Below, in pieces: positions 1 through 64,000 of a DNA stretch of 64,000 nucleotides (the stretch's first letter is position 1; each line of letters opens with the position of its first letter). The translations under genes were made by a program, and so were the position numbers. The stretch is from assembly GCF_030813715.1 (NCBI RefSeq), contig NZ_JAUSUZ010000001.1, forward strand, positions 3,782,001 through 3,846,000, given 5' to 3'. The DNA comes from Catenuloplanes indicus (lineage in GTDB: Bacteria; Actinomycetota; Actinomycetes; Mycobacteriales; Micromonosporaceae). The notes under the pieces are model-generated. The model was given only the letters and a program-made list of their open reading frames with translations, had not been told where the DNA came from and ran no database searches.

Positions 1-199
1 GGCCGAGCAGCCGGTCCGGCTCCGCGGCCAGCAGCGTGTCCAGTCCGGTGCCGCCGACCCGCGACGGGTCCGCCGGGTGCGCGCCGATCCACAGTTCCGC
101 CTCCGGCCCGGCGGTGGGCGTGGGCCGGCCCTGGATCTCGGCGATCGCGGCGCGCGAACCCCACGCGTACGGGCGGATGACGCTGGTCAGAGCCTGCAT
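1..199 (-). CDS. manA: Mannose-6-phosphate isomerase, N-terminal part (runs off the window)
   Basis: Interconverts fructose-6-phosphate and mannose-6-phosphate, the entry step to GDP-mannose. Only the first 66 residues are inside the window. They carry the usual type I PMI start, with a PYAWGS motif near residue 10 and then an AELWIGAHP...PS motif around residues 36-46, where the family has conserved substrate and metal-site residues. The ATG lies 2 bases past the stop of the upstream CDF gene, so the two are probably co-transcribed. manB lies upstream on the same strand, which supports a mannose-activation operon. The identity is clear from the motif; the rest of the protein cannot be judged. 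Confidence 0.85.
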   Translation of the reverse strand, partial: MQALTSVIRPYAWGSRAAIAEIQGRPTPTAGPEAELWIGAHPADPSRVGGTGLDTLLAAEPDRLLG

Positions 200-201
200 G
201 T

Positions 202-1203
202 TCAGTTCCCCGTGAGTGTCTCGGAAGCCAGCTGCGTGCCGTCGTACCCGGATTTCGGCGCGGCCGCCGCCTCCGGGTCGTACACGTCCGGCTCCAGGTA
301 GATGATCCGGGCGATCGGCACGGCCGCCCGGATGCGCGCCTCCGCCTCGTTGATGTGCCGGGTCACGTCCGCCGCGGTCTCGGTCGCGTCCACCGCGAAC
401 TTCGCTGCGACCAGCAGCTCCTCCGGGCCGAGATGCATGGTGCGCATGTGGATGATCTGCCGGACCGCGGCGCCGTCCAGCAGCGCGCGCTCGATCGCGG
501 CCTGGTCCGGCGCGGACGCGCCCTCGCCGAGCAGCAGGCTCTTCGTCTCGACCGCCAGGATGATCGCGATGCAGACCAGCAGCACGCCGATCGCGCCGGT
601 GCCGAGCGCGTCCCACACGCCGTGGCCGGTGATCAGCGTGAGACCGACGCCGAGGAGCGCCAGGACCAGGCCGATCAGCGCGCCGAAGTCCTCCAGCAGC
701 ACGACCGGCAGCTCCGGCGCCTTGGCGCGGCGGATGAACTGCCGCCACGAGGCGTCGCCACGGGTGTGGTTGGACTCCTTGATCGCGGTGCGGAACGAGA
801 AGCCCTCCATGCAGATCGCGGCGACCAGCACCGCGACCGGCACCCAGTGCCACGACGTGATGGCGCCGTGGTTCGGGTCGGTGTGCGCCTCGTGCCACTT
901 GTGGTAGGCCTCGTACAGCGCGAACAGCCCGCCCAGCGAGAACAGCACGATCGAGACGATGAACGCGTAGATGTAGCGCTCCCGGCCGTACCCGAACGGG
1001 TGGGCCGGCGTCGCTGCCCGGCGGGCTCGTCGCCCGCCGAGCAGCAGCAGCGCCTGATTACCCGAGTCGGCGACCGAGTGGATCGACTCGGCCAGCATCG
1101 ACGAGGACTGTGTCAGCAGGAACGCGACGAACTTCGTGGCCGCGATGCCCAGGTTCGCGGCCAGCGCCGCGATGATCGCCTTGCCGCCCTCGCCGGTGCT
1201 CAT
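202..1203 (-). CDS. Cation diffusion facilitator transporter (ZnT9-like subfamily)
   Basis: A 333-residue membrane protein predicted to export divalent metal ions (Zn2+ or similar) by proton antiport. Helix 2 carries the CDF metal-site pair His42-x3-Asp46 after an SSSMLAES motif. Several hydrophobic helices follow, then a VVLLEDFGALIG segment typical of the SLC30A9/ZnT9-like bacterial branch, and a soluble C-terminal domain from about residue 225. The length is normal for the family. It sits between the SIS-domain gene and manA with gaps of 2-3 bases, so it is expressed with mannose genes; the functional link is unclear. The ion specificity cannot be read from the sequence. Confidence 0.85.
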   Translation of the reverse strand: MSTGEGGKAIIAALAANLGIAATKFVAFLLTQSSSMLAESIHSVADSGNQALLLLGGRRARRAATPAHPFGYGRERYIYAFIVSIVLFSLGGLFALYEAYHKWHEAHTDPNHGAITSWHWVPVAVLVAAICMEGFSFRTAIKESNHTRGDASWRQFIRRAKAPELPVVLLEDFGALIGLVLALLGVGLTLITGHGVWDALGTGAIGVLLVCIAIILAVETKSLLLGEGASAPDQAAIERALLDGAAVRQIIHMRTMHLGPEELLVAAKFAVDATETAADVTRHINEAEARIRAAVPIARIIYLEPDVYDPEAAAAPKSGYDGTQLASETLTGN

Positions 1204-1206
1204 CGG

Positions 1207-2430
1207 TCAGTTGATCCCTTCGGTGCGGATCGGGTTGGCCAGTTCCTTCATCTCGGAGATCGCCGGCACCGCCATCGGGTCGAGACCGTGCGCCAGCGCC
1301 AGGTAGATCGACGCGAAGTCCGGGACCGCGATCAGCGACGCCAGCCGCTCCAGCGTGGAGCCGCCCTCCGCGGTCACCACGTCGCAGCGCACGCCACGTC
1401 GTTCCGCGAGCGTCTGCACCGCGTCCGCGCGCCGCTCCTCGACCGCGACCGGCTCGTCGTTCGCCTCCTGCGGGTCGATGCCGCCGTCGCGCAGCAGCAC
1501 GATCCGCAGCCGGGTCTGGTCTCCCTCGTCCTCCGGGTCGGCGAAGATGTCCCGCTCACCCTCGACCAGGCCGCCGAAGACGCCGTCGAGCAGGCCCACC
1601 CGGCCGCGGCCGGCCTCACCGAGACCGCCGGCGACCACCGGGTACCGTGCGTTCGCGGAGAGCGTGTCGGCGAACCGGCGCGCGGCCACGGTGGCCAGCG
1701 GCGACGAGCCCCAGACGATCGGCACCGAGCCGGCCAGGCCGAGCGCCAGCGACTTCGCCGGGTTGACGAACGACTCCAGGCCGGGGCGGCAGCGGTCCGC
1801 GTCCGTGTCCAGCCGGGTCGCGGTCTCCGCCAGGTCGGCCTCGTTGATCTTCACGAGGTCGAGCTGCCGCGCGGCCAGCAGCACCGGTACGGCCAGCGAC
1901 CACAGGCTGGCGCGGGCCGGTGCGCGGCGCGGCACGCCGATGAACGGCGCACGGGCCGACTCGGCGATCGACTGCAGCCGGGAGTCCGGCGCGCCGATCG
2001 CGACCAGCCGGGCACCGCGCCGGGCCGCGGCCTCGGCGGCGGCCAGCGCCTCCGGGCTACGGCCGGAGGCGGAGACCGCGATCACCACGTCCGCCGCGCC
2101 GACCCAGCCGGGCACGCCCGGGCTGCGGTGCGCGATCACCGGCGCCGGGCAGCGCGGCCCGGCGACCGTACGCAGGATGTCCGCGGTGAGCACCGCGGTG
2201 CCGGCCCCGGCGATCACGACCGCGCGCGGCCGGCCCTCGTCGGACAGCGCGTTGAGGTTCGCCTCCGCCGCCAGCTGCGCGGACTCACGGACCTGGGCGC
2301 CCGCGGACGCGGTGGCCCGGAGCATGCCGCCCGGGTCCCGCGCGGCCATCAGCTCCTCGTCGTCGAGGATGCTCTCGTCGGCGACGCGCCGGCCCTGAAT
2401 CCCCGCGGTGCCGTCCACCGGGTTGCCCAT
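1207..2430 (-). CDS. SIS-domain protein, phosphoglucose/phosphomannose isomerase-like (TobH/Rv3256c type)
   Basis: A 407-residue protein with a sugar-isomerase fold. An N-terminal SIS domain is visible around residues 60-170, with a VVIAVSASGRSPEAL phosphosugar-binding segment. The C-terminal half resembles the bacterial PGI/PMI C-terminal domain (VPIVWGSSPLATVAARRF). The position between manB and manA matches M. tuberculosis Rv3256c, whose product is poorly characterised, so catalytic activity is not assured. The start chosen is an ATG overlapping the stop of the Trm112-like gene (ATGA), which implies coupled translation. An in-frame start 108 bases upstream exists but would run through that neighbour. 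Confidence 0.75.
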   Translation of the reverse strand: MGNPVDGTAGIQGRRVADESILDDEELMAARDPGGMLRATASAGAQVRESAQLAAEANLNALSDEGRPRAVVIAGAGTAVLTADILRTVAGPRCPAPVIAHRSPGVPGWVGAADVVIAVSASGRSPEALAAAEAAARRGARLVAIGAPDSRLQSIAESARAPFIGVPRRAPARASLWSLAVPVLLAARQLDLVKINEADLAETATRLDTDADRCRPGLESFVNPAKSLALGLAGSVPIVWGSSPLATVAARRFADTLSANARYPVVAGGLGEAGRGRVGLLDGVFGGLVEGERDIFADPEDEGDQTRLRIVLLRDGGIDPQEANDEPVAVEERRADAVQTLAERRGVRCDVVTAEGGSTLERLASLIAVPDFASIYLALAHGLDPMAVPAISEMKELANPIRTEGIN

Positions 2431-2639
2431 CAGCGGTCTTCCTCCTGGTCCGTGTGCTGCGGACCCGTCGGAGCCGTTCGTGCCTCGTCCAGCAGCATCA
2501 CCGGGATGTCGTCCTCGACCCGGAACCGCCGCCCACACTCGGTGCAGGTCAGCGTGCCCGTGGCCGCGTCATGGGCGAGCGGCGCACGGTGCGTGTCCGG
2601 GCAAGCGATGATCTCCAGCAACTGCGGATCCAGGGCCAC
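2430..2639 (-). CDS. Trm112-like small zinc-ribbon protein
   Basis: A 69-residue protein of the Trm112/UPF0434 family. It shows ACPDTHRAPL near the N-terminus and a CTECGRRF knuckle about 25 residues later, although one pair lacks its second cysteine (CPDTH). Family members activate methyltransferases or act as small zinc-binding partners; the partner here is unknown. The GTG start is chosen because a strong AAAGGAG ribosome site lies 6 bases upstream and homology begins there (VALDPQLLEIIACP). The stop overlaps the ATG of the SIS gene. It lies between manB and the SIS gene, a common actinobacterial arrangement. Confidence 0.8.
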   Translation of the reverse strand: MALDPQLLEIIACPDTHRAPLAHDAATGTLTCTECGRRFRVEDDIPVMLLDEARTAPTGPQHTDQEEDR

Positions 2640-2655
2640 GAACGGCTCCTTTCCA

Positions 2656-2685
2656 GGGGTCCCGCGGGGGTGTTCCCCGCAACCC
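2656..2685 (-). terminator. GC hairpin between manB and the Trm112-like gene
   Basis: An inner stem GCGGGG/CCCCGC with a 5-base loop is extended by GGGGT/ACCCC across a small internal bulge. It falls between the manB stop and the ribosome site of the next gene. There is no T tract, so it could be a partial terminator, an attenuator or an mRNA processing element. Confidence 0.3.
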
Positions 2686-2692
2686 CCGAAGC

Positions 2693-4084
2693 CTAACCGC
2701 GAACGATGGCGAGAACGTCGTCGCGCAGCTGCGCCATGCGCTCCGCGGTCGGCGCCTCCACGTTGAGTCGCAGCAGCGGCTCCGTGTTGGACGGGCGGAG
2801 GTTGATCCACGCGCCGTCCTCGAACGTGATGGTCAGGCCGTCCAGCTCGTCCGTCGGGCGGCCGGCGAACGCGGCGCGCACCTCCGCGGTCTTCGCGGCC
2901 GCGTCGGACACCGTGGAGTTGATCTCACCGGACGCGACGTACCGCTCGTAGGCGGCGCCCAGTTCGGAGAGCGGCCGGTCCTGCTCGCCGAGCGCGGCCA
3001 GCACGTGCATCGCGGCCAGCATGCCGGTGTCCGCGCCCCAGAAGTCGCGGAAGTAGTAGTGCGCGGAGTGCTCACCGCCGAACACCGCGTCGGTCTTCGC
3101 CATCTCCGCCTTGATGAACGAGTGGCCCACCCGGGTGCGGACCGGCTTGCCGCCGTGCTCGACGACGATCTCCGGCACCGCGGTCGAGGTGATCAGGTTG
3201 TGGATGACGATGCCGCCCGGGTGCTTGGCCAGCTCGCGCACCGCGACCAGCGCGGTGATCGCGGACGGGGACACCGGCGCGCCGTTCTCGTCGATGACGA
3301 AGCAGCGGTCCGCGTCGCCGTCGAACGCCAGGCCGATGTCCGCGCCGTGCTCGACCACGGCGGCCTGCAGGTCGACCAGGTTGGCCGGCTCCAGCGGGTT
3401 GGCCTCGTGGTTCGGGAACGAGCCGTCCAGCTCGAAGTAGAGCGGCACGATCTCCAGCGGCAGGCCGGCCAGCACGGCGTCACCGAGCACGGCCGGTACG
3501 GTGTGTCCGCCCATGCCGTTGCCCGCGTCCACGACCACCTTGAGCGGGCGGATGCCGGACAGGTCGACCAGCGAGCGCAGGTGCGCCGCATAGTCGGCCA
3601 GCAGATCGCGGCGCTCCACCGGCACCTCGCCGACCGGCGTCAGGCCGTCGTCCAGCAACTGCTGCGCCCGGTCCCGGATCTGCGACAGGCCGCTGTCCTG
3701 ACCGATCGGTTTGGCACCGGCCTTGCACATCTTGATGCCGTTGTACCGCGCCGGGTTGTGGCTGGCGGTGAACATCGCGCCGGGCAGGCCGAGCACGCCG
3801 GACGCGTAGTAGAGCAGGTCGGTCGAGCCGAGACCCGCGTGCACCACCTGGGCACCGGCCGCGATCGCACCGGCCGCGAACGACTCGGCCAGCGCCGGGC
3901 CGGACTCACGCATGTCGTGCGCGATCACGATGCGGTCGGCGTCGTCGCCGCGATCACGCAGCGTCTCCACGAACGCCTGGCCCAGCGCGCACGCGGCCGC
4001 GGTGTCGAACTCGTCCGGGACCGTACCGCGCACGTCGTACGCCTTCACGATCCGTGACAGCTCAGCCAACTCAACGCTCCTCAC
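2693..4084 (-). CDS. manB: Phosphomannomutase/phosphoglucomutase
   Basis: Converts mannose-6-phosphate to mannose-1-phosphate (and often the glucose equivalents) for GDP-mannose and cell-envelope mannosides. The 463-residue alpha-D-phosphohexomutase has all four family loops: phosphoserine loop TASHNP at 106-111, metal loop DGDADR at 255-260, sugar loop GGEHS at 336-340 and phosphate loop RPSNTEP at 430-436. The length is standard. It is first in a run that continues with the Trm112-like gene, SIS gene, CDF gene and manA, and manC at 57.4 kb supplies the next step. The start could be a few codons later, since homology begins around LSRIVKAYDVRG. Confidence 0.93.
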   Translation of the reverse strand: MRSVELAELSRIVKAYDVRGTVPDEFDTAAACALGQAFVETLRDRGDDADRIVIAHDMRESGPALAESFAAGAIAAGAQVVHAGLGSTDLLYYASGVLGLPGAMFTASHNPARYNGIKMCKAGAKPIGQDSGLSQIRDRAQQLLDDGLTPVGEVPVERRDLLADYAAHLRSLVDLSGIRPLKVVVDAGNGMGGHTVPAVLGDAVLAGLPLEIVPLYFELDGSFPNHEANPLEPANLVDLQAAVVEHGADIGLAFDGDADRCFVIDENGAPVSPSAITALVAVRELAKHPGGIVIHNLITSTAVPEIVVEHGGKPVRTRVGHSFIKAEMAKTDAVFGGEHSAHYYFRDFWGADTGMLAAMHVLAALGEQDRPLSELGAAYERYVASGEINSTVSDAAAKTAEVRAAFAGRPTDELDGLTITFEDGAWINLRPSNTEPLLRLNVEAPTAERMAQLRDDVLAIVRG

Positions 4085-4214
4085 GCCTCGTCCTACGCCT
4101 GTGTAGCCGACCGGGGAAGCGTATCGGAGCCTTGTTCACCGGACGTGATGAGGCGGGTGACCGGGATGCTGCGGCTCGGTCACGGGCACATGACGAAGAG
4201 GATGCGCGGGGGTA

Positions 4215-5270
4215 CTACTCCGTCACTCTAGGCAACCGGGTGGTCGGATCCGGCGGCGTGCTGCGCGCCCGGTTCGCGTTCGGGCCGGACGGCACGCCCG
4301 GGTAGCGCTGCGTGGGCAGGTCGACCGGCGGCCGGCCACCCGCCGGCGGCTGTGCGGGCAGCATCTGCGTGGCACCCTCGGTCGCGCCGCTCCAGCCGGC
4401 CGTGCGCGGACCGGCGCCGTAGACGCCGCCACCGTCACCGCCGCCACCGCTGCCACCGCCGCCGCGCGGCCACGAGCCGCCGGAGCCGGCGAACGCACCG
4501 CCGTCGTCCTCCGCGCGGTTGCGCCGGACCAGCAGCACGATCAGCGCCACGCCGACGCCGACCATGACCACACCGATCGCGATCGGCACGCCGAGCCCAC
4601 CGAACAGGCTGTCGTTCGACTTCAGCGACACCGGGCCGGCCGGGTCCGGCGGGAGCGACTCGAAGGTGGGCGCGGCCGCGGCCTCCTCGGTCTTCTCCTC
4701 CTCCGGCGTGGGAGACGGCGACGGGCTCTTGGACGGGCTCTTCGACGGGCTGGGCTTGGGCGCGGGCTCACCGCCGCGGATCTGCGCCTCGTCGTCGCCG
4801 TCGGCCAGGCGGTTGTCGTTCTCGTCGAGCATGAAGCCCTCGAACCGAACCTCGCCGTTCGGCGCGTTCGGCCCGAACGCGACGCGGAACCGGACGGTCT
4901 GCTGCCGGTTGCGCCGCTCGCACATCTCCGCCTCGGCCGGCTGCACCAGCTGCGTGACGTAGTCGCCGTCGGCCTGCGCGCTCAGCTGCACCTGCACGGT
5001 CTGGCCGCCCGAGTTGACCGCGACCACGACCTGGTCCGGGCTCAGGTCGTCGGCGCGGATGCGCAGCTGGGCGCGGGCCCGGATGCAGCCGTCGTCCTCC
5101 CGGCGCAGCCGGATGTCGACGTTCTGCGGCCCGTTGCCCGCGGTGAACGAGCTGGGCGCGCTCACCGCGACCTCGTCCGCGTAAGCAGGCGCGACACCCA
5201 GCGTGACGGCACCGAGCAGCCCGGCCACCATCGCCATCAGGGCATGCGCCACCCATCGCCGTACAAGCAT
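4215..5270 (-). CDS. Secreted, membrane-anchored protein with Ser/Pro linker (unknown function)
   Basis: About 351 residues. An N-terminal signal peptide ends near an AYA site around residue 32. A beta-rich extracellular domain follows (about 35-170) with two cysteines. Then comes a PSPSKSPSKSPSPSPTP linker, one transmembrane helix (GVPIAIGVVMVGVGVALIVLLV), a basic stop-transfer segment, and a Gly-rich then Pro/Thr-rich cytoplasmic tail. This is a type I anchored surface protein; no enzyme motif is visible. The ATG at 5270 is chosen because it begins a clean signal peptide; a GTG 10 codons upstream is possible. It is divergent from nothing close by and appears to be a single-gene unit. Confidence 0.7.
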   Translation of the reverse strand: MLVRRWVAHALMAMVAGLLGAVTLGVAPAYADEVAVSAPSSFTAGNGPQNVDIRLRREDDGCIRARAQLRIRADDLSPDQVVVAVNSGGQTVQVQLSAQADGDYVTQLVQPAEAEMCERRNRQQTVRFRVAFGPNAPNGEVRFEGFMLDENDNRLADGDDEAQIRGGEPAPKPSPSKSPSKSPSPSPTPEEEKTEEAAAAPTFESLPPDPAGPVSLKSNDSLFGGLGVPIAIGVVMVGVGVALIVLLVRRNRAEDDGGAFAGSGGSWPRGGGGSGGGGDGGGVYGAGPRTAGWSGATEGATQMLPAQPPAGGRPPVDLPTQRYPGVPSGPNANRARSTPPDPTTRLPRVTE

Positions 5271-5347
5271 GTCTGGGAGGCTACATCGCCGGTGCGACAA
5301 CGCCGAAGCCGTCGTTCGGTCGATAAGCCAACCCTTTTAAGACCAAT

Positions 5348-6016
5348 TCACCGGGTACGTCCAGCGAGCGCGGCGCGGCACGCATGGTCCGCGGCCCGGG
5401 TCGTCTCCGGCAGGCGGAACCGCGGGGCGAGCGCCAGGACCTGCGCGGCCGCGCCGGCCACGGAGATCCGGTGGCCGGGCGAGACGAACACCGGCCGCAC
5501 CCGGTCCTGGGTGCGCAGCACGGTGCCGACCGTCACCCCATCGAGCGAGATCGGGCTCGCATCGCCGCGCCGCTCCCCCGGCATCGCCCACTCGCCGGTC
5601 AGGTGCGTCTTGCCGACGCCCAGCGCGGGCAGGCCGGTGAGCACGCCGAGGTGGCAGGCGAGACCGAAGCGGCGCGGGTGGGCCAGGCCGTGACCGTCGC
5701 AGACCAGCAGGTCGGGGCGGGTGCTGAGCCGGTCCAGCGCGGCCAGCAGCGCGGGGATCTCGCGGAACGCGAACAGGCCCGGGACGTACGGGAACGCGGG
5801 ACGGCCGATGGTGACCGCCTCGTCGACCGGTTCCAGCGTGGCCGCGTCCAGCACCACCACGGCCGCGACCAGCCGCTCGTCGCCGTCCGCGTAGGCGACG
5901 TCCAGACCGGCCACGGTCCTCGGCGATACCGGTGCGTCGGTCAGGTCGACCAGCCCGCGGAGGCGGTCCTGCTCGGCCTCGGCCTCGGCGACGGTGGTGG
6001 GCCAGGCGGCGGTCAC
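5348..6016 (-). CDS. nfi: Endonuclease V (deoxyinosine 3' endonuclease)
   Basis: Repairs deaminated purines by nicking DNA one base 3' of deoxyinosine. The 222-residue protein has the family core: GLDVAYADGD with the first catalytic aspartate near residue 42, FPYVPGLFAFREIPALL around residues 85-101, DGHGLAHPRRFGLA around residues 118-131, and a late FVSPGHRIS segment. The GTG start at 6016 fits the homology start; the long upstream open frame is antisense to the next gene. It stands as a single gene between the secreted protein and the aldehyde dehydrogenase on the same strand. Confidence 0.9.
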   Translation of the reverse strand: MTAAWPTTVAEAEAEQDRLRGLVDLTDAPVSPRTVAGLDVAYADGDERLVAAVVVLDAATLEPVDEAVTIGRPAFPYVPGLFAFREIPALLAALDRLSTRPDLLVCDGHGLAHPRRFGLACHLGVLTGLPALGVGKTHLTGEWAMPGERRGDASPISLDGVTVGTVLRTQDRVRPVFVSPGHRISVAGAAAQVLALAPRFRLPETTRAADHACRAALAGRTR

Positions 6017-6093
6017 GGTACGGGGCCTCCGGTCGGGCTCGGAGCACGGGCGGGTGGGGTGGCGCCCGTACCGTTGATGGGATTTTCTGGTTC

Positions 6094-7518
6094 TCAGAGG
6101 GTGATGCCGGTGAGCACCAGGACGCGGGGTTCGGTGTAATCCTCCATCGCGGAGCGGACGCCCTCGCGGCCGACACCGCTGCCCTTCACGCCGCCGTAGG
6201 GCATCTGGTCCGCGCGGTAGGACGGCACGTCGCCGATGATCACGCCGCCGACCTGCAGCGACTGGTGCGCGGCGAACGCGGTCTGGAGATCGTGGGTGAA
6301 CACGCCGGCCTGCAGCCCGTAGGCGGAGTCGTTGACGGCGGTGAACGCGGCCTCGTCGCTCACCACCCGCTGCACGGCCAGGACCGGGCCGAACACCTCC
6401 TCCGCCAGCACCTTCGCCCCGGCGGGCACGTTCACCAAGATCGTCGGAGGGTACGTGGAGCCCTCGCGCTCGCCGCCGGTCAGCGCCTCCGCGCCGGCGC
6501 GCAACGCCTCGTCCACCCACGCCTCGACCCGCTTCGCCGCGTCCTCGCTGATCAGCGGGCCGACGTCGGTCGCCTCGTCGTTCGGGTCGCCGGTCGTGAG
6601 CGCCTCGGTCCGGTCCTTCAGTTTCGCCACGAAACGGTCGTAGACGTCCGCGTGTGCGAAGACGCGCTGCACCGCGATGCAACTCTGGCCGGCCTGGTAG
6701 TTGGAGAAGGTCGCGATGCGCTGCGCCGCGTGCTCCAGGTCCGCGTCCGAGGACCAGTCCGCGCAGATCACGGCCGCCGCGTTGCCGCCCAGCTCCAGCG
6801 TCACGTGCTTGCGCGGCACCGACTCCTGGATCAGGCCGCCGACCGGGCCGGATCCGGTGAACGAGATCACCGGCAGGCGCGGGTCCTCGACCAGCTCGGC
6901 GGTGCGGTCGTTCGGCAGCGGCAGCACGGAGAACGCACCCTCCGGCAGCTCCGTCTCGGCCAGCAGCTCGCCCAGCAGCAGTGCGGACAGCGGCGTGGCC
7001 GGCGCCGGCTTGAGCACGATCGGCACACCGGCCGCGATCGCCGGCGCCACCTTGTGCGCGACCAGGTTCAGCGGGAAGTTGAACGGCGAGATGCCGAGCA
7101 CGGCGCCGCGCGGCACGCGCCGGACCAGCGCCAGCCGGCCCTCGCCGGCCGGGTCCGTGTCCAGCCGCTGCATCTCACCGGCGAACCGGCGTGCCTCCTC
7201 CGCGGCCCAGCGGAACACCGACACCGCGCGGCCGGCCTCGGCGCGCGCCCACTTCAGCGGCTTGCCGTTCTCCGCGGTGATAAGGCGGGCCACCTCGTCC
7301 GCGCGCTCCGCCAGCCGTCGTGAGACGTGATCGAGCGCGGCGGCCCGGACGTGCGCGGGCGTCGGCGTGACCGTCGCCTTCGCCAGCGCCTCGTCCACCT
7401 GCGCGGGCGTGGCGAAGCTGGTGCGGCCGACCACGGCGCCGTCGTACGGATGCCGCACGATCACCTCGTCGTCGCCGTGCACCGGGCGGCCGGCGACGTA
7501 GAACGGGATCATGTCCAT
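6094..7518 (-). CDS. NAD(P)-dependent aldehyde dehydrogenase (semialdehyde/lactaldehyde type)
   Basis: Oxidises an aldehyde to the acid. The 474-residue protein is a full-length ALDH-superfamily member with the SPFNFPLNL cofactor segment at 144-152, FTGSG at 220-224, general base Glu242 in LELGG and catalytic Cys280 in AGQSC. The short substrate-binding features resemble the phosphonoacetaldehyde/lactaldehyde/glyceraldehyde-3-phosphate (NADP) branch more than betaine aldehyde enzymes, so succinate semialdehyde or a related small aldehyde is plausible. It is transcribed away from a second ALDH with about 106 bases between them, which must hold both promoters. Confidence 0.85.
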   Translation of the reverse strand: MDMIPFYVAGRPVHGDDEVIVRHPYDGAVVGRTSFATPAQVDEALAKATVTPTPAHVRAAALDHVSRRLAERADEVARLITAENGKPLKWARAEAGRAVSVFRWAAEEARRFAGEMQRLDTDPAGEGRLALVRRVPRGAVLGISPFNFPLNLVAHKVAPAIAAGVPIVLKPAPATPLSALLLGELLAETELPEGAFSVLPLPNDRTAELVEDPRLPVISFTGSGPVGGLIQESVPRKHVTLELGGNAAAVICADWSSDADLEHAAQRIATFSNYQAGQSCIAVQRVFAHADVYDRFVAKLKDRTEALTTGDPNDEATDVGPLISEDAAKRVEAWVDEALRAGAEALTGGEREGSTYPPTILVNVPAGAKVLAEEVFGPVLAVQRVVSDEAAFTAVNDSAYGLQAGVFTHDLQTAFAAHQSLQVGGVIIGDVPSYRADQMPYGGVKGSGVGREGVRSAMEDYTEPRVLVLTGITL

Positions 7519-7624
7519 GACGCGAATCCTTCCGTCTCCCCCGAGCCTAGTCCTCTTGCCCGCTACGGTTTTCGTGGCGAGGATGGCTGCGGAGTGACGG
7601 ATACCGCGGTCCTACGGAGATGAC

Positions 7625-9052
7625 ATGCAGGTTCTTCGCAACTTCGTGAACGGTAAGTACGCCGACCCGGCCGACGGCCGGTGGTCCGACCTGATCGACC
7701 CGGCCACCGGCGAGGTCTTCGCGCAGGCGCCGGTCTCCGGCGAACGCGACGTGGATGCGGCCATGTCCGCCGCCGCCACCGCGTTCGAGAGCTGGCGGGA
7801 CACCACACCGGCCGAACGGCAGCGGGCCCTCCTGAAGATCGCCGACGCAGTCGAGTCGCGTGCGGCCGAGCTGGTCGACGCGGAGGTCCGCAACACCGGC
7901 AAGCCCCGGCAGCTCACCGCGGACGAGGAACTGCCGCCGTCCGTCGACCAGCTGCGTTTCTTCGCCGGTGCGGCCCGCATGCTGGAGGGCAGGTCGGCCG
8001 GCAACTACCTGGCCGGCCACGAGTCGTACGTGCGGCGCGAGCCGATCGGCGTCTGTGCCCAGGTCACGCCGTGGAACTACCCGCTGATGATGGCCATCTG
8101 GAAGATCGCGCCGGCGCTCGCGGCCGGCAACACCGTGGTGCTCAAGCCGTCCGACACCACGCCGGTCTCCACGCTGCTGCTCGCCGAGATCGCGGCCGAG
8201 TTCCTGCCGCCGGGCGTGTTCAACGTGGTCGCCGGCGACCGGGACACCGGCCGCGCGCTCGTCTCGCACCGCACGCCGCAGTTCGTCTCGATCACCGGCT
8301 CCACCCGGGCCGGCCGGGAGGTGCTCGCGTCCGCCGCGCCCGACCTCAAGCGCACCCACCTGGAGCTGGGCGGCAAGGCGCCGGTCGTGCTCTTCGACGA
8401 CGCGGACGTGGCGGCCGCGGCCGCGGCGATCGCGGGCGGCGGCTACTTCAACGCCGGCCAGGACTGCACCGCCGCGACGCGCGTGCTGGCCGCGCCGGGC
8501 GTCTACCCGGACCTGGTGGCGGCGCTGACCTCGGAGGCGCGCGCCACCCGCACCGGGCTGCCGGACGACCCCGGCGTCGCCTACGGACCGCTGAACAACG
8601 CGGCGCAGCTGGCCCGCGTCACGGGTTTCGTCGACCGGCTGCCCGCGCACGCGTCCGTCGAGACCGGTGGCGCGCGGGTCGGCGACCGCGGGTTCTTCTA
8701 CGCGCCGACGGTCGTCTCGGGCGTACGGCAGGACGACGAGGTGATCCAGGACGAGGTGTTCGGGCCGGTGATCACCGTGCAGCGGTTCTCCGACGAGGAC
8801 GAGGCGGTGTGCTGGGCCAACGGCGTCGACTACGGCCTGGCCGCGTCCGTCTGGACCCGCGACCACGGCCGCGCGATGCGGATGACGCGCCGCCTCGACT
8901 TCGGGTGCGTCTGGGTCAACACGCACATCCCGTTCGTGTCCGAGATGCCGCACGGCGGGTTCAAGCACAGCGGGTACGGCAAGGACCTGTCGCTGTACTC
9001 GCTGGAGGACTACACCCGGGTCAAGCACGTCATGCACAACATCGAGGTCTGA
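7625..9052 (+). CDS. Gamma-aminobutyraldehyde dehydrogenase
   Basis: Probably oxidises 4-aminobutanal (from putrescine) to GABA. The 475-residue ALDH has TPWNYPLMM at 148-156, general base Glu247 in LELGGK and catalytic Cys281 in AGQDC, and ends with a [14 protein letters not shown] signature of the PatD/aminobutyraldehyde branch. The call is strengthened by the GABA transaminase gene starting 1 base after its stop, so aldehyde to GABA to succinate semialdehyde is encoded in one operon. The polyamine importer and aminotransferase at 32-39 kb could supply the substrate. A ribosome site (ACGGAGATGAC) precedes the ATG. Confidence 0.88.
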
Positions 9053-9053
9053 G

Positions 9054-10322
9054 GTGTCGCTGCACGAGCGGCGGCTGGCCGCGGTCGCACCCGGCGTCAC
9101 CAGCGTGCTCAGCTCATACGTCGCGCACGCGTCCGGCGGGACGCTGACCGACGTCGACGGCCGCGAGTGGATCGACTTCGGGTCCGGCATCGCGGTCACC
9201 AACGTCGGCAACTCCGCGCCGCGCGTGGTCGAGGCCGTACGTGCCCAGGTGGAGAAGTTCACCCACACCTGCTTCATGGTCGCGCCGTACTCGCTCTACG
9301 TCGAGGTGTGCGAGCAGCTGAACGCGCTCACCCCCGGCTCGTTCGGGAAGCGGTCGATGCTGGTCAACTCCGGTGCCGAGGCGGTGGAGAACGCCGTCAA
9401 GATCGCCCGCCACGCCACCGGACGGCAGGCGGTCGTGGTGTTCGACCACGCCTACCACGGCCGGACGAACCTGACGATGGCGCTGACCGCGAAGAACATG
9501 CCGTACAAGCAGGGCTTCGGGCCGTTCGCGGGTGAGATATACCGGGTGCCGATGTCGTATCCGCTGCGCGACGGCGGCCTCTCCGGCCCGGCCGCGGCCG
9601 CGGTGGCGATCGACCTGATCTCGAAGCAGGTCGGCGCGGGGAACGTGGCGGCGCTGCTGATCGAGCCGATCCAGGGGGAGGGCGGGTTCGTCGTACCGGC
9701 GCCGGGCTTCCTACCGGCGCTGCGGGCCTGGGCCACGTCCGCCGGTGCGGTGTTCATCGCGGACGAAATCCAGACCGGTTTCTGCCGCACCGGGGACTGG
9801 TTCGCCAGCACGTTCGAGGGCGTGGAGCCGGACCTGGTCACCACGGCCAAGGGCATCGCCGGCGGGCTGCCGCTGGCCGGCGTCACCGGGCGAGCCGAGG
9901 TGATGGACGCGGTGCACGCCGGAGGGCTCGGTGGTACGTACGGGGGAAATCCGATCGCCTGCGCGGCCGCGCTGGCGAGCATCGAGACGATGCGTGAGCT
10001 GTCGCTCACGGAAGCGGCGACATCCATCGAAGCGGTCATGCTGCCGCGCCTGCGGGCGCTGGCGGGGCGGGATTCGAGGATCGCGGAGGTACGCGGGCGG
10101 GGCGCGATGCTGGCCGTGGAGATCGTGGCGCCGGGCACGCTCGTCCCGGATCCGGCGGCGACGGCTGCGCTCGCCGCCGCCTGCCATGCGGGCGGGCTGC
10201 TCACGCTGACCTGCGGGACGTACGGCAACGTGCTGCGTTTTCTGCCGCCGCTGGTCATCTCGGACACGGAACTCGATCGTGGCCTGGAGATCCTCGATTC
10301 GGCGTTTGCCGCGGTGGGTTAG
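9054..10322 (+). CDS. gabT: 4-aminobutyrate aminotransferase
   Basis: A PLP-dependent class III aminotransferase of 422 residues that transfers the amino group of GABA to 2-oxoglutarate, giving succinate semialdehyde. Visible features are the SGAEAVENAVKIAR cofactor-phosphate segment at 106-119, AYHGRT at 133-138, PLP-nitrogen aspartate 237 in ADEIQTG and Schiff-base Lys266 in TTAKGIAGG. GTG start, coupled to the preceding dehydrogenase with a 1-base gap. Its last codon overlaps the end of the convergent ESX-type gene by 4 bases, so there is no room for a terminator between them. Confidence 0.92.
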   Translation: MSLHERRLAAVAPGVTSVLSSYVAHASGGTLTDVDGREWIDFGSGIAVTNVGNSAPRVVEAVRAQVEKFTHTCFMVAPYSLYVEVCEQLNALTPGSFGKRSMLVNSGAEAVENAVKIARHATGRQAVVVFDHAYHGRTNLTMALTAKNMPYKQGFGPFAGEIYRVPMSYPLRDGGLSGPAAAAVAIDLISKQVGAGNVAALLIEPIQGEGGFVVPAPGFLPALRAWATSAGAVFIADEIQTGFCRTGDWFASTFEGVEPDLVTTAKGIAGGLPLAGVTGRAEVMDAVHAGGLGGTYGGNPIACAAALASIETMRELSLTEAATSIEAVMLPRLRALAGRDSRIAEVRGRGAMLAVEIVAPGTLVPDPAATAALAAACHAGGLLTLTCGTYGNVLRFLPPLVISDTELDRGLEILDSAFAAVG

Positions 10323-13300
10323 CTGCCTGGTTCCGGCGGAACCTCGGGGGTGGATCTGTCCGGTGGCTGGATCGGGATATCCGAGGTCGGCATGCCGAAC
10401 TCGCCGGGGCTGATCAAGCCGGGCGTGCCGGCTTGGCGGGCCGGTGGCACCGGCTCGGTGAAAGAGGCGTTCGTGCCGGAGATGACGCCGGGGGCGGGCG
10501 ACGGCCGGACATCACCGGCGGGCGGTGCGGCCTCCGCCGGAGCCTTCGCCTCCGCCGCCGCCTTCACCGATGCGGGGGCTTGAGCCGGGGGCACCGGCTG
10601 TCCCGGGCCGGTGGTGTCGGCGACCGGGCCGGCTACCGCGCCGGTCACGTGCGTCGGGGTGCTTTCGGGCGCGGCCGCCGCGCGTCCACCCGGCGGAATT
10701 GCCGCGGTTCCGCCGGACGGAATTGGCACGCTTTCGCTTGGCGGCTCCGGCACGGTTCCGCCGGACGACACCGGCACAGTTCCGCCGGACAGAACCGGCA
10801 CAGTTCCGCCGGACAGAACCGGCACAGTTCCGCCGGACATAACCGGCACGGTCGCGCCGGGCGGAACCGCCGCACGTCCGATGGACGAGGGGGAGGTGGT
10901 CCGGTCCACCGCCGGACGCGTGGGAGTCACCGGCTCCTCGATGCCGAACGACGCGGACCCGAGGATTCCGGGTGCCGGCACGCCGGGCTGCTTGATCGGG
11001 TCCTTCTCCGGCCGGAACGGGGCCGGCCCCTGCCTCCCGCCACCCTTCGACGATCCACGGCCGCCGCCACCCGGACCGACACCGCCGATGGGCGGCGCGA
11101 CGAAGACTCCCGGCGCCGTGCCTTCGGCTCCCGACGCGGCCGCCGCCGACCCGGTCGGAGCCGATTCGCCGCTTTCCGATCCGGTCGTGGCATCGGTGGT
11201 CGCGGCCGTGCCGCTCGGTTCACCGGCCGCCCCGCCCATCGTGTGCGCGACGGCCGTCGCCTCACTCGCTCCGATCCCGCCGCCGGCCGCCAGCGGACCG
11301 GAGACGGTCTCGCGACCGAGATCGGTCGCGGCCGCCGCCCGGTGGTCGGGGTCAACGGCCCAACCGCCCACGGCACTGGACACGCGTGCCGCCGAGGCCG
11401 CACCGATGCCGCCGGTCACCGGGGATCGGTCAGCGGATTCCGGCTCTACTCGCCGGTCAGGGCTCGTCACCCACCCGTCAACCGCCGCGGATGCGGGTGT
11501 GTCACCGCCCGGCGTCAGCACCTGTGCGAGACCACCCGCCGGGAATCGGTCGCGCTCTCCAGGAGCGTCACCGGCCGGCGCACTCCCCGGATCAGCGGGG
11601 CGGTCGCCAACCGGCGCATGTCCGGTCGCGCGGCCGTCGGCGGCATCGCCCGCCGATGAGGTGCTGGAACCGAGCCCGGCCGCGAGGGGACCGGCGACGG
11701 GTGGGTGCGGGAGGGCATCCGTCCAGCCTGCGGCCGCGCGGGCAGCCTCGTTCACCAGCGCCGGGCCGACCCCGCTACCGGCCGCCAGCGGGCCACGGGC
11801 GGCGGGTGGATCAGGAGCTGGGTTCAGCCCGTCCGACCAGCGACCGACAGCCGCCGAGGCGGCCGCGGTGTCGGTCTGGGCGATGGCCGCCCCGCCGCCA
11901 CTTCCGGCGGCGAGTGGCCCGGCGACACCGGCCGCCCTGCCGATCGCGCCTCCGGCGCCGACCGGCGGCGGGGCGACGGTGTTGCCGCCGGATGCGGTGT
12001 TGCCCGCGGCAGCGGCGGCCTGCGGTATCTCGGTGGTCAGCTGCGTCGTGGTAGCCGCGTCGTCGTGTGCGTCGCGGTGCGCGCGCGGCGGTTCGCCCGG
12101 AGCATCGTCGTCGACTGCGGCGAGCACGGTGACCGACGCCAACCCGGTCCCGGACGTCGTCCCGAATTCCGGCGCCGAAGCGAGTCCCGACCCCGGCCCG
12201 GTTCCCCAGGGTGACGCGTTCTGCGACGCTGACGCGATTTCCGATGCTGACGCGGTCTGCGGCGTCGGTGCGGTTTCGGAGCCGGCCGCGAGTCCGGGTG
12301 CCGGAGCGGACTCCGACCGCAGTAGCTCACCGACGTCCAGCCGGACGTCTGCCGCCAGCGACGGCTCACCCTTCCGGGCATCGGCCGCATCGGAGTCGTC
12401 GCCAGCCGGCGTATCGGCGGCGCCACCCGGGTGCAGCGCGTCGTTGATCGCGTCGGGCGAAGCGGTAGCGAGCATCGGCGCGGGCGCCGATGTCGTCCCC
12501 TCCGGGGAGAGCACCGCCTCGAAGGCGACCGCTTGGCCCGTACCCGTGGTAGCCGTGATGCCGTCGAGTTTGGCGGCCAGTTCCGCGTTGAGCACGCCGG
12601 TCTCGCCGGAGAGGACAGCCGCCCCCGAACCGGTAGCACCCGCGGCCGCCTCCCCCAGTGCCGCACGCACAGCCTCATCCGCGGCGGCGCCGGTCATCCG
12701 GACCGCCGCGACCCCGGCCGGTGCCGAAGCGAGAAACGCGTCCGAATCGACCTCGGCAGGACGCCCGCCGGTCGCACCGGCCATCGGCGAGCCCTGGGAT
12801 ACCGCCAGGTCAGCCCCGTCACCGACGGCAACGGCGAAGCCCGCTGGCGCCGGGTCCCGGTGACCGGCGGCGGTGTGTGGCGCTGACGAGCCGCCGTCGG
12901 CCGCGGCCACGTCGTCGTGCGGCCCGCGGCGAGCCGCCGACGGCACCGACGGGACGTTCGTCGCCTCCATTGACGCGGCCAGCTCGCTCGCGATGTGCCG
13001 CACCGCCAGGCGGCTGCCGGTCAGCGCCACCGCCGCGGCCGCGACCCCGGCGCCGGGCGTCAGCGCTTCGACCACGCTCAACGAGCGCAGCTCGACCACC
13101 AGACCCGTGACCTCGGTCCACATCTTGATCTTCGCGGCCTCAATGCTGGAGGCGCACTCCGAGACCATCCGGCCGACCTCGCCGGTCGCGGCCGGCAGGT
13201 CGTCGAGTGCGGCCCGGTCGCCGGCGGTGAGCGCGGTCCACGCCGCCCGGAACGCGTCCGCGGCCGGGCCGTCGTACGAATCCTGGAACGTGCCGGCCGC

Positions 13301-13498
13301 CTCGGACGCGGTCTCCGCGGGGGCGGCCAGCAGGCCGGCCACGCCGTACCACTCGTCGGCCAGGTCCCAGACCGCTTGTTCGTCGCCGTCGGGCCAGTCG
13401 GGGCCGATGATCCATTCGAGGGCGGCGCGGACTCCGACCGGGGCGTCCGGCCAGAGCAGGGCGAGTGGATGCGGAACGGGGCTGGTCAATGCCGTCAC
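10319..13498 (-). CDS. ESX-type protein with WXG-like N-domain and very long repeat-rich low-complexity region
   Basis: A 1,059-residue protein. Residues 1-190 look like the alternative WXG100/CpnT-type N-domain that targets actinobacterial polymorphic toxins to type VII secretion: P-x-x-LEWIIGPDWPDGDEQAVWDLADEW near residues 25-48, two long helices, then a GAGVAAAAVALTG hydrophobic stretch. The rest is Ala/Pro/Ser/Thr/Gly-rich with at least four degenerate repeats of about 40 residues marked by GPLAAGxGxG followed by GW, and an SGGTVPVL array near the C-terminus. No globular toxin domain or catalytic motif is seen at the end. The GTG at 13498 with GGGGG upstream is chosen; the longer frame upstream is antisense to the next gene. 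Confidence 0.65.
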   Translation of the reverse strand: MTALTSPVPHPLALLWPDAPVGVRAALEWIIGPDWPDGDEQAVWDLADEWYGVAGLLAAPAETASEAAGTFQDSYDGPAADAFRAAWTALTAGDRAALDDLPAATGEVGRMVSECASSIEAAKIKMWTEVTGLVVELRSLSVVEALTPGAGVAAAAVALTGSRLAVRHIASELAASMEATNVPSVPSAARRGPHDDVAAADGGSSAPHTAAGHRDPAPAGFAVAVGDGADLAVSQGSPMAGATGGRPAEVDSDAFLASAPAGVAAVRMTGAAADEAVRAALGEAAAGATGSGAAVLSGETGVLNAELAAKLDGITATTGTGQAVAFEAVLSPEGTTSAPAPMLATASPDAINDALHPGGAADTPAGDDSDAADARKGEPSLAADVRLDVGELLRSESAPAPGLAAGSETAPTPQTASASEIASASQNASPWGTGPGSGLASAPEFGTTSGTGLASVTVLAAVDDDAPGEPPRAHRDAHDDAATTTQLTTEIPQAAAAAGNTASGGNTVAPPPVGAGGAIGRAAGVAGPLAAGSGGGAAIAQTDTAAASAAVGRWSDGLNPAPDPPAARGPLAAGSGVGPALVNEAARAAAGWTDALPHPPVAGPLAAGLGSSTSSAGDAADGRATGHAPVGDRPADPGSAPAGDAPGERDRFPAGGLAQVLTPGGDTPASAAVDGWVTSPDRRVEPESADRSPVTGGIGAASAARVSSAVGGWAVDPDHRAAAATDLGRETVSGPLAAGGGIGASEATAVAHTMGGAAGEPSGTAATTDATTGSESGESAPTGSAAAASGAEGTAPGVFVAPPIGGVGPGGGGRGSSKGGGRQGPAPFRPEKDPIKQPGVPAPGILGSASFGIEEPVTPTRPAVDRTTSPSSIGRAAVPPGATVPVMSGGTVPVLSGGTVPVLSGGTVPVSSGGTVPEPPSESVPIPSGGTAAIPPGGRAAAAPESTPTHVTGAVAGPVADTTGPGQPVPPAQAPASVKAAAEAKAPAEAAPPAGDVRPSPAPGVISGTNASFTEPVPPARQAGTPGLISPGEFGMPTSDIPIQPPDRSTPEVPPEPGS
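10751..10870. repeat. 24-bp tandem repeats inside the ESX-type gene
   Basis: Five consecutive 24-base units begin at 10751, 10775, 10799, 10823 and 10847. The middle three are nearly identical and the outer two diverged. On the minus strand each unit encodes the octapeptide SGGTVPVL or a variant. The array is in frame and so extends a flexible linker. Confidence 0.9.
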
Positions 13499-13629
13499 GA
13501 ATCCCCCGATCGTCCCCCGGTCAACGAGCCACCCATTCAAGCAGCCGCCCGCCACCTCAACAGCGACGCAACGTTCGCGCAACGTCGGCGTAACTAGCCT
13601 GCGGGCCACGACACCGAGGAGGCCGGCAC

Positions 13630-15153
<1,524 letters not shown>

Positions 15154-15162
15154 GAGGACGCC

Positions 15163-15537
15163 ATGGTCTCCAGGGTCGACGTCACACCGGCCGCGGCGGA
15201 CCTGATCCGGTCACTGCGGGGTGCGCACGGGCCGCTGATGTTCCACCAGTCCGGCGGCTGCTGCGACGGCAGCGCGCCGATGTGCTACCCCGAGGGCGAG
15301 TTCCGCACCGGCAGCTCCGACGTGCTGCTGGAGGAGATCGTCATCGACGGCGTCGCCGAACCGGTCACGTTCTGGATGTCATCGTCGCAGTTCGCACTGT
15401 GGCGGCACACCCACCTGACCGTCGACGTGGTCCCCGGCCGCGGCAGCGGCTTCTCCCTCGAAGCCCCCGAGGGCGTCCGCTTCCTGATCCGCTCCCGCCT
15501 GCTCACCGACGACGAACTCGCCGCCCTCGGCGATTGA
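15163..15537 (+). CDS. DUF779 protein, partner of ExaC-type aldehyde dehydrogenase
   Basis: A 124-residue protein of family DUF779, almost always encoded next to an ExaC-like aldehyde dehydrogenase; its biochemical role is not established. The conserved cysteine-rich segment GGCCDGSAPMCYP is at about residues 29-41, followed by FWMSSSQFALWRHTHLTVDV. The three cysteines and nearby histidines could bind a metal (inference). It has a strong AGGAGG ribosome site before the ATG and lies 9 bases after the dehydrogenase stop, so the two are an operon. Confidence 0.88.
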   Translation: MVSRVDVTPAAADLIRSLRGAHGPLMFHQSGGCCDGSAPMCYPEGEFRTGSSDVLLEEIVIDGVAEPVTFWMSSSQFALWRHTHLTVDVVPGRGSGFSLEAPEGVRFLIRSRLLTDDELAALGD

Positions 15538-15804
15538 AAGACCAGATCAAATACCGTCACCACGGTACGGGCGGCGGGCAGCCCCAGCGACGACCGTTGA
15601 GCGAATCCGTCGCCCGCACTCGCCGCGGTACGCGCGGCCGCACATCGCCGGCCGTGCGTACCGGGCGACCCGCACACCACTGATGCCGAACCGGTCCACG
15701 TGCCGGCCAGGTGCGCCACCTGCCCGAATCTCCGAAAAGTCCTCGGCCGCCGCACCCGGTGGCCGTCTCCGCCGCGGGTCCGCCACCTGAGTGATCAATC
15801 AGTG

Positions 15805-15854
15805 GAGCGAAAAGGAGGTCATTTAGCGAAGTTGATATCCTTCTTGCTCCACTG
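15805..15854. repeat. 50-bp palindromic insertion in the IS left terminal repeat
   Basis: Removing these 50 bases makes the left terminal repeat identical to the right one. The segment 15800-15854 starts with CAGTGGAGC and ends with its exact reverse complement; the match extends to 17 bp with two mismatches, so it folds as a hairpin. It is AT-richer than its surroundings. It may be a very small MITE-like or REP-like unit; no second copy was noticed in this window. Confidence 0.6.
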
Positions 15855-15862
15855 AGCCTTTT

Positions 15863-16642
15863 TCATCCTGGTGTGTGGCCTGCGTCGATGTGGTCGAGGA
15901 CCAGGATGGCTTGGATGATGGTGGTGGTGCAGTGCGGGCTGCAGCGGAGTTTGGTCAGGATCTTCCATTGCTTCAGGGTGGCGTTAGCTTGTTCGCCGAT
16001 GGCTCGTAGGCGGGCGTGTCCTTTATTGGCGGTTTTCTCTCCGGTCGATAGTTTGCGCCAGCGGCTGCCGCGGTAGGGGACGAGGACGTTGTCGGGGGCG
16101 CCGAGGTAGGCCTTGTCCGCGAGAACGGTGATGTTCGCGCTGGCCAGGGCGTCGATGATGCCGTGGGTGCGGGCGGCGGTGAGGTCGTGGGCGCCGCCGG
16201 GCAGGGCGGGTGAGGCCCATAGCCATGTGCCTTGTGGGCTGGCGATCGTTTGGGTGTTCATGCCGTGCCGGTGATGTTTTCCGGAGTAGTACGGTTTTTG
16301 GTCCGCGACCCGGTCGATGGGTATCAGGGTGCCATCGAGGATGACGTACGGGTACCGGCGGATCCGGTCCATGGCGGTGGCCAGATCGGGTGCGGCGGCG
16401 GCGAGCAGGGCGATGGCTTCCTGGACGTAGCGCCAGGCGGTCGTGACCCCGATACCGAATCCGGCGGCCAGGCGGGTGTAGGTGTCCCCGTTACGCAGGT
16501 GCGCCAGGGCGAGAAGGGCCTGGTCGCGGGGTGTCAGCCGCCGCCACCGGGATCGTTGCTGGTGGCGGTGGCGGCGGATATGGCCGGTGAGGTGGTTGAG
16601 GGTGCGGGTGGACAACGAGATCGTGGCGGGGTAAGACAGCAC
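15863..16642 (-). CDS. IS5-family DDE transposase
   Basis: A 259-residue transposase of the HARBI1-like DDE_Tnp_4 class. An N-terminal helix-turn-helix segment (LTPRDQALLALAHLRNG...GIGVTTAWRYVQEA) covers about residues 35-75. The first catalytic Asp is in VILDGTLIPIDRV near residue 100, the second in VLADKAYLG near 180, and a late Glu lies in AIGEQANATLKQWKIL. It appears intact. The GTG start is chosen because LSYPATIS begins the homology, and the same start is recognisable in the decayed copy at 51.9 kb. The start and ribosome site lie in inverted-repeat arms that may limit translation. Confidence 0.92.
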   Translation of the reverse strand: MLSYPATISLSTRTLNHLTGHIRRHRHQQRSRWRRLTPRDQALLALAHLRNGDTYTRLAAGFGIGVTTAWRYVQEAIALLAAAAPDLATAMDRIRRYPYVILDGTLIPIDRVADQKPYYSGKHHRHGMNTQTIASPQGTWLWASPALPGGAHDLTAARTHGIIDALASANITVLADKAYLGAPDNVLVPYRGSRWRKLSTGEKTANKGHARLRAIGEQANATLKQWKILTKLRCSPHCTTTIIQAILVLDHIDAGHTPG

Positions 16643-16705
16643 GGGCGAGGCTCCCTGGTCGGGGCATCGGATCTTGGTCGACTGCTGTCTTACCGGGAGC
16701 CTCGC
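16631..16705 (-). promoter_or_regulatory. Interleaved inverted repeats covering the transposase ribosome site and start
   Basis: On the transposase strand the order is GCGAGGCTCCC, GTAAGACAGCA, a 27-base spacer, GGGAGCCTCGC, then TGCTGTCTTAC. The first arm pairs exactly with the third and the second with the fourth, each over 11 bp. The third arm contains the likely GGGAG ribosome site and the fourth begins at the second base of the GTG start. Read-through mRNA could therefore hide the start, a known safety device in other IS families (inference here). Both pairings at once would form a pseudoknot. Confidence 0.6.
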
Positions 16706-16835
16706 ACCTATCGATCTCCGGGGTCGTCATACCCGCTGCCACCTGCAAAGCCAGGATGAAAAAGGCTCACTGATTGATCACTCAGGGCTGAGCGGGGCCA
16801 TTCGTCGGCGGCGATACTCCTACCTGCAGGATGAG

Positions 16836-16849
16836 ATATCGCGCGATAT
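16836..16849. promoter_or_regulatory. 14-bp perfect palindrome ATATCGCGCGATAT
   Basis: A perfect palindrome about 50 bases outside the IS right end and 170 bases beyond the stop of the convergent WXG-like gene. PadR-type and some GntR-type operators have similar ATATCG/CGATAT arms. No gene starts just beside it now, so it may be a relic of a promoter displaced by the IS. Confidence 0.35.
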
Positions 16850-17021
16850 TTCGGGCGCATAGCGCCCGGTTGCCACCGAGGAGCCGGTCGCCGCGGAGCC
16901 GGGGTGCCGCCGCGAAGCAAGATGCTGCGGCAGGGTCGGGTATGGCCGGCGCGAGCTGGGAATGGGCGACAGAGTCGGACCGTGCGGAAGGTGACCCCGC
17001 CGGGAGCGGGAAGTCCGAGGA

Positions 17022-17345
17022 TCAGGTCTGCCAGGTTTTCTGGATCAGTTCCTCGTTGGTCTCGTCCGTGGCGGCGACCCGCCGGACCGCCACGGTGGCG
17101 GACTCGCCGAGCGCCTCCACCTGCGTGCCGGTGCGCTCCGCCGCCGCGAGCAGCCGGGACTCGATCTCGCGGTAGCGCGACTCGAACGCCGCACCGATCC
17201 GGCCGGTGCCCCACGGCGGCGCGGTGGACAGGCCCTGTATGCGGGTCGCGGCGGCGCGGGCGCGGGCGCGGAGATCGGCACCGGCGTCCGTCAGATCGCG
17301 GGCGGCCTGGGCGGCCCGCGCGGCGTCCAGTTCGAGATCGCTCAT
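17022..17345 (-). CDS. WXG100-like small ESX-type protein, copy 1
   Basis: A 107-residue, largely helical protein. Two helices are separated by a PPWG turn around residues 43-46 (STAPPWGTGRIGAAFESRYREIE), which takes the place of the WXG motif. It is clearly paralogous to the gene at 19333: both have AAQ(A/G)ARDLTDAG near the N-terminus, PPWG-x-x-x-IGAAFE-x-x-YR-x-IE in the middle and (E/D)LGESAT later. Such proteins are usually substrates or partners of type VII secretion; no secretion machinery is in the window. Its ATG overlaps the stop of a shortened YbaB-like frame (ATGA). Confidence 0.75.
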   Translation of the reverse strand: MSDLELDAARAAQAARDLTDAGADLRARARAAATRIQGLSTAPPWGTGRIGAAFESRYREIESRLLAAAERTGTQVEALGESATVAVRRVAATDETNEELIQKTWQT

Positions 17346-17473
17346 GCCCGGCTCACGGGGATCGGCTCGTTGGCGTCCACGGCGGAGACCGACAAGTCGG
17401 GCAGGCGGGCGCGCGGCCGGCCGGTCCTGGCCGTGAGCGCGGCGTTCGTCTCCCGGTCGACGTGCTGGGTCAC
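17342..17473 (-). pseudogene. Shortened YbaB/EbfC-like gene
   Basis: A 43-residue frame whose ends match the intact YbaB-like protein at 18920: the start VTQHVDRETNAALTAR resembles VAQQANRDANAALKAR and the later RLPDLSVSAVDANEPI resembles RLASLSVSAADEDELI. About 17 residues between them and everything after about residue 56 of the intact copy are gone. The GTG with GGGGAGGGGG upstream is retained, and the stop overlaps the next ATG. It could still be translated and couple the WXG-like gene, but it cannot form the YbaB fold. Confidence 0.7.
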
Positions 17474-17607
17474 CGGATCCCCCTCCCCTGGCAGGCGCCG
17501 CCGACAGTACCGGCCCGCGGCAACCGGCGGGGCCGCGGTTGGCAGGGCGGGGTGAGCTGGGTCACGATAGGCGATAGTCCGCTGCCCGACACAGGGGAAG
17601 GACGCCG

Positions 17608-18855
17608 ATGTCCAACCCGTGGCTCGCCCTTCAGATCGGCGTCGATCCGGCCGAACGCATCGGCCAGATCCGCCGCGCACACGACGCGTTCATCAGCGGC
17701 GGTACGACCACGCAGGTCCGGAGCGTCGTCGCGGAGTCCTGGCACCGGTCCGCGGTCGCGTCCGTCGACCCGGACACCACCGCGCCCACCGACCTGACCG
17801 ACGACGAGCTGGACGGATACCGTGCCGCGCATCCGCTGGCCCGCGTACTGCCGCTGTTCCGCGACCTGCTCGGCGGCATCGCGGACGACGGCGAGCACCT
17901 GATGGCGGTCTGCGACGCGCGCGGCCGGCTGCTCTGGGTGGAGGGGCACACCGCGGTGCTGCGGCAGGCCGCGGCGATGAACTTCGTGCCCGGCGCGCGC
18001 TGGGACGAGACGCACGCGGGCACGAACGCGCCCGGCACGGCGCTCGCGGTCGACCACTCCGTGCAGATCTTCGCGACCGAGCATTTCAGCCGCCCGGTGC
18101 AGCGCTGGACCTGTGCGGCCGCGCCGATCCACGACCCGGCGTCCGGCCGGCTGCTCGGCGCGGTCGACCTGACCGGCGGCGACCACCTGGCCAACCCGCA
18201 CAGCCTGGCGCTCGTCACCGCGACCGCGCGGGCCGCGGAGGCGCTACTGGCCGCGCCGGTGCCCGGCCGGTCCGCGTCGCTGGCCGCGCTGGGCCGGGAC
18301 GAGGCGGTGCTGACCGTGGCCGGGCGGCGGATCCGGCTGGGCCGGCGGCACAGCGAGCTGCTGGCGCTGCTGCTCCGCCATCCGGAGGGCCGCACCGGCG
18401 AGCAGCTGGCGCTGGACCTCTACGGCGAGGACCACCAGGCGCCGGTGACGCTGCGCGCGGAGCTGTCCCGGCTGCGTCGCACGCTCGGCCCGGCGCTGGT
18501 CGGTTCCCGCCCGTACCGGGTCGAGCCTGGCGTGACCGCGGACTTCCTGACCGTGACCCGGCTGCTCGACGCGGGCCTGGTCGGCGAGGCGCTGGACGCG
18601 TACACCGGCCCGCTGCTCCCCGGCTCGGACGCACCCGGCGTGATCCGTCTCCGCCGCACGCTCGACGACCGGTTGCGCGCCGCCGTCTTCGGCTCCGGTG
18701 ACCCGGCGCTGCTCGACACCTGGGTCCGCACCGGCTGGGGCGCCGACGACCTCCAGGCCTGGGAAGCGCTGACCGCCGCCCTACCGCGCTCCTCACCCCG
18801 CCGCGGCCTCGCCGCCGCGCGTATCCACGACCTGACCCGTGAGTACGGGTTGTAG
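17608..18855 (+). CDS. GAF-domain transcriptional regulator (AcoR-like, with winged-helix C-terminus)
   Basis: A 415-residue regulator. The N-terminal SWHRSAVASVDPD segment (about 46-58) and the following GAF domain (about 75-200, including EGHTAVLRQAAAMNFVPGARWDETHAGTNAPGTAL) match the AcoR-type sensor part of aldehyde/acetoin regulators. There is no sigma-54 AAA domain. Instead a winged-helix segment at about 225-300 (RIRLGRRHSELLALLLRHPEGRTGEQLALDLYGEDH...LRAELSRLRRTLG) resembles a SARP/OmpR-type DNA-binding domain. Regulators like this commonly sit beside ExaC-DUF779 pairs, which suggests it controls the genes at 13.6-15.5 kb from which the IS now separates it. Confidence 0.82.
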   Translation: MSNPWLALQIGVDPAERIGQIRRAHDAFISGGTTTQVRSVVAESWHRSAVASVDPDTTAPTDLTDDELDGYRAAHPLARVLPLFRDLLGGIADDGEHLMAVCDARGRLLWVEGHTAVLRQAAAMNFVPGARWDETHAGTNAPGTALAVDHSVQIFATEHFSRPVQRWTCAAAPIHDPASGRLLGAVDLTGGDHLANPHSLALVTATARAAEALLAAPVPGRSASLAALGRDEAVLTVAGRRIRLGRRHSELLALLLRHPEGRTGEQLALDLYGEDHQAPVTLRAELSRLRRTLGPALVGSRPYRVEPGVTADFLTVTRLLDAGLVGEALDAYTGPLLPGSDAPGVIRLRRTLDDRLRAAVFGSGDPALLDTWVRTGWGADDLQAWEALTAALPRSSPRRGLAAARIHDLTREYGL

Positions 18856-18919
18856 CCGCGCGTGTCTCTTGGCACGGCTCGGTATGGTCTTCGCAGCCGC
18901 TATATCGGGGGAGGTAACG

Positions 18920-19336
18920 GTGGCCCAGCAAGCGAACCGGGACGCGAACGCCGCGCTGAAGGCACGTTTCGCCGACGTCTACGGACAGTACGAGAAGCTT
19001 CGCGACGGCATGGGCGAGATGCAGACCCGCCTGGCGTCGCTGTCCGTCTCGGCCGCCGACGAGGACGAGCTGATCCGGGCGACCGTCGGTCCGCGCGGCC
19101 AGCTCACGTCGCTGGAGATCGCGCCCCGGGCGTACCGGGTCTACGAGGCGCACGAGCTCGCCGAGGCGATCACCCGCGTGGTCGCGGAGGCCGCGGCGAA
19201 CGCGACCGACGCCGTGCAGGAGGTGCTCGGCGACTACCTGCCGGCCGGCACCGGCGCGATGGACTACCTCAAGGACGGTACGTTCGGCTCGCTGCTGCGG
19301 CACAGCGACTCCCGGCTGCGGGAGACGGGCGAATGA
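18920..19336 (+). CDS. YbaB/EbfC-like nucleoid-associated family protein
   Basis: A 138-residue protein with the YbaB pattern: an N-terminal helix (about 10-45), then strands with a TVGPRGQLTSLEIAPRAY segment and a C-terminal helix (AEAITRVVAEAAANATDAVQEVL). YbaB proteins bind DNA as dimers, but in actinomycetes many such genes precede ESX-type genes, as here. The GTG start at 18920 follows a GGGGGAGG ribosome site; an earlier in-frame start lacks one. The stop overlaps the ATG of the WXG-like gene (ATGA). Confidence 0.75.
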   Translation: MAQQANRDANAALKARFADVYGQYEKLRDGMGEMQTRLASLSVSAADEDELIRATVGPRGQLTSLEIAPRAYRVYEAHELAEAITRVVAEAAANATDAVQEVLGDYLPAGTGAMDYLKDGTFGSLLRHSDSRLRETGE

Positions 19337-19671
19337 CCGGCCCCGGTAACGAGCTGTTCCTCAACCCGGAGCGCGCGGCCCAGGGCGCCCGCGACCTCAC
19401 CGACGCCGGCAGCGACTTTCTCAGCCAGCAGAAATCGGTCGGCGCGCAGATCCAGAGCCTGTCCTCCGGCCCGCCGTGGGGCGCGGACGAGATCGGCGCC
19501 GCATTCGAGACGAAGTACCGGCAGATCGAGACGCAGGTGCTGCAGGGCTGGGAGAAGCTCGGCACCTACCTGGAGGATCTCGGCGAGTCGGCCACCCACG
19601 CCGTGCAGCAGAGCACCGCGACCGAAGAGGCCAACGACGTGATCGTCCGGCAGGCCTGGCGAAGCAGCTAG
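19333..19671 (+). CDS. WXG100-like small ESX-type protein, copy 2
   Basis: A 112-residue helical-hairpin protein paralogous to the gene at 17022. The turn motif is SSGPPWGADEIGAAFETKYRQIE around residues 47-69. Unlike copy 1, its YbaB-like partner is intact and translationally coupled. The C-terminus (EEANDVIVRQAWRSS) parallels ETNEELIQKTWQT of copy 1. No role is proven; export by type VII secretion or complex formation with the YbaB-like protein is possible. Confidence 0.75.
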   Translation: MTGPGNELFLNPERAAQGARDLTDAGSDFLSQQKSVGAQIQSLSSGPPWGADEIGAAFETKYRQIETQVLQGWEKLGTYLEDLGESATHAVQQSTATEEANDVIVRQAWRSS

Positions 19672-19839
19672 CGCGGGGCGCGACGTGTGCTGGCTGATCT
19701 GCCCCGGGTAGAGCACACCGGCGGCTTCCCGCTGCCCACGCTCGACAGCTCCGCGTTTCCGGTACGCCGTGGCCACGGCACGAGCGCGTCAGCGTGAGGC
19801 CGGCGCCGCAGCCACGCGCCGGAGAGCGTCAGCGGCTGA

Positions 19840-20433
19840 TCAGGCCAGGACGAGGGTGAGGGCGAGGGCTGCCATCACGGCGGCGATGAGGCCGTCGACG
19901 ATGCGCCAGGCCGCGGGGCGGGCCAGGAGCGGGGCGAGGTGGTGGGCGCCGAAGCCGAGGGTGGTGAACCAGACCGCGCTGGCGGTGGCGGCGCCGAGGC
20001 CGAAAAGCCACTGGCTCGGGTCCTGGTGGGCGATCGCGCCGAGCAGGACGACGGTGTCCAGGTAGACGTGCGGATTGAGGAACGTGAACGCGAGGCAGGT
20101 CAGCAGCGTGGCGCGGAGCGTGGCCGGCGGGTGGTCGAGCGGGTTGAGCGTGCCGGGCCGCAGTGCGCGCCGGGCGGCCAGCGCGGCGTAGGTGAGCAGG
20201 AAGGCGGCGCCGCCCCAGCGAATCACGACGAGCGCGGCGGGGGCCTGGTTGAGCAGCGCACCCAGGCCGGCGATACCGGCGGTGATCAGCATGGCGTCGG
20301 AGGCGGCGCAGACCGCGACGACCGCGAGGACGTGCTCGCGGCGGAGGCCCTGGCGGAGCACGAACGCGTTCTGGGCGCCGATGGCGACGATCAGCGTGAG
20401 CGAGAAGCCGAAGCCGGCCAGCAGTGATGCCAT
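19840..20433 (-). CDS. lysE: LysE/ArgO-family basic amino acid exporter
   Basis: A 197-residue inner-membrane exporter of lysine and/or arginine with five to six hydrophobic helices. It has the family start [22 protein letters not shown] and the later [15 protein letters not shown] segment, both conserved in LysE/ArgO. It is transcribed divergently from a LysG/ArgP-type regulator with about 70 bases between the starts, the classic lysE-lysG arrangement in which the regulator activates export when lysine or arginine is high. Confidence 0.93.
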
Positions 20434-20503
20434 GGGCAGAAGTGTGCGGTCACGGCTGTCTACAGGAAAGCTAAAGATTCTGCAGCACCGTTAGGATCGC
20501 TTA

Positions 20504-21367
20504 ATGGCGCTGGACCCGGTGCAGCTGGCGACGTTCCACGCGGTGATCGCGCACGGCAGCTTCGACGCGGCCGCGCGGGCGCTGCATGTCACGCCGTCCG
20601 CGGTGAGTCAGCGGATCAAGGCTTTGGAACAGGTGGTCGGCCAGGTGCTGGTGCGGCGGGCGCGGCCGTGCGAGCCGACCGCGGCGGGGGCTTCGCTGGT
20701 GCGGCTGGGCGGGCAGATCGCGCTGCTGGAGCGGGAGGCGCTGGACGCGGCGCGCGGCGCGCTGACCGGCCGGGCGCGGGTGGCGGTGGTGGTGAACGCG
20801 GACTCGCTGGCGTCCTGGTTCCTGCCGGCGCTGGCGGACGTACCCGATGCGGTCTTCGATCTCCACACGGACGACGAGGGGCACACGGCCGACCTGCTGC
20901 GCGCCGGGACCGTGATGGCCGCGGTGACCACGGAGCACACGCCGGTGCAGGGTTGCCGGGTGCTGCCGCTCGGCGTCATGCGGTACCTGCCGGTCGCGGC
21001 GCCCGCGGTGCACGCGGCCTGGTTCGCCGGGCGTGCGCTGGCGGACGCGCTGCCGGACGCGCCGATGGTCCGGTTCAACCGGAAGGACGTGCTGCAACAT
21101 CGTTTCGCGCGGGAGGTGACCGGGCGCGATCTGGATCCGCCCGCGCACTGCGTGCCGGCGTCGTCCGCGTTCGACGCCGCGGTCCGGCTCGGGCTCGGCT
21201 GGGGGTTGCTGCCGGAGCACACCGCGGGCACGGCCGACCTGGTCAATCTCGCGCCGGGCCGGTACATGGACGTGCCGCTCTACTGGCAGTACTGGCGGCT
21301 GGAGTCGACCGTGCTCGCGGCGCTGACCACGGCCGTCCGGGCCGCCGCCGCCACCGCGCTGCGCTGA
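20504..21367 (+). CDS. lysG: LysR-family regulator of lysine/arginine export (LysG/ArgP type)
   Basis: A 287-residue LysR-type protein. The helix-turn-helix (FDAAARALHVTPSAVSQRIKALE) is at about residues 20-42, followed by a linker helix and an effector domain with VVVNADSLASWFLPAL, typical of the ArgP/LysG branch. Divergent lysE supports control of amino acid export. The intergenic region (20434-20503) holds both promoters and an AT-rich stretch (AAAGCTAAAGATTCTG) where the operator is likely, though no exact site can be claimed. Confidence 0.92.
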   Translation: MALDPVQLATFHAVIAHGSFDAAARALHVTPSAVSQRIKALEQVVGQVLVRRARPCEPTAAGASLVRLGGQIALLEREALDAARGALTGRARVAVVVNADSLASWFLPALADVPDAVFDLHTDDEGHTADLLRAGTVMAAVTTEHTPVQGCRVLPLGVMRYLPVAAPAVHAAWFAGRALADALPDAPMVRFNRKDVLQHRFAREVTGRDLDPPAHCVPASSAFDAAVRLGLGWGLLPEHTAGTADLVNLAPGRYMDVPLYWQYWRLESTVLAALTTAVRAAAATALR

Positions 21368-21505
21368 AAGCCACAGCTCAGCGCCGCGCTGAAACCCGGG
21401 TTATTCCCGGATGAACCCTACCCTCACTCTCTGAGACGGTCGAGGTGCACATCGGTGACTCCGCCCTGATCCGACGGGGCGACCGACGGACGGAGGCACG
21501 ACCCC

Positions 21506-22669
21506 GTGCGACATCACAGCAAGCTGATCAGTACCGCGCTCGCCGCGCTCCTGCTCACCGCGGCCTGCGCGACGGCGAACGACGACGGTGGCGAACCGGC
21601 CGCCGCACCGGCCGCGAGCGGCGGTCACGGCCATGAGTACCAGGCACCGCCGCCCGCGGCACCGCTGCGCGACGGCGAGCGCTTCCAGGAGCTGACCATG
21701 GCCCGGCCGTACACGCCGCAGGCCCCGGACGGCGCCACCGACGAGTACCGCTGCTTCATGATCGATCCGGGCCTGACCGAGGCCGCGTTCCTGACCGGCA
21801 GCCAGTTCCTGCCGCAGAACCACGAGATCGTCCATCACGCGATCTTCTTCCGGATGGAACCCGGCCAGGTCGCGGCGGCGGAGAAGCTGGACGCGTCCGA
21901 GGACGGCGACGGCTGGCGCTGTTTCGGCAACGCGGGCGTCGGCGACGCGGCCTGGGTCGCGCACTGGGCGCCGGGCGCGGACGAGGTGCTGCTGGACGAC
22001 ACGCTCGGCTACCCGATGCCGCCCGGCAGCCGCCTGGTCATGCAGGTCCACTACAACCTGCTCGCGGCGAGGACCGCGGCGAGCGGCACCGACCAGTCCA
22101 GCATCCGGCTGCGGCTGTCCGGCGCGGACCTGACACCGCTGGACACCGCGCTGCTGACCGCGCCGATCGAGCTGCCGTGCGCGCCGGGTGAGTCCGGGCC
22201 GCTGTGCGACCGGGCGGCCGCGGTCGCGGACGTGACGAAGCGCTTCGGCGCCGAGGCCGGGCAGACGGTCGAGCGGCTGAACGCGGGCTGCAACGGTGGT
22301 CAGGCGCCGCGGCAGGGCACGTCGCAGAGCTGCACGGTGCCGGTGCCGCGGCCGATGACCGTGCACGCGGTCGCCGGGCACATGCACCTGCTGGGCCGCG
22401 CGATCTCGGTCGAGCTGAACGCGGGCACGCCGCAGGCGAAGAAACTGCTGGACATCCCGGCGTACGACTTCGACGACCAGGCGATCCGCCCGCTGGACGC
22501 GCCGGTCCAGCTCAAGCCGGGCGACTCGCTCACGGTCAGCTGCACGCACGACGCCGGGCTCCGCCGCCAGCTGCCGGCACTGCAGGACCTGCCGCCGCGG
22601 TACGTGGTGTGGGGCGAGGGCACCAGCGACGAGATGTGCCTCGGCATCCTGGTGGTGTCCGGCTCCTAA
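21506..22669 (+). CDS. Lipoprotein resembling copper type II (PHM/DBM-like) monooxygenases
   Basis: A 387-residue protein with a lipoprotein signal (lipobox LTAAC, Cys21). The mature part has two beta domains like the copper type II ascorbate-dependent monooxygenase fold. Candidate copper ligands are His residues in NHEIVHHAIFF (about 109-119), MQVHYNL (about 180) and AGHMHLLGR (about 290), and a late GEGTSDEMCLGIL segment supplies the Met position typical of the CuM site. Cysteines are paired as in secreted proteins. The substrate is unknown. GTG start; the gene ends overlapping the convergent TetR gene by 4 bases. Confidence 0.7.
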   Translation: MRHHSKLISTALAALLLTAACATANDDGGEPAAAPAASGGHGHEYQAPPPAAPLRDGERFQELTMARPYTPQAPDGATDEYRCFMIDPGLTEAAFLTGSQFLPQNHEIVHHAIFFRMEPGQVAAAEKLDASEDGDGWRCFGNAGVGDAAWVAHWAPGADEVLLDDTLGYPMPPGSRLVMQVHYNLLAARTAASGTDQSSIRLRLSGADLTPLDTALLTAPIELPCAPGESGPLCDRAAAVADVTKRFGAEAGQTVERLNAGCNGGQAPRQGTSQSCTVPVPRPMTVHAVAGHMHLLGRAISVELNAGTPQAKKLLDIPAYDFDDQAIRPLDAPVQLKPGDSLTVSCTHDAGLRRQLPALQDLPPRYVVWGEGTSDEMCLGILVVSGS

Positions 22670-23265
22670 CGGGCGCGCAGCCGCGCGAGGAAGGCCTCCA
22701 GGACCGCCGGCATGTCGACCCTGTCCCGGTCGAGCAGCCACTGGATCTGGAGGCCGTCCATCAGCGCGATCATCGACACCGTGGTCGCGTCCACGTCCAG
22801 ATCGGCCGGTACGTCGCCGTCCGCCTTGGCCGCGTGCAGCGCCTCGGCCAGCAGTCCGCGGATCCGCCGGTAGCGGTCGGTGAAGAACCCGTGCGCCGGG
22901 TGGTCCTCCGCGACCGCCTCACCGGAGAGCGTGGCGTAGAGCTGCACCAGGCCGGGGACGGTGGCGTTGTGCCGCACCAGATCCGCGATCGCCTCGATGA
23001 ACGCCCACCCGCGTACGCCGTCGAGCCGGCTCAGGTCCGCACCGTCCCGCTGGTCGAGCACCTCGGCGAGCAGCTGTTCCTTGGACGAGAAGTGGTGCAG
23101 CAGCCCGGCCTGGGTGAGCCCGACACCATCCGCGATCTCCTTCAGTGAGCCGCCGCGGTATCCGGACTCGGCGAAGACCACGACCGCGTGCCGCAGGATC
23201 TCGGCCCGTTTCGCCCGTCCCTTGGTGTAGCTGCCGCGGACGCGCCGCGCGTTCGACTCGGTCAC
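22666..23265 (-). CDS. TetR/AcrR-family transcriptional regulator
   Basis: A 199-residue repressor-type protein. The N-terminal helix-turn-helix (ILRHAVVVFAESGYRGGSLKEIADGVGLTQAGLLHHFSSKEQLL) is at about residues 23-66, followed by an all-helical ligand domain (QLYATLSGEAV, MDGLQIQWLLDR) of the type common in actinobacterial TetR_C proteins. It is divergent from the GH16-like gene at 23400 with a 134-base gap, so it may act on that promoter as well as its own. The ligand is unknown. Confidence 0.9.
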   Translation of the reverse strand: MTESNARRVRGSYTKGRAKRAEILRHAVVVFAESGYRGGSLKEIADGVGLTQAGLLHHFSSKEQLLAEVLDQRDGADLSRLDGVRGWAFIEAIADLVRHNATVPGLVQLYATLSGEAVAEDHPAHGFFTDRYRRIRGLLAEALHAAKADGDVPADLDVDATTVSMIALMDGLQIQWLLDRDRVDMPAVLEAFLARLRAR

Positions 23266-23328
23266 GGAGACCGAGAGTAGTGGGATCGACAGGCGAACAT
23301 CGCACTAAAGCATTCTTAGGAGACTCTG

Positions 23329-23341
23329 AAAGATCTTGACT
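23329..23341 (+). promoter_or_regulatory. Promoter motif AAAGATCTTGACT upstream of the first GH16-like gene
   Basis: The motif contains a TTGAC -35-like hexamer and is almost the same as AAAGACTCTTGACT before the importer operon at 25204. In both places it is preceded by TCTG or TCTGT. The shared block suggests co-regulation of the two transcription units. Confidence 0.45.
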
Positions 23342-23399
23342 CCCGTGCGTACGTCGACCAGCTTCGAAAGGCGAGATCCCCTCGAAGTCAGGAGAAAAG

Positions 23400-24359
23400 G
23401 TGCGTTCAGGAGCCTCACGCGTACGGCTGGGACTGCTCACGGCGGCCGCGGTGGTCACCGCCGGCGGCGGGCTGGTGGTCACCGGCAACGCGCTGGCCGA
23501 GACCGGGCCCACGACGACCGCCGCGGCATGCGGCCGGTTCTTCGACGACTTCAGTTACGCCACCACCGGCGACGCCGCGTTCGCCGGTCAGGGCTGGCGC
23601 GTCCGCAACTACGCGGGCGGGCCCGGCGTCTCCGGTGCGGCCTGGTCCGCGTCGAACGTCTCGTTCGCCGATGTGGACGGTCAGCGCGCCGCCCAGCTGC
23701 GGGGTTCCACGGACGGCACCGCGGCCGGCACCACGCAGGCCGAGTTCTACCAGGCGGAGAAGCGGTTCCTGGAGGGCACGTACGCGGCGCGGATCAAGCT
23801 GTCCGACACACCGGTCAGCGGCCCGGACGGCGACCACGTCAACCAGACGTTCTTCGCGATGGGCCCGGTGCAGCGGTTCGACTACGACCCGCTCTACTCC
23901 GAGCTGGACTTCACCGAGTACCTGCCGAACGGCGGCTGGGGCACGGACGGCCCGACCAACTACCAGACCAGCTACAACGGGTTCCGTGCCGACCCGTGGG
24001 ACCCGTACAACGCCAGCGACGCGCAGGACGGCAGCCTGGCCGGCTGGCACACGGTCGTCGGGCAGGCGGTGGACGGCCGGGTGACGTACTTCGTGGACGG
24101 TGTCCAGGTCGCCGAGCACACCGTGGACTACAAGGACGGCTCGCGCTCGGTCTTCCCGCGGGTGGAGATGGGCCTGAACTTCAACCTGTGGTTCATCGAC
24201 CTGGCCGGGCACTCCGGCGGCCGGGCCACGTACCAGGAGCACGTGGACTGGGTCTACTACGCCGACGAGGAGGCCGTCTCCCCGGCCGAGCTGGAGGCGC
24301 GCACTGCGGCTTACCGCGCCGCCGGCACCGCGCGTGAGGACACGCTCGGCTCCTGCTGA
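23400..24359 (+). CDS. Secreted GH16-like glycosidase, copy 1 (catalytic domain only)
   Basis: A 319-residue exported protein. The signal peptide ends near ALA at residue 33. The remainder is a concanavalin-like beta-sandwich with the GH16 catalytic pattern E168-L-D170-F-T-E173 (YSELDFTEYLP), followed by aromatic-rich segments. Family GH16 cleaves beta-1,3/1,4-glucans and galactans by retaining hydrolysis; the substrate here is not clear. It is a close paralogue of the gene at 28319 but lacks the C-terminal binding module. The GTG at 23400 follows AGGAG. The importer and GntR gene lie next door. Confidence 0.75.
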   Translation: MRSGASRVRLGLLTAAAVVTAGGGLVVTGNALAETGPTTTAAACGRFFDDFSYATTGDAAFAGQGWRVRNYAGGPGVSGAAWSASNVSFADVDGQRAAQLRGSTDGTAAGTTQAEFYQAEKRFLEGTYAARIKLSDTPVSGPDGDHVNQTFFAMGPVQRFDYDPLYSELDFTEYLPNGGWGTDGPTNYQTSYNGFRADPWDPYNASDAQDGSLAGWHTVVGQAVDGRVTYFVDGVQVAEHTVDYKDGSRSVFPRVEMGLNFNLWFIDLAGHSGGRATYQEHVDWVYYADEEAVSPAELEARTAAYRAAGTAREDTLGSC

Positions 24360-24371
24360 GCCCGCGTGAAC

Positions 24372-24406
24372 GGGAGCGGCGCCGCGATCTATCCGGCGTC
24401 GCTCCC
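24372..24406. terminator. Hairpin terminator between the GH16-like and GntR genes
   Basis: A 13-bp stem with one mismatch (GGGAGCGGCGCCG/CGGCGTCGCTCCC) and a 9-base loop lies between convergent genes and overlaps the end of the GntR gene. There is no T tract, which is common in actinomycetes. It would serve both directions. Confidence 0.5.
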
Positions 24407-25099
24407 GAACGCCAGGTGCGTGGTGATCCGGTAGCGGTCACCGCGATAGATGGACCGGGCGAACTCCACCACCCGGCCGGACGTGTCCCGGGTGGTGCGC
24501 TCGAAGAGCAGAGCAGGGGCATGCAGGGGTACGCCGAGCAGCCGCGACTCCTCCGCGTCGGTCACCGTCGGCTCGGTGGTCTGCACCGCGTCCGCCACCA
24601 CCACCTCGTACCGCATGCGCAGCAGTTGATAGAGCGACCCGGCCTCGACGTCCGCCGGCGCCAGCCCGGGGACCAGCTCGGCCGGGATCCGGATGCGCTC
24701 GATCGCCATCGGCGCGCCGTCCACCACGCGTACCCGCTGGATGTATCGCAGTGATTCGCCCGGCGAGAGCTCCATCCGGCGGCCGAGCCGCGCACCGGCC
24801 GGTTCGATCCGGAAGTCGATGACCTCGCTGCGCCAGTCACCCTCGGCCGGCGGCACGGTGAAGTTGCCCGCGCTGGCCGGCGCGAGTTCCTGGGAGATCT
24901 TCCGCGGTGGCGTGAACGTGCCCCGCCCATGACTGCGGACCAGCAGCCCGTCCCGGGTGAGGTCCTCGATCGCGGCGCGCAGCGTGGGGCGGGAGACGCC
25001 GAACCGCTCGCTCAGGTGCCGCTCGGACGGCATCATCTCGCCGGGTTCGCGGCCGTCGATCAACTCGCGGAGCAGTTCCCGGATCTCGGCCCGCTTCAT
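24389..25099 (-). CDS. GntR-family regulator, HutC/DasR-like
   Basis: A 236-residue regulator. The winged helix-turn-helix (MMPSERHLSERFGVSRPTLRAAIEDLTRDGLLVRSHGRGTF) is at about residues 22-62, and a UTRA effector domain spans about 85-230 (ERIRIPAELVPGLAP, FERTTRDTSGRVVEFARSIYRGDRY). UTRA domains of the DasR/NagR branch sense amino-sugar phosphates, which fits the neighbouring sugar importer and hexosaminidase. It is divergent from the importer operon, and half-sites TGGT/ACCA occur in the shared upstream region. Which sugar it senses is inferred, not seen. Confidence 0.88.
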   Translation of the reverse strand: MKRAEIRELLRELIDGREPGEMMPSERHLSERFGVSRPTLRAAIEDLTRDGLLVRSHGRGTFTPPRKISQELAPASAGNFTVPPAEGDWRSEVIDFRIEPAGARLGRRMELSPGESLRYIQRVRVVDGAPMAIERIRIPAELVPGLAPADVEAGSLYQLLRMRYEVVVADAVQTTEPTVTDAEESRLLGVPLHAPALLFERTTRDTSGRVVEFARSIYRGDRYRITTHLAFGSDAG

Positions 25100-25135
25100 G
25101 ATCGGGACTATACCAACCCATGGCGCAAATTTTTC

Positions 25136-25236
25136 CCACTGGTAAACCCCTGAGCGCCGAATAAACGGACATAAACGCCGCTAAGTGAATCCTATAAATC
25201 TGTAAAGACTCTTGACTTTAACCACTGGTTGGACCA
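25136..25236. promoter_or_regulatory. GntR-importer intergenic operators and promoter
   Basis: CCACTGGT occurs twice (25136-25143 and 25222-25229). The second copy is part of AACCACTGGTT (25220-25230) and of TGGTTGGACCA (25226-25236), an inverted TGGT/ACCA pair with a 3-base spacer. DasR-type sites use TGGT-N4-ACCA, so this is similar but not a consensus match. AAAGACTCTTGACT at 25204-25217 looks like a -35 region. The arrangement suggests the GntR protein represses the importer operon. Confidence 0.45.
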
Positions 25237-25282
25237 CCGTTCTCCCCAACGCGAGACACCCTCACCCCCTGGGGAGAACATC

Positions 25283-26536
25283 GTGATAACCACCCTGACC
25301 CGCCGCCGCGCGCTCGGCGCCGCGCTCGCGGCCGTCACTCTCGGCGCCACCGCGGCCTGTGGCGGCGCCGCGGCCGAGGACGGACCGATCACGCTCGACG
25401 TCTGGCTGATGAAGGACTCCGCACCGGACGCGGTGCTCCAGCAGATCAACGCGGAGTTCCAGGCCGCGCATCCGGGCGTCACGGTCGCGGTCCAGATCCT
25501 CGAATGGGACGGCCGCGACGTGAAGTGGAAGACCGCGCTGGCCGGCGACAACCCGCCGGACGTGCTCGAGATGGGCAACACCGACGTGCTGGCGTACGCG
25601 GCCTCCGGCGGCCTGACCGACCTGACCGGGCGTGAATTCGAGAACCGGGCGACCTGGCTGCAAGGGCTGCGCGAGGCCGGCAGCTACGAGGACCGGCTGT
25701 ACGGCGTGCCGTACTACGGCGGCGACCGGGTGGTGATCTACCGCAAGGACCTGTGGGCGAAGGCCGGGCTGAGCGCGCCGCCGACCACGCTCGCGGAACT
25801 GCGCACGGCCGGCGAGAAGCTACAGGCCGCGAACGGCGCGGACTTCTCCGGCCTCTACTTCCCCGGTCGCTACCAGTACGCCGCGCTGCCGTTCCTCTAC
25901 GACACCGGCGGCACGATCGCGGTCAAGGACGGCGAACGCTGGTCCGGCGCGCTCTCCACCCCGCAGGCGCGGGCGGGCCTGACCAACTGGGCCGAGCTGG
26001 TCAAGGCCGTCTCCCGGGCACCGGCCGACGCGGACGAGACGAACCTGCCGGACGTGCTGGCCGAGGGCCGGGCCGGCATGATCATCGGCCAGGCCTGGAT
26101 GGTCGGCTCGATCGGCAGGGACCACCCGGAGCTGGCCGATCAGCTGGCCGCGTTCCCGGTGCCGGGCACGGCCGGGCCGATGCCGGTCTTTCTCGGCGGC
26201 TCCAACCTCGCGTCCGCGGCAGCGAGCCCGCACCCGGACCTGGCGTACGACTGGATCAGGTTGATGACCGGCACGAAGTACCAGACGCTGGTGGCCCAGA
26301 ACGGCCTGCTGCCGAACTCGACCAGCCTGGCCGGCGTGGTCACCGGTATCACGAAGATCCAGATGGACGCGGCCGCGAAGAGCTGGTTCACGCCCACCTC
26401 CACCAAGTGGTCCGACGTGGACAACGCTCAGGTGCTGATGGACATGCTGCAGTCGATCGCGGCCGGCGACGCCACCGTGGCCGAGGCCACGGCCAAGGCC
26501 GACGCGCAGATCGACCAGATGCTGAACGCGGCCTGA
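25283..26536 (+). CDS. Sugar ABC importer, solute-binding lipoprotein (DasA-like)
   Basis: A 417-residue extracytoplasmic binding protein of the family 1 (MalE/DasA) type. The signal peptide has twin arginines (LTRRRALG) and a lipobox GATAAC with Cys26. The fold markers include ILEWDGRDVKWKTALAGDNPPDVLEMGNTD and GKAGMIIG-like EGRAGMIIGQAWM. The GTG at 25283 is chosen because GGGGAG lies 7 bases upstream; the longer frame has no signal. It is first in an operon with two permeases and a GH16-like gene. The likely substrate is a chitin- or glucan-derived oligosaccharide, by context. Confidence 0.85.
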   Translation: MITTLTRRRALGAALAAVTLGATAACGGAAAEDGPITLDVWLMKDSAPDAVLQQINAEFQAAHPGVTVAVQILEWDGRDVKWKTALAGDNPPDVLEMGNTDVLAYAASGGLTDLTGREFENRATWLQGLREAGSYEDRLYGVPYYGGDRVVIYRKDLWAKAGLSAPPTTLAELRTAGEKLQAANGADFSGLYFPGRYQYAALPFLYDTGGTIAVKDGERWSGALSTPQARAGLTNWAELVKAVSRAPADADETNLPDVLAEGRAGMIIGQAWMVGSIGRDHPELADQLAAFPVPGTAGPMPVFLGGSNLASAAASPHPDLAYDWIRLMTGTKYQTLVAQNGLLPNSTSLAGVVTGITKIQMDAAAKSWFTPTSTKWSDVDNAQVLMDMLQSIAAGDATVAEATAKADAQIDQMLNAA

Positions 26537-26537
26537 C

Positions 26538-27476
26538 GTGAGCATCACCCTGGCCCCGCCGCCGGTCACCCGCACGCCGGTCACGCCGGCCCGCCGCCGG
26601 TGGAGATCGACCCCCTACCTCCTGCTGATCCCGGCCACGGTGGCGGTGTTCGCCACGCTGCTCTACCCGGTCGGGCGCATGATCGCGCTCAGCTTCCAGC
26701 GCGGGAACCTCGGTGACCTGGTCACCCGGCGCACGGTGTGGGTAGGCCTGGACAACTACCGGTCCGTGCTCACCGACCCGGTGTTCTGGACCGTGCTTCC
26801 CCGTACCGCCGGATTCGCCTCGGTCTGTGTGATCTTGACATTGACCGTCGCCACCGGCGCCGCGCTGCTGCTGCAACATGCGAGCCGGTGGGCGCGGGTG
26901 CTGCTCTCGGCCGGCATGGTGATCGCCTGGGCCACGCCCGTGCTGATCGGCGCCGTGGTCTTCAAGTGGCTGTTCGACGCGGAGTTCGGCGTGGTCAACT
27001 GGCTGCTCACCGAGTCCGGGCTGTGCGACTGCCGGCATCGCTCCTGGCTGGGCGACCAGTGGTCCGCGTTCGCCGTGCTGGTCTCGATCGTGGTCTGGGG
27101 CGCGGTGCCGTTCGCCGCGCTGTCCGTCTACGCCGGGCTGCTGACCGTGCCGCCGGAGCTGGGCGAGGCCGCGCGGGTGGACGGCGCGGGCGGATTCCGG
27201 ATCTTCTGGCGGATCACGTTCCCGCTGCTGCGGCCGATCTACGCGATCCTCACCGTGCTCTCCGTCATCTGGGACACGAAGGTCTTCCCGCAGGTCTGGC
27301 TCACCACCAAGGGCGGCCCGTACCAGGGCACCGTGATGCTGGGCGTCTACATCTACCAGAAGGGCATCGTCGGCTCGCAGTTCGGCGTCGCGTCCACGAT
27401 CGCGGTGCTGATGACGGTGCTGTTGCTCGGGCTCTCCTGGATCTACATCCGGGCCATGCGGCAGGAGGCCCGATGA
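26538..27476 (+). CDS. Sugar ABC importer permease 1 (MalF/DasB-like)
   Basis: A 312-residue inner-membrane permease with six predicted helices. The EAA coupling loop is visible as ELGEAARVDGAGGFRIFWRITFPLL at about residues 205-230. The GTG start lies 1 base after the binding-protein stop, and the end overlaps the next permease by 4 bases. No ATPase gene is in the operon, as usual for actinobacterial sugar importers that share the MsiK ATPase. Confidence 0.9.
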   Translation: MSITLAPPPVTRTPVTPARRRWRSTPYLLLIPATVAVFATLLYPVGRMIALSFQRGNLGDLVTRRTVWVGLDNYRSVLTDPVFWTVLPRTAGFASVCVILTLTVATGAALLLQHASRWARVLLSAGMVIAWATPVLIGAVVFKWLFDAEFGVVNWLLTESGLCDCRHRSWLGDQWSAFAVLVSIVVWGAVPFAALSVYAGLLTVPPELGEAARVDGAGGFRIFWRITFPLLRPIYAILTVLSVIWDTKVFPQVWLTTKGGPYQGTVMLGVYIYQKGIVGSQFGVASTIAVLMTVLLLGLSWIYIRAMRQEAR

Positions 27477-28291
27477 CCCGCCGCGCGCTGGTGAACGGCG
27501 CCTGCGTGGTGCTCGCGGTGCTGTTCGTCTTCCCGGTCTACTGGATGGCGTCCACCGCGCTCAAGCCGGACGCGGACATCGTCAGCTACCCACCGGGCCT
27601 GCTGCCGTGGCCGATCGAGTTCGGGCACTTCGCCCGGGTGCTCGGCGACGGCGCGTTCTGGGCCGCGCTGCGCGCCTCGCTCACCGTCACCGTGACCGTG
27701 GTGACGGCCGGGACGCTGGTCGCGCTGATGGCCGCGGTCGCGCTGGCCCGGTTCACGTTCCGCGGCCGGACCGGTTTCGTGCTCGGCCTGATCATCGTGC
27801 AGATGATCCCGGGCGAGGCGCTGTTCATCCCGTTCTACCTGATGCTCCGCGAGGTCCGGCTGCTCGGTCAGCTGGCCGGGCTGATGCTGGTCTACCTCTC
27901 GATCACGGTGCCATTCACCGCGTGGATGCTGCGCGGGTTCGTCGCGTCGATCCCGGTCGACCTGGAGGAGGCCGCGGCGATGGACGGCGCGAGCCGCTGG
28001 CAGACGTTCTGGCGGGTGCTCTTCCCGCTGGTCGCACCGGGCCTGCTGGCCACCTCGATCTTCTCGTTCATCACCGCCTGGACCGAGTTCACCTACGCCT
28101 ACGTGCTGATCAACGATCCGAGGAACTACCCGCTGCCGGTCTACATCCAGTCGTTCATCGGCCGCGACGACGTCGACTACGGGCCGCAGATGGCGGTCGC
28201 CTTCCTGTTCACGCTCCCGGTCGTCGTCTTCTTCCTGCTGGTTCAGCGTCGCGCCGTGGCCGGCATGAGCGCCGGTGCGGTCAAGGGCTGA
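27473..28291 (+). CDS. Sugar ABC importer permease 2 (MalG/DasC-like)
   Basis: A 272-residue permease with six helices. The coupling loop is DLEEAAAMDGASRWQTFWRVLFPLV at about residues 163-187. The ATG overlaps the stop of permease 1 (ATGA). It pairs with that protein to form the channel. The GH16-CBM gene follows 27 bases later with a TTAGGAG ribosome site, so it is very probably in the same operon. Confidence 0.92.
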   Translation: MTRRALVNGACVVLAVLFVFPVYWMASTALKPDADIVSYPPGLLPWPIEFGHFARVLGDGAFWAALRASLTVTVTVVTAGTLVALMAAVALARFTFRGRTGFVLGLIIVQMIPGEALFIPFYLMLREVRLLGQLAGLMLVYLSITVPFTAWMLRGFVASIPVDLEEAAAMDGASRWQTFWRVLFPLVAPGLLATSIFSFITAWTEFTYAYVLINDPRNYPLPVYIQSFIGRDDVDYGPQMAVAFLFTLPVVVFFLLVQRRAVAGMSAGAVKG

Positions 28292-28318
28292 GATCCCCCC
28301 TCGTTAGGAGCGAAAACC

Positions 28319-29482
28319 ATGCCAACGGTACGGAAGACAGCGCTCGCCGCGGCCGCCCTGGTCACCGCGGCCGGCGGGCTGATAGCCACCGGCTCCGCAT
28401 CCGCGGAGGCCGCGGCCGCCTGCGGTGTGCTGTTCGACGACTTCAACTACACGTCCCCGTCCGACAGCGCGTTCACCGGGCACGGCTGGACCGCACGGAA
28501 CAACGCCGGCGGACCCGGCGTGCCCGGCGCGAGCTGGTCCGCCGCGAACATCTCGTTCCCGACCGTGGACGGGCAGAGGGTCGCACAGCTCCAGGCGTTC
28601 ACGGACGGCACCGCGGCCGGGACCACGCACGCGGAGTTCCTGCAGACCGAGCGGCGGTTCTTCGAGGGCACGTACGCGGCGCGGATCAAGTTCTCCGACG
28701 CGCCGGTCAGCGGGCCGGACGGTGACCACATCAACGAGACGTTCTTCGCGATCGGGCCGGCGCAGCGCTTCGACTACGACCCGCTCTACTCCGAACTGGA
28801 CTTCTCCGAGTACCTGCCGAACGGCGGCTGGGGCGTCACCGGGTCGATCAACTACCAGACCAGCTGGAACGGCTACCGCGAGGACCCGTGGGACCCGTAC
28901 AACGCGCACTCCCAGCAGACCGGCAGCCTGGCCGGCTGGCACACCGTGATGGGCCAGGTGGCGAACGGTCACGTGCGGTACTTCATCGACGGCGTGCAGG
29001 TCGGCGACCACACGGTGTCGGAGAAGGACCCGGCGTGGAGCGTCTACCCGCGCGCGGCCATGTCGATCAACTTCAACCTGTGGTTCATCGACCTGGCCGC
29101 GCACACCGGCGGCCGGGCCACGTACCAGGAGCACGTGGACTGGGTCTACTACGCGAAGAACGAGTCCGTGTCGCCGGCCGACCTGAACGCGCGCACGGCC
29201 GCGTACCGCAGCGCGGGCCGGGTGCACGAGGACACGCTGGCCGGTGGCGGCTGCCCGGCCGGCCCGACCGCCACCCCGGGAAACCCGACGACCACCCCGA
29301 CGGTACGGCCGACCACGCCGCCACCGGTCTCCTGCGCGGGCGCGAGCCCGTGGGCGTGGGGCACGGTCTACCTCGGTGGTGACCGGGTCGCCCACAACGG
29401 CCGGCTCTGGCAGGCGAACTGGTGGACGCAGGGCTCCGAGCCCGGCCTCACCGCCCAGTGGCGCGACCTCGGCCCCTGCTGA
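28319..29482 (+). CDS. Secreted GH16-like glycosidase with C-terminal chitin-binding (CBM5/12-like) module, copy 2
   Basis: A 387-residue exported protein. The signal peptide is about 29 residues. The GH16-like domain carries E159-L-D161-F-S-E164 and is closely similar to copy 1 throughout. A TPGNPTTTPTVRPTTPPP linker (about 318-335) leads to a 45-residue module with AWGTVYLGGDRVAHNGRLWQ..WW....EPG, the CBM5/12 pattern (aromatic strip) that usually binds chitin. With the importer in front and a GH20 hexosaminidase after it, the target is probably a chitin- or GlcNAc-containing polymer, which would be unusual for GH16. Confidence 0.78.
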   Translation: MPTVRKTALAAAALVTAAGGLIATGSASAEAAAACGVLFDDFNYTSPSDSAFTGHGWTARNNAGGPGVPGASWSAANISFPTVDGQRVAQLQAFTDGTAAGTTHAEFLQTERRFFEGTYAARIKFSDAPVSGPDGDHINETFFAIGPAQRFDYDPLYSELDFSEYLPNGGWGVTGSINYQTSWNGYREDPWDPYNAHSQQTGSLAGWHTVMGQVANGHVRYFIDGVQVGDHTVSEKDPAWSVYPRAAMSINFNLWFIDLAAHTGGRATYQEHVDWVYYAKNESVSPADLNARTAAYRSAGRVHEDTLAGGGCPAGPTATPGNPTTTPTVRPTTPPPVSCAGASPWAWGTVYLGGDRVAHNGRLWQANWWTQGSEPGLTAQWRDLGPC

Positions 29483-29497
29483 CTGCCGCTTCGCTCC

Positions 29498-29533
29498 CGC
29501 CGCCCTTTCTGCTTACGTAGGGGGAGGGCGGCG
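29498..29533 (+). terminator. Hairpin between the GH16-CBM gene and the GH20 gene
   Basis: A perfect 9-bp stem CGCCGCCCT/AGGGCGGCG with an 18-base loop directly follows the stop. There is no T tract. It would separate the importer/GH16 operon from the GH20 gene, or attenuate read-through into it. Confidence 0.5.
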
Positions 29534-29553
29534 TCACACACTCTGGAGGCCTC

Positions 29554-31089
29554 ATGCTGATCCCCCGACCCGTCTCGATCTCGGACAGCTCCGGGTCCTT
29601 CGCGCTCACACCCGCGACCACGATCCACGCGCCGGACGCGCCGGAGGTCGCCGCGCTGCTGCGCGAGCTGCTCACCCCGGTCACCGGCCTGCCGCTGCCG
29701 GACGCGCCCGGCCCCGGTCCGCAGGTGGTCGCGCTGCTCGTCGACCCCGCCGCGACGGATCTCGGCGCGGAGGGTTACCGGCTGGACGTGGCCCGGACCG
29801 GCGTGACCGCGGTCGCGACCGGGCCGGCCGGACTGCGCTGGGCCGTGCAGGCGCTGCGGCAGCTGCTCCCGGCCCCGGTGTTCGCGTCCGGTCCCGTCCC
29901 CGACGCGTCCTGGACCGTCACGCCGGTCTCGATCGTGGACACGCCGCGCTATCCCTGGCGCGGGCTGCTGATCGACGTCGCGCGCTGGTACAAGCCGGTC
30001 GCCTGGCTGCGCACGGTCGTCGACCTGCTCGCCATGCACCGGATGAACGTGCTGCACCTGCACCTCACCGACGACCAGGGCTGGCGCTTCGAGGTGCGCA
30101 AACACCCGCGGCTGACCGAGGTGGGCGCGTTCCGCGCGTCGTCGCCGCGCGGGCACGAGACCGAAGGGCTCTCCGACGGTACGCCGCACGGCGGTTTCTA
30201 CACCCAGGACGAGCTGCGTGACCTGGTCGCGTACGCGGCCCGGCGCGGCGTCACGATCGTCCCGGAGATCGATCTGCCCGGTCACATGCAGGCCGCGATC
30301 GCGGCGTACCCGCGGCTCGGCAACGATCCGGCGAACCCGCCCGAGGTGTGGACCCGGTTCGGCGTCAGCCACCGGGTGCTGAACGTCGCGGACGAGACGG
30401 TCGCGTTCGTCACCGACGTGCTGGACGAGCTGATGGACGTCTTCCCGAGCCCGTGGATCCACCTGGGCGGTGACGAGGTGCCGCTGGACGAGTGGCGCGC
30501 GTCCCAGGCCGCCGCCGAGCGGATCACGGCCGAGGGCCTGACCGGCGCCGACGACCTGCTCGGCTGGTGGATCCGCCGGGCCGCCGCGCACGTCGCCCGC
30601 AACGGCCGGCGTGCCGTGCTCTGGGACGAACTGGTCGGCCAGGCCGCGCCCGCGGCCGCGGTCGTGATGGCCTGGCGCGGCCACGACCGGATCGCCGCGG
30701 GCCTGCGCGACGGTCACGACGTGGTCGCCACCCCGCACGAGCACCTTTACCTGGACTATCCCGCCTCGGACGCGCCGGGTGAGCCGCTCTCCATCCGCAC
30801 CGGCTACGCCGAGGGGCACGGGCCCACCACGCTGGACCACGTCTACGCGTACCGTCCGGAGCCCGCCGGCCTGCCGCAGGACCTTCCGTCCCGGGTGATC
30901 GGCGTGCAGGCCAACCTGTGGTCGGAGTACACACCCACCCCGGCCGGTGCCGAGTACAACCTGCTCCCCCGCCTGGCCGCGGTGGCCGAGATCGCCTGGG
31001 GCACCCCGTCCGCGACCTTCCACACCCGGCTGCGTGCCCACATCCGCCGCTTCGACGAGGCGGGGCTGAACTATCGCCCTCTGGACTAG
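29554..31089 (+). CDS. Family 20 beta-N-acetylhexosaminidase
   Basis: A 511-residue enzyme that removes terminal GlcNAc from chito-oligosaccharides by substrate-assisted catalysis. An N-terminal GH20b-type domain covers about 1-130. The TIM barrel begins with PWRGLLIDVARWY. The catalytic pair is Asp307-Glu308 in HLGGDE, and HLHLTDDQGWR (about 168-178) and IDLPGHM (about 239-245) are further family marks. No signal peptide is seen, so it probably acts inside the cell on imported oligosaccharides. GGAGG precedes the ATG. Confidence 0.93.
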   Translation: MLIPRPVSISDSSGSFALTPATTIHAPDAPEVAALLRELLTPVTGLPLPDAPGPGPQVVALLVDPAATDLGAEGYRLDVARTGVTAVATGPAGLRWAVQALRQLLPAPVFASGPVPDASWTVTPVSIVDTPRYPWRGLLIDVARWYKPVAWLRTVVDLLAMHRMNVLHLHLTDDQGWRFEVRKHPRLTEVGAFRASSPRGHETEGLSDGTPHGGFYTQDELRDLVAYAARRGVTIVPEIDLPGHMQAAIAAYPRLGNDPANPPEVWTRFGVSHRVLNVADETVAFVTDVLDELMDVFPSPWIHLGGDEVPLDEWRASQAAAERITAEGLTGADDLLGWWIRRAAAHVARNGRRAVLWDELVGQAAPAAAVVMAWRGHDRIAAGLRDGHDVVATPHEHLYLDYPASDAPGEPLSIRTGYAEGHGPTTLDHVYAYRPEPAGLPQDLPSRVIGVQANLWSEYTPTPAGAEYNLLPRLAAVAEIAWGTPSATFHTRLRAHIRRFDEAGLNYRPLD

Positions 31090-31528
31090 CGTGCGCTGCG
31101 CCACTCTCGGGCTGTGGTCCCACTGCGCCGGCGCACACCTCAGCGACACCGGATTACCGCTGAGAGGAACACCGTGCTCGTCTCACCTCTCCACGTGCCG
31201 CTGACCTGCTGCACGCTGGCGGCCCGCTCAGTAACGCTCCCGGGCCGCCCCGGCGACCGGCCGTGGCGGCCCCGCAGCAAAGCGGGCCCCGCATCGCACT
31301 CGCGGCGCTCCGCGGTCACCACTCGGCTGCGGCCGATCTCCCCCGATGGTTACGCGAGGCGCGTGTTTCTCAGCCGCTCACACATGCCGCGCGATCTCGG
31401 GCCGTGGCAATCGTCAGATTCCATTCCCGCCGCGGGTCGTGCAGGGAGGAGCGCCAGCGACGACCGGTGCCCGCGGGAGCGTGCGGGACGTGGGCACGCC
31501 GGAAGCGGGAATATCGGATGTTGCGGGT
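31090..31528. other. 439-bp intergenic region without a supported gene
   Basis: Lies between two convergent genes (GH20 and the FAD oxidoreductase). Open frames here have no recognisable domain or convincing ribosome site. One short frame starting at a GTG near 31174 (VLVSPLHVPLTCC...) follows GAGAGGAA but has no support beyond that. A 9-base GC-rich repeat and scattered hairpins exist; no clear terminator was found. Confidence 0.5.
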
Positions 31529-32908
31529 TTATGATCCCATTCCGAGGCGCCGCATCGTGCGCAGCCACAGGTCGGGACGGCCCTCGTGGTCGTCGGCGTG
31601 GGCGCGGGAGCGGCGGGTCAGGGCGATGCCGAGCGTGCGGGCCGGTTCGGGGGGCCAGGGTAAGGGTTTGCGGCGGACCGTGACCAGGTCGGTGAGTTCG
31701 GTGCGGGTGCCGCTGAGCAGGTCGAGGCTGACGCGGGCGGCGAAGCGGGTGGCGGAGACGCCGAGGCCGGTGAAGCCGGCGGCGTAGGCGAGTTTGCCGG
31801 CGTAGGCGGTGCCGTGGAAGGCGAAGAGGCGGGTGCTGGCGTCGACCGGGCCGCCCCACCGGTGACTGAAGCGGACGTCGCTGAGCTGTGGGAACGTGGT
31901 GGCGAAGTGGCGGGCCAGCGTCTCGAACGACGTCGTGTTCTGTGCGAGCGCCGGTGCGGTCCGGCCGCCGGCGTAGAAGACCGGGTCGTAGCCGCCGAAG
32001 AGGATTCGCCGGTCCTGGGTGATCCGGTAGTAATGAAACCGGTTACCCAGGTCGGACACGCCCTGCCGCCGGCGCCAGCCGACGGACGCGAGCTGCGCGC
32101 TGGTCAGCGGCTCGGTCATCAGCGCGTAGTCGTAGATCGGCGCCACGAAATGGCGCAGGCGGCGCAGCAACGGCGGGAACGCGTGCGTGGCCAGGATCGC
32201 GCGCCCGGACCGGAGGCGGCCGTGCGCGGTGGTCAGCCGGATCGCGGTGCCCTCGTCGGCGAGCGCGGTGACCCTGGTGTGCTCGAAGATCCGCACGCCC
32301 AGCTGGAGCGCGACGCGGCGCAGGCCCCAGGCGAGGCGGGCTGGGTCGACCAGCGCGGTGCCGCGGCGGTCCCAGGCGGCGTAGAGGTAGGTCGGCGAGT
32401 CGACCTCGGCGCGGACCGCGGCGGAGTCGAGCAGACGCACGGTCCGGCCGTACGCCATGGCCAGCACCGCGCTCTCGGCCAGCTGCGCCACCTGGTACGC
32501 CTCGGTCGCCACCTTCAGCTCGCCGGAGCGAACGAAGTCGCAGTCGATGCCGTGCCGGGCCACGAACGACTCGATCGCGTCCAGGTTCTCGGTGCCGAGC
32601 CGCTCCAGCTGGGCCAGGGCGTCCGGGAAGCGGGCGTGACCGTTGGCGAGCCCGCCGGTCAGGCTGGTGGCGCAGAACCCGCCGTTGCGGCCGGACGCGG
32701 CCCACCCGCACGTGCCGGCCTCCAGCACGGCCACGTCCAGCGCGGGGTCGTCCTGTTTGGCGAGCACCGCGGCCCACAGCCCGGCGTAACCACCGCCGAC
32801 GATCGCCAGGTCCGCGCGCCGGTCGCCGGACAGCGGCGGCAGCGGGTCGGGGCGGTCCGGACGGTCCAGCCAGTACGGGACCGGTGCGGCGTCCCGCAGC
32901 GCCCTCAT
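31529..32908 (-). CDS. FAD-dependent amine oxidoreductase (DAO family, PuuB-like)
   Basis: A 459-residue flavoprotein. The dinucleotide-binding motif DLAIVGGGYAGLWAA is at about residues 33-47, then CGWAASGRNGGFC (about 67-79), a mark of the gamma-glutamylputrescine oxidase/glycine oxidase group, and a C-terminal KLAYAAGFTGLGVSATR FAD segment. It probably oxidises an amine linked to polyamine breakdown. Its ATG overlaps the stop of the last permease gene, so it is the final gene of the polyamine importer operon. Confidence 0.85.
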   Translation of the reverse strand: MRALRDAAPVPYWLDRPDRPDPLPPLSGDRRADLAIVGGGYAGLWAAVLAKQDDPALDVAVLEAGTCGWAASGRNGGFCATSLTGGLANGHARFPDALAQLERLGTENLDAIESFVARHGIDCDFVRSGELKVATEAYQVAQLAESAVLAMAYGRTVRLLDSAAVRAEVDSPTYLYAAWDRRGTALVDPARLAWGLRRVALQLGVRIFEHTRVTALADEGTAIRLTTAHGRLRSGRAILATHAFPPLLRRLRHFVAPIYDYALMTEPLTSAQLASVGWRRRQGVSDLGNRFHYYRITQDRRILFGGYDPVFYAGGRTAPALAQNTTSFETLARHFATTFPQLSDVRFSHRWGGPVDASTRLFAFHGTAYAGKLAYAAGFTGLGVSATRFAARVSLDLLSGTRTELTDLVTVRRKPLPWPPEPARTLGIALTRRSRAHADDHEGRPDLWLRTMRRLGMGS

Positions 32909-33678
32909 GACCGGCGCCGGCGGCTGATGATCTCGCCGCCCACCACGAAGCCGACCGCGATCAGGAACATCGCGGTGCCGATCACGTTGACCTGCGGCGG
33001 GATGCCGCGCTGGGCCGCGCCCCAGACGTACATCGGGAACGTGACCGTAGTGCCGGAGTTGAAGTTCGTGATGATGAAGTCGTCGAACGAGAGCGAGAAC
33101 GACAGCAGCGCGGCCGCGACGATGCCGGGCGCGACCAGCGGCAGCGTGATCCGGCGGAACGTCTGCCACTCGCCGGCGTAGAGGTCCATCGCGGCTTCCT
33201 CCAGCGCCGGGTCGAGACCGGCCAGCCGCGCCTTCACGGTCACCACCACGAACGACACACAGAACATCACGTGCGCGATCACCACGGTCCAGAAGCCGAG
33301 CGAGACGCCACCGGCCACGAACAGCGCCAGCAGCGACGAGCCCATCACCACCTCGGGCGTGGCCATCGGCATGAAGACCAGCAGGTTGATCGCGGAGCGG
33401 CCGCGGAACCGGTGCCGGACCAGCGCGAACGCCATCAGCGTGCCGAGCAGCGTGGCGACGAGCGTGGACAGCAGCCCGATCTGGACGCTGCGGCCGACCG
33501 CGTCGCACATGTCGCCGGGGCCGCACGGGTTGGCCCAGTTGTCCAGCGTGAACCGGTGGAAGTCGTACGACAGGCGGCTGGCCGGCTCGTTGAACGACAG
33601 CCCGGCCACCACGAAGATCGGCAGGAAGAGGTAGAGCAGGACGAGCAGGCCGACGGGCAAGACCCAATTGCGCCTCAC
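32905..33678 (-). CDS. potC: Spermidine/putrescine ABC permease (PotC-like)
   Basis: A 257-residue inner-membrane permease with six helices. The coupling loop is PALEEAAMDLYAGEWQTFRRITLPLV at about residues 150-175. The GTG start overlaps the stop of the PotB-like gene (GTGA) and has AGGAGG 4 bases upstream; a long frame extending further upstream is antisense noise over potB. It forms the channel with PotB. Confidence 0.88.
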   Translation of the reverse strand: MRRNWVLPVGLLVLLYLFLPIFVVAGLSFNEPASRLSYDFHRFTLDNWANPCGPGDMCDAVGRSVQIGLLSTLVATLLGTLMAFALVRHRFRGRSAINLLVFMPMATPEVVMGSSLLALFVAGGVSLGFWTVVIAHVMFCVSFVVVTVKARLAGLDPALEEAAMDLYAGEWQTFRRITLPLVAPGIVAAALLSFSLSFDDFIITNFNSGTTVTFPMYVWGAAQRGIPPQVNVIGTAMFLIAVGFVVGGEIISRRRRS

Positions 33679-34570
33679 AGCACCTCCTCCGTGCCGGAGC
33701 GGCGCACGTAGACGAACACGATGGCCAGGACCGCGGCCATCAGCAGGAACGAGAGCGCGGCCGCCTGCGGGTAGTCCAGCCGGACCAGGAACGCCGAGTC
33801 GATCACGTTGCCGATCATGTATTGCCGGGGCGTGCCGAGCAGTTCCGCGTTGATGTAGTCGCCGGCCGCCGGGATGAACGTGAGCAGCGTGCCGGCCACC
33901 ACGCCGGGCATGCTCAGCGGCAGCGTCACCCGCCAGAACGTGCTGACCGGCCCGGCGTAGAGGTCGCTCGCGGCCTCCAGCACGCGCGGGTCGAGCCGTT
34001 CCAGGTTCGCGTAGAGCGGCAGCACCATGAACGGCAGGAAGTTGTAGACCAGTCCCATGATCACCGCGGCGGGTGTGGCCAGCAGCCGGCCGTCCGCGCC
34101 GAGCAGGTGCACCGCGCGCAGCGCCTCGACGATCACGCCGTTGTCGGACAGGATCGTCTTCCAGGCGAGCGTGCGGACCAGGAAGCTGGTGAAGAACGGC
34201 GCGATCACGCCGACCAGCATCAGGTTCTTCCACCGGCCGGCGCGGTGCGCGATCGCGTAGGCCAGCGGGTAACCGAGCAGCAGGCAGATCGCGGTGGCCG
34301 CGGCGGCGTAGCCGAGCGACCGGAGGAAGTGCCATTGGTAGGCCTCGAACGCGACCGGGTAGTTGCCGAACTCCCAGGTCATCGCGTACCCGGTGGTCAG
34401 TGAGCCGGCCGGGTCGTAGAGGCTGGTCGCGCCGAGCTGGACCAGCGGGATCACGAAGAAGATCAGCAGCCAGAGCCCCGCGGGGAGCAGCAGCAGGTAC
34501 GGCAGCCACCTGCGCCGTGGGGCGCGGCGGGGCGGGGGCGCCGAGGTCCGGGACCGGAGAGCGGCGACGC

Positions 34571-34574
<4 letters not shown>
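33675..34574 (-). CDS. potB: Spermidine/putrescine ABC permease (PotB-like)
   Basis: A 299-residue permease with a basic N-terminus and six helices. The coupling loop is DPRVLEAASDLYAGPVSTFWRVTLPL at about residues 193-218. LVYNFLPFMVLPLYANLE is typical of the PotB/PotH group. The ATG overlaps the stop of the ATPase gene (ATGA). Part of a tightly packed potD-A-B-C-oxidoreductase operon. Confidence 0.9.
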
Positions 34575-35698
<1,124 letters not shown>

Positions 35699-35718
35699 GA
35701 AACGTCGCTCCGCTGCTC

Positions 35719-36930
35719 TCAAGCGCCGATGACGGCCTGGAACTTCTGCTCGTACGCCTTCTCGGTCGCCTCGTCGAGCGCCATGAAACCCTTCGCCTTG
35801 GACGTGACGGACTCGTCCGGGAAGATGAGCGGATTCGCCGCGAGCTCCGGATCGGTCTTCTCCGCCTCGGCCCGCGCGCCCTCCACCGGGCAGATGTAGT
35901 TCACATAGGCGGCGACCTCGGCGGCCACGGCCGGGTCGTAGTAATAATTCATCAGCGCCTCGGCGTTCGCCTTGTGCGTCGCCTTGTTCGGCACCATCAT
36001 GTCGTCCGAATATTGGATGACGCCGGACTCCGGAATGACGAAGCGCACTTTCTCGTCCTCGGCGGAGAGCTGAATGACGTCGCCGGACCACGCCATGCAG
36101 GCCGCGATGTCACCGCCGGCCAGCTCGGTGGCGTAATCGTTGCCGGTGAACCGGCGGATCTGCCCGGAGTCGACCGCCTTCTGCAGCTTGGCGAGCGCGT
36201 CGTCGAACTGCGCCGCGGTGAAGTTCGACGGGTCGTGCCCGTTGGATTGCAGCAGCAGGCCGATCGTGTCCCGCATCTCGGCGAACGCGGTCACCCGGCC
36301 CTTCAGGTCGGGCCGGGTGAGCAGCTCGTCCACGGTGCGGATCTCACCGGTGACCGCCGCGTTGTAGGCCAGGCCGGACAGGCCGCCCTGCCACGGGATC
36401 GAGTATTCGCCCGCAGGGTCGAACGCCCGGTTGCGCAGCGACGAGAGCAGATTCGCCTGTACGTTCGGCAGCTTGCTGACATCCAGCTTCTGCAGCCAGC
36501 CGAGCCGGATCAGCCGCGCGCCCATCCAGTCGGTGAGCACCACGATGTCGCGATTCGTCGGCTGGCAGCCGGCGAGCTGGTTCTGCACCTTACCGAAGAA
36601 TTCGTTGTTGTCGTTGATGTCCTCGGTGTAGGTGACCGCGATGCCGGTCTGCGCGGTGAACGCGTCCAGCGTCGGGTGCTTCGACTCGTCCTGGGCGTCG
36701 ACGTCGAGGTACAGCGGCCAGTTGGAGAAGGAGAGCTTCTTCTCGGTGCCGGAGAGGTCCTCGCTGACGCAGGTGTCCTCGCTCTGCTGCTGCCCCTGGG
36801 TGCCGCACGCGGTCAGCGCCAGCGCGGACGAGGCCAGCGCGCCCCGCATCAGCGTGCGCCGGGAGACCGCGAAGGCGGAGAGGACCGCCGACGCCTCCGG
36901 CGACAACGGTGCACGGGGTGACTTACGCAT
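35719..36930 (-). CDS. potD: Polyamine-binding lipoprotein (PotD/PotF-like)
   Basis: A 403-residue solute-binding protein. The signal has twin arginines (VSRRTLMRG, about 22-30) and a lipobox ALTAC with Cys42, so it is probably a Tat-exported lipoprotein. LSFSNWPLYLDVD at the start of the mature domain and the WSGDVIQL and NKATHKANAEALMNYYYDP segments are typical of the spermidine/putrescine-binding family. It opens the importer operon and is divergent from an Lrp-type regulator about 190 bases away. Confidence 0.9.
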   Translation of the reverse strand: MRKSPRAPLSPEASAVLSAFAVSRRTLMRGALASSALALTACGTQGQQQSEDTCVSEDLSGTEKKLSFSNWPLYLDVDAQDESKHPTLDAFTAQTGIAVTYTEDINDNNEFFGKVQNQLAGCQPTNRDIVVLTDWMGARLIRLGWLQKLDVSKLPNVQANLLSSLRNRAFDPAGEYSIPWQGGLSGLAYNAAVTGEIRTVDELLTRPDLKGRVTAFAEMRDTIGLLLQSNGHDPSNFTAAQFDDALAKLQKAVDSGQIRRFTGNDYATELAGGDIAACMAWSGDVIQLSAEDEKVRFVIPESGVIQYSDDMMVPNKATHKANAEALMNYYYDPAVAAEVAAYVNYICPVEGARAEAEKTDPELAANPLIFPDESVTSKAKGFMALDEATEKAYEQKFQAVIGA

Positions 36931-37061
36931 TCACGGCTCCTGTGACAAGGGGTCCCGCTGGTGGCGAGAAAAGCGAGGATAAGGGGTCGCCCTAGATTAG
37001 ACGAACGGGTCTCACATGCAAGACGCCTGCGGCCACAAGGGAATCCGTCGCGTGTCTGTCG

Positions 37062-37082
37062 CTGCGCAACGAAATACCGCAG
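37062..37082. promoter_or_regulatory. Inverted repeat between potD and the Lrp-type gene
   Basis: CTGCG-N11-CGCAG lies about 35 bases before the Lrp-type ATG in the divergent region. Lrp/AsnC proteins often bind such spaced palindromes near their own promoters. The inner bases are AT-rich (AACGAAATA). Candidate operator only. Confidence 0.3.
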
Positions 37083-37118
37083 ACTTTGAGTCGGAACGGT
37101 TACGAAGGAGACTTCCGT

Positions 37119-37619
37119 ATGGCCCAGAGCACACCGGCGGGTAACGGCCGGCGCATCACGGTACGCGAGGGGCATTCGTTGCTCGACGACGTGGCCAAGC
37201 AGATCATCGAGCAGCTGCAGGAGGACGGGCGCCGGCCGTACGCGGCGATCGGCAAGGCGGTCGGGCTGTCCGAGGCCGCGGTCCGGCAACGGGTGCAGCG
37301 CCTGCTCGACGCGGGTGTGATGCAGATCGTCGCGGTCACCGACCCGCTCCAGCTGGGCTTCCCGCGACAGGCCATGATCGGCGTCCGGACCACCGGGGAC
37401 CTCCAGGCGATCGCGGACCGGCTGGCCGAGCTGGACGAGTGCAGCTACGTGGTGATCACCGCCGGATCGTTCGAGATCATGGCGGAGGTGGTCTGCCGTA
37501 ACGACGACCATCTGCTGGAGATCCTCCAACGGATCCGGACGGTGGAGGGCGTGCTCTCCACCGAGGCGTTCGTCTACCTCAAACTACGGAAACAGACCTA
37601 CAGCTGGGGTACGGCATAG
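37119..37619 (+). CDS. Lrp/AsnC-family transcriptional regulator
   Basis: A 166-residue regulator. The helix-turn-helix (LLDDVAKQIIEQLQEDGRRPYAAIGKAVGLSEAAVRQRVQRLLDAGVM) is at about residues 21-68 and a RAM ligand domain follows (GVRTTGDLQAIADRLAELDECSYVVITAGSFEIMAEVVC). The ATG at 37119 follows AAGGAG; an in-frame GTG/ATG 11 codons earlier lacks one. Divergent potD and the aminotransferase downstream suggest that it controls polyamine uptake and breakdown in response to an amine or amino acid. Confidence 0.92.
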   Translation: MAQSTPAGNGRRITVREGHSLLDDVAKQIIEQLQEDGRRPYAAIGKAVGLSEAAVRQRVQRLLDAGVMQIVAVTDPLQLGFPRQAMIGVRTTGDLQAIADRLAELDECSYVVITAGSFEIMAEVVCRNDDHLLEILQRIRTVEGVLSTEAFVYLKLRKQTYSWGTA

Positions 37620-37622
37620 TTG

Positions 37623-37662
37623 CGGAAACCGTAGGCAAATCGGTCAGCCAGCACGGTTTCCG
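37623..37662. promoter_or_regulatory. 10-bp inverted repeat upstream of the aminotransferase
   Basis: CGGAAACCGT and ACGGTTTCCG are exact reverse complements separated by 20 bases, just after the Lrp-type stop and about 57 bases before the aminotransferase start. It may be a terminator hairpin for the regulator or an operator for the next gene; no T tract follows. Confidence 0.4.
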
Positions 37663-37718
37663 TCGTCACCGCGCCTTGCCCATCACGGAATCGGTGTGCG
37701 ATAACCGTAGAGACCGCT

Positions 37719-39089
37719 ATGCCGACTTCGATGGGGCTGACCATGGGCACGCCGACCGACCATCTCTGGATGCACTTCACCCGGATGTCCAGCTTCCGCG
37801 GCGGCGAGGTGCCCACCATCGTGCGCGGCGAGGGCTCGTACGTGTGGGACTCCCGCGGTCGCCGCTACCTCGACGGCATCGCCGGCCTGTTCACCGTCAA
37901 CGCCGGTCACGGCCGCACCGAGCTGGCCGAGGCCGCCGCGAAGCAGGCCGCGGAGCTGGCGTACTTCCCGCTCTGGGGCGTCGCCCACCCGACCGCGATC
38001 GAGCTTTCCGAGCGGATCGCCGGGCTCGCCCCCGGCGACCTCAACCGCGTGTTCTTCACCACCGGCGGCTCCGAGGCGGTGGAGACCGCGTGGAAGCTGG
38101 CCCGGGCGTACTTCCGGAAGACCGGCAAGCCGGCCAAGCACAAGGTGATCAGCCGCTACCTGGCGTACCACGGCACCACGATGGGCGCGCTCTCGATCAC
38201 CGGCCTGCCCGCGATCAAGACCGACTTCGAGCCGCTGGTCACCGGCGGCGTCAAGACCGCGAACACGAACATCTACCGCGCGCCGGTGTACGGCGACGAC
38301 CCCGAGGCGTTCGGCATCTGGGCCGCGGACGAGATCGCGCGCGCGATCGAACGGGAGGGCGCGGACACGGTCGCCGCGGTGTTCCTGGAGCCGGTGCAGA
38401 ACGCGGGCGGTTGCTTCCCGCCGCCGCCCGGCTACTTCCAGCGGGTCCGGGAGATCTGCGACCGGTACGACGTGCTGCTCGTCTCGGACGAGGTGATCAG
38501 CGCGTGGGGGCGGCTCGGCGACTGGTTCGGTGCGCTGCGCTACGGCTACCAGCCGGACATCATCACCACCGCGAAGGCGCTGACCTCGGGCTACTCGCCG
38601 CTCGGTGCCACGATCGCCAGTGATCGGCTGATCGAGCCGTTCCTGCGTGACGGCGTGGCGTTCCTGCACGGCATCACGTTCGGCGGGCACCCGGTCTCGT
38701 CCGCGGTCGCGCTCGCCAACATCGACCTGATGGCCCGGGAGGACCTGAACGGGCACGTCCGGGCGAACGAGGCGGCGTTCCGGGCCACCCTGTCCAAGCT
38801 CAACGATCTGCCGATCGTGGGTGACGTGCGCGGCGACGGGTACTTCTACGGCATCGAGCTGGTCAAGGACAAGACGACGCGGGAGACGTTCGACGACGCG
38901 GAGTCGGAGCGGCTGCTGCGGGGGTTCCTGTCCGACGCGCTGTTCGAGGCCGGGCTCTACTGCCGCGCCGACGACCGCGGCGACCCGGTGGTCCAGCTCG
39001 CGCCGCCGCTGACCGCGGGCCAGGCCGAGTTCGACGAGATGGAGCGCATCCTGCGCGCGGTGCTCACCGAGGCGTACGGCCGGATCTGA
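37719..39089 (+). CDS. Class III PLP aminotransferase (putrescine/diamine type)
   Basis: A 456-residue aminotransferase of the SpuC/omega-amino acid:pyruvate branch. Features: TTGGSEAVETAWKLAR (114-129), YHGTT (150-154), PLP-nitrogen Asp257 in SDEVISAWGR and Schiff-base Lys286 in TTAKALTSG. Putrescine to 4-aminobutanal with pyruvate as acceptor is the likely reaction given the neighbouring polyamine importer, with the dehydrogenase and transaminase at 7.6-10.3 kb completing the path. ATGs at 37719, 37734 and 37743 are all possible; homology begins near DHLWMHF. Confidence 0.85.
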   Translation: MPTSMGLTMGTPTDHLWMHFTRMSSFRGGEVPTIVRGEGSYVWDSRGRRYLDGIAGLFTVNAGHGRTELAEAAAKQAAELAYFPLWGVAHPTAIELSERIAGLAPGDLNRVFFTTGGSEAVETAWKLARAYFRKTGKPAKHKVISRYLAYHGTTMGALSITGLPAIKTDFEPLVTGGVKTANTNIYRAPVYGDDPEAFGIWAADEIARAIEREGADTVAAVFLEPVQNAGGCFPPPPGYFQRVREICDRYDVLLVSDEVISAWGRLGDWFGALRYGYQPDIITTAKALTSGYSPLGATIASDRLIEPFLRDGVAFLHGITFGGHPVSSAVALANIDLMAREDLNGHVRANEAAFRATLSKLNDLPIVGDVRGDGYFYGIELVKDKTTRETFDDAESERLLRGFLSDALFEAGLYCRADDRGDPVVQLAPPLTAGQAEFDEMERILRAVLTEAYGRI

Positions 39090-39521
39090 TGGAGTATCAC
39101 GACGTCTCGTTCTGGATGTCCGGCGAGCGGCTCGGGGTGACGATCTACGAGCGCACACCGGTCACCGCGCTGACGCCCGGCAGTGGCGAGCGCAGCGGCG
39201 GCGCGCATACCGGCGACCGCGGAGGCGGGCACGGGCGGCCGCACGGCGCCCGCGGTGTCGCCGGGACGCCGTTCGGCCGGGTGCGGACGGACGTGCTGGT
39301 CCGGGCGACCGAGGGCTACACCGCCACGCTGCCCGGCGCACGACGCACGCTGGCACCGCTCTACTCGCTGATGATCGCCACCGCGCCGCTGCCCGCGTCG
39401 TTCTGGGCTGGCCGCGCGCGAGACGTTCAGCGACCACCGCCACCTGATCGTCTACGGTCAGCGAACCGATTCAGACCGCTTGGTGACCTCGTCCATCGCC
39501 TCGGGCGAGCAGCACACATGA
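39089..39521 (+). pseudogene. Broken FAD-dependent oxidoreductase gene
   Basis: The ATG overlaps the stop of the aminotransferase. The frame resembles the middle of a DAO-type flavoprotein (ERLGVTIYERTPVTALTPG, then VLVRATEGYTATLPGARR and PLYSLMIATAPLPASFW) but has no FAD-binding N-terminus. After ASFW the homology continues in another frame (LAARETFSDHRHLIVYGQRT) until a TGA at 39519-39521, so there is a frameshift near 39408, and the C-terminal half is absent. It is the relic of an oxidoreductase once coupled to the aminotransferase. Confidence 0.75.
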
Positions 39522-39522
39522 C

Positions 39523-39559
39523 AAGGCCCCCGAACCGTGACCGGTCCGGGGGCCCTTTT
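39523..39559. terminator. Intrinsic terminator
   Basis: A GGCCCCCG/CGGGGGCC stem around a 14-base loop is followed by CTTTT on the plus strand and preceded by an A-containing stretch for the other direction. It lies between the convergent pseudogene and protease gene and probably serves both. It is the clearest intrinsic terminator in the window. Confidence 0.8.
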
Positions 39560-39569
39560 CAGCGGTGCA

Positions 39570-41735
39570 TCAGGAGAGCGGGGCGCCGCCCGGCTGCACG
39601 ACGCCGTTCACCGTGAGGGTGTAGGGCGCGTACTGCTGGATCTGCTCGGTGGGCTCGTCGTAGGCGACGACCGCGACCACCTTCGGGAAGGCGGCGAGCA
39701 GCAGCGTGGAGAGCTGGCCGAGCTTCAGCGAGCTCTTCCCGTCGTACTCGAACTGCCAGGAGATGCCGAGCTTCTCGTCGATGCCGATCAGCTTGACGTT
39801 CCAGTTGTCGACCGGGGTCGGGGAGACCTCGGACGGCGAGTCGAACGGGTCGAGGCTGGAGCCGTCGCTGATCAGCGTGCCGCCGACCGCGATGTCGTCG
39901 ACGAGCAGACCGCCCTCGTTGACGCCACCGTCGGACACGTACCGGATGCTGATCAGCACCGACTGGCCGGCGTAGGCCGACAGGTCGTAGCTGTGCGGCT
40001 GATAACCGTCGGTGGTGCCGTTCAGGCCGGGGCCGAGCGGGGCGTCGACCGTCCGGTCACCGGGGATGATCGTGTACGTCTGGCCGCCGTCCGTGGACAC
40101 GGAGACGTACCCGTAGTCGTAGCCGGCCTCGGCGCCGTACTTGGCGTCGAAGGTCAGCGACGGCGACGCCGCCGGGACGGTCGCCTCGAACACGGCGGCC
40201 GCGTCGGTGTTGTTCTCGTTGCCGGAGAAGAGCACCGAGTCGCCGCCGTCGTTGACCAGGGTCCACTCCAGCGGCTGGGTGGGCAGCGTCGTCGCGCCGG
40301 TGAACTGCACCGAGCGCAGGTCCTTGCCCTTCAGCGCCTTGCCGTTGCGGTCCTGCAGCAGCACGTAGTCCGCGCCGTTGGGTGCGGCGCCGGGCGTGAC
40401 GTTCGCGTTCGGGTTCGCCAGGTTGACCGTGGAGTTGAGGCTCTTGCTGGTCACCCGGTTCTTCGGGACGCCGAGCGAGACGCCCCACCGGCCACCGACG
40501 ATCTTGTCCAGCAGCACCATCGACTGATAGTCGTGGATGAGCTGGTACAGATCCTTGACGCCGCGCTTCTTGACCTCCGCCGCCACGCTGGCCAGGCCCT
40601 GCAGCTCCGCGTCGCGGTGCAGCGCGGTGATGATCCCCAGCCCGTACCGGTCGTAGAGGAACTGCATGAACTCGTAGGCGTTGCCGTAGTCGGCGAGCAC
40701 CGCCGCCGGGTTCGGGTTCTCACCCCACAGGTTGAGCGAGTTCTCCGGGCCGCCGCAGTCGCGCGGGTTGACGTTGTACTGCGTCTGCACGCTGCCGAAG
40801 CCCTGGAAGCAGGCCAGGTGCCCGTCGTAGCCGGGCTCGTAGACCGTCGCCGCCGTGTTCGAGTAGCCGACGAGGAACTGCGCGAAGTCGGCCAGGCCCT
40901 CGTCGAGCCAGGTGGTCTCGCCCGGGTCGGCGTAGTTCTCCGCGAGGTGCTGCCACTCGTGCGCGAACGTGCCCTCGTAGGAGCGCGGCCGGGCCGGGCG
41001 GCTGGTGCAGACGTCGTCGGTCGGCTCGTTCGGCGGGTTGGCACCGGTGCGGTGCGCCCAGTCGAACGCGTCGATCGTCATGACGTTGCGGTCGGTGAGG
41101 TCGTTGAACTGCGACGAGTGGAAGCCGGCGATATAGGTGGTGGCCACCGGGAAGTCGTAGAAGTTGTCGTCCCGGACGTTGTCCACCAGCGTCACGGTCT
41201 TGTCGCCGTCACCGGTGAACTCAAGGCCCTCGATCTGCGAGTTCGTCCCGTCCCGGTCCGGCGGCGTGCTGAACGCCGCGCTCTCCTTCGGGAACATGTT
41301 CGTGTCGAACTCGTTGACCAGGTCCGCGACCTGCGTATCGGTGATCGCGACCGGGTCGGTCGGGTTGCGGCAGTCGCCCTCGGGGAAGGAGCGGTCGTTG
41401 GCGACCCAGACCTCGATCTTGTCGCCCACACCGCGAAGTGTGTATTCCTTCAGGTACAGCCGGCCCTGGGCGTCGTCGAGGGCCGGCCAGGCGCGCACCG
41501 TGCCGACCGGTGGCGTCGCCGCGGCGGCGGTGGTCGCACTCCTCCTGGCCTGCGTCGAGACCTCGAAGTCGCGCGTGAAGCCCTTCGCCTTCTCCTGATC
41601 CAGCGTCCGCATGTCGTTCGCGTAGGGCTCGATCGTCCCGCCGGGCTCGGCCGAGGCCGGCAGCGCCGGAAGCAGGGCAACGAGCGGCAGTGCCGCTATG
41701 GCGGCCACCGCTCCTCGGACATGGCTGAGTGCCAT
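39570..41735 (-). CDS. Secreted zinc metalloprotease, immune inhibitor A-like (M6 family)
   Basis: A 721-residue exported peptidase. The signal peptide ends near PASA (about residue 30), and a propeptide-like region follows. The zinc motif HEWQH is at residues 259-263 in GTFAHEWQHLAENYADPGETTWLDEGLADF; the downstream Glu of WLDEGLA is likely the third ligand. The C-terminal half is beta-rich (about 430-620), with a GGLLVDDIAVGG segment typical of M6/MAM-like modules. The ATG at 41735 follows AGGGAG; the upstream extension lacks a signal. Confidence 0.85.
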   Translation of the reverse strand: MALSHVRGAVAAIAALPLVALLPALPASAEPGGTIEPYANDMRTLDQEKAKGFTRDFEVSTQARRSATTAAAATPPVGTVRAWPALDDAQGRLYLKEYTLRGVGDKIEVWVANDRSFPEGDCRNPTDPVAITDTQVADLVNEFDTNMFPKESAAFSTPPDRDGTNSQIEGLEFTGDGDKTVTLVDNVRDDNFYDFPVATTYIAGFHSSQFNDLTDRNVMTIDAFDWAHRTGANPPNEPTDDVCTSRPARPRSYEGTFAHEWQHLAENYADPGETTWLDEGLADFAQFLVGYSNTAATVYEPGYDGHLACFQGFGSVQTQYNVNPRDCGGPENSLNLWGENPNPAAVLADYGNAYEFMQFLYDRYGLGIITALHRDAELQGLASVAAEVKKRGVKDLYQLIHDYQSMVLLDKIVGGRWGVSLGVPKNRVTSKSLNSTVNLANPNANVTPGAAPNGADYVLLQDRNGKALKGKDLRSVQFTGATTLPTQPLEWTLVNDGGDSVLFSGNENNTDAAAVFEATVPAASPSLTFDAKYGAEAGYDYGYVSVSTDGGQTYTIIPGDRTVDAPLGPGLNGTTDGYQPHSYDLSAYAGQSVLISIRYVSDGGVNEGGLLVDDIAVGGTLISDGSSLDPFDSPSEVSPTPVDNWNVKLIGIDEKLGISWQFEYDGKSSLKLGQLSTLLLAAFPKVVAVVAYDEPTEQIQQYAPYTLTVNGVVQPGGAPLS

Positions 41736-41971
41736 GAAGCTCCCTTCGGAGGGGTTCTCGTCCGCCCGGCCAACCGTCCGCATCGATCTGAGCTTGGCAA
41801 ATGCGTCGATCGCCGGGCCGGACGTGACGTTACGCCGAAGGCACGTCGCAGACCTCTCCCCGAAGGGCTTCAAGGGAAATCCCGGCTAACAGCATCCGAA
41901 CGAAACCCCAAAAAGGGCAAACAACCCCACGGGTACGTGGTAGAGCGCGCGGAATTGCCGGAAAGAACCGA

Positions 41972-42346
41972 TCAGGCCGGCGGGATGACACGCAGGTGCC
42001 CGCGGCGCCCGGTCTGCGGGCCGGGCTGCCCCGGCGCGGGCTTCTGCTCGTACTCCTCCGGCCGCGGCTGCACCGGCCGGGCCGCCTCGCGCACCGCCTC
42101 GGCCAGCGCGACCAGATCGTCCGTGGTCGGCGGCGGCGGCGTGAACTCGCCCTCGTGCCGGACCAGCTCCCAGCCGCGCGGCGCGGTCAGGCTGCGGGCA
42201 TGCGGCTCGCACAGGTCGTACGTATGCGGCTCGGCGAACGCGGAGAGCGGGCCGACCACGGCCGTGGACTCCGTGTAGACATAGGTCAACGTCGCTACGG
42301 CCTGCCGGGGGCAGCCGTTCCGGGAGCAACGCCGTGGTGACCTCAC
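41972..42346 (-). CDS. DUF3499 protein
   Basis: A 124-residue actinobacterial protein matching M. tuberculosis Rv3258c in position and type. Cysteines in CSRNGCPRQAVATLTYVY (about residues 7-12) and in YDLCEPHA (about 46) suggest a small zinc site; the WELVRHEGEF segment is conserved. The C-terminal third is Pro-rich. Function is unknown. It is divergent from the metallopeptidase gene, as in mycobacteria. GTG start. Confidence 0.85.
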   Translation of the reverse strand: MRSPRRCSRNGCPRQAVATLTYVYTESTAVVGPLSAFAEPHTYDLCEPHARSLTAPRGWELVRHEGEFTPPPPTTDDLVALAEAVREAARPVQPRPEEYEQKPAPGQPGPQTGRRGHLRVIPPA

Positions 42347-42494
42347 GGCAGAACGTTATCTCCCTTACCCGGTCCGCGCCCACGCGCCCGACTGCGACAC
42401 GCCGACCAGGCGATGATCACGATTCGGCGACACGCGGGAACGCGCGGTACCGGGCCGCGCCACGGGCCGCTCCGGCGGGACTACCCTGGGAGCC

Positions 42495-42983
42495 GTGACC
42501 GAGCGGACCAGCCCTGCCAGTGCAGGCCCGACCAGCGCCGCGGGCCCGACCAGCGCCGGGCCCGGCCGCCGGCCGCGCCGCGACCGCCACGGGCGCGGGC
42601 TGCGGGGGCGCCTGGTGCCCGCCACCGTGCCGCTGGCCCGCACCAAGGCGGAGATCTTCGACGACCTCGTACTGGACACGGTCGAAAGCCTGGAGCGGCG
42701 GTACGCGAAGGAGCTGGCCGGCGTCGAGTTCGCGGTCGAGGACGTGCCGCCGGACCTGAACGTCTACGACAGCGACGTGCTGGAGGACGGCGAGGTGCCG
42801 CTGGCCCGGCTGCTGCCCGGCCGCCCCGGCCGGCAGGAGGTGCCGCCGCGGATCGTCCTCTACCGCCGGCCGCTGGAGTTCCGCGCGATGGACCGCGACG
42901 ACCTGGCCGACCTGGTACACGACGTGATCATCGAGCAGGTGGCGAACCTGCTCGGTGTCGACCCGGACGAGCTCTCCTCGTAA
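42495..42983 (+). CDS. Metallopeptidase-family (zincin-like) protein, Rv3259 type
   Basis: A 162-residue protein of the minimal zincin family next to whiB in many actinomycetes. A low-complexity N-terminus (about 1-40) precedes the conserved domain: ARTKAEIFDDLVLDTVESLERR, FAVEDVPPD, IVLYRRPLEFRA and the motif LVHDVIIEQVANLLG (about 140-154), where the HxxxE-like motif HDVIIEQ replaces the usual HExxxE. Activity is unproven in the family. GTG start with GGAG upstream. Convergent with whiB. Confidence 0.82.
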   Translation: MTERTSPASAGPTSAAGPTSAGPGRRPRRDRHGRGLRGRLVPATVPLARTKAEIFDDLVLDTVESLERRYAKELAGVEFAVEDVPPDLNVYDSDVLEDGEVPLARLLPGRPGRQEVPPRIVLYRRPLEFRAMDRDDLADLVHDVIIEQVANLLGVDPDELSS

Positions 42984-43024
42984 GAGCGCCCCCCGGCGGC
43001 CCGTCGGGCCGACACACCCGCGCG

Positions 43025-43282
43025 TCAGGCCGCGCGGCGCTTGAGCTTGCGACGCTCCCGCTCGGAGAGTCCACCCCAGATGCCGAACCGCTCGTCGTGG
43101 CCGAGCGCGTACTCCAGGCACTCGCCCTTGACCTCGCAGCGGCCACAGATCCGCTTCGCCTCCCGCGTCGATCCCCCCTTCTCGGGGAAGAACGCCTCCG
43201 GGTCGGTCTGCGAGCACAGTGCCCGCTCCTGCCACTCCGGCGCATCCCCGAGCAGGTCGGCCACTTCCACTTGGCCGTCCAT
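43025..43282 (-). CDS. whiB: WhiB-family iron-sulfur transcriptional regulator
   Basis: An 85-residue Wbl protein. Cluster-binding cysteines are C23, C46, C49 and C55 (C-x22-C-x2-C-x5-C), followed by the GIWGG turn at 67-71 and a basic C-terminus (SERERRKLKRRAA) that contacts DNA or sigma factor. Its position beside DUF3499 and the metallopeptidase matches whiB2 of mycobacteria, a developmental/division regulator, so orthology is likely but not proven. The ATG at 43282 is the homology start. Confidence 0.92.
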   Translation of the reverse strand: MDGQVEVADLLGDAPEWQERALCSQTDPEAFFPEKGGSTREAKRICGRCEVKGECLEYALGHDERFGIWGGLSERERRKLKRRAA

Positions 43283-43585
43283 CAACGTGCCCCCTTCGCC
43301 GCCGGTGCACCACCGGCTGATCCCCCACGCGGAAGCGTGTCCAGCTACGTACGTACCACAAGCCCTTGCACCATCTGACAATCTGTGTCCGATTCGCGGC
43401 AAGTATGGCCTTCCGTTCGTACAACCCCATCGAAATTACACGCGTGTTATGCGTGCGTCGTCAAGCCGAACCTGATAAATAGGGTCACTTTCCCGGAGCG
43501 CCACCGTGAGTGGTCTCGTAACCTGCCCTATCGATTCAGACCCGGCCGGGGTAACGCCCGATCGGCGTGGCGCGCTGGAAAAAGA
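43283..43585. other. Upstream region of whiB
   Basis: About 300 bases between the fbiC stop and the whiB start. It is AT-richer than the flanks, especially 43380-43500. It probably contains the whiB promoter and a long leader, as is common for wbl genes. No clear promoter hexamers or hairpin can be singled out, and no gene is seen. Confidence 0.4.
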
Positions 43586-46108
43586 TCAGACGCGACCGTA
43601 CGCAGTGGTCCGTTGACGCGCGGGGCGACCCGCCTTCGCCGCGATGTCGTGCAGCTGCGCCACGGTACGCGCGGAGCCGTGGTCGGAGCCGGCCATCCGG
43701 GAGATGGTCTCCTCCATCAGCGTGCCACCGAGGTCGTTGCAGCCGCCGTTGAGCATCGCGACCGTGCCCTCGTCGCCCAGCTTCACCCAGGAACACTGGA
43801 TGTTGGAGATCCGGCCGTGCAGCAGGACGCGGGCCATCGCGTGCACCGCCCGGTTCTCCCGCCACGTCGGACCGGCCTTCGCGATGCCGGCCAGGTAGAT
43901 CGGCGCGTTCGTGTGCACGAACGGCAGCGCGACGAACTCGGTGAAGCCGCCGGTGCGGTCCTGGATACCGGCCAGCACCCGGAAGTGCTGGAGCCACTGC
44001 CGCGGGTGGTCGACGTGTCCGTACATCATGGTGCTGCTGGACCGGATGCCCACCTCGTGCGCGGTGGTGACCACGTCGACCCAGGCGGACGCGGGCAGCT
44101 TGCCCTTGGTCAGCACCCAGCGCACGTCGTCGTCGAGGATCTCCGCGGCCGTACCCGGGATGGTGTCCAGGCCGGCCTCTTTCAGCTCGGTCAGCCACTC
44201 GCGCACGGAGACACCCGCCTTCGCGGCCGCGGTCACGATCTCCATCGGCGAGTACGCGTGCACGTGCATCCCCGGCACCCGGCGCTTGACCGCGCGCACG
44301 ATGTCCGCGTACGCGCTGACCGGCATCTTCGGGTCGATGCCGCCCTGCATGCAGACCTCGACCGCGCCGAGCTTCCAGGCCTCCTCGGCTCGGTCCGCGA
44401 CCTGCTCGAGGGACAGCCGGAACGCGTCCGCGTCCCGCTCGCGCTGGGCGAACGCGCAGAACCGGCAGCCCACGTAGCAGACGTTGGTGAAGTTGATGTT
44501 CCGGTTCACGATGTACGTGATGTCGTCGCCGACCGCGTCCCGGCGCAGGTCGTCCGCGATCCGGGCGAGCTCGTCCAGCGCGCTGCCGTCCGCGTTGAAC
44601 AGCGCCATCGCCGCGTCCGTGTGCTCCTCGCGGAGCAGCGCGCCCGGGTCCTCGGCGGCCAGCTTCAGCCCGGCCAGCACGTCGGTCGGCAGCTTCTCCC
44701 GCGCCCCGGCCGAGGTGCGCGCGGCGTGCGCGGCCACGTCGTCCCAGTCGCCGTACACCTCGTCGAAGTCGCCGCGCCGGTCCTCGGTGCGGCCCTCCGT
44801 GTCGATCTCGGTGTGCAGATCGACCCGCCCGCCCGGGACGAACGCGTCCTCCGGCTCCTGCCACGGCCGGCCCTCCGGCCGCGCGGACTCGACCGCGAGA
44901 CCGGTCGCCGGGTCGGACAACGCGGCCACGTGCCCGGCCACCCGCGGATCCGTCCACTGCTCGCCGCGCAGCACGTACTCCGGGTAGATCGTCAGCCGCT
45001 CGCGCAGCGTGAAGCCGGCCTCGGCGCTGCGCCGGGCCAGCTCGTCGATCTGCGGCCAGGGGCGCTCCGGGTTCACGTGGTCCGGCGTCACCGGGGAGAC
45101 GCCGCCCCAGTCGTCGATGCCGGCCCGCAGCAGCAGCGCGAACTCGTCGTCGATCAGGTTCGGCGGGGCCTGGATGCGCATCGCCGGGCCGAACAGGATG
45201 CGGCCGACCGCGATCGTGGCGGCCAGCTCGTGCAGCTCCGCGTCCGGCATGCCGCGCATCGCGGTGTCCGGCTTCGCGCGGAAGTTCTGGATGATGACTT
45301 CCTGCACGTGGTGGTACTCACGCTGGGTGCGGCGGATCGCGAACAGCGAGTCGACCCGCTCCGCGCGCGTCTCGCCGATGCCGATCAGGATGCCGGTGGT
45401 GAACGGCACGCCGACCCGGCCCGCGTCGTCCAGCACGCGCAGCCGGACCGCCGGCTCCTTGTCCGGCGAGCCGTAGTGCGGGCCGCCCTTCTCCGACCAC
45501 AGCCGGGTGGCCGTGGTCTCCAGCATCATGCCCATGCTCGGCGCGACCGGCTTGAGCCTGGTCAGGTCGGCCCAGGACATCACGCCCGGGTTCAGGTGCG
45601 GCAGCAGGCCGGTCTCCTCCAGCACCGCGATCGCGCAGGCCCGCACGTAGTCCAGGGTGGAGTCGTAGCCGCGCTCGTCCAGCCACTGCCGGGCCGCGTC
45701 CCACCGGTCCTCCGGCGCGTCGCCCAGGGTGAACAGTGCTTCCTTGCAGCCCTGGGCCGCGCCCTCCCGGGCGATCGCCAGCACCTCGTCGCGGTCCAGG
45801 AACGGCGCGGGGAGCTTGTGCGGCACGGTGGCGAACGTGCAGTAGTGACAGCGGTCCCGGCAGAGCCGGGTCAGCGGGATGAAGACCTTCTTCGAGAACG
45901 TCACCACGCCCGGGCGGCCGGCCTCACGCAGGCCCGCGTCGCGGATGCCACCGGCGATCGCCAGCAGCTCGTCGAGCTGCTCACCACGGGCGGCGAGCAG
46001 CGTGGTCGCCTCGTCCGCGTCGAGGGACTTGCCGTCGGCGGCGCGGCGCAGCGCGCGCCGGATGCTCGCCTCGGTCGGCTGCTCTTCCCCGAATGCTGTC
46101 TCGGCCAT
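43586..46108 (-). CDS. fbiC: Bifunctional FO synthase (CofG-CofH fusion)
   Basis: Makes the deazaflavin FO, the chromophore of cofactor F420, from a flavin precursor and tyrosine. The 840-residue protein has two radical-SAM domains. The CofG-like half has C83-x3-C87-x2-C90 (CRDRCHYC) and the CofH-like half has C544-x3-C548-x2-C551 (CYVGCRFC). Other segments ([42 protein letters not shown]) are family-typical and the length is normal. fbiA and fbiB follow within 5 kb, so most of F420 synthesis is here. Confidence 0.96.
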
Positions 46109-46204
46109 TCGATGAGCCTAGGCCGTGGATCACCCCTTACCGGAGGTCCACCCCCCGGTAATTGTGATCACACGGCCCGTGTTCGACTGAGCGGAATAAA
46201 TGGG

Positions 46205-47248
46205 TCAGCGATTGTCCGCGTCTCGCGGCGGCTGCTCGGTCACGGCCGGCGGGTAACCCGCACCCTGCGGCTGGCCCGGGAACGGCTGCCCCGGCATGGG
46301 CTGCCCCGGCGTGGGCTGCCCCGGAGCGGACTGATGCGGAGCGGGCTGGTCCGAAGCAGGCTGGACCGGCGGCGCGGACTGCGGTGCGGGCGGGCCGGAC
46401 TGCGGCGCCGCCGGGTAGTACTGCTGCTGCGGTGCCGGGGGTGCCGACTGCGGGTCCGGGTACTGCGGCACGGCCGGTGAACCGGCGGGCGGCGGCTGCA
46501 CCGGGTATGCGGCGGTCTGGTCCGCCCCGAAGTTCTGCGGGTCGCCGTACGGCGCACCGTACTGCTGCTGCGGCGGGAACCCGTACTGCACGTGCTGACC
46601 CTGCTGCTGCGGCTGGCCGGGGTGCTGTGGCTGGCCTGGGTAGGGCTGGCCGGGGTACGGCTGACCCGGGTAGGGCTGGCCAGGGTACGGCCCCGGCTGC
46701 CCGTACATGCCCGGGACCGGCGGCGCCGGCTTCGGCCGCGGCGTGTAGTAGTGCGCCTGGAAGATCGTCCACACGCCGTACGCCACCAGGCCCAGGACCG
46801 CGGCCCAGGCCAGGCGTGCCAGCAACGCGGTGAAACCGTTCAGCACCGAGCCGGCCGCGAGGCTGACCACGCCGACCATCAGGCCGAAGAGCAGCCCGAA
46901 GAACGCGGACACCGCGAACTCCGCCAGCGCGACCGTGACGATCAGCTTCGCCCGCGACGCCGCAGGTGCGACGAACACCGCCAGCAGCACCGCGATCAGC
47001 GGGAAGCCGATGGTGACCAGGTTGATGAAGTCGCCGAACGACGCGGCGGCCCGGTCGGTGAACGCGCTCGCGCCGTAGCCGAACTGCACCGACAGGTTGA
47101 GGAACGCGATGAACAGGAAGACCGCGTTCGCGCCGAGCAGGACGAAGGCCGCGATCTCACGCAGCGGCTCGACCAGCTCGCGGACCGGCTTCTTACCGGC
47201 CGGCGCCGGGTGCTGTCCGGCTGCTGCCGGGTCGGGTTGGGTGGTCAC
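46205..47248 (-). CDS. Four-helix membrane protein with Pro/Gln-rich tail (unknown)
   Basis: A 347-residue protein. Residues 1-25 are Pro-rich and cytoplasmic. Four transmembrane helices lie at about 30-170 (FVLLGANAVFLFIAFLNL, NLVTIGFPLIAVLLAVFV, LIVTVALAEFAVSAFFGLLFGLM, LARLAWAAVLGLVAYGVW). The C-terminal half is a disordered tail with at least four PGQPY repeats, then Gln- and Pro-rich sequence. No domain of known function is recognised. GTG start with GGGGGAG upstream. It lies between fbiC and fbiA, but nothing ties it to F420. Confidence 0.7.
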   Translation of the reverse strand: MTTQPDPAAAGQHPAPAGKKPVRELVEPLREIAAFVLLGANAVFLFIAFLNLSVQFGYGASAFTDRAAASFGDFINLVTIGFPLIAVLLAVFVAPAASRAKLIVTVALAEFAVSAFFGLLFGLMVGVVSLAAGSVLNGFTALLARLAWAAVLGLVAYGVWTIFQAHYYTPRPKPAPPVPGMYGQPGPYPGQPYPGQPYPGQPYPGQPQHPGQPQQQGQHVQYGFPPQQQYGAPYGDPQNFGADQTAAYPVQPPPAGSPAVPQYPDPQSAPPAPQQQYYPAAPQSGPPAPQSAPPVQPASDQPAPHQSAPGQPTPGQPMPGQPFPGQPQGAGYPPAVTEQPPRDADNR

Positions 47249-47365
47249 GGCTCCCCCTGGGAAGTCATGTGCGTCGTTGTGTTCGGCGCGGTTGTCCCGC
47301 GCAGCCTAGCGTCCGCCCCGGACCGCCGCGACCGGCCTCCGGCGCGATGAGTAAGGATTGGGGGC

Positions 47366-48322
47366 ATGCGCATCACGGTCTTGGCCGGCGGCATCGGCGG
47401 TGCCCGTTTCCTCCAGGGTGTGCGGGCGCACGCCCGTACCCTGCCGGAGAGCGACGTCACCGCGGTGGTGAACGTCGCGGACGACACGCGCATGCACGGT
47501 CTGCGGATCTCCCCGGACCTGGACAGCGTCATGTACACGCTGGGTGGCGCGCACGACGCCGAGCGCGGCTGGGGTCAGGCCGGCGAGACCTGGACGGTCA
47601 GCGGCGAGCTCAAGGCGTACGGCGCGGAGCCGACCTGGTTCGGCCTCGGCGACAAGGACATAGCCACCCATCTGGTACGCACCACCATGCTCGACGCCGG
47701 CTACCCGCTGTCCCAGGTCACCGAGGCGCTCTGCACCCGGTGGAACCCCGGCGTCCGGCTGATCCCGGCCACCGACGACCGCCTGGAGACCCACGTCGTG
47801 GTGGACCTGCCCGGCGAGGGCCGGCGCGCGATCCACTTCCAGGAGTGGTGGGTCCGGCACCGCGGCAACGTACCGACCAGCCGGTTCGTCTTCGTCGGCG
47901 CGGACGCGGCGAAGCCCGCACCCGGCGTGCTCGACGCGATCGCGGCCGCCGAGGTGATTCTGATCGCGCCCAGCAACCCGGTGGTGAGCATCGCACCGAT
48001 CCTGGCCGTGCCCGGCTTGCGCGACGCGCTGCTCGCCGCGCCCGCACCGATCGTCGGCGTGTCCGGCATCATCGGCGGCTCCCCGGTGCGCGGCATGGCC
48101 GACAAGTGCCTGGCCACCATCGGAGTCGAGTGCACCGCGGCCGGTGTCGGCGGCCTCTACGGGGCGCGCTCCGACGGCGGGCTGCTGGACGGCTGGCTGG
48201 TCGACACCACCGACGACGGGATCACCGTCCCCGGCGTCCGGGTCGCGTCCGCGCCGCTCTGGATGACCGACGAGGACGCGACCGCCGCGATCGTGGCCGC
48301 CGCCCTCGCGCTGACCGAGTGA
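47366..48322 (+). CDS. fbiA: 2-phospho-L-lactate transferase (CofD/FbiA)
   Basis: Transfers the phospholactate/phosphoenolpyruvyl group from its GDP-activated form to FO, giving (dehydro-)F420-0. The 318-residue protein has the N-terminal MRITVLAGGIGGARFLQGV nucleotide/FO-binding motif, VVNVADDTRMHGLRISPDLDSVMYTL near residues 32-57 and the IAPSNPVVSI segment near 209, all CofD hallmarks. The length is standard. fbiB follows about 210 bases later on the same strand. Confidence 0.96.
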   Translation: MRITVLAGGIGGARFLQGVRAHARTLPESDVTAVVNVADDTRMHGLRISPDLDSVMYTLGGAHDAERGWGQAGETWTVSGELKAYGAEPTWFGLGDKDIATHLVRTTMLDAGYPLSQVTEALCTRWNPGVRLIPATDDRLETHVVVDLPGEGRRAIHFQEWWVRHRGNVPTSRFVFVGADAAKPAPGVLDAIAAAEVILIAPSNPVVSIAPILAVPGLRDALLAAPAPIVGVSGIIGGSPVRGMADKCLATIGVECTAAGVGGLYGARSDGGLLDGWLVDTTDDGITVPGVRVASAPLWMTDEDATAAIVAAALALTE

Positions 48323-48530
48323 AACCCGCCACCACCGATGATCGTTTCCACGGCGTAGGGCTTGCACGGGAACAGCACGTCGCCGCGCAGCGATTCCGGT
48401 GATCCGGCGCCGCCGGTTTCCCGGCTTCTCCCGCCTCGCCGCAGCGACGTGCGAGCGGCTACACGTGAATCGGCACCGGCCGCGACGAACCGGCATCGGC
48501 GTGGTGAAGAGAAAGAGCGGAGAGAGTCCC

Positions 48531-49637
48531 GTGACCGACCTGATGGTCCTGCCCGTCGCCGGCATCGGCGAGATCCGGCCCGGCGACGACCTGGCCGCCG
48601 CGATCACCGAGGCCGCGCCGTGGCTGCAGGACGGCGACGTCCTGGTGGTCACCTCCAAGATCGTCTCGAAGTCCGAGGGCCGGCTGGTCACCGTGCCCGC
48701 CGCGGAGGGACCGGAGCGCGACGCCGCCAAGGCCGAGGTGCTGCGGGCCGAGACCGCCCGGGTGGTCGCCAGCCGCGGCCCGGCCCGGATCGTGCAGACC
48801 CACCACGGCTTCGTCATGGCGAACGCCGGCATCGACGCCTCCAACGTCGAGCCGGACCGCCTGGTGCTGCTCCCCGAAGACCCGGACGCCTCGGCCCGCG
48901 CACTGCGCACCGCGCTGCACGCGCTCACGTCCCGTACCGTCGCCGTGATCGTCTCCGACACCATGGGCCGCCCCTGGCGCAACGGCCTCACTGACGTCGC
49001 ACTCGGCGTCGCCGGCCTCGACCCGATCGACGACCACCGCGGCCGCACCGACTCGTTCGGCAACGAACTCCACGTCACCCAGATCGCGGTCGCGGACGAG
49101 CTGGCCGCCGCCGCCGACCTGGTCAAGGGCAAGGCCGACGGCGTACCGGTGGCCGTGGTCCGCGGCTACCGTTTCCCGGTGCCGGACGGTGACGGCCCCG
49201 GCGCCCGCGTCATGGTCCGCGACGGCGCCACCGACATGTTCGCGCTCGGCACCACCGAGGCGCGCGCCGCCGGCCTGCGCGACGCCGCCGACCTGCCGCC
49301 CGCGCCGCTGTTCCACGCGCCCGCGCTCCCCGACGCGGAGGACACCGCCGCCGTCATCCGCGCCATCTCCCACGCGCTGCCCGCCGCCGCCCCCGGCACG
49401 CTCTTCACCCACGAGAAAAACCCCGCCACGGTACGCGAGACGCCGCCGCCTGGCGTCGAGATCCCGGCCGCCACCACCGACCTGATCATCTGCACCCCGC
49501 CGGCGGACTCCGTCCCCGCACTGATCCGCTTCGGCGCCGACGTCCACCGCCTGCGCGCCTCCCTCGCCGCCGAGGGCCTCGCCTCGGCCACCCTCACCGA
49601 CGTCCCGCCCATCCTCCTGGCGGTCGGCCCGGCCTGA
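48531..49637 (+). CDS. fbiB: Coenzyme F420-0:L-glutamate ligase (CofE/FbiB) with shortened C-terminal domain
   Basis: Adds glutamate residues to F420-0. The N-terminal CofE domain (about residues 1-245) is complete: [32 protein letters not shown], and [24 protein letters not shown]. In mycobacterial FbiB a C-terminal nitroreductase-like domain of about 200 residues reduces dehydro-F420-0. Here only about 120 residues follow (total 368 rather than about 448), with a short [25 protein letters not shown] part that may be its remnant. The GTG at 48531 is chosen by homology ([13 protein letters not shown]) and an AGAGAG ribosome site. Confidence 0.9.
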
Positions 49638-49674
49638 TCGTGCTGGCACAATCAGGACCCGTGCTGCAGCACTA

Positions 49675-49697
49675 CCGGCCGGATCTCGCTCGGCCGG
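49675..49697 (+). terminator. GC hairpin after fbiB
   Basis: CCGGCCG and CGGCCGG are reverse complements around a 9-base loop, about 38 bases past the fbiB stop. There is no T tract. It is a plausible terminator for the fbiA-fbiB unit, convergent with the next gene. Confidence 0.35.
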
Positions 49698-49805
49698 GAC
49701 GAGCGTTCGGCTGCGAGGCCGTCCACGCTGCCCGTGAACGTCGCCAATGGGCCTGATCCACGAGGGCACCCGGACCGGCGCCCCGGTTCGGGACCCCGTA
49801 GCCGG

Positions 49806-50516
49806 TCAGCAGTTGCCGAGGTTGCCGTCCCGGGTGACCGTGGCCGAGGTCAGCCGATCGCCCGGGACGCTCGGTACGGAATACGGTGTGCCGTCGTGCC
49901 CGGCGAGTTCCTCGGCGTACGTGTCGCTGACCAGGTAGAGGTGTAGCTCGAAGCGCTGTCCGGCGGACGTGGCATCACCGATCACGACCCGGTTCGCGCG
50001 CCAGCTGCGCCCGTCGGGCGCGAACCGCACCGGCTGCTCGTAGAAGTAGTCCAAGTGTCCTTCCACGCGTACGAAGATCACCGCGGTGCGCCCGGCCGCC
50101 GGGCGTTCCCCGGTGCCGGTGACGTCGGAGCAGTTCGGCACCGTCGTCGCGCTGGTGATCGCGAAAGTGACCGGCGGAGGTTCAGGCGTCGGTTGCGGTT
50201 CGGGCGGTGGTGCCGGGCCGGTCGTCGCCGGGCCGATCGTCGGCGGGCCGGTCGTCGCCGGCGCGAGCGTCGGGCTCGCAGTGGCGGCTGGGCCGGTGAT
50301 GCTCGGGGTGGGGGCACCGGATGAGGCGATCGGCGTCGGCCTCATCGGTGGCTCCGCGCCGGTCGACTGGCTCGTCTGCGGCGAGCTTCGGTGCCCGACG
50401 ATCGCGACATAGGCCGGTACCGCCGCGACGATCCCGACGATCGCCGTCACCAGCACGCCTACCGCCGTGATCCGTTCGGTAGCTCCCAGGGCCCTCCACC
50501 AGCGCCGCATCGGCAT
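49806..50516 (-). CDS. Membrane-anchored protein with Pro/Thr linker (unknown)
   Basis: A 236-residue protein. A short basic cytoplasmic start is followed by one transmembrane helix (ITAVGVLVTAIVGIVAAVPAYVAIV, about 15-39), a long linker rich in Pro, Thr and Ser with TTGPPTIGPATTGP-like repeats (about 45-118), and an extracytoplasmic domain of about 110 residues containing two cysteines (VPNCSD and the terminal GNC), probably disulfide-bonded. Similar domains occur in actinobacterial hypothetical surface proteins. No function is recognised. It lies at the edge of a disrupted accessory region. Confidence 0.65.
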   Translation of the reverse strand: MPMRRWWRALGATERITAVGVLVTAIVGIVAAVPAYVAIVGHRSSPQTSQSTGAEPPMRPTPIASSGAPTPSITGPAATASPTLAPATTGPPTIGPATTGPAPPPEPQPTPEPPPVTFAITSATTVPNCSDVTGTGERPAAGRTAVIFVRVEGHLDYFYEQPVRFAPDGRSWRANRVVIGDATSAGQRFELHLYLVSDTYAEELAGHDGTPYSVPSVPGDRLTSATVTRDGNLGNC

Positions 50517-50622
50517 CCCTTTCCGGCCGCACGCGAGTCCTCAGTGCACACGGTGGGCCAAGCGACACGCCAGCGCCCGTCGCATACCCGACGGGCATGC
50601 GACCATCGGATCGCCTCACCGG

Positions 50623-50837
50623 TCACGCGGACGTGGTGGGGTGGGCGTCAGGCGGTCCAGCGCTGGCGGGTGGCTTCGGTGCGGTTACGGGCGCCGACAA
50701 CCGGGCCTGCGGCCCAGCAAAATCAAGCCACACTCGCACGGGTACGCCGGGGGCGTGCTTGGCCGCGTTGGTGAGCGCTTCCCGGGCGATGCGCAGCAGC
50801 GAGACCTCCGCGCTGGGTTCGAGCGCCCGCGGCGTAC
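50623..50837 (-). pseudogene. Remnant of a two-component system (HisKA_3-type kinase, possible LuxR tail)
   Basis: The segment PRALEPSAEVSLLRIAREALTNAAKHAP followed by VRVWLDFAG is the start of the ATPase domain (N box) of a NarL-type sensor kinase. Nothing upstream of it survives: at about 50838 it meets foreign low-GC DNA. Downstream, a second frame gives GARNRTEATRQRWTA then a stop, which resembles the last residues of a LuxR-type response regulator. The simplest reading is a deleted kinase-regulator pair. Confidence 0.55.
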
Positions 50838-50840
50838 CGG

Positions 50841-51004
50841 TGATAGCGGAGGTGCATGTGGCAATCAACAATAAGGGTGGACTTTGTAGTAATTTGATTA
50901 ACTGCACTGAGTCAGTTCAGGACATGCTGCCAAAGGGATATACAATGCATGTTTGGTGGGGTGCCGGTGAGGGTGAGCACACCACACTGAAGGGACGTAG
51001 GTAG
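50841..51004 (+). pseudogene. C-terminal tail of an SCP1.201/DddA-like deaminase toxin
   Basis: The frame reads VHVAINNKGGLC, then an INC segment, MLPKGYTMHVWW and a Gly-ending tail before TAG at 51002-51004. This matches the last third of SCP1.201-like (DddA family) cytidine deaminase toxins: an INN/HNN strand, the zinc-binding Cys pair (here C-x6-C), the LLP motif, a T-x-x-V strand and a final TG-like end. The catalytic HAE part and everything before are missing, so it cannot be active. The upstream junction falls inside the kinase remnant. The GC drops sharply at this point. Confidence 0.6.
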
Positions 51005-51008
51005 ATAA

Positions 51009-51524
51009 TTGTCGGTAAATGACATCAACATCCCACCACGGCCCGCTTGGTCTTACATTCCTTTCGTATGCGTTGGTGGCTTGAATTTCGGTATGCGGCA
51101 TTCGGAGGTGATTGACGTGGTCGCTTCCGCTGGTGGCGCGACGACTGATGCGATTATCACCTCCAACGGTGGACCTTGGGCGCGATTTGCTGATGTCGGA
51201 CTTTCTGCATATTATTCCGACTCGCGAATGCTTTCCGGCATTGCGGTTGATGCGATTTCCGGCCCACAGGTTCTGCACGATAGCCGCGAACTTGTCGGGC
51301 GTGCCCCTTCAGGTTATGGAGCCTGGATCGAAAATTACACTGAATTATATGATCTGCGCCTCAGGTATTCAGAGGAGGGTATTCCGTCTTCGCCAGATCT
51401 TGGCTTTTTGATGCGCGTTCAGCGTGCCGGTGACGTGGTCTTGACAAGGCCGGTGTTCGTCATTGAAGGTTGGCTGGACAGTCCATACGACAGTATTCCC
51501 CGGGTGGAGTGGAATACATTTTAG
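51009..51524 (+). CDS. Probable immunity protein for the adjacent deaminase-type toxin
   Basis: A 171-residue soluble protein starting at TTG, 4 bases after the stop of the toxin tail, with a weak AGGTAG ribosome site. An in-frame TAA just before the TTG rules out extension. It has no known domain I can name. Features are CVGGLNFGMRHSEVIDVV near residue 21, a YYSDSRMLSGIAVD strand pair near 68, and many aromatics, as in small alpha/beta immunity proteins. Base composition is much lower in GC than the chromosome, indicating recent transfer. The function is inferred from position only. Confidence 0.6.
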   Translation: MSVNDINIPPRPAWSYIPFVCVGGLNFGMRHSEVIDVVASAGGATTDAIITSNGGPWARFADVGLSAYYSDSRMLSGIAVDAISGPQVLHDSRELVGRAPSGYGAWIENYTELYDLRLRYSEEGIPSSPDLGFLMRVQRAGDVVLTRPVFVIEGWLDSPYDSIPRVEWNTF

Positions 51525-51689
51525 TGTCGCGCGCGTCCCAGGTAATTTGACGTACGGGACATTGAGGTTACCTCGGTAAGGGTTGGGACCGTTTCGGCAT
51601 GCCACGGGCTGCCGGGTGGCGTAGTCGGCGGCATTGGCGCTCCGCCGATACTCGTGGCGGTGCAGTTCAGATAGGACGAAGGTCAGTAT

Positions 51690-52120
51690 CAGGGCCGGGC
51701 AGCCGCCGACGACCTGGACGCCGCGATGCGGTGCATCCGACTGCTGGCGTACGCGATCCTCGACGGCACCCTGATCCCGATCGACCGGGTTGCCGACCAG
51801 AAGCCCTACTACTCCGGCAAACACAAGCGTCACGGGGCGAACGTGATGACCTTCGCGGACAAGGGCTACCAGGGCGCCGGTGGCACCGTCCGGACGCCGT
51901 TCAAACGGCGCCACATGCGCTCTTAATACAGCAGTCGACCAAGATCCGATGCCCTCACAGGAGCCTCGCTCAGGCTGTTCCACCCCTCCGCGATCTCATC
52001 GTCCATCCGCAGTTTTGATCACCTCACTGTCCCGATCCGCCGGCACGGTGAGCAGGAACGCTATCGGTGGCGGCGACGGCCTCGACTCCGGCCGTCAGGC
52101 ACTGCTCGGTCCGTTATGCG
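51690..52120. mobile_element. Scrambled remnants of the same IS5-type element
   Basis: On the plus strand, AILDGTLIPIDRVADQKPYY and KRHGAN then FADKGYQGA (about 51693-51926) match the central part of the transposase at 15.9 kb with an internal deletion. Directly after, 51929-51955 is identical over 27 bases to the leader of that IS (16662-16688, other strand), followed by decayed start-proximal codons up to about 52110. The N-terminal part therefore lies after the central part, so two copies were fused or one was rearranged. Not functional. Confidence 0.8.
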
Positions 52121-52160
52121 AAATGGCTCACTGAGTACCCCGCCGTGATGGGAGGTGGCG

Positions 52161-52727
52161 TCAGATCTGGCTGAGATCGACCTCGATGGGGAAGGGCGCG
52201 GTCAGCTTCACCGTGCCGGTGAAGACCTCGCCGTCGCGGTAGCGGCCGGCTGCCGGGTCGAGGACGTATGTGTAGACGATGGGTACGCCGGTGGCGGCCT
52301 GCTCGACACGCCAGTAGAACTGGATCCCCACTCGCGCATACTGCTCGGCCTTGACGATGCGGTCGGTCGTCTCCGATCCGGGTGAGACCACCTCGACCAC
52401 GAGAAGCACGTGCTCGGGTCGGGTCGGGGCGACGTCGATGGTGTCCGCCCGGTACACCGTGACATCGGGGCGACGGTTGTTCAGCGGGACGTCATGGAGG
52501 CGCACGTCGAAGTCGGTGTCCGCGTTCCAGTCGGGCCCCGCCGCGGCGTCCAGGGAATTCGCCAGCAGCCGGGCCAGACGATTGTGCCGCTTGGATGCGC
52601 TCGGACTCACGAGAATCATCCCATCCACGATCTCGATGCCCGCGCATTGCTCAGGTGTCCATGTCGCGTACTGCTCGGCTGTGACCAGCTCGTGCATCCA
52701 GTCCGGCGCGACCATCTCGACAGTCAT
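52161..52727 (-). CDS. Uma2-family (DUF820) PD-(D/E)XK endonuclease-like protein
   Basis: A 188-residue protein of the Uma2 family, which has a restriction-endonuclease-like fold and no settled role. Core residues are visible: a Glu in GIEIVDGMILVSPSASKRHNRL, Asp in RRPDVTVY, the Glu-x-x-SPGSETTDRIVKAEQYARVGIQFYW segment with the catalytic Glu-x-Val (LVVEVVSPGS) and Lys. The ATG at 52727 is preferred because AGGAGG lies 5 bases upstream; a GTG two codons earlier is weaker. Such genes are often multi-copy and mobile in actinomycetes. Confidence 0.88.
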   Translation of the reverse strand: MTVEMVAPDWMHELVTAEQYATWTPEQCAGIEIVDGMILVSPSASKRHNRLARLLANSLDAAAGPDWNADTDFDVRLHDVPLNNRRPDVTVYRADTIDVAPTRPEHVLLVVEVVSPGSETTDRIVKAEQYARVGIQFYWRVEQAATGVPIVYTYVLDPAAGRYRDGEVFTGTVKLTAPFPIEVDLSQI

Positions 52728-52760
52728 ACCCACCTCCTGGAGCGTCCTTGGCTACCGGAC

Positions 52761-53795
52761 TCACGATACCGACGAGCCGCCTAGCCCGGGGGTCCTGGTG
52801 CGGTTGGCCGGGCCGCTCGGGGGCTGGGACCAGGGTGACTCTGGGCGGCGCGCGGTCGGCACCTGCGGGTCGTCGGGGGCGGGGCCCTCGGGGGCGGTCG
52901 GTGCGGGGCGGCCGGGCGCCGGCCGGCGCGCGGGGTCCCCCGGCTGCGGCTGCGGGACCGGTTGCGGCGTCGGCTGCGGAGGGGCGGGCGGCGTGGCGCT
53001 GCCCTTCGCCCGCTTCGTCGCGGGGCTCTCCACGACCGGCCCCGGCACGGACACGCTGGCCAGCGTCAGCGGCGCGGCCGGCTTCGGCGGCGCGGCGACC
53101 ACCGGAGGTGCCGTCGGCGCGGCCGGGGCCGGCGGCGCTGAGGACACGGCCTGCCCGGGGTGCGTGGGAAGCGCGGCGGGAGCCGGATCGACCGGCCGAC
53201 CGGCCGGCGACACTGGCCGCAGCTCCTGGGTGACATCGTCGGACTCGGACACATCGGAAGCGCTGGACGCCTCGGAGGCCCCGGATCCGGCGAAGGTCTC
53301 GGACGTCGCGGCCGCGTCGCCGGTCTCGTCAGTGTCGGGAGCCTCAGCGGCAGGTGCGGCCGCCGCGACCGGCCACCGGCGCCAGCGCTGGATGCTGAAC
53401 GGCGCCACCAGCAGCAGCACCCCAAGAACGGCCAGCGTCCCGTTGTTCAGCGGCACGTGCAGCGGGACCGGACGGTCCAGGATCACCCAGTCGTTCGGCA
53501 GGACGTCGCGGACCGCCAGCGGGTCGATGAACGTGGCCACGTACCCCGAGATCAGCAGCAGTCCGGCGACCAGCGGGCCCACGGGCGAGATGCGCAGCGT
53601 GGCGACGATGCCGAGCAGGACGCCGGCGACGAGCAGGAACGCGGCCGGTTCGATCAGGTCGTGGGTGTCCCACCCGCGACCGGCGGCCACCCAGCCGGCG
53701 ATCAGCTCGGAGGAGGAGGCCTGGCCGGTGGCGAGCAGGAGCCACGTCAGTGGTGCCGCCACCAACCCGGCTATCAGACTCCAGATGTGTCGCAT
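52761..53795 (-). CDS. Membrane protein with long Pro/Ala/Ser-rich cytoplasmic tail (unknown)
   Basis: About 344 residues. Four hydrophobic helices lie in the first 140 (IWSLIAGLVAAPLTWLLLATG, AAFLLVAGVLLGIVATL, VGPLVAGLLLISGYVATFIDP, LAVLGVLLLVAPF). The tail from about 150 is acidic and Ser-rich first, then extremely Pro/Ala-rich. It resembles other uncharacterised actinobacterial membrane proteins. The ATG at 53795 begins just before helix 1 and is preferred to an ATG 12 codons upstream. It is divergent from the acetoacetyl-CoA synthetase gene. Confidence 0.65.
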   Translation of the reverse strand: MRHIWSLIAGLVAAPLTWLLLATGQASSSELIAGWVAAGRGWDTHDLIEPAAFLLVAGVLLGIVATLRISPVGPLVAGLLLISGYVATFIDPLAVRDVLPNDWVILDRPVPLHVPLNNGTLAVLGVLLLVAPFSIQRWRRWPVAAAAPAAEAPDTDETGDAAATSETFAGSGASEASSASDVSESDDVTQELRPVSPAGRPVDPAPAALPTHPGQAVSSAPPAPAAPTAPPVVAAPPKPAAPLTLASVSVPGPVVESPATKRAKGSATPPAPPQPTPQPVPQPQPGDPARRPAPGRPAPTAPEGPAPDDPQVPTARRPESPWSQPPSGPANRTRTPGLGGSSVS

Positions 53796-53892
53796 AGCGC
53801 GCACCGTACCGTTTTCCGGCTTTCCGGTCATCTCTGGGACGCACCGCGAAAGTCCACTTACTCCTTAACGCTTATTAGGGCACCATCATGAC

Positions 53893-55821
53893 ATGGGCAC
53901 ACCGCTGTGGTCACCACCTGACGACGTCCGCGACACCAGCCGGGTCGGCGCCTATCTGGCCTGGCTGGAACGGGAACGCGGGCTGCGCTTCGCGGACTAT
54001 CGCGCGCTCTGGGAATGGTCGGTCGCCGATCTCCCGGCGTTCTGGTCGTCGATCTGGGAGCACTTCGGCGTGCACGCCTACGACCCGCCGCGGCAGGTGC
54101 TGGCCGATCCGGCGATGCCGGGCGCACGCTGGTTCCCGGGCGCGACGCTCAACTACGCCGAGCACGTTCTGCGGAAAGGCACCGGGGAAGGCCCGGTGGT
54201 GCTGGCCCGAAGCCAGACCAGGGCGCCCCAGGATCTGACCGCCGAGGACCTGAAAGACCAGGTCGCGAGGGTACGGGCGGGTCTGCGCGCCCGAGGCGTC
54301 CGGCGCGGTGACCGGGTGGTGGCGTACGCGCCGAACATCCCGGAGACGCTGGTCCTGCTGCTGGCCACGGCCAGCCTGGGCGCGATCTTCTCGTCCTGCG
54401 CCCCGGAGTTCGGCGTCCGCAGCGTGATCGACCGCTGGCGGCAGATCGCGCCGAAGCTGCTGGTGGCGGTGGACGGCTACCGGTACGGCGAGAAGGCGAT
54501 CGACCGGCGTGCCGAGGTCGCGGAGATCCGGGCCGCGCTGCCGTCGCTCACCCACGCCGTAATGATCACCTATCTGGGTGACGACGAGGGGGACGCGGAG
54601 CCGTGGGCGGAGCTGGCCGCGCCGACCGCCGAGCCGCTGCGCTTCGAGCCGGTGCCGTTCGACCATCCGCTGTACGTGCTCTACTCGTCCGGCACGACCG
54701 GGCTGCCGAAGCCGATCGTGCACGGGCACGGCGGCATCCTGCTGGAGCACCTGAAGATGCTGGCGCTGCACCACGACCTGGGCCCGGGCGACCGGTTCCT
54801 GTGGTTCACCACCACCGGCTGGATGATGTGGAACTTCCTGGTCTCCGGCCCGGCCGTGGGCGCGTCGATCGTGCTGTTCGACGGCAACCCGGCGCATCCG
54901 GACCTGGGCGCGATGTGGCGGCTGGCCGCGGAGACCGGAACGACCTATTTCGGCACGTCCGCGCCGTTCCTGATGGCCTGCCGGAAGGCTGGCGTGCGGC
55001 CACCGGAGCTGCCCGGACTCCGCGGCATCGGCTCGACCGGCGCGCCGCTGCCGGCCGAGGGCTTCGACTGGGTCTACGACGCGGTCGGCCGGGACGTGCG
55101 GCTGGACTCGCTCTCCGGCGGTACGGACGTGTGCACCGGGTTCGTGGGTGGCTCGCCGCTGCTGCCGGTGCACGCCGGCCGGATCGCCTGCCGGGCGCTC
55201 GGCGCGCGGGTGGAGGCGTTCGACCCGGCCGGCAAGCCGGTGCTGGACCAGCTCGGCGAGTTGGTGATCACGGCGCCGATGCCGAGCATGCCGGTCGGGT
55301 TCTGGGGCGACGAGGACGGGAGCAGGTACCGGGAGGCGTACTTCGACGTGTTCCCGGGCGTGTGGCGGCACGGCGACTGGATCACGATCGGCGAGGACGG
55401 CTCCTGCGTGATCACCGGCCGGTCCGACGCCACGCTGAACCGGGGCGGCGTGCGGCTCGGCACCGCGGAGTTCTACTCGGTGGTGGAGGGCCTGGACGAG
55501 GTCGCGGACTCACTGGTCGTGCACCTGGAGGAGAGCGACGAGTTGCTGCTCTTCGTCGTACCGTCGGCGGGTTTTGATCTTGATCTGGACGCACTGCGGC
55601 ATGCGCTGCGCACCGGGTTGTCGCCGCGGCACGTGCCGGACGAGATCCATCCGGTCGGCGCGGTGCCCCGGACGCTGTCCGGGAAGAAGCTGGAGGTGCC
55701 GGTGAAGCGCATCCTCGGCGGGACACCGGCCGGGGCGGCGGCCGCGAAGGGCGCACTGGCGAACCCGGAGTCGCTGACCGCGTTCGAGCAACTCGCCGCA
55801 CGGCGTCACGCGACGCAGTGA
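53893..55821 (+). CDS. aacS: Acetoacetyl-CoA synthetase
   Basis: Activates acetoacetate (ATP, CoA) to acetoacetyl-CoA. The 642-residue ANL-superfamily enzyme has the ACS-type N-terminus (LPAFWSSIWEHFGV), AMP-binding P-loop YSSGTTGLPKPIVHGHGG at about 261-278, TTTGWMMWNFLVSG around 305, GDWITIGEDG and GRSDATLNRGGVRLG (about 502-520), and the acylation lysine in RTLSGKKLEVPVKR near 604. The sequence MWNFLVSGP and the long N-terminal domain separate it from acetyl-CoA synthetase. Single gene with an ATG at 53893. Confidence 0.93.
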   Translation: MGTPLWSPPDDVRDTSRVGAYLAWLERERGLRFADYRALWEWSVADLPAFWSSIWEHFGVHAYDPPRQVLADPAMPGARWFPGATLNYAEHVLRKGTGEGPVVLARSQTRAPQDLTAEDLKDQVARVRAGLRARGVRRGDRVVAYAPNIPETLVLLLATASLGAIFSSCAPEFGVRSVIDRWRQIAPKLLVAVDGYRYGEKAIDRRAEVAEIRAALPSLTHAVMITYLGDDEGDAEPWAELAAPTAEPLRFEPVPFDHPLYVLYSSGTTGLPKPIVHGHGGILLEHLKMLALHHDLGPGDRFLWFTTTGWMMWNFLVSGPAVGASIVLFDGNPAHPDLGAMWRLAAETGTTYFGTSAPFLMACRKAGVRPPELPGLRGIGSTGAPLPAEGFDWVYDAVGRDVRLDSLSGGTDVCTGFVGGSPLLPVHAGRIACRALGARVEAFDPAGKPVLDQLGELVITAPMPSMPVGFWGDEDGSRYREAYFDVFPGVWRHGDWITIGEDGSCVITGRSDATLNRGGVRLGTAEFYSVVEGLDEVADSLVVHLEESDELLLFVVPSAGFDLDLDALRHALRTGLSPRHVPDEIHPVGAVPRTLSGKKLEVPVKRILGGTPAGAAAAKGALANPESLTAFEQLAARRHATQ

Positions 55822-56128
55822 TGTGCACATCCTGCGAATTCGGTGCTGGGCGTTGAACCGGACCAGGTCACGGCGTTGCAATCGGTCAAAATCTTCAGAG
55901 CAGGACCATCAAGGTGTACGGAGTGTGACCGCTCTTGCTCACGGCGATGAGGGTGAGCGGAAGATCCGACAATGCCGTGTGATCGGTGGATGGAAAGACC
56001 CCTTACCGTCGCGTCGTGGACATCGCCGCAGAACCGGATCGGCGTAGGCTTGCTCCGGTCGCCGTGCCCCCGCGCCGCATGTTTTCGCACCCGGATCGAT
56101 ATTCACTGACAGATCGAGGAGTCGCCCT
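55822..56128. other. 307-bp intergenic region without a gene
   Basis: Between acetoacetyl-CoA synthetase and the glycosyltransferase. No frame has a domain or a good ribosome site. GC is somewhat lower than the flanking genes. It should contain the promoter for the glycosyltransferase, but no confident hexamers are seen. Confidence 0.5.
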
Positions 56129-57274
56129 GTGACCGCCGGTCAACCGCCCCGAGTTCTCGTCGACGCCACCAGCGTCCCCGCCGACCGCGGTGGGGTCGGC
56201 AGATATGTCGACGGCCTGCTCGGCGCGCTCGGCGGCATGGTCGGCAGCGCGGTCGACCTGGCCGTGGTCGCGCTGCGGACGGACACCGAGCGATACGCGC
56301 GCATGCTGCCCGGCGCCGAGATCATCGCCGCACCGGCCGCGGTCGCGCACCGCCCGGCCCGGCTCGCCTGGGAGCAGACCGGCCTGCCGATGCTGGCCCA
56401 GCAGGTCGGCGCGCGGGTGTTGCACTCGCCGTTCTACACCTGCCCGCTGCGCGCGATGTGCCCGGTGACCGTGACCGTCCACGACGCCACGTTCTTCACC
56501 GAGCCGGAGCACTACGACAAGTCCAAGCGCACGTTCTTCCGCAGCGCGATCAAGACGTCGCTGCGCCGGGCCAACCGGGTGATCGTGCCCAGCAAGGCCA
56601 CCCGCGACGAGCTGATCCGGCTGCTGGATGCGGACCCGACCATGATCGACGTGGCGTACCACGGCGTCGACCACACCGCGTTCCACGCGCCCACCGACGA
56701 GGAGAAGGCGCGCGTCCGGGCCCGGCTCGGCCTCGGCGGCATGCAGTACGTCGCGTTCCTCGGCGCCAAGGAGCCGCGGAAGAACGTGCCGAACCTGATC
56801 CGCGGCTGGGCGCGCGCGGTCGCCGAGCGGGACGATCCGCCGGCGCTGGTCATCGCGGGTGGTCAGGGGCACGACGACGACATCGACCGGGCCGTGTCCG
56901 AGGTCCCGCCGCACCTGCGCCTGCTGCGCCCGGGTTACCTGCGCTACGCGGACCTGCCCGGCTTCCTCGGCGGCGCGCTCGTCGCGGCGTACCCGTCGTA
57001 CGGTGAGGGTTTCGGTCTGCCGATCCTGGAGGCGATGGCGTGCGCCGCCCCGGTGCTCACCACGCCGCGGCTGTCGCTGCCGGAGGTCGGTGGCGACGCG
57101 GTGGCCTACACGTCCGAGGCGCCCAACCAGATCGCGGCCGACCTGGGTGCGCTGCTGGACGACGAGGCACGCCGGCGGTCGCTGGCGAAGGCCGGCTTCG
57201 ACCGCGCGAAGGAGTTCACCTGGGAGTCCAGCGCGGACGTGCACGTCGCCGCGTGGACGCGCGCGGCGGCCTGA
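56129..57274 (+). CDS. GT4-family glycosyltransferase (mannosyltransferase-like)
   Basis: A 381-residue GT-B fold enzyme. The N-terminal acceptor domain starts DATSVPADRGGVGRYVDGLL, a typical glycine-rich loop. The C-terminal donor domain has QYVAFLGAKEPRKNVPNLIRGW (about 208-229) and the E-x7-E motif in YPSYGEGFGLPILEAMACAAPVL (about 289-311). GT4 enzymes of this type often use GDP-mannose, and the next gene makes that donor. It is followed 111 bases later by manC. GTG start at 56129 with GGAG upstream. Confidence 0.87.
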   Translation: MTAGQPPRVLVDATSVPADRGGVGRYVDGLLGALGGMVGSAVDLAVVALRTDTERYARMLPGAEIIAAPAAVAHRPARLAWEQTGLPMLAQQVGARVLHSPFYTCPLRAMCPVTVTVHDATFFTEPEHYDKSKRTFFRSAIKTSLRRANRVIVPSKATRDELIRLLDADPTMIDVAYHGVDHTAFHAPTDEEKARVRARLGLGGMQYVAFLGAKEPRKNVPNLIRGWARAVAERDDPPALVIAGGQGHDDDIDRAVSEVPPHLRLLRPGYLRYADLPGFLGGALVAAYPSYGEGFGLPILEAMACAAPVLTTPRLSLPEVGGDAVAYTSEAPNQIAADLGALLDDEARRRSLAKAGFDRAKEFTWESSADVHVAAWTRAAA

Positions 57275-57385
57275 CCCGGAGTAACCGGCAATGCCCGTTT
57301 AAGTAATCGGTGCGTAACTGATCGTTACCATCTGTATATGTGTGGCACGCTTGAGCACTCATCTTGACCGGGCATGATGGCGCCC

Positions 57386-58486
57386 ATGTTCTACACCGTC
57401 ATCCCGGCGGGCGGAAGCGGCACGCGTCTGTGGCCGCTGTCCCGTGCCGGTCACCCCAAGTTCCTGCACCCGCTGACCGGCACCGACGAGTCGTTGCTGC
57501 AGGCCACCGTGGCTCGCCTGGCGCCGCTGGCCCCGGCGGAGCGGACGCTCGTGGTGACCGGCGTGTCGCACGCCGCCGCGGTGGCCCGGCAGCTGTCCGG
57601 CCTGCCCGAGGGCAACATCCTGGTCGAGCCGTCGCCGCGTGACTCGTGCGCCGCGATCGCGCTGGCCGCGGCCGTGATCGCGCGCCGCGAGCCGGAAGCC
57701 GTGATGGGCTCGTTCGCGGCCGACCACCTGATCGCGGACGGCGCCGCGTACGTCGAGGTGCTCAAGGACGCGATCAAGGGTGCCGAGTCCGGCCTGCTGA
57801 TGACGGTCGGCATCAACCCCACCCACCCCGAGACCGGGTACGGCTACCTGGAGTGCGGTGACGCGATCGACGGCGGCCCGCTGCTGCGCGTCGCGGAGTT
57901 CAAGGAGAAGCCGTCCTTCGAGGTCGCCGAGTCGTACGTGACGTCCGGCCGCTACCGGTGGAACGCCGGCATGTTCGTCTGGCGCGTCGACGTCTTCCTC
58001 GCCGAGCTGGGCCGCCAGCAGCCGCAGCTCGCGGCCGGCATCTCGCGCATCGCGGCCGCGTGGGACAGCCCGGAGCAGGAGGACGTGCTCGGCGAGGTGT
58101 GGCCGACGCTGCCGAAGATCTCCGTCGACTACGCGGTGATGGAGGGCGCGGCCGCGGCCGGCCAGGTCGCCACCGTCTCCGGCGACTTCGGCTGGAACGA
58201 CGTCGGCGACTTCCACACGCTCGGCGAGGTGCTCAGCACGGACGAGTCCGGCAACATGGTGCTCGGCGGCGACACGTCCGGTGACAAGCCGAAGGTGCTG
58301 ATCCGCGACGCCAGCAACCTGGTCGTGGTGCCGCACTCCGGCCGCCTCGTCGCCGCGCTCGGCGTCCGCGACCTGATCGTGGTGGACACCGAGGACGCGG
58401 TGCTGGTCTGCCCGCGCGACCGCGCGCAGGACGTCAAGCAGCTCGTCGACGAGCTCAAGCAGCGCGGCGAGCACGCGCTCGTCTGA
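57386..58486 (+). CDS. manC: Mannose-1-phosphate guanylyltransferase
   Basis: Makes GDP-mannose from GTP and mannose-1-phosphate. The protein (366 residues from this start) begins MFYTVIPAGGSGTRLWPLSR, the nucleotidyltransferase signature, with the lysine in HPKFLHPL next. FAADHLI (metal-binding Asp near 113), TGYGYLECG, VAEFKEKP near 174, WNAGMFVWR and FGWNDVGDF follow. Length fits the single-domain GMP form. Two in-frame ATGs lie 12 and 9 bases upstream, so the exact start is uncertain. Together with manA and manB the mannose-activation path is complete. Confidence 0.93.
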   Translation: MFYTVIPAGGSGTRLWPLSRAGHPKFLHPLTGTDESLLQATVARLAPLAPAERTLVVTGVSHAAAVARQLSGLPEGNILVEPSPRDSCAAIALAAAVIARREPEAVMGSFAADHLIADGAAYVEVLKDAIKGAESGLLMTVGINPTHPETGYGYLECGDAIDGGPLLRVAEFKEKPSFEVAESYVTSGRYRWNAGMFVWRVDVFLAELGRQQPQLAAGISRIAAAWDSPEQEDVLGEVWPTLPKISVDYAVMEGAAAAGQVATVSGDFGWNDVGDFHTLGEVLSTDESGNMVLGGDTSGDKPKVLIRDASNLVVVPHSGRLVAALGVRDLIVVDTEDAVLVCPRDRAQDVKQLVDELKQRGEHALV

Positions 58487-58495
58487 GTCTCAAGT

Positions 58496-58529
58496 CAGGG
58501 CCGGCGCTTCGATTGAGGTTCCGGCCCTG
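58496..58529 (+). terminator. Hairpin terminator after manC
   Basis: A perfect 9-bp stem CAGGGCCGG/CCGGCCCTG with a 16-base loop lies 10 bases past the manC stop. There is no T tract. The next gene starts about 19 bases later, so the hairpin would separate it from manC. Confidence 0.55.
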
Positions 58530-58547
58530 GTCACGACCTCCTACTCT

Positions 58548-59588
58548 GTGTCGGTGGACCACCTGACATCCGTCGAGCTCGCCGTCGCGGGCAACGAGGC
58601 CAGTGACCTGCTACCCGTACACTCGAAGGCTCTGCTGGCCGCGCACGGTGCCCGGCACGGTTTCTGGACCGTGCTGGACGAGGGCCCGGTCGAGGAGTGC
58701 CTGGCGCTGCTGCTGGAGAAGGACGACCACCCCGGCCACTGGTTCGCCCATCACCTGAGCGTGCTGCCCGGCCGGGAGGCGGGCCGCACCGAGGACGGCG
58801 AGGCGCTGGCCTACAAGGACGGCTGGGTCTACGCGATCGGCTCGCACTTCGGCTCGAAGGCCGGCCCGCTGCGCCCGCGGCGCGCGTTCTTCTCCCGGTT
58901 CCGCGAGGCGGACGCGGCGCGCGGCCCGGTGCCGATCCAGATCGTCCGCAATCAGTTCCGGCTGCACCGGGCGTTCAACGACGCGCTGCGTGCCCACGGC
59001 ATCGACACGCTGCCGCCCGGCGAGCGCTCCCAGGCCCGGTTCATCGTGGAGACCACGCAGCGCGGCACCGCCCGCGGCAAGCGGTGGACCCGGCGGTTGG
59101 CCCCGGGCGACCACCCGGTGAACGTCGAGGCCGCCGCGTTCACCCCGGCCGGCACGCTGCTGCTCGGGCTGCGCTTCCCGGTCACCACCGCCGGTGAGCC
59201 GATCCTGCTGGAGATCGACGGCGTCGAGGCGATGTTCGACGACGACGCGCGCACCTGGCCCGAGGTGGCCGGCGTGCACGTGCTCACCGGCGTCACGCCG
59301 CCGGGCACGCTGACCGGCTTCCGGGCGATCACCGCGCGCCCGGACGGCAGCTTCGACGCGGTGATCGGCTCGATCGACGCGCTGAACAAGGGCTCGATCC
59401 TGATCGACGACCACCCGCACGGCGGCGGCGTGGAGTGCCGGCACGTGCGGTTCTCGCTGCCTCATTGTCATGGTGAGGTCGTCGCCGAGCTCGCGCCGTT
59501 CCGGAACGTGGAGGGCCTGGCCGAGATCGACGGGCATCCGTACTACGTGACGGATGAAGACCACCGGATCGCGCTCTGGTTCGCCTGA
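58548..59588 (+). CDS. Uncharacterised protein, DUF3616-like
   Basis: A 346-residue cytoplasmic protein without signal or membrane segment. The sequence is rich in short strands. LLLGLRFPVTTAGEPILLEIDGVE (about 200-223) resembles the GLR-x-P core of DUF3616 proteins, which look like incomplete beta-propellers; HHLSVLPGREAGRTEDGEALAYKDGWVYAIGSHFG (about 65-99) fits too. The match is a recollection of the family pattern and is tentative. GTG start at 58548 (or 58554), with the CTCCTACTCTGTG context lacking a strong ribosome site. Confidence 0.6.
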   Translation: MSVDHLTSVELAVAGNEASDLLPVHSKALLAAHGARHGFWTVLDEGPVEECLALLLEKDDHPGHWFAHHLSVLPGREAGRTEDGEALAYKDGWVYAIGSHFGSKAGPLRPRRAFFSRFREADAARGPVPIQIVRNQFRLHRAFNDALRAHGIDTLPPGERSQARFIVETTQRGTARGKRWTRRLAPGDHPVNVEAAAFTPAGTLLLGLRFPVTTAGEPILLEIDGVEAMFDDDARTWPEVAGVHVLTGVTPPGTLTGFRAITARPDGSFDAVIGSIDALNKGSILIDDHPHGGGVECRHVRFSLPHCHGEVVAELAPFRNVEGLAEIDGHPYYVTDEDHRIALWFA

Positions 59589-59608
59589 GGCTGTGGCATC
59601 ATCGCGCA

Positions 59609-60049
59609 GTGAGCACTCCGCACCTGCGCGATCTCAAGCTGCTGCGCCGCGTCCGCGACCGGATGGACCGCGAGTTCGCGCAGCCGCTGAACGTGGAGGC
59701 GCTGGCCCGGGACGTGCACATGTCCGCCGGGCACCTCAGCCGGCAGTTCAAGCTCGCGTACGGTGAGTCGCCGTACTCGTACCTGATGACCCGGCGGATC
59801 GAGCGTGCGATGGCGCTGCTGCGGCGCGGCGACCTGAGCGTCACCGACGTCTGCTTCGCGGTCGGCTGCGCCTCGCTGGGCACGTTCACCACCCGGTTCA
59901 CCGAGCTGGTCGGCGTGTCACCGGGCGTCTACCGGCGGTCTGTCGCCGCCGCTGAGTTGCCGTCGTGCGTGGCGAAGGCGGTCACCCGGCCGGTCCGGAA
60001 TGCCGTCAGGAATGGAGAAGTCCAGGTCACCGCGGCACGCCTAGGGTGA
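59609..60049 (+). CDS. AraC-family regulator, DNA-binding domain only
   Basis: A 146-residue protein made of an AraC/XylS double helix-turn-helix (about residues 8-108: LNVEALARDVHMSAGHLSRQFKLAYGESPYSYLMTRRIERAMALLRRGDLSVTDVCFAVGC), with no ligand domain. The C-terminal 35 residues are unstructured. It starts an operon with a VOC protein (5-base gap) and a UvrA-like ATPase (8-base gap). GTG start. Confidence 0.92.
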   Translation: MSTPHLRDLKLLRRVRDRMDREFAQPLNVEALARDVHMSAGHLSRQFKLAYGESPYSYLMTRRIERAMALLRRGDLSVTDVCFAVGCASLGTFTTRFTELVGVSPGVYRRSVAAAELPSCVAKAVTRPVRNAVRNGEVQVTAARLG

Positions 60050-60054
60050 GCGGC

Positions 60055-60462
60055 ATGGACATCTCCATCAACGCCAGTTTCCTGCCGCAGGACGACCCGG
60101 AGGCCGCGCTCGGCTTCTACCGCGACCTGCTCGGTTTCGAGGTGCGCAAGGACGTCGGGTTCGGCGGCATGCGGTGGCTGACCGTCGGCCCGCCCGGCCA
60201 GCCCGGCACGTCGATCGTGCTCACCCCGCCCGCGGTCGACCCGGGCATCACCGACGACGAGCGCCGCGTCATCACCGAGATGATGGCGAAGGGCACGTAC
60301 GCCGGCATCCTGCTCGCCACGAGGGACCTGGAGACCACGTTCGACCGGCTCCAGGCCGCGGACGCGGACATCGTGCAGGAGCCGACCGACCAGCCGTACG
60401 GGGTGCGCGACTGCGCGGTGCGCGACCCGGCCGGAAACCTGATCCGCATCCAGCAGGCCTGA
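60055..60462 (+). CDS. VOC-superfamily (glyoxalase/bleomycin-resistance-like) protein
   Basis: A 135-residue protein with two beta-alpha-beta-beta-beta units. ALGFYRDLLGFEVRKDVGFGGMRWLTVGPPG forms the first and GILLATRDLETTFDRLQAADADIVQEP with CAVRDPAGNLIRIQQ the second, ending with the conserved DPxGN-x-I. The usual metal-binding His/Glu set is incomplete, so it may bind a ligand rather than catalyse. It sits between the AraC and UvrA-like genes with short gaps, which points to a shared detoxification or drug-binding role. Confidence 0.9.
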   Translation: MDISINASFLPQDDPEAALGFYRDLLGFEVRKDVGFGGMRWLTVGPPGQPGTSIVLTPPAVDPGITDDERRVITEMMAKGTYAGILLATRDLETTFDRLQAADADIVQEPTDQPYGVRDCAVRDPAGNLIRIQQA

Positions 60463-60470
60463 GGGGTCTC

Positions 60471-62834
<2,364 letters not shown>

Positions 62835-62973
62835 GCCCTTTCCTCGCCTACAGCGCGTAGCCACAGCGAGTCACTCCCCGCGCTTTAGAGTCCACTTCCC
62901 TACAAATGCGTTCGACCATCGAAAACGGATGTCCGAACAAATTCGAGAATGTCATCGATGCTGAAGAGGCGGC

Positions 62974-63246
62974 TCAGGTGGCGTGCGGAAAGTCGATTCC
63001 GGTGGCGACGGTCAGGGTTTTCGGCGTGCGGATCTTGCGGCGTCCGTGGCCTCGGTCTTCTGCGCGGGTGGCGTCGGAGACGGCCCGCCAGGGCAGACTG
63101 GCGAGTTGTTTTCGCAGGAGGGGCCGGTCGTCTTCGACGGTGAGGAGCCAGCGGGCGCGGCGGGTAGCGAGGTAGGCGACGTGGTCTTTCTGGCGGTGCA
63201 TAGCGTCGCCGGTGATGATCGTCAACGCGGAACGCCAGCCAGGAGG
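62974..63246 (-). mobile_element. ISAs1-family transposase remnant
   Basis: The minus-strand frame contains TIITGDAMHRQKDHVAYLATRRARW, then LASLPWRAV, DRGHGRRKIRT and GIDFPHA, the central part of ISAs1-type transposases (catalytic Asp in TGDAMH). The N-terminal and C-terminal thirds are missing, and the frame ends at a stop directly after GIDFPHAT. No inverted repeats were found. It marks the entry to the low-GC region at the window end. Confidence 0.8.
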
Positions 63247-63253
63247 AAAAAAT

Positions 63254-63904
63254 TCATTCGAAGGCAATTTCGGCAATTGAGTGGACCACTACGCTGCCTT
63301 CGATTCCATGGCCTTCAACTCGATAGAGGCCTTCCCCTAGGCCAAAGATTCGAACCTCTCGCCCTCCTGTCCGACCCATATCATAGCTCAATCGCAAAAC
63401 GCCATGCGTCAAAGCCGGATAGAGGGCACGAGCCCGCCTGTCGCCGAAGGCCGATTCCAGCATCGGTCGCTCATTCAGATTGGATTCATCTTCCAGCAGG
63501 GATGCCCACTGCGCTGCCGTCAAGTTCAAATCTCCATCAATATCGGCAAGCGGCCCGACGCGGACGAAAGAAAACTCTTCAGCTATCTCAAACGCCCTAC
63601 GACCATGAAGCCATTGACAAACGACAGAGATAACGACGTCGAAGTCAGGAGATGCACCACTTGCCCACACAATCCTGTAGTTGCGACGATGAATCTCGAA
63701 AAAGAATACCCTCTCACGGGCGCCGACATTCAGATAGCAGATTCCTCGGTCAGCCTCGACTCGAGCGGTCCAGGCAGACCCACTATCGGACCCAACTGAG
63801 ACCAGAAGGCCACGTTCGGCAATCGCCTCTCGAGCAGCATTCGACAGTCCACCCAGTTCAACTATGTCTGGATACAGATTCGCAAGCATTTGATCCACCT
63901 GCAC
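63254..63904 (-). CDS. DUF6193-family protein, possible immunity protein
   Basis: A 216-residue soluble protein. The layout LYPDIVELGGLSNAAREAIAERGL at the start, CQWLHGRRAFEIAEEFSFV in the middle, and RALYPALTHGVLRLSYDMG near residue 165 follows the DUF6193 pattern. That family is annotated as natural-product associated but is frequent beside toxin genes; its role is unknown. The GTG at 63904 follows AGGGAAG and is 1 base after the stop of another minus-strand frame, so the two are coupled. GC is clearly lower than the chromosome, indicating transfer. Confidence 0.7.
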   Translation of the reverse strand: MQVDQMLANLYPDIVELGGLSNAAREAIAERGLLVSVGSDSGSAWTARVEADRGICYLNVGARERVFFFEIHRRNYRIVWASGASPDFDVVISVVCQWLHGRRAFEIAEEFSFVRVGPLADIDGDLNLTAAQWASLLEDESNLNERPMLESAFGDRRARALYPALTHGVLRLSYDMGRTGGREVRIFGLGEGLYRVEGHGIEGSVVVHSIAEIAFE

Positions 63905-63905
63905 T

Positions 63906-64000
63906 TCACTTCCCTTTGGAGCATCGGCACTCAGTCGGCGGATCAGTCCACCATTTATAGGGCGTGAACTGTGACCAATCTGGTTCAGGAACGGAGACCT
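63906..64000 (-). CDS. C-terminal end of an unknown protein (runs off the window)
   Basis: Thirty residues before a TGA, containing WSQFTPYKWWTDPPTECRC. The composition (three Trp, two Cys) looks like a real protein end rather than noise. It lies directly upstream of, and 1 base from, the DUF6193 gene. If that gene is an immunity protein, this would be the end of its toxin. The family cannot be named from the fragment. The DUF6193 frame is also open to the window edge, which is the competing explanation. Confidence 0.45.
   Translation of the reverse strand, partial: VSVPEPDWSQFTPYKWWTDPPTECRCSKGK

Follow-up and report, generated by a model that had tools for sequence, protein, structure and literature searches.

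Immunity proteins of the Imm1 and Imm4 families are listed for the SCP1.201 deaminases in the excerpted sections of Zhang et al. 2012 (PMC3482391), sections that also describe arrays of toxin cassettes and propose that polyimmunity loci defend against the toxins of others. Excerpts of a later report name the Imm1 protein UmbD1 as the partner of UmbC1, the deaminase toxin of a Streptomyces umbrella particle (PMC11062931). In the extracts of two further papers, an orphan Rhs immunity protein of Serratia was tested as a defense against the toxins of others (PMC10539506), and cross-protection by noncognate immunity proteins was reported (PMC12483513).

We analyzed 64,000 nucleotides of the Catenuloplanes indicus genome, hereafter the window, in which the end of a DddA-like deaminase toxin is followed by an intact 171-codon gene (Table 1). 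The locus is probably the remnant of a toxin array and carries a member of an undescribed family of immunity to DddA-like toxins, a family that would often act as a toxin-free, single-gene defense.

Table 1. Features of the deaminase locus in the window. G067 and G006 are comparison genomes, the former of the same genus.
Feature	Positions	Strand	Remarks
Left anchor gene common to window and G067	48399..49637	+	Presumably cofE-like; 47612-49653 is 91% identical to G067 3200000-3202046, where the shared sequence ends
ORF fragment fused ahead of stump	50623..50907	-	104 bp at 80% to G006; presumably a histidine-kinase ATPase piece; no Pfam family at E 0.01
DddA-like deaminase toxin stump	50843..51004	+	C-terminal part with the cysteine pair, lacking the HxE half; PF14428 positions 86-133 of 137
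Junction	50847..50849	.	Identity with G067 from 50848 on (blastn); upstream sequence of other origin
Probable immunity gene, undescribed family	51009..51524	+	171 codons, TTG start; 41 of 300 genomes from the host's bacterial family have homologues; no family match
Right edge	51525..51926	+	Sequence common to G067; similar pieces inside the G067 array; presumed transposase-like remnant at about 51726-51926

The sequence-only reading had recognized the tail of a DddA-like deaminase, and the Pfam profile PF14428 supports the assertion. The match spans window positions 50843-50995, and the 53-residue stump piece alone scores 26.6 bits (E = 6e-6) against a cut-off of 25. Below that cut-off are the 135-residue ORF containing the stump, with 24.1 bits, and the stump when all six frames of the 9.25 Mb genome are searched (E = 2.8e-4, 23.4 bits). 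This six-frame search placed no PF14428 match above cut-off anywhere in the genome; at a loose limit of E 10 it gave one further place, with E = 2. Five of 14 control genomes also had matches at E 10, none above cut-off, and none of the 14 had one at E 0.01. The cysteine pair of the zinc site lies at the matching place in the profile, with the spacing C-x5-C and not the C-x6-C first read. The HxE catalytic motif is absent from the window and in G067 is located upstream of the junction position, in agreement with the proposed loss of the catalytic half. With that half missing the stump is a relic, not a deaminase, and the window is without a working deaminase toxin.

GC content falls from 0.72 at 50600-50799 to 0.51-0.57 over positions 50900-51599 and reaches 0.685 again at 51600-51799; the drop near 50.84 kb had been noted correctly, and recovery comes near 51.6 kb. 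The tail had been read as an open frame from 50841 to 51004; it is open to that end, but the frame at 50841 has stops and coding starts at 50843. From the ATG that gene-calling software would prefer (50597) the frame runs through unrelated GC-rich sequence, and deaminase codons occur only from about 50843. The DNA ahead of the stump is other chromosomal sequence (Table 1), as the description of a tail fused to chromosomal debris implied.

At the corresponding chromosomal position, G067 carries the 171-codon gene with 88% identity. Window positions 50848-51845 are 94.7% identical to G067 (blastn) and the right flank, 51837-56000, is 92% identical, whereas the distance from left anchor to junction is 1.2 kb in the window and 10.2 kb in G067. 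The 10.2 kb stretch contains a ricin-lectin protein, the end of which we take to be RHS-core-like, a presumably transposase-like ORF, a PT-HINT protein with Endonuclea_NS_2 at its end, SUKH-1 and SUKH-4 genes, and finally a 182-codon deaminase ORF with HxE present (PF14428 positions 6-125, E = 2.3e-16). Only 18 bases separate this ORF from the 171-codon gene, at the end of the HINT/SUKH toxin-immunity array. Being short and not in frame with a full toxin, the G067 deaminase ORF looks displaced too.

The G067 stretch appears to be an array of polymorphic-toxin cassettes, the final part of which is retained in the window. The window locus is probably the worn-down end of such an array, a rearrangement having presumably taken the toxin body and HxE half and left the last 53 or so codons together with the intact downstream gene. 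A toxin-immunity cassette had been proposed as an acquisition; the cassette is there, but it is not newly acquired in the window's strain, for the sister genome carries it in the same location. Elsewhere in the G067 array, the PT-HINT/Endonuclea_NS_2 protein (locus L167, 5574-7480) and the SUKH-1 gene after it form another toxin-immunity pair. In the window, a minus-strand gene that we take to be Uma2/DUF820-like (52161-52733) lies beside the presumed transposase-like remnants, at what was the array's right edge.

As the sequence-only reading had it, the 171-codon gene begins four bases past the stop of the stump. The reading frame is free of stops and frameshifts. Its protein has no match in Pfam, SUKH, SUFU, and other immunity families included, or in NCBIfam at E 5, and at E 1 PADLOC and PHROGs gave none either. 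A Pfam search with 32 family members returned only four chance-level families, and the best solved structure has E 0.41, which is chance. We recognized no description of the family in the literature searched, which excluded most subscription papers, and the early impression of an undescribed family is borne out by the databases. A promoter scan of the locus gave one site versus 0.4 expected and is uninformative.

A class-wide search, less sensitive and scoring few candidates per genome, located homologues in 14 of 394 genomes, possibly an undercount. They were also found at 24 named-genome loci, including those of Glycomyces, Dactylosporangium, Catellatospora, Amycolatopsis, Actinomadura, Streptomyces, Kitasatospora, and Nonomuraea, and in 36 plasmid records of Streptomyces, Embleya, and Kitasatospora. 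Conserved blocks of the family are W...P...VGPLRFGM, GPQV, QRAGDVVLTRPVF, and a C-terminal P..EW. Some members are fused pairs, with two domains in one frame (L104, L105), or tandem pairs (L094, L097, L107), and genome G207 carries a fused pair twice in nearly the same form, in regions near 3.875 and 3.960 Mb that are about 85 kb from each other. An origin from phages or viruses was considered and rejected: the family is absent from the phage collection searched, and a motif-based search of viral contigs confirmed no member.

The link between the family and deaminases is positional and statistical. Five separate places show a DddA-like toxin, or a relic of one, with a family gene behind it in the same orientation. 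PF14428 (E 0.01) occurs in 14 of the 41 family-bearing genomes and adjoins the family gene in the window's genome and G067 only; the other 27 have the family and no PF14428 match at that limit. We examined 16 of the 36 plasmid records (16 of 20 listed), a sample picked for holding the family, and four, all of Streptomyces, carry PF14428, each with one place that precedes the family gene in the same orientation. The Streptomyces virginiae plasmid has an ALF/PT-HINT/DddA-like toxin about 0.65 kb before the family gene, the NBC_01220 plasmid has a toxin of the same architecture about 1.1 kb before it with Imm1 between, and the NBC_00464 plasmid has an RHS-repeat/DddA-like toxin about 0.15 kb before it. 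In S. clavuligerus pSCL3, a degraded DddA-like relic under the PF14428 cut-off lies about 0.2 kb before an intact family gene, and an intact deaminase toxin of ALF size with Imm1 is found elsewhere on the plasmid. The pSCL3 relic (4136-4798 of L063) and family gene (4965-5501) make a second case of a stump plus an intact gene. Chance alone would yield about 0.003 linked cases among the 14 genomes with PF14428 and about 0.011 among the four plasmids. All counted linkages were confirmed with the Pfam profile.

In a tree of 87 family sequences the linked members occupy four branches, one of them shared by pSCL3 and NBC_01220. Linked deaminases fall among Imm1-linked ones in a deaminase tree of mostly low supports, which left out L050 and four further rows (short or duplicate). 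A local deaminase model built on 22 stretches, one of which (L050, wrong offset) has no deaminase, found none beside the family gene at the 24 named-genome loci or, within short flanks, at 23 class-wide loci (the window's own excluded). The sequence-only reading had asked whether homologues follow deaminases; at the five places they follow a toxin or relic, but most examined homologues have no deaminase neighbor. It had staked itself on similarity of the tail to deaminases and on homologues beside toxins, and both are found. Genes directly downstream of the toxin on the same strand, the position of an immunity gene, are those of G067, NBC_00464, and S. virginiae, and most members are placed otherwise.

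Of 28 deaminase places in 14 genomes (29 PF14428 rows, two pieces of one gene being merged, and two under cut-off), Imm1 follows within 1.5 kb after 17, the new family after two, both after none, and neither after nine, one place (C368 of G033) ending at a contig edge where no partner could show. In the window's genome a search at E 0.01 detected no Imm1, and none was found on the S. virginiae and NBC_00464 plasmids. On pSCL3 the intact deaminase is paired with Imm1 and the relic with the new family; NBC_01220 carries both partners. The NBC_01220 linkage is a weak case because the family gene lies behind Imm1, in a block carried elsewhere without the toxin. This block of 1.2-1.5 kb starts past the toxin and Imm1 and recurs at 93-94% identity in two other plasmids, both without a PF14428 match.

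It is conceivable, if unlikely, that the family has some other function inside actinobacterial cells and that its place beside deaminases reflects hitch-hiking in plastic regions of chromosomes and plasmids. The majority of examined members have no adjacent deaminase, and the separately shared NBC_01220 block fits such a history. So do the upstream neighbors of 40 loci (L070-L109) in the host's bacterial family: 20 have a same-strand gene within 800 bp by our own gene caller, and 17 Pfam families were detected in these genes, without a toxin domain and with one SUFU, so that no other toxin was seen beside solitary members there. Against this, the linkage is far above chance and always has the family gene downstream on the same strand, and Imm1 is missing at the linked places in the window's genome and G067, in S. 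virginiae, in NBC_00464, and at the pSCL3 relic. All 21 pairwise comparisons among seven related solitary members from five genera, none with a nearby deaminase, show common sequence only in the 564-804 bp that surround the gene (counting matches of at least 150 bp, two pairs sharing another piece elsewhere), and a housekeeping gene would not be expected to lack common flanks in this way.

Nor do we favor the view that the window gene is itself a functionless former immunity gene, a relic like the stump that has merely not yet decayed. The adjoining toxin is dead, and the comparison with G067 gives dN/dS 0.47 from just 14 synonymous and 21 nonsynonymous changes, indicating moderate constraint only. 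The undisturbed 171 codons speak against decay, however, as does the absence of an indel in the gene relative to G067 when the shared sequence holds one on each side. Related solitary copies elsewhere are constrained: the 24 closest family pairs other than the window's own (25 closest pairs in all, not independent) have a median dN/dS of 0.28 and a range of 0.17-0.53. The NBC_01220-type block shared without the toxin, the lack of common flanks, and the constrained solitary copies together indicate that the gene moves toxin-free and is maintained. It is very improbable that the stump, instead of being dead, serves as a silent and displaced tip that could recombine onto a toxin: cassette arrays are described by Zhang et al. 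2012 (PMC3482391) and the G067 deaminase is a 182-codon ORF without an in-frame full toxin in an array of such pieces, yet the window piece is missing the HxE half, and the stretch from left anchor to stump showed no toxin body.

Returning to the reading of a toxin-array remnant with its immunity gene, the proteins of the family would most likely inhibit DddA-like deaminase domains by binding to them. With no PF14428 place above cut-off in its genome, the window gene is probably an orphan immunity gene, acting against deaminase toxins that neighboring bacteria would deliver. Binding, inhibition, delivery by neighbors, and benefit to the host are steps that we infer. A broader reading is tentative: across the Actinomycetota this may be an anti-deaminase family, mainly of single toxin-free genes, that inhibits ALF/HINT (umbrella-type) or RHS DddA-like toxins, replaces Imm1 beside some of them, and otherwise provides a stand-alone defense against mutagenic attack by neighbors. 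If true, actinobacteria own a further immunity family against DNA-deaminating toxins, mostly carried toxin-free, and the protection of soil bacteria from competitors by orphan immunity becomes directly testable. The window and G067 also offer a natural pair for studying toxin loss with retention of the immunity gene. DddA-derived base editors are in use, and natural inhibitors of DddA-like enzymes could serve as controls for them.

Among described systems, the stump resembles the DddA/SCP1.201 toxins (PF14428) in matching the profile's C-terminal portion and keeping the cysteine pair, and differs from them in its missing HxE half. The 171-codon gene family shares with Imm1 (PF14430), UmbD1 included, a place downstream of DddA-like toxins, and the C-terminal aromatic residue and W of Imm1, as given in the excerpts of PMC3482391, have a similar counterpart in the new family. 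It differs in sequence: none of 32 family members matched Imm1 at E 1, and divergent Imm1 as the identity of the family was rejected by hhalign, with 0.4% probability against 17 Imm1 proteins, so that by these profile comparisons the family is not recognizably related to Imm1. Imm4 is likewise tied to SCP1.201 deaminases in the same excerpts (PMC3482391); from Imm4 and the DddA immunity protein of Burkholderia the new family seems to be set apart, the window protein matching no Pfam family of any kind at E 5. Polyimmunity loci and orphan immunity genes, as far as the excerpts of PMC3482391 and PMC10539506 describe them, resemble the new family in being toxin-free immunity genes, some in tandem or fused pairs, whereas the new family consists mostly of single genes, with a presumed DNA deaminase as target and an actinobacterial host.
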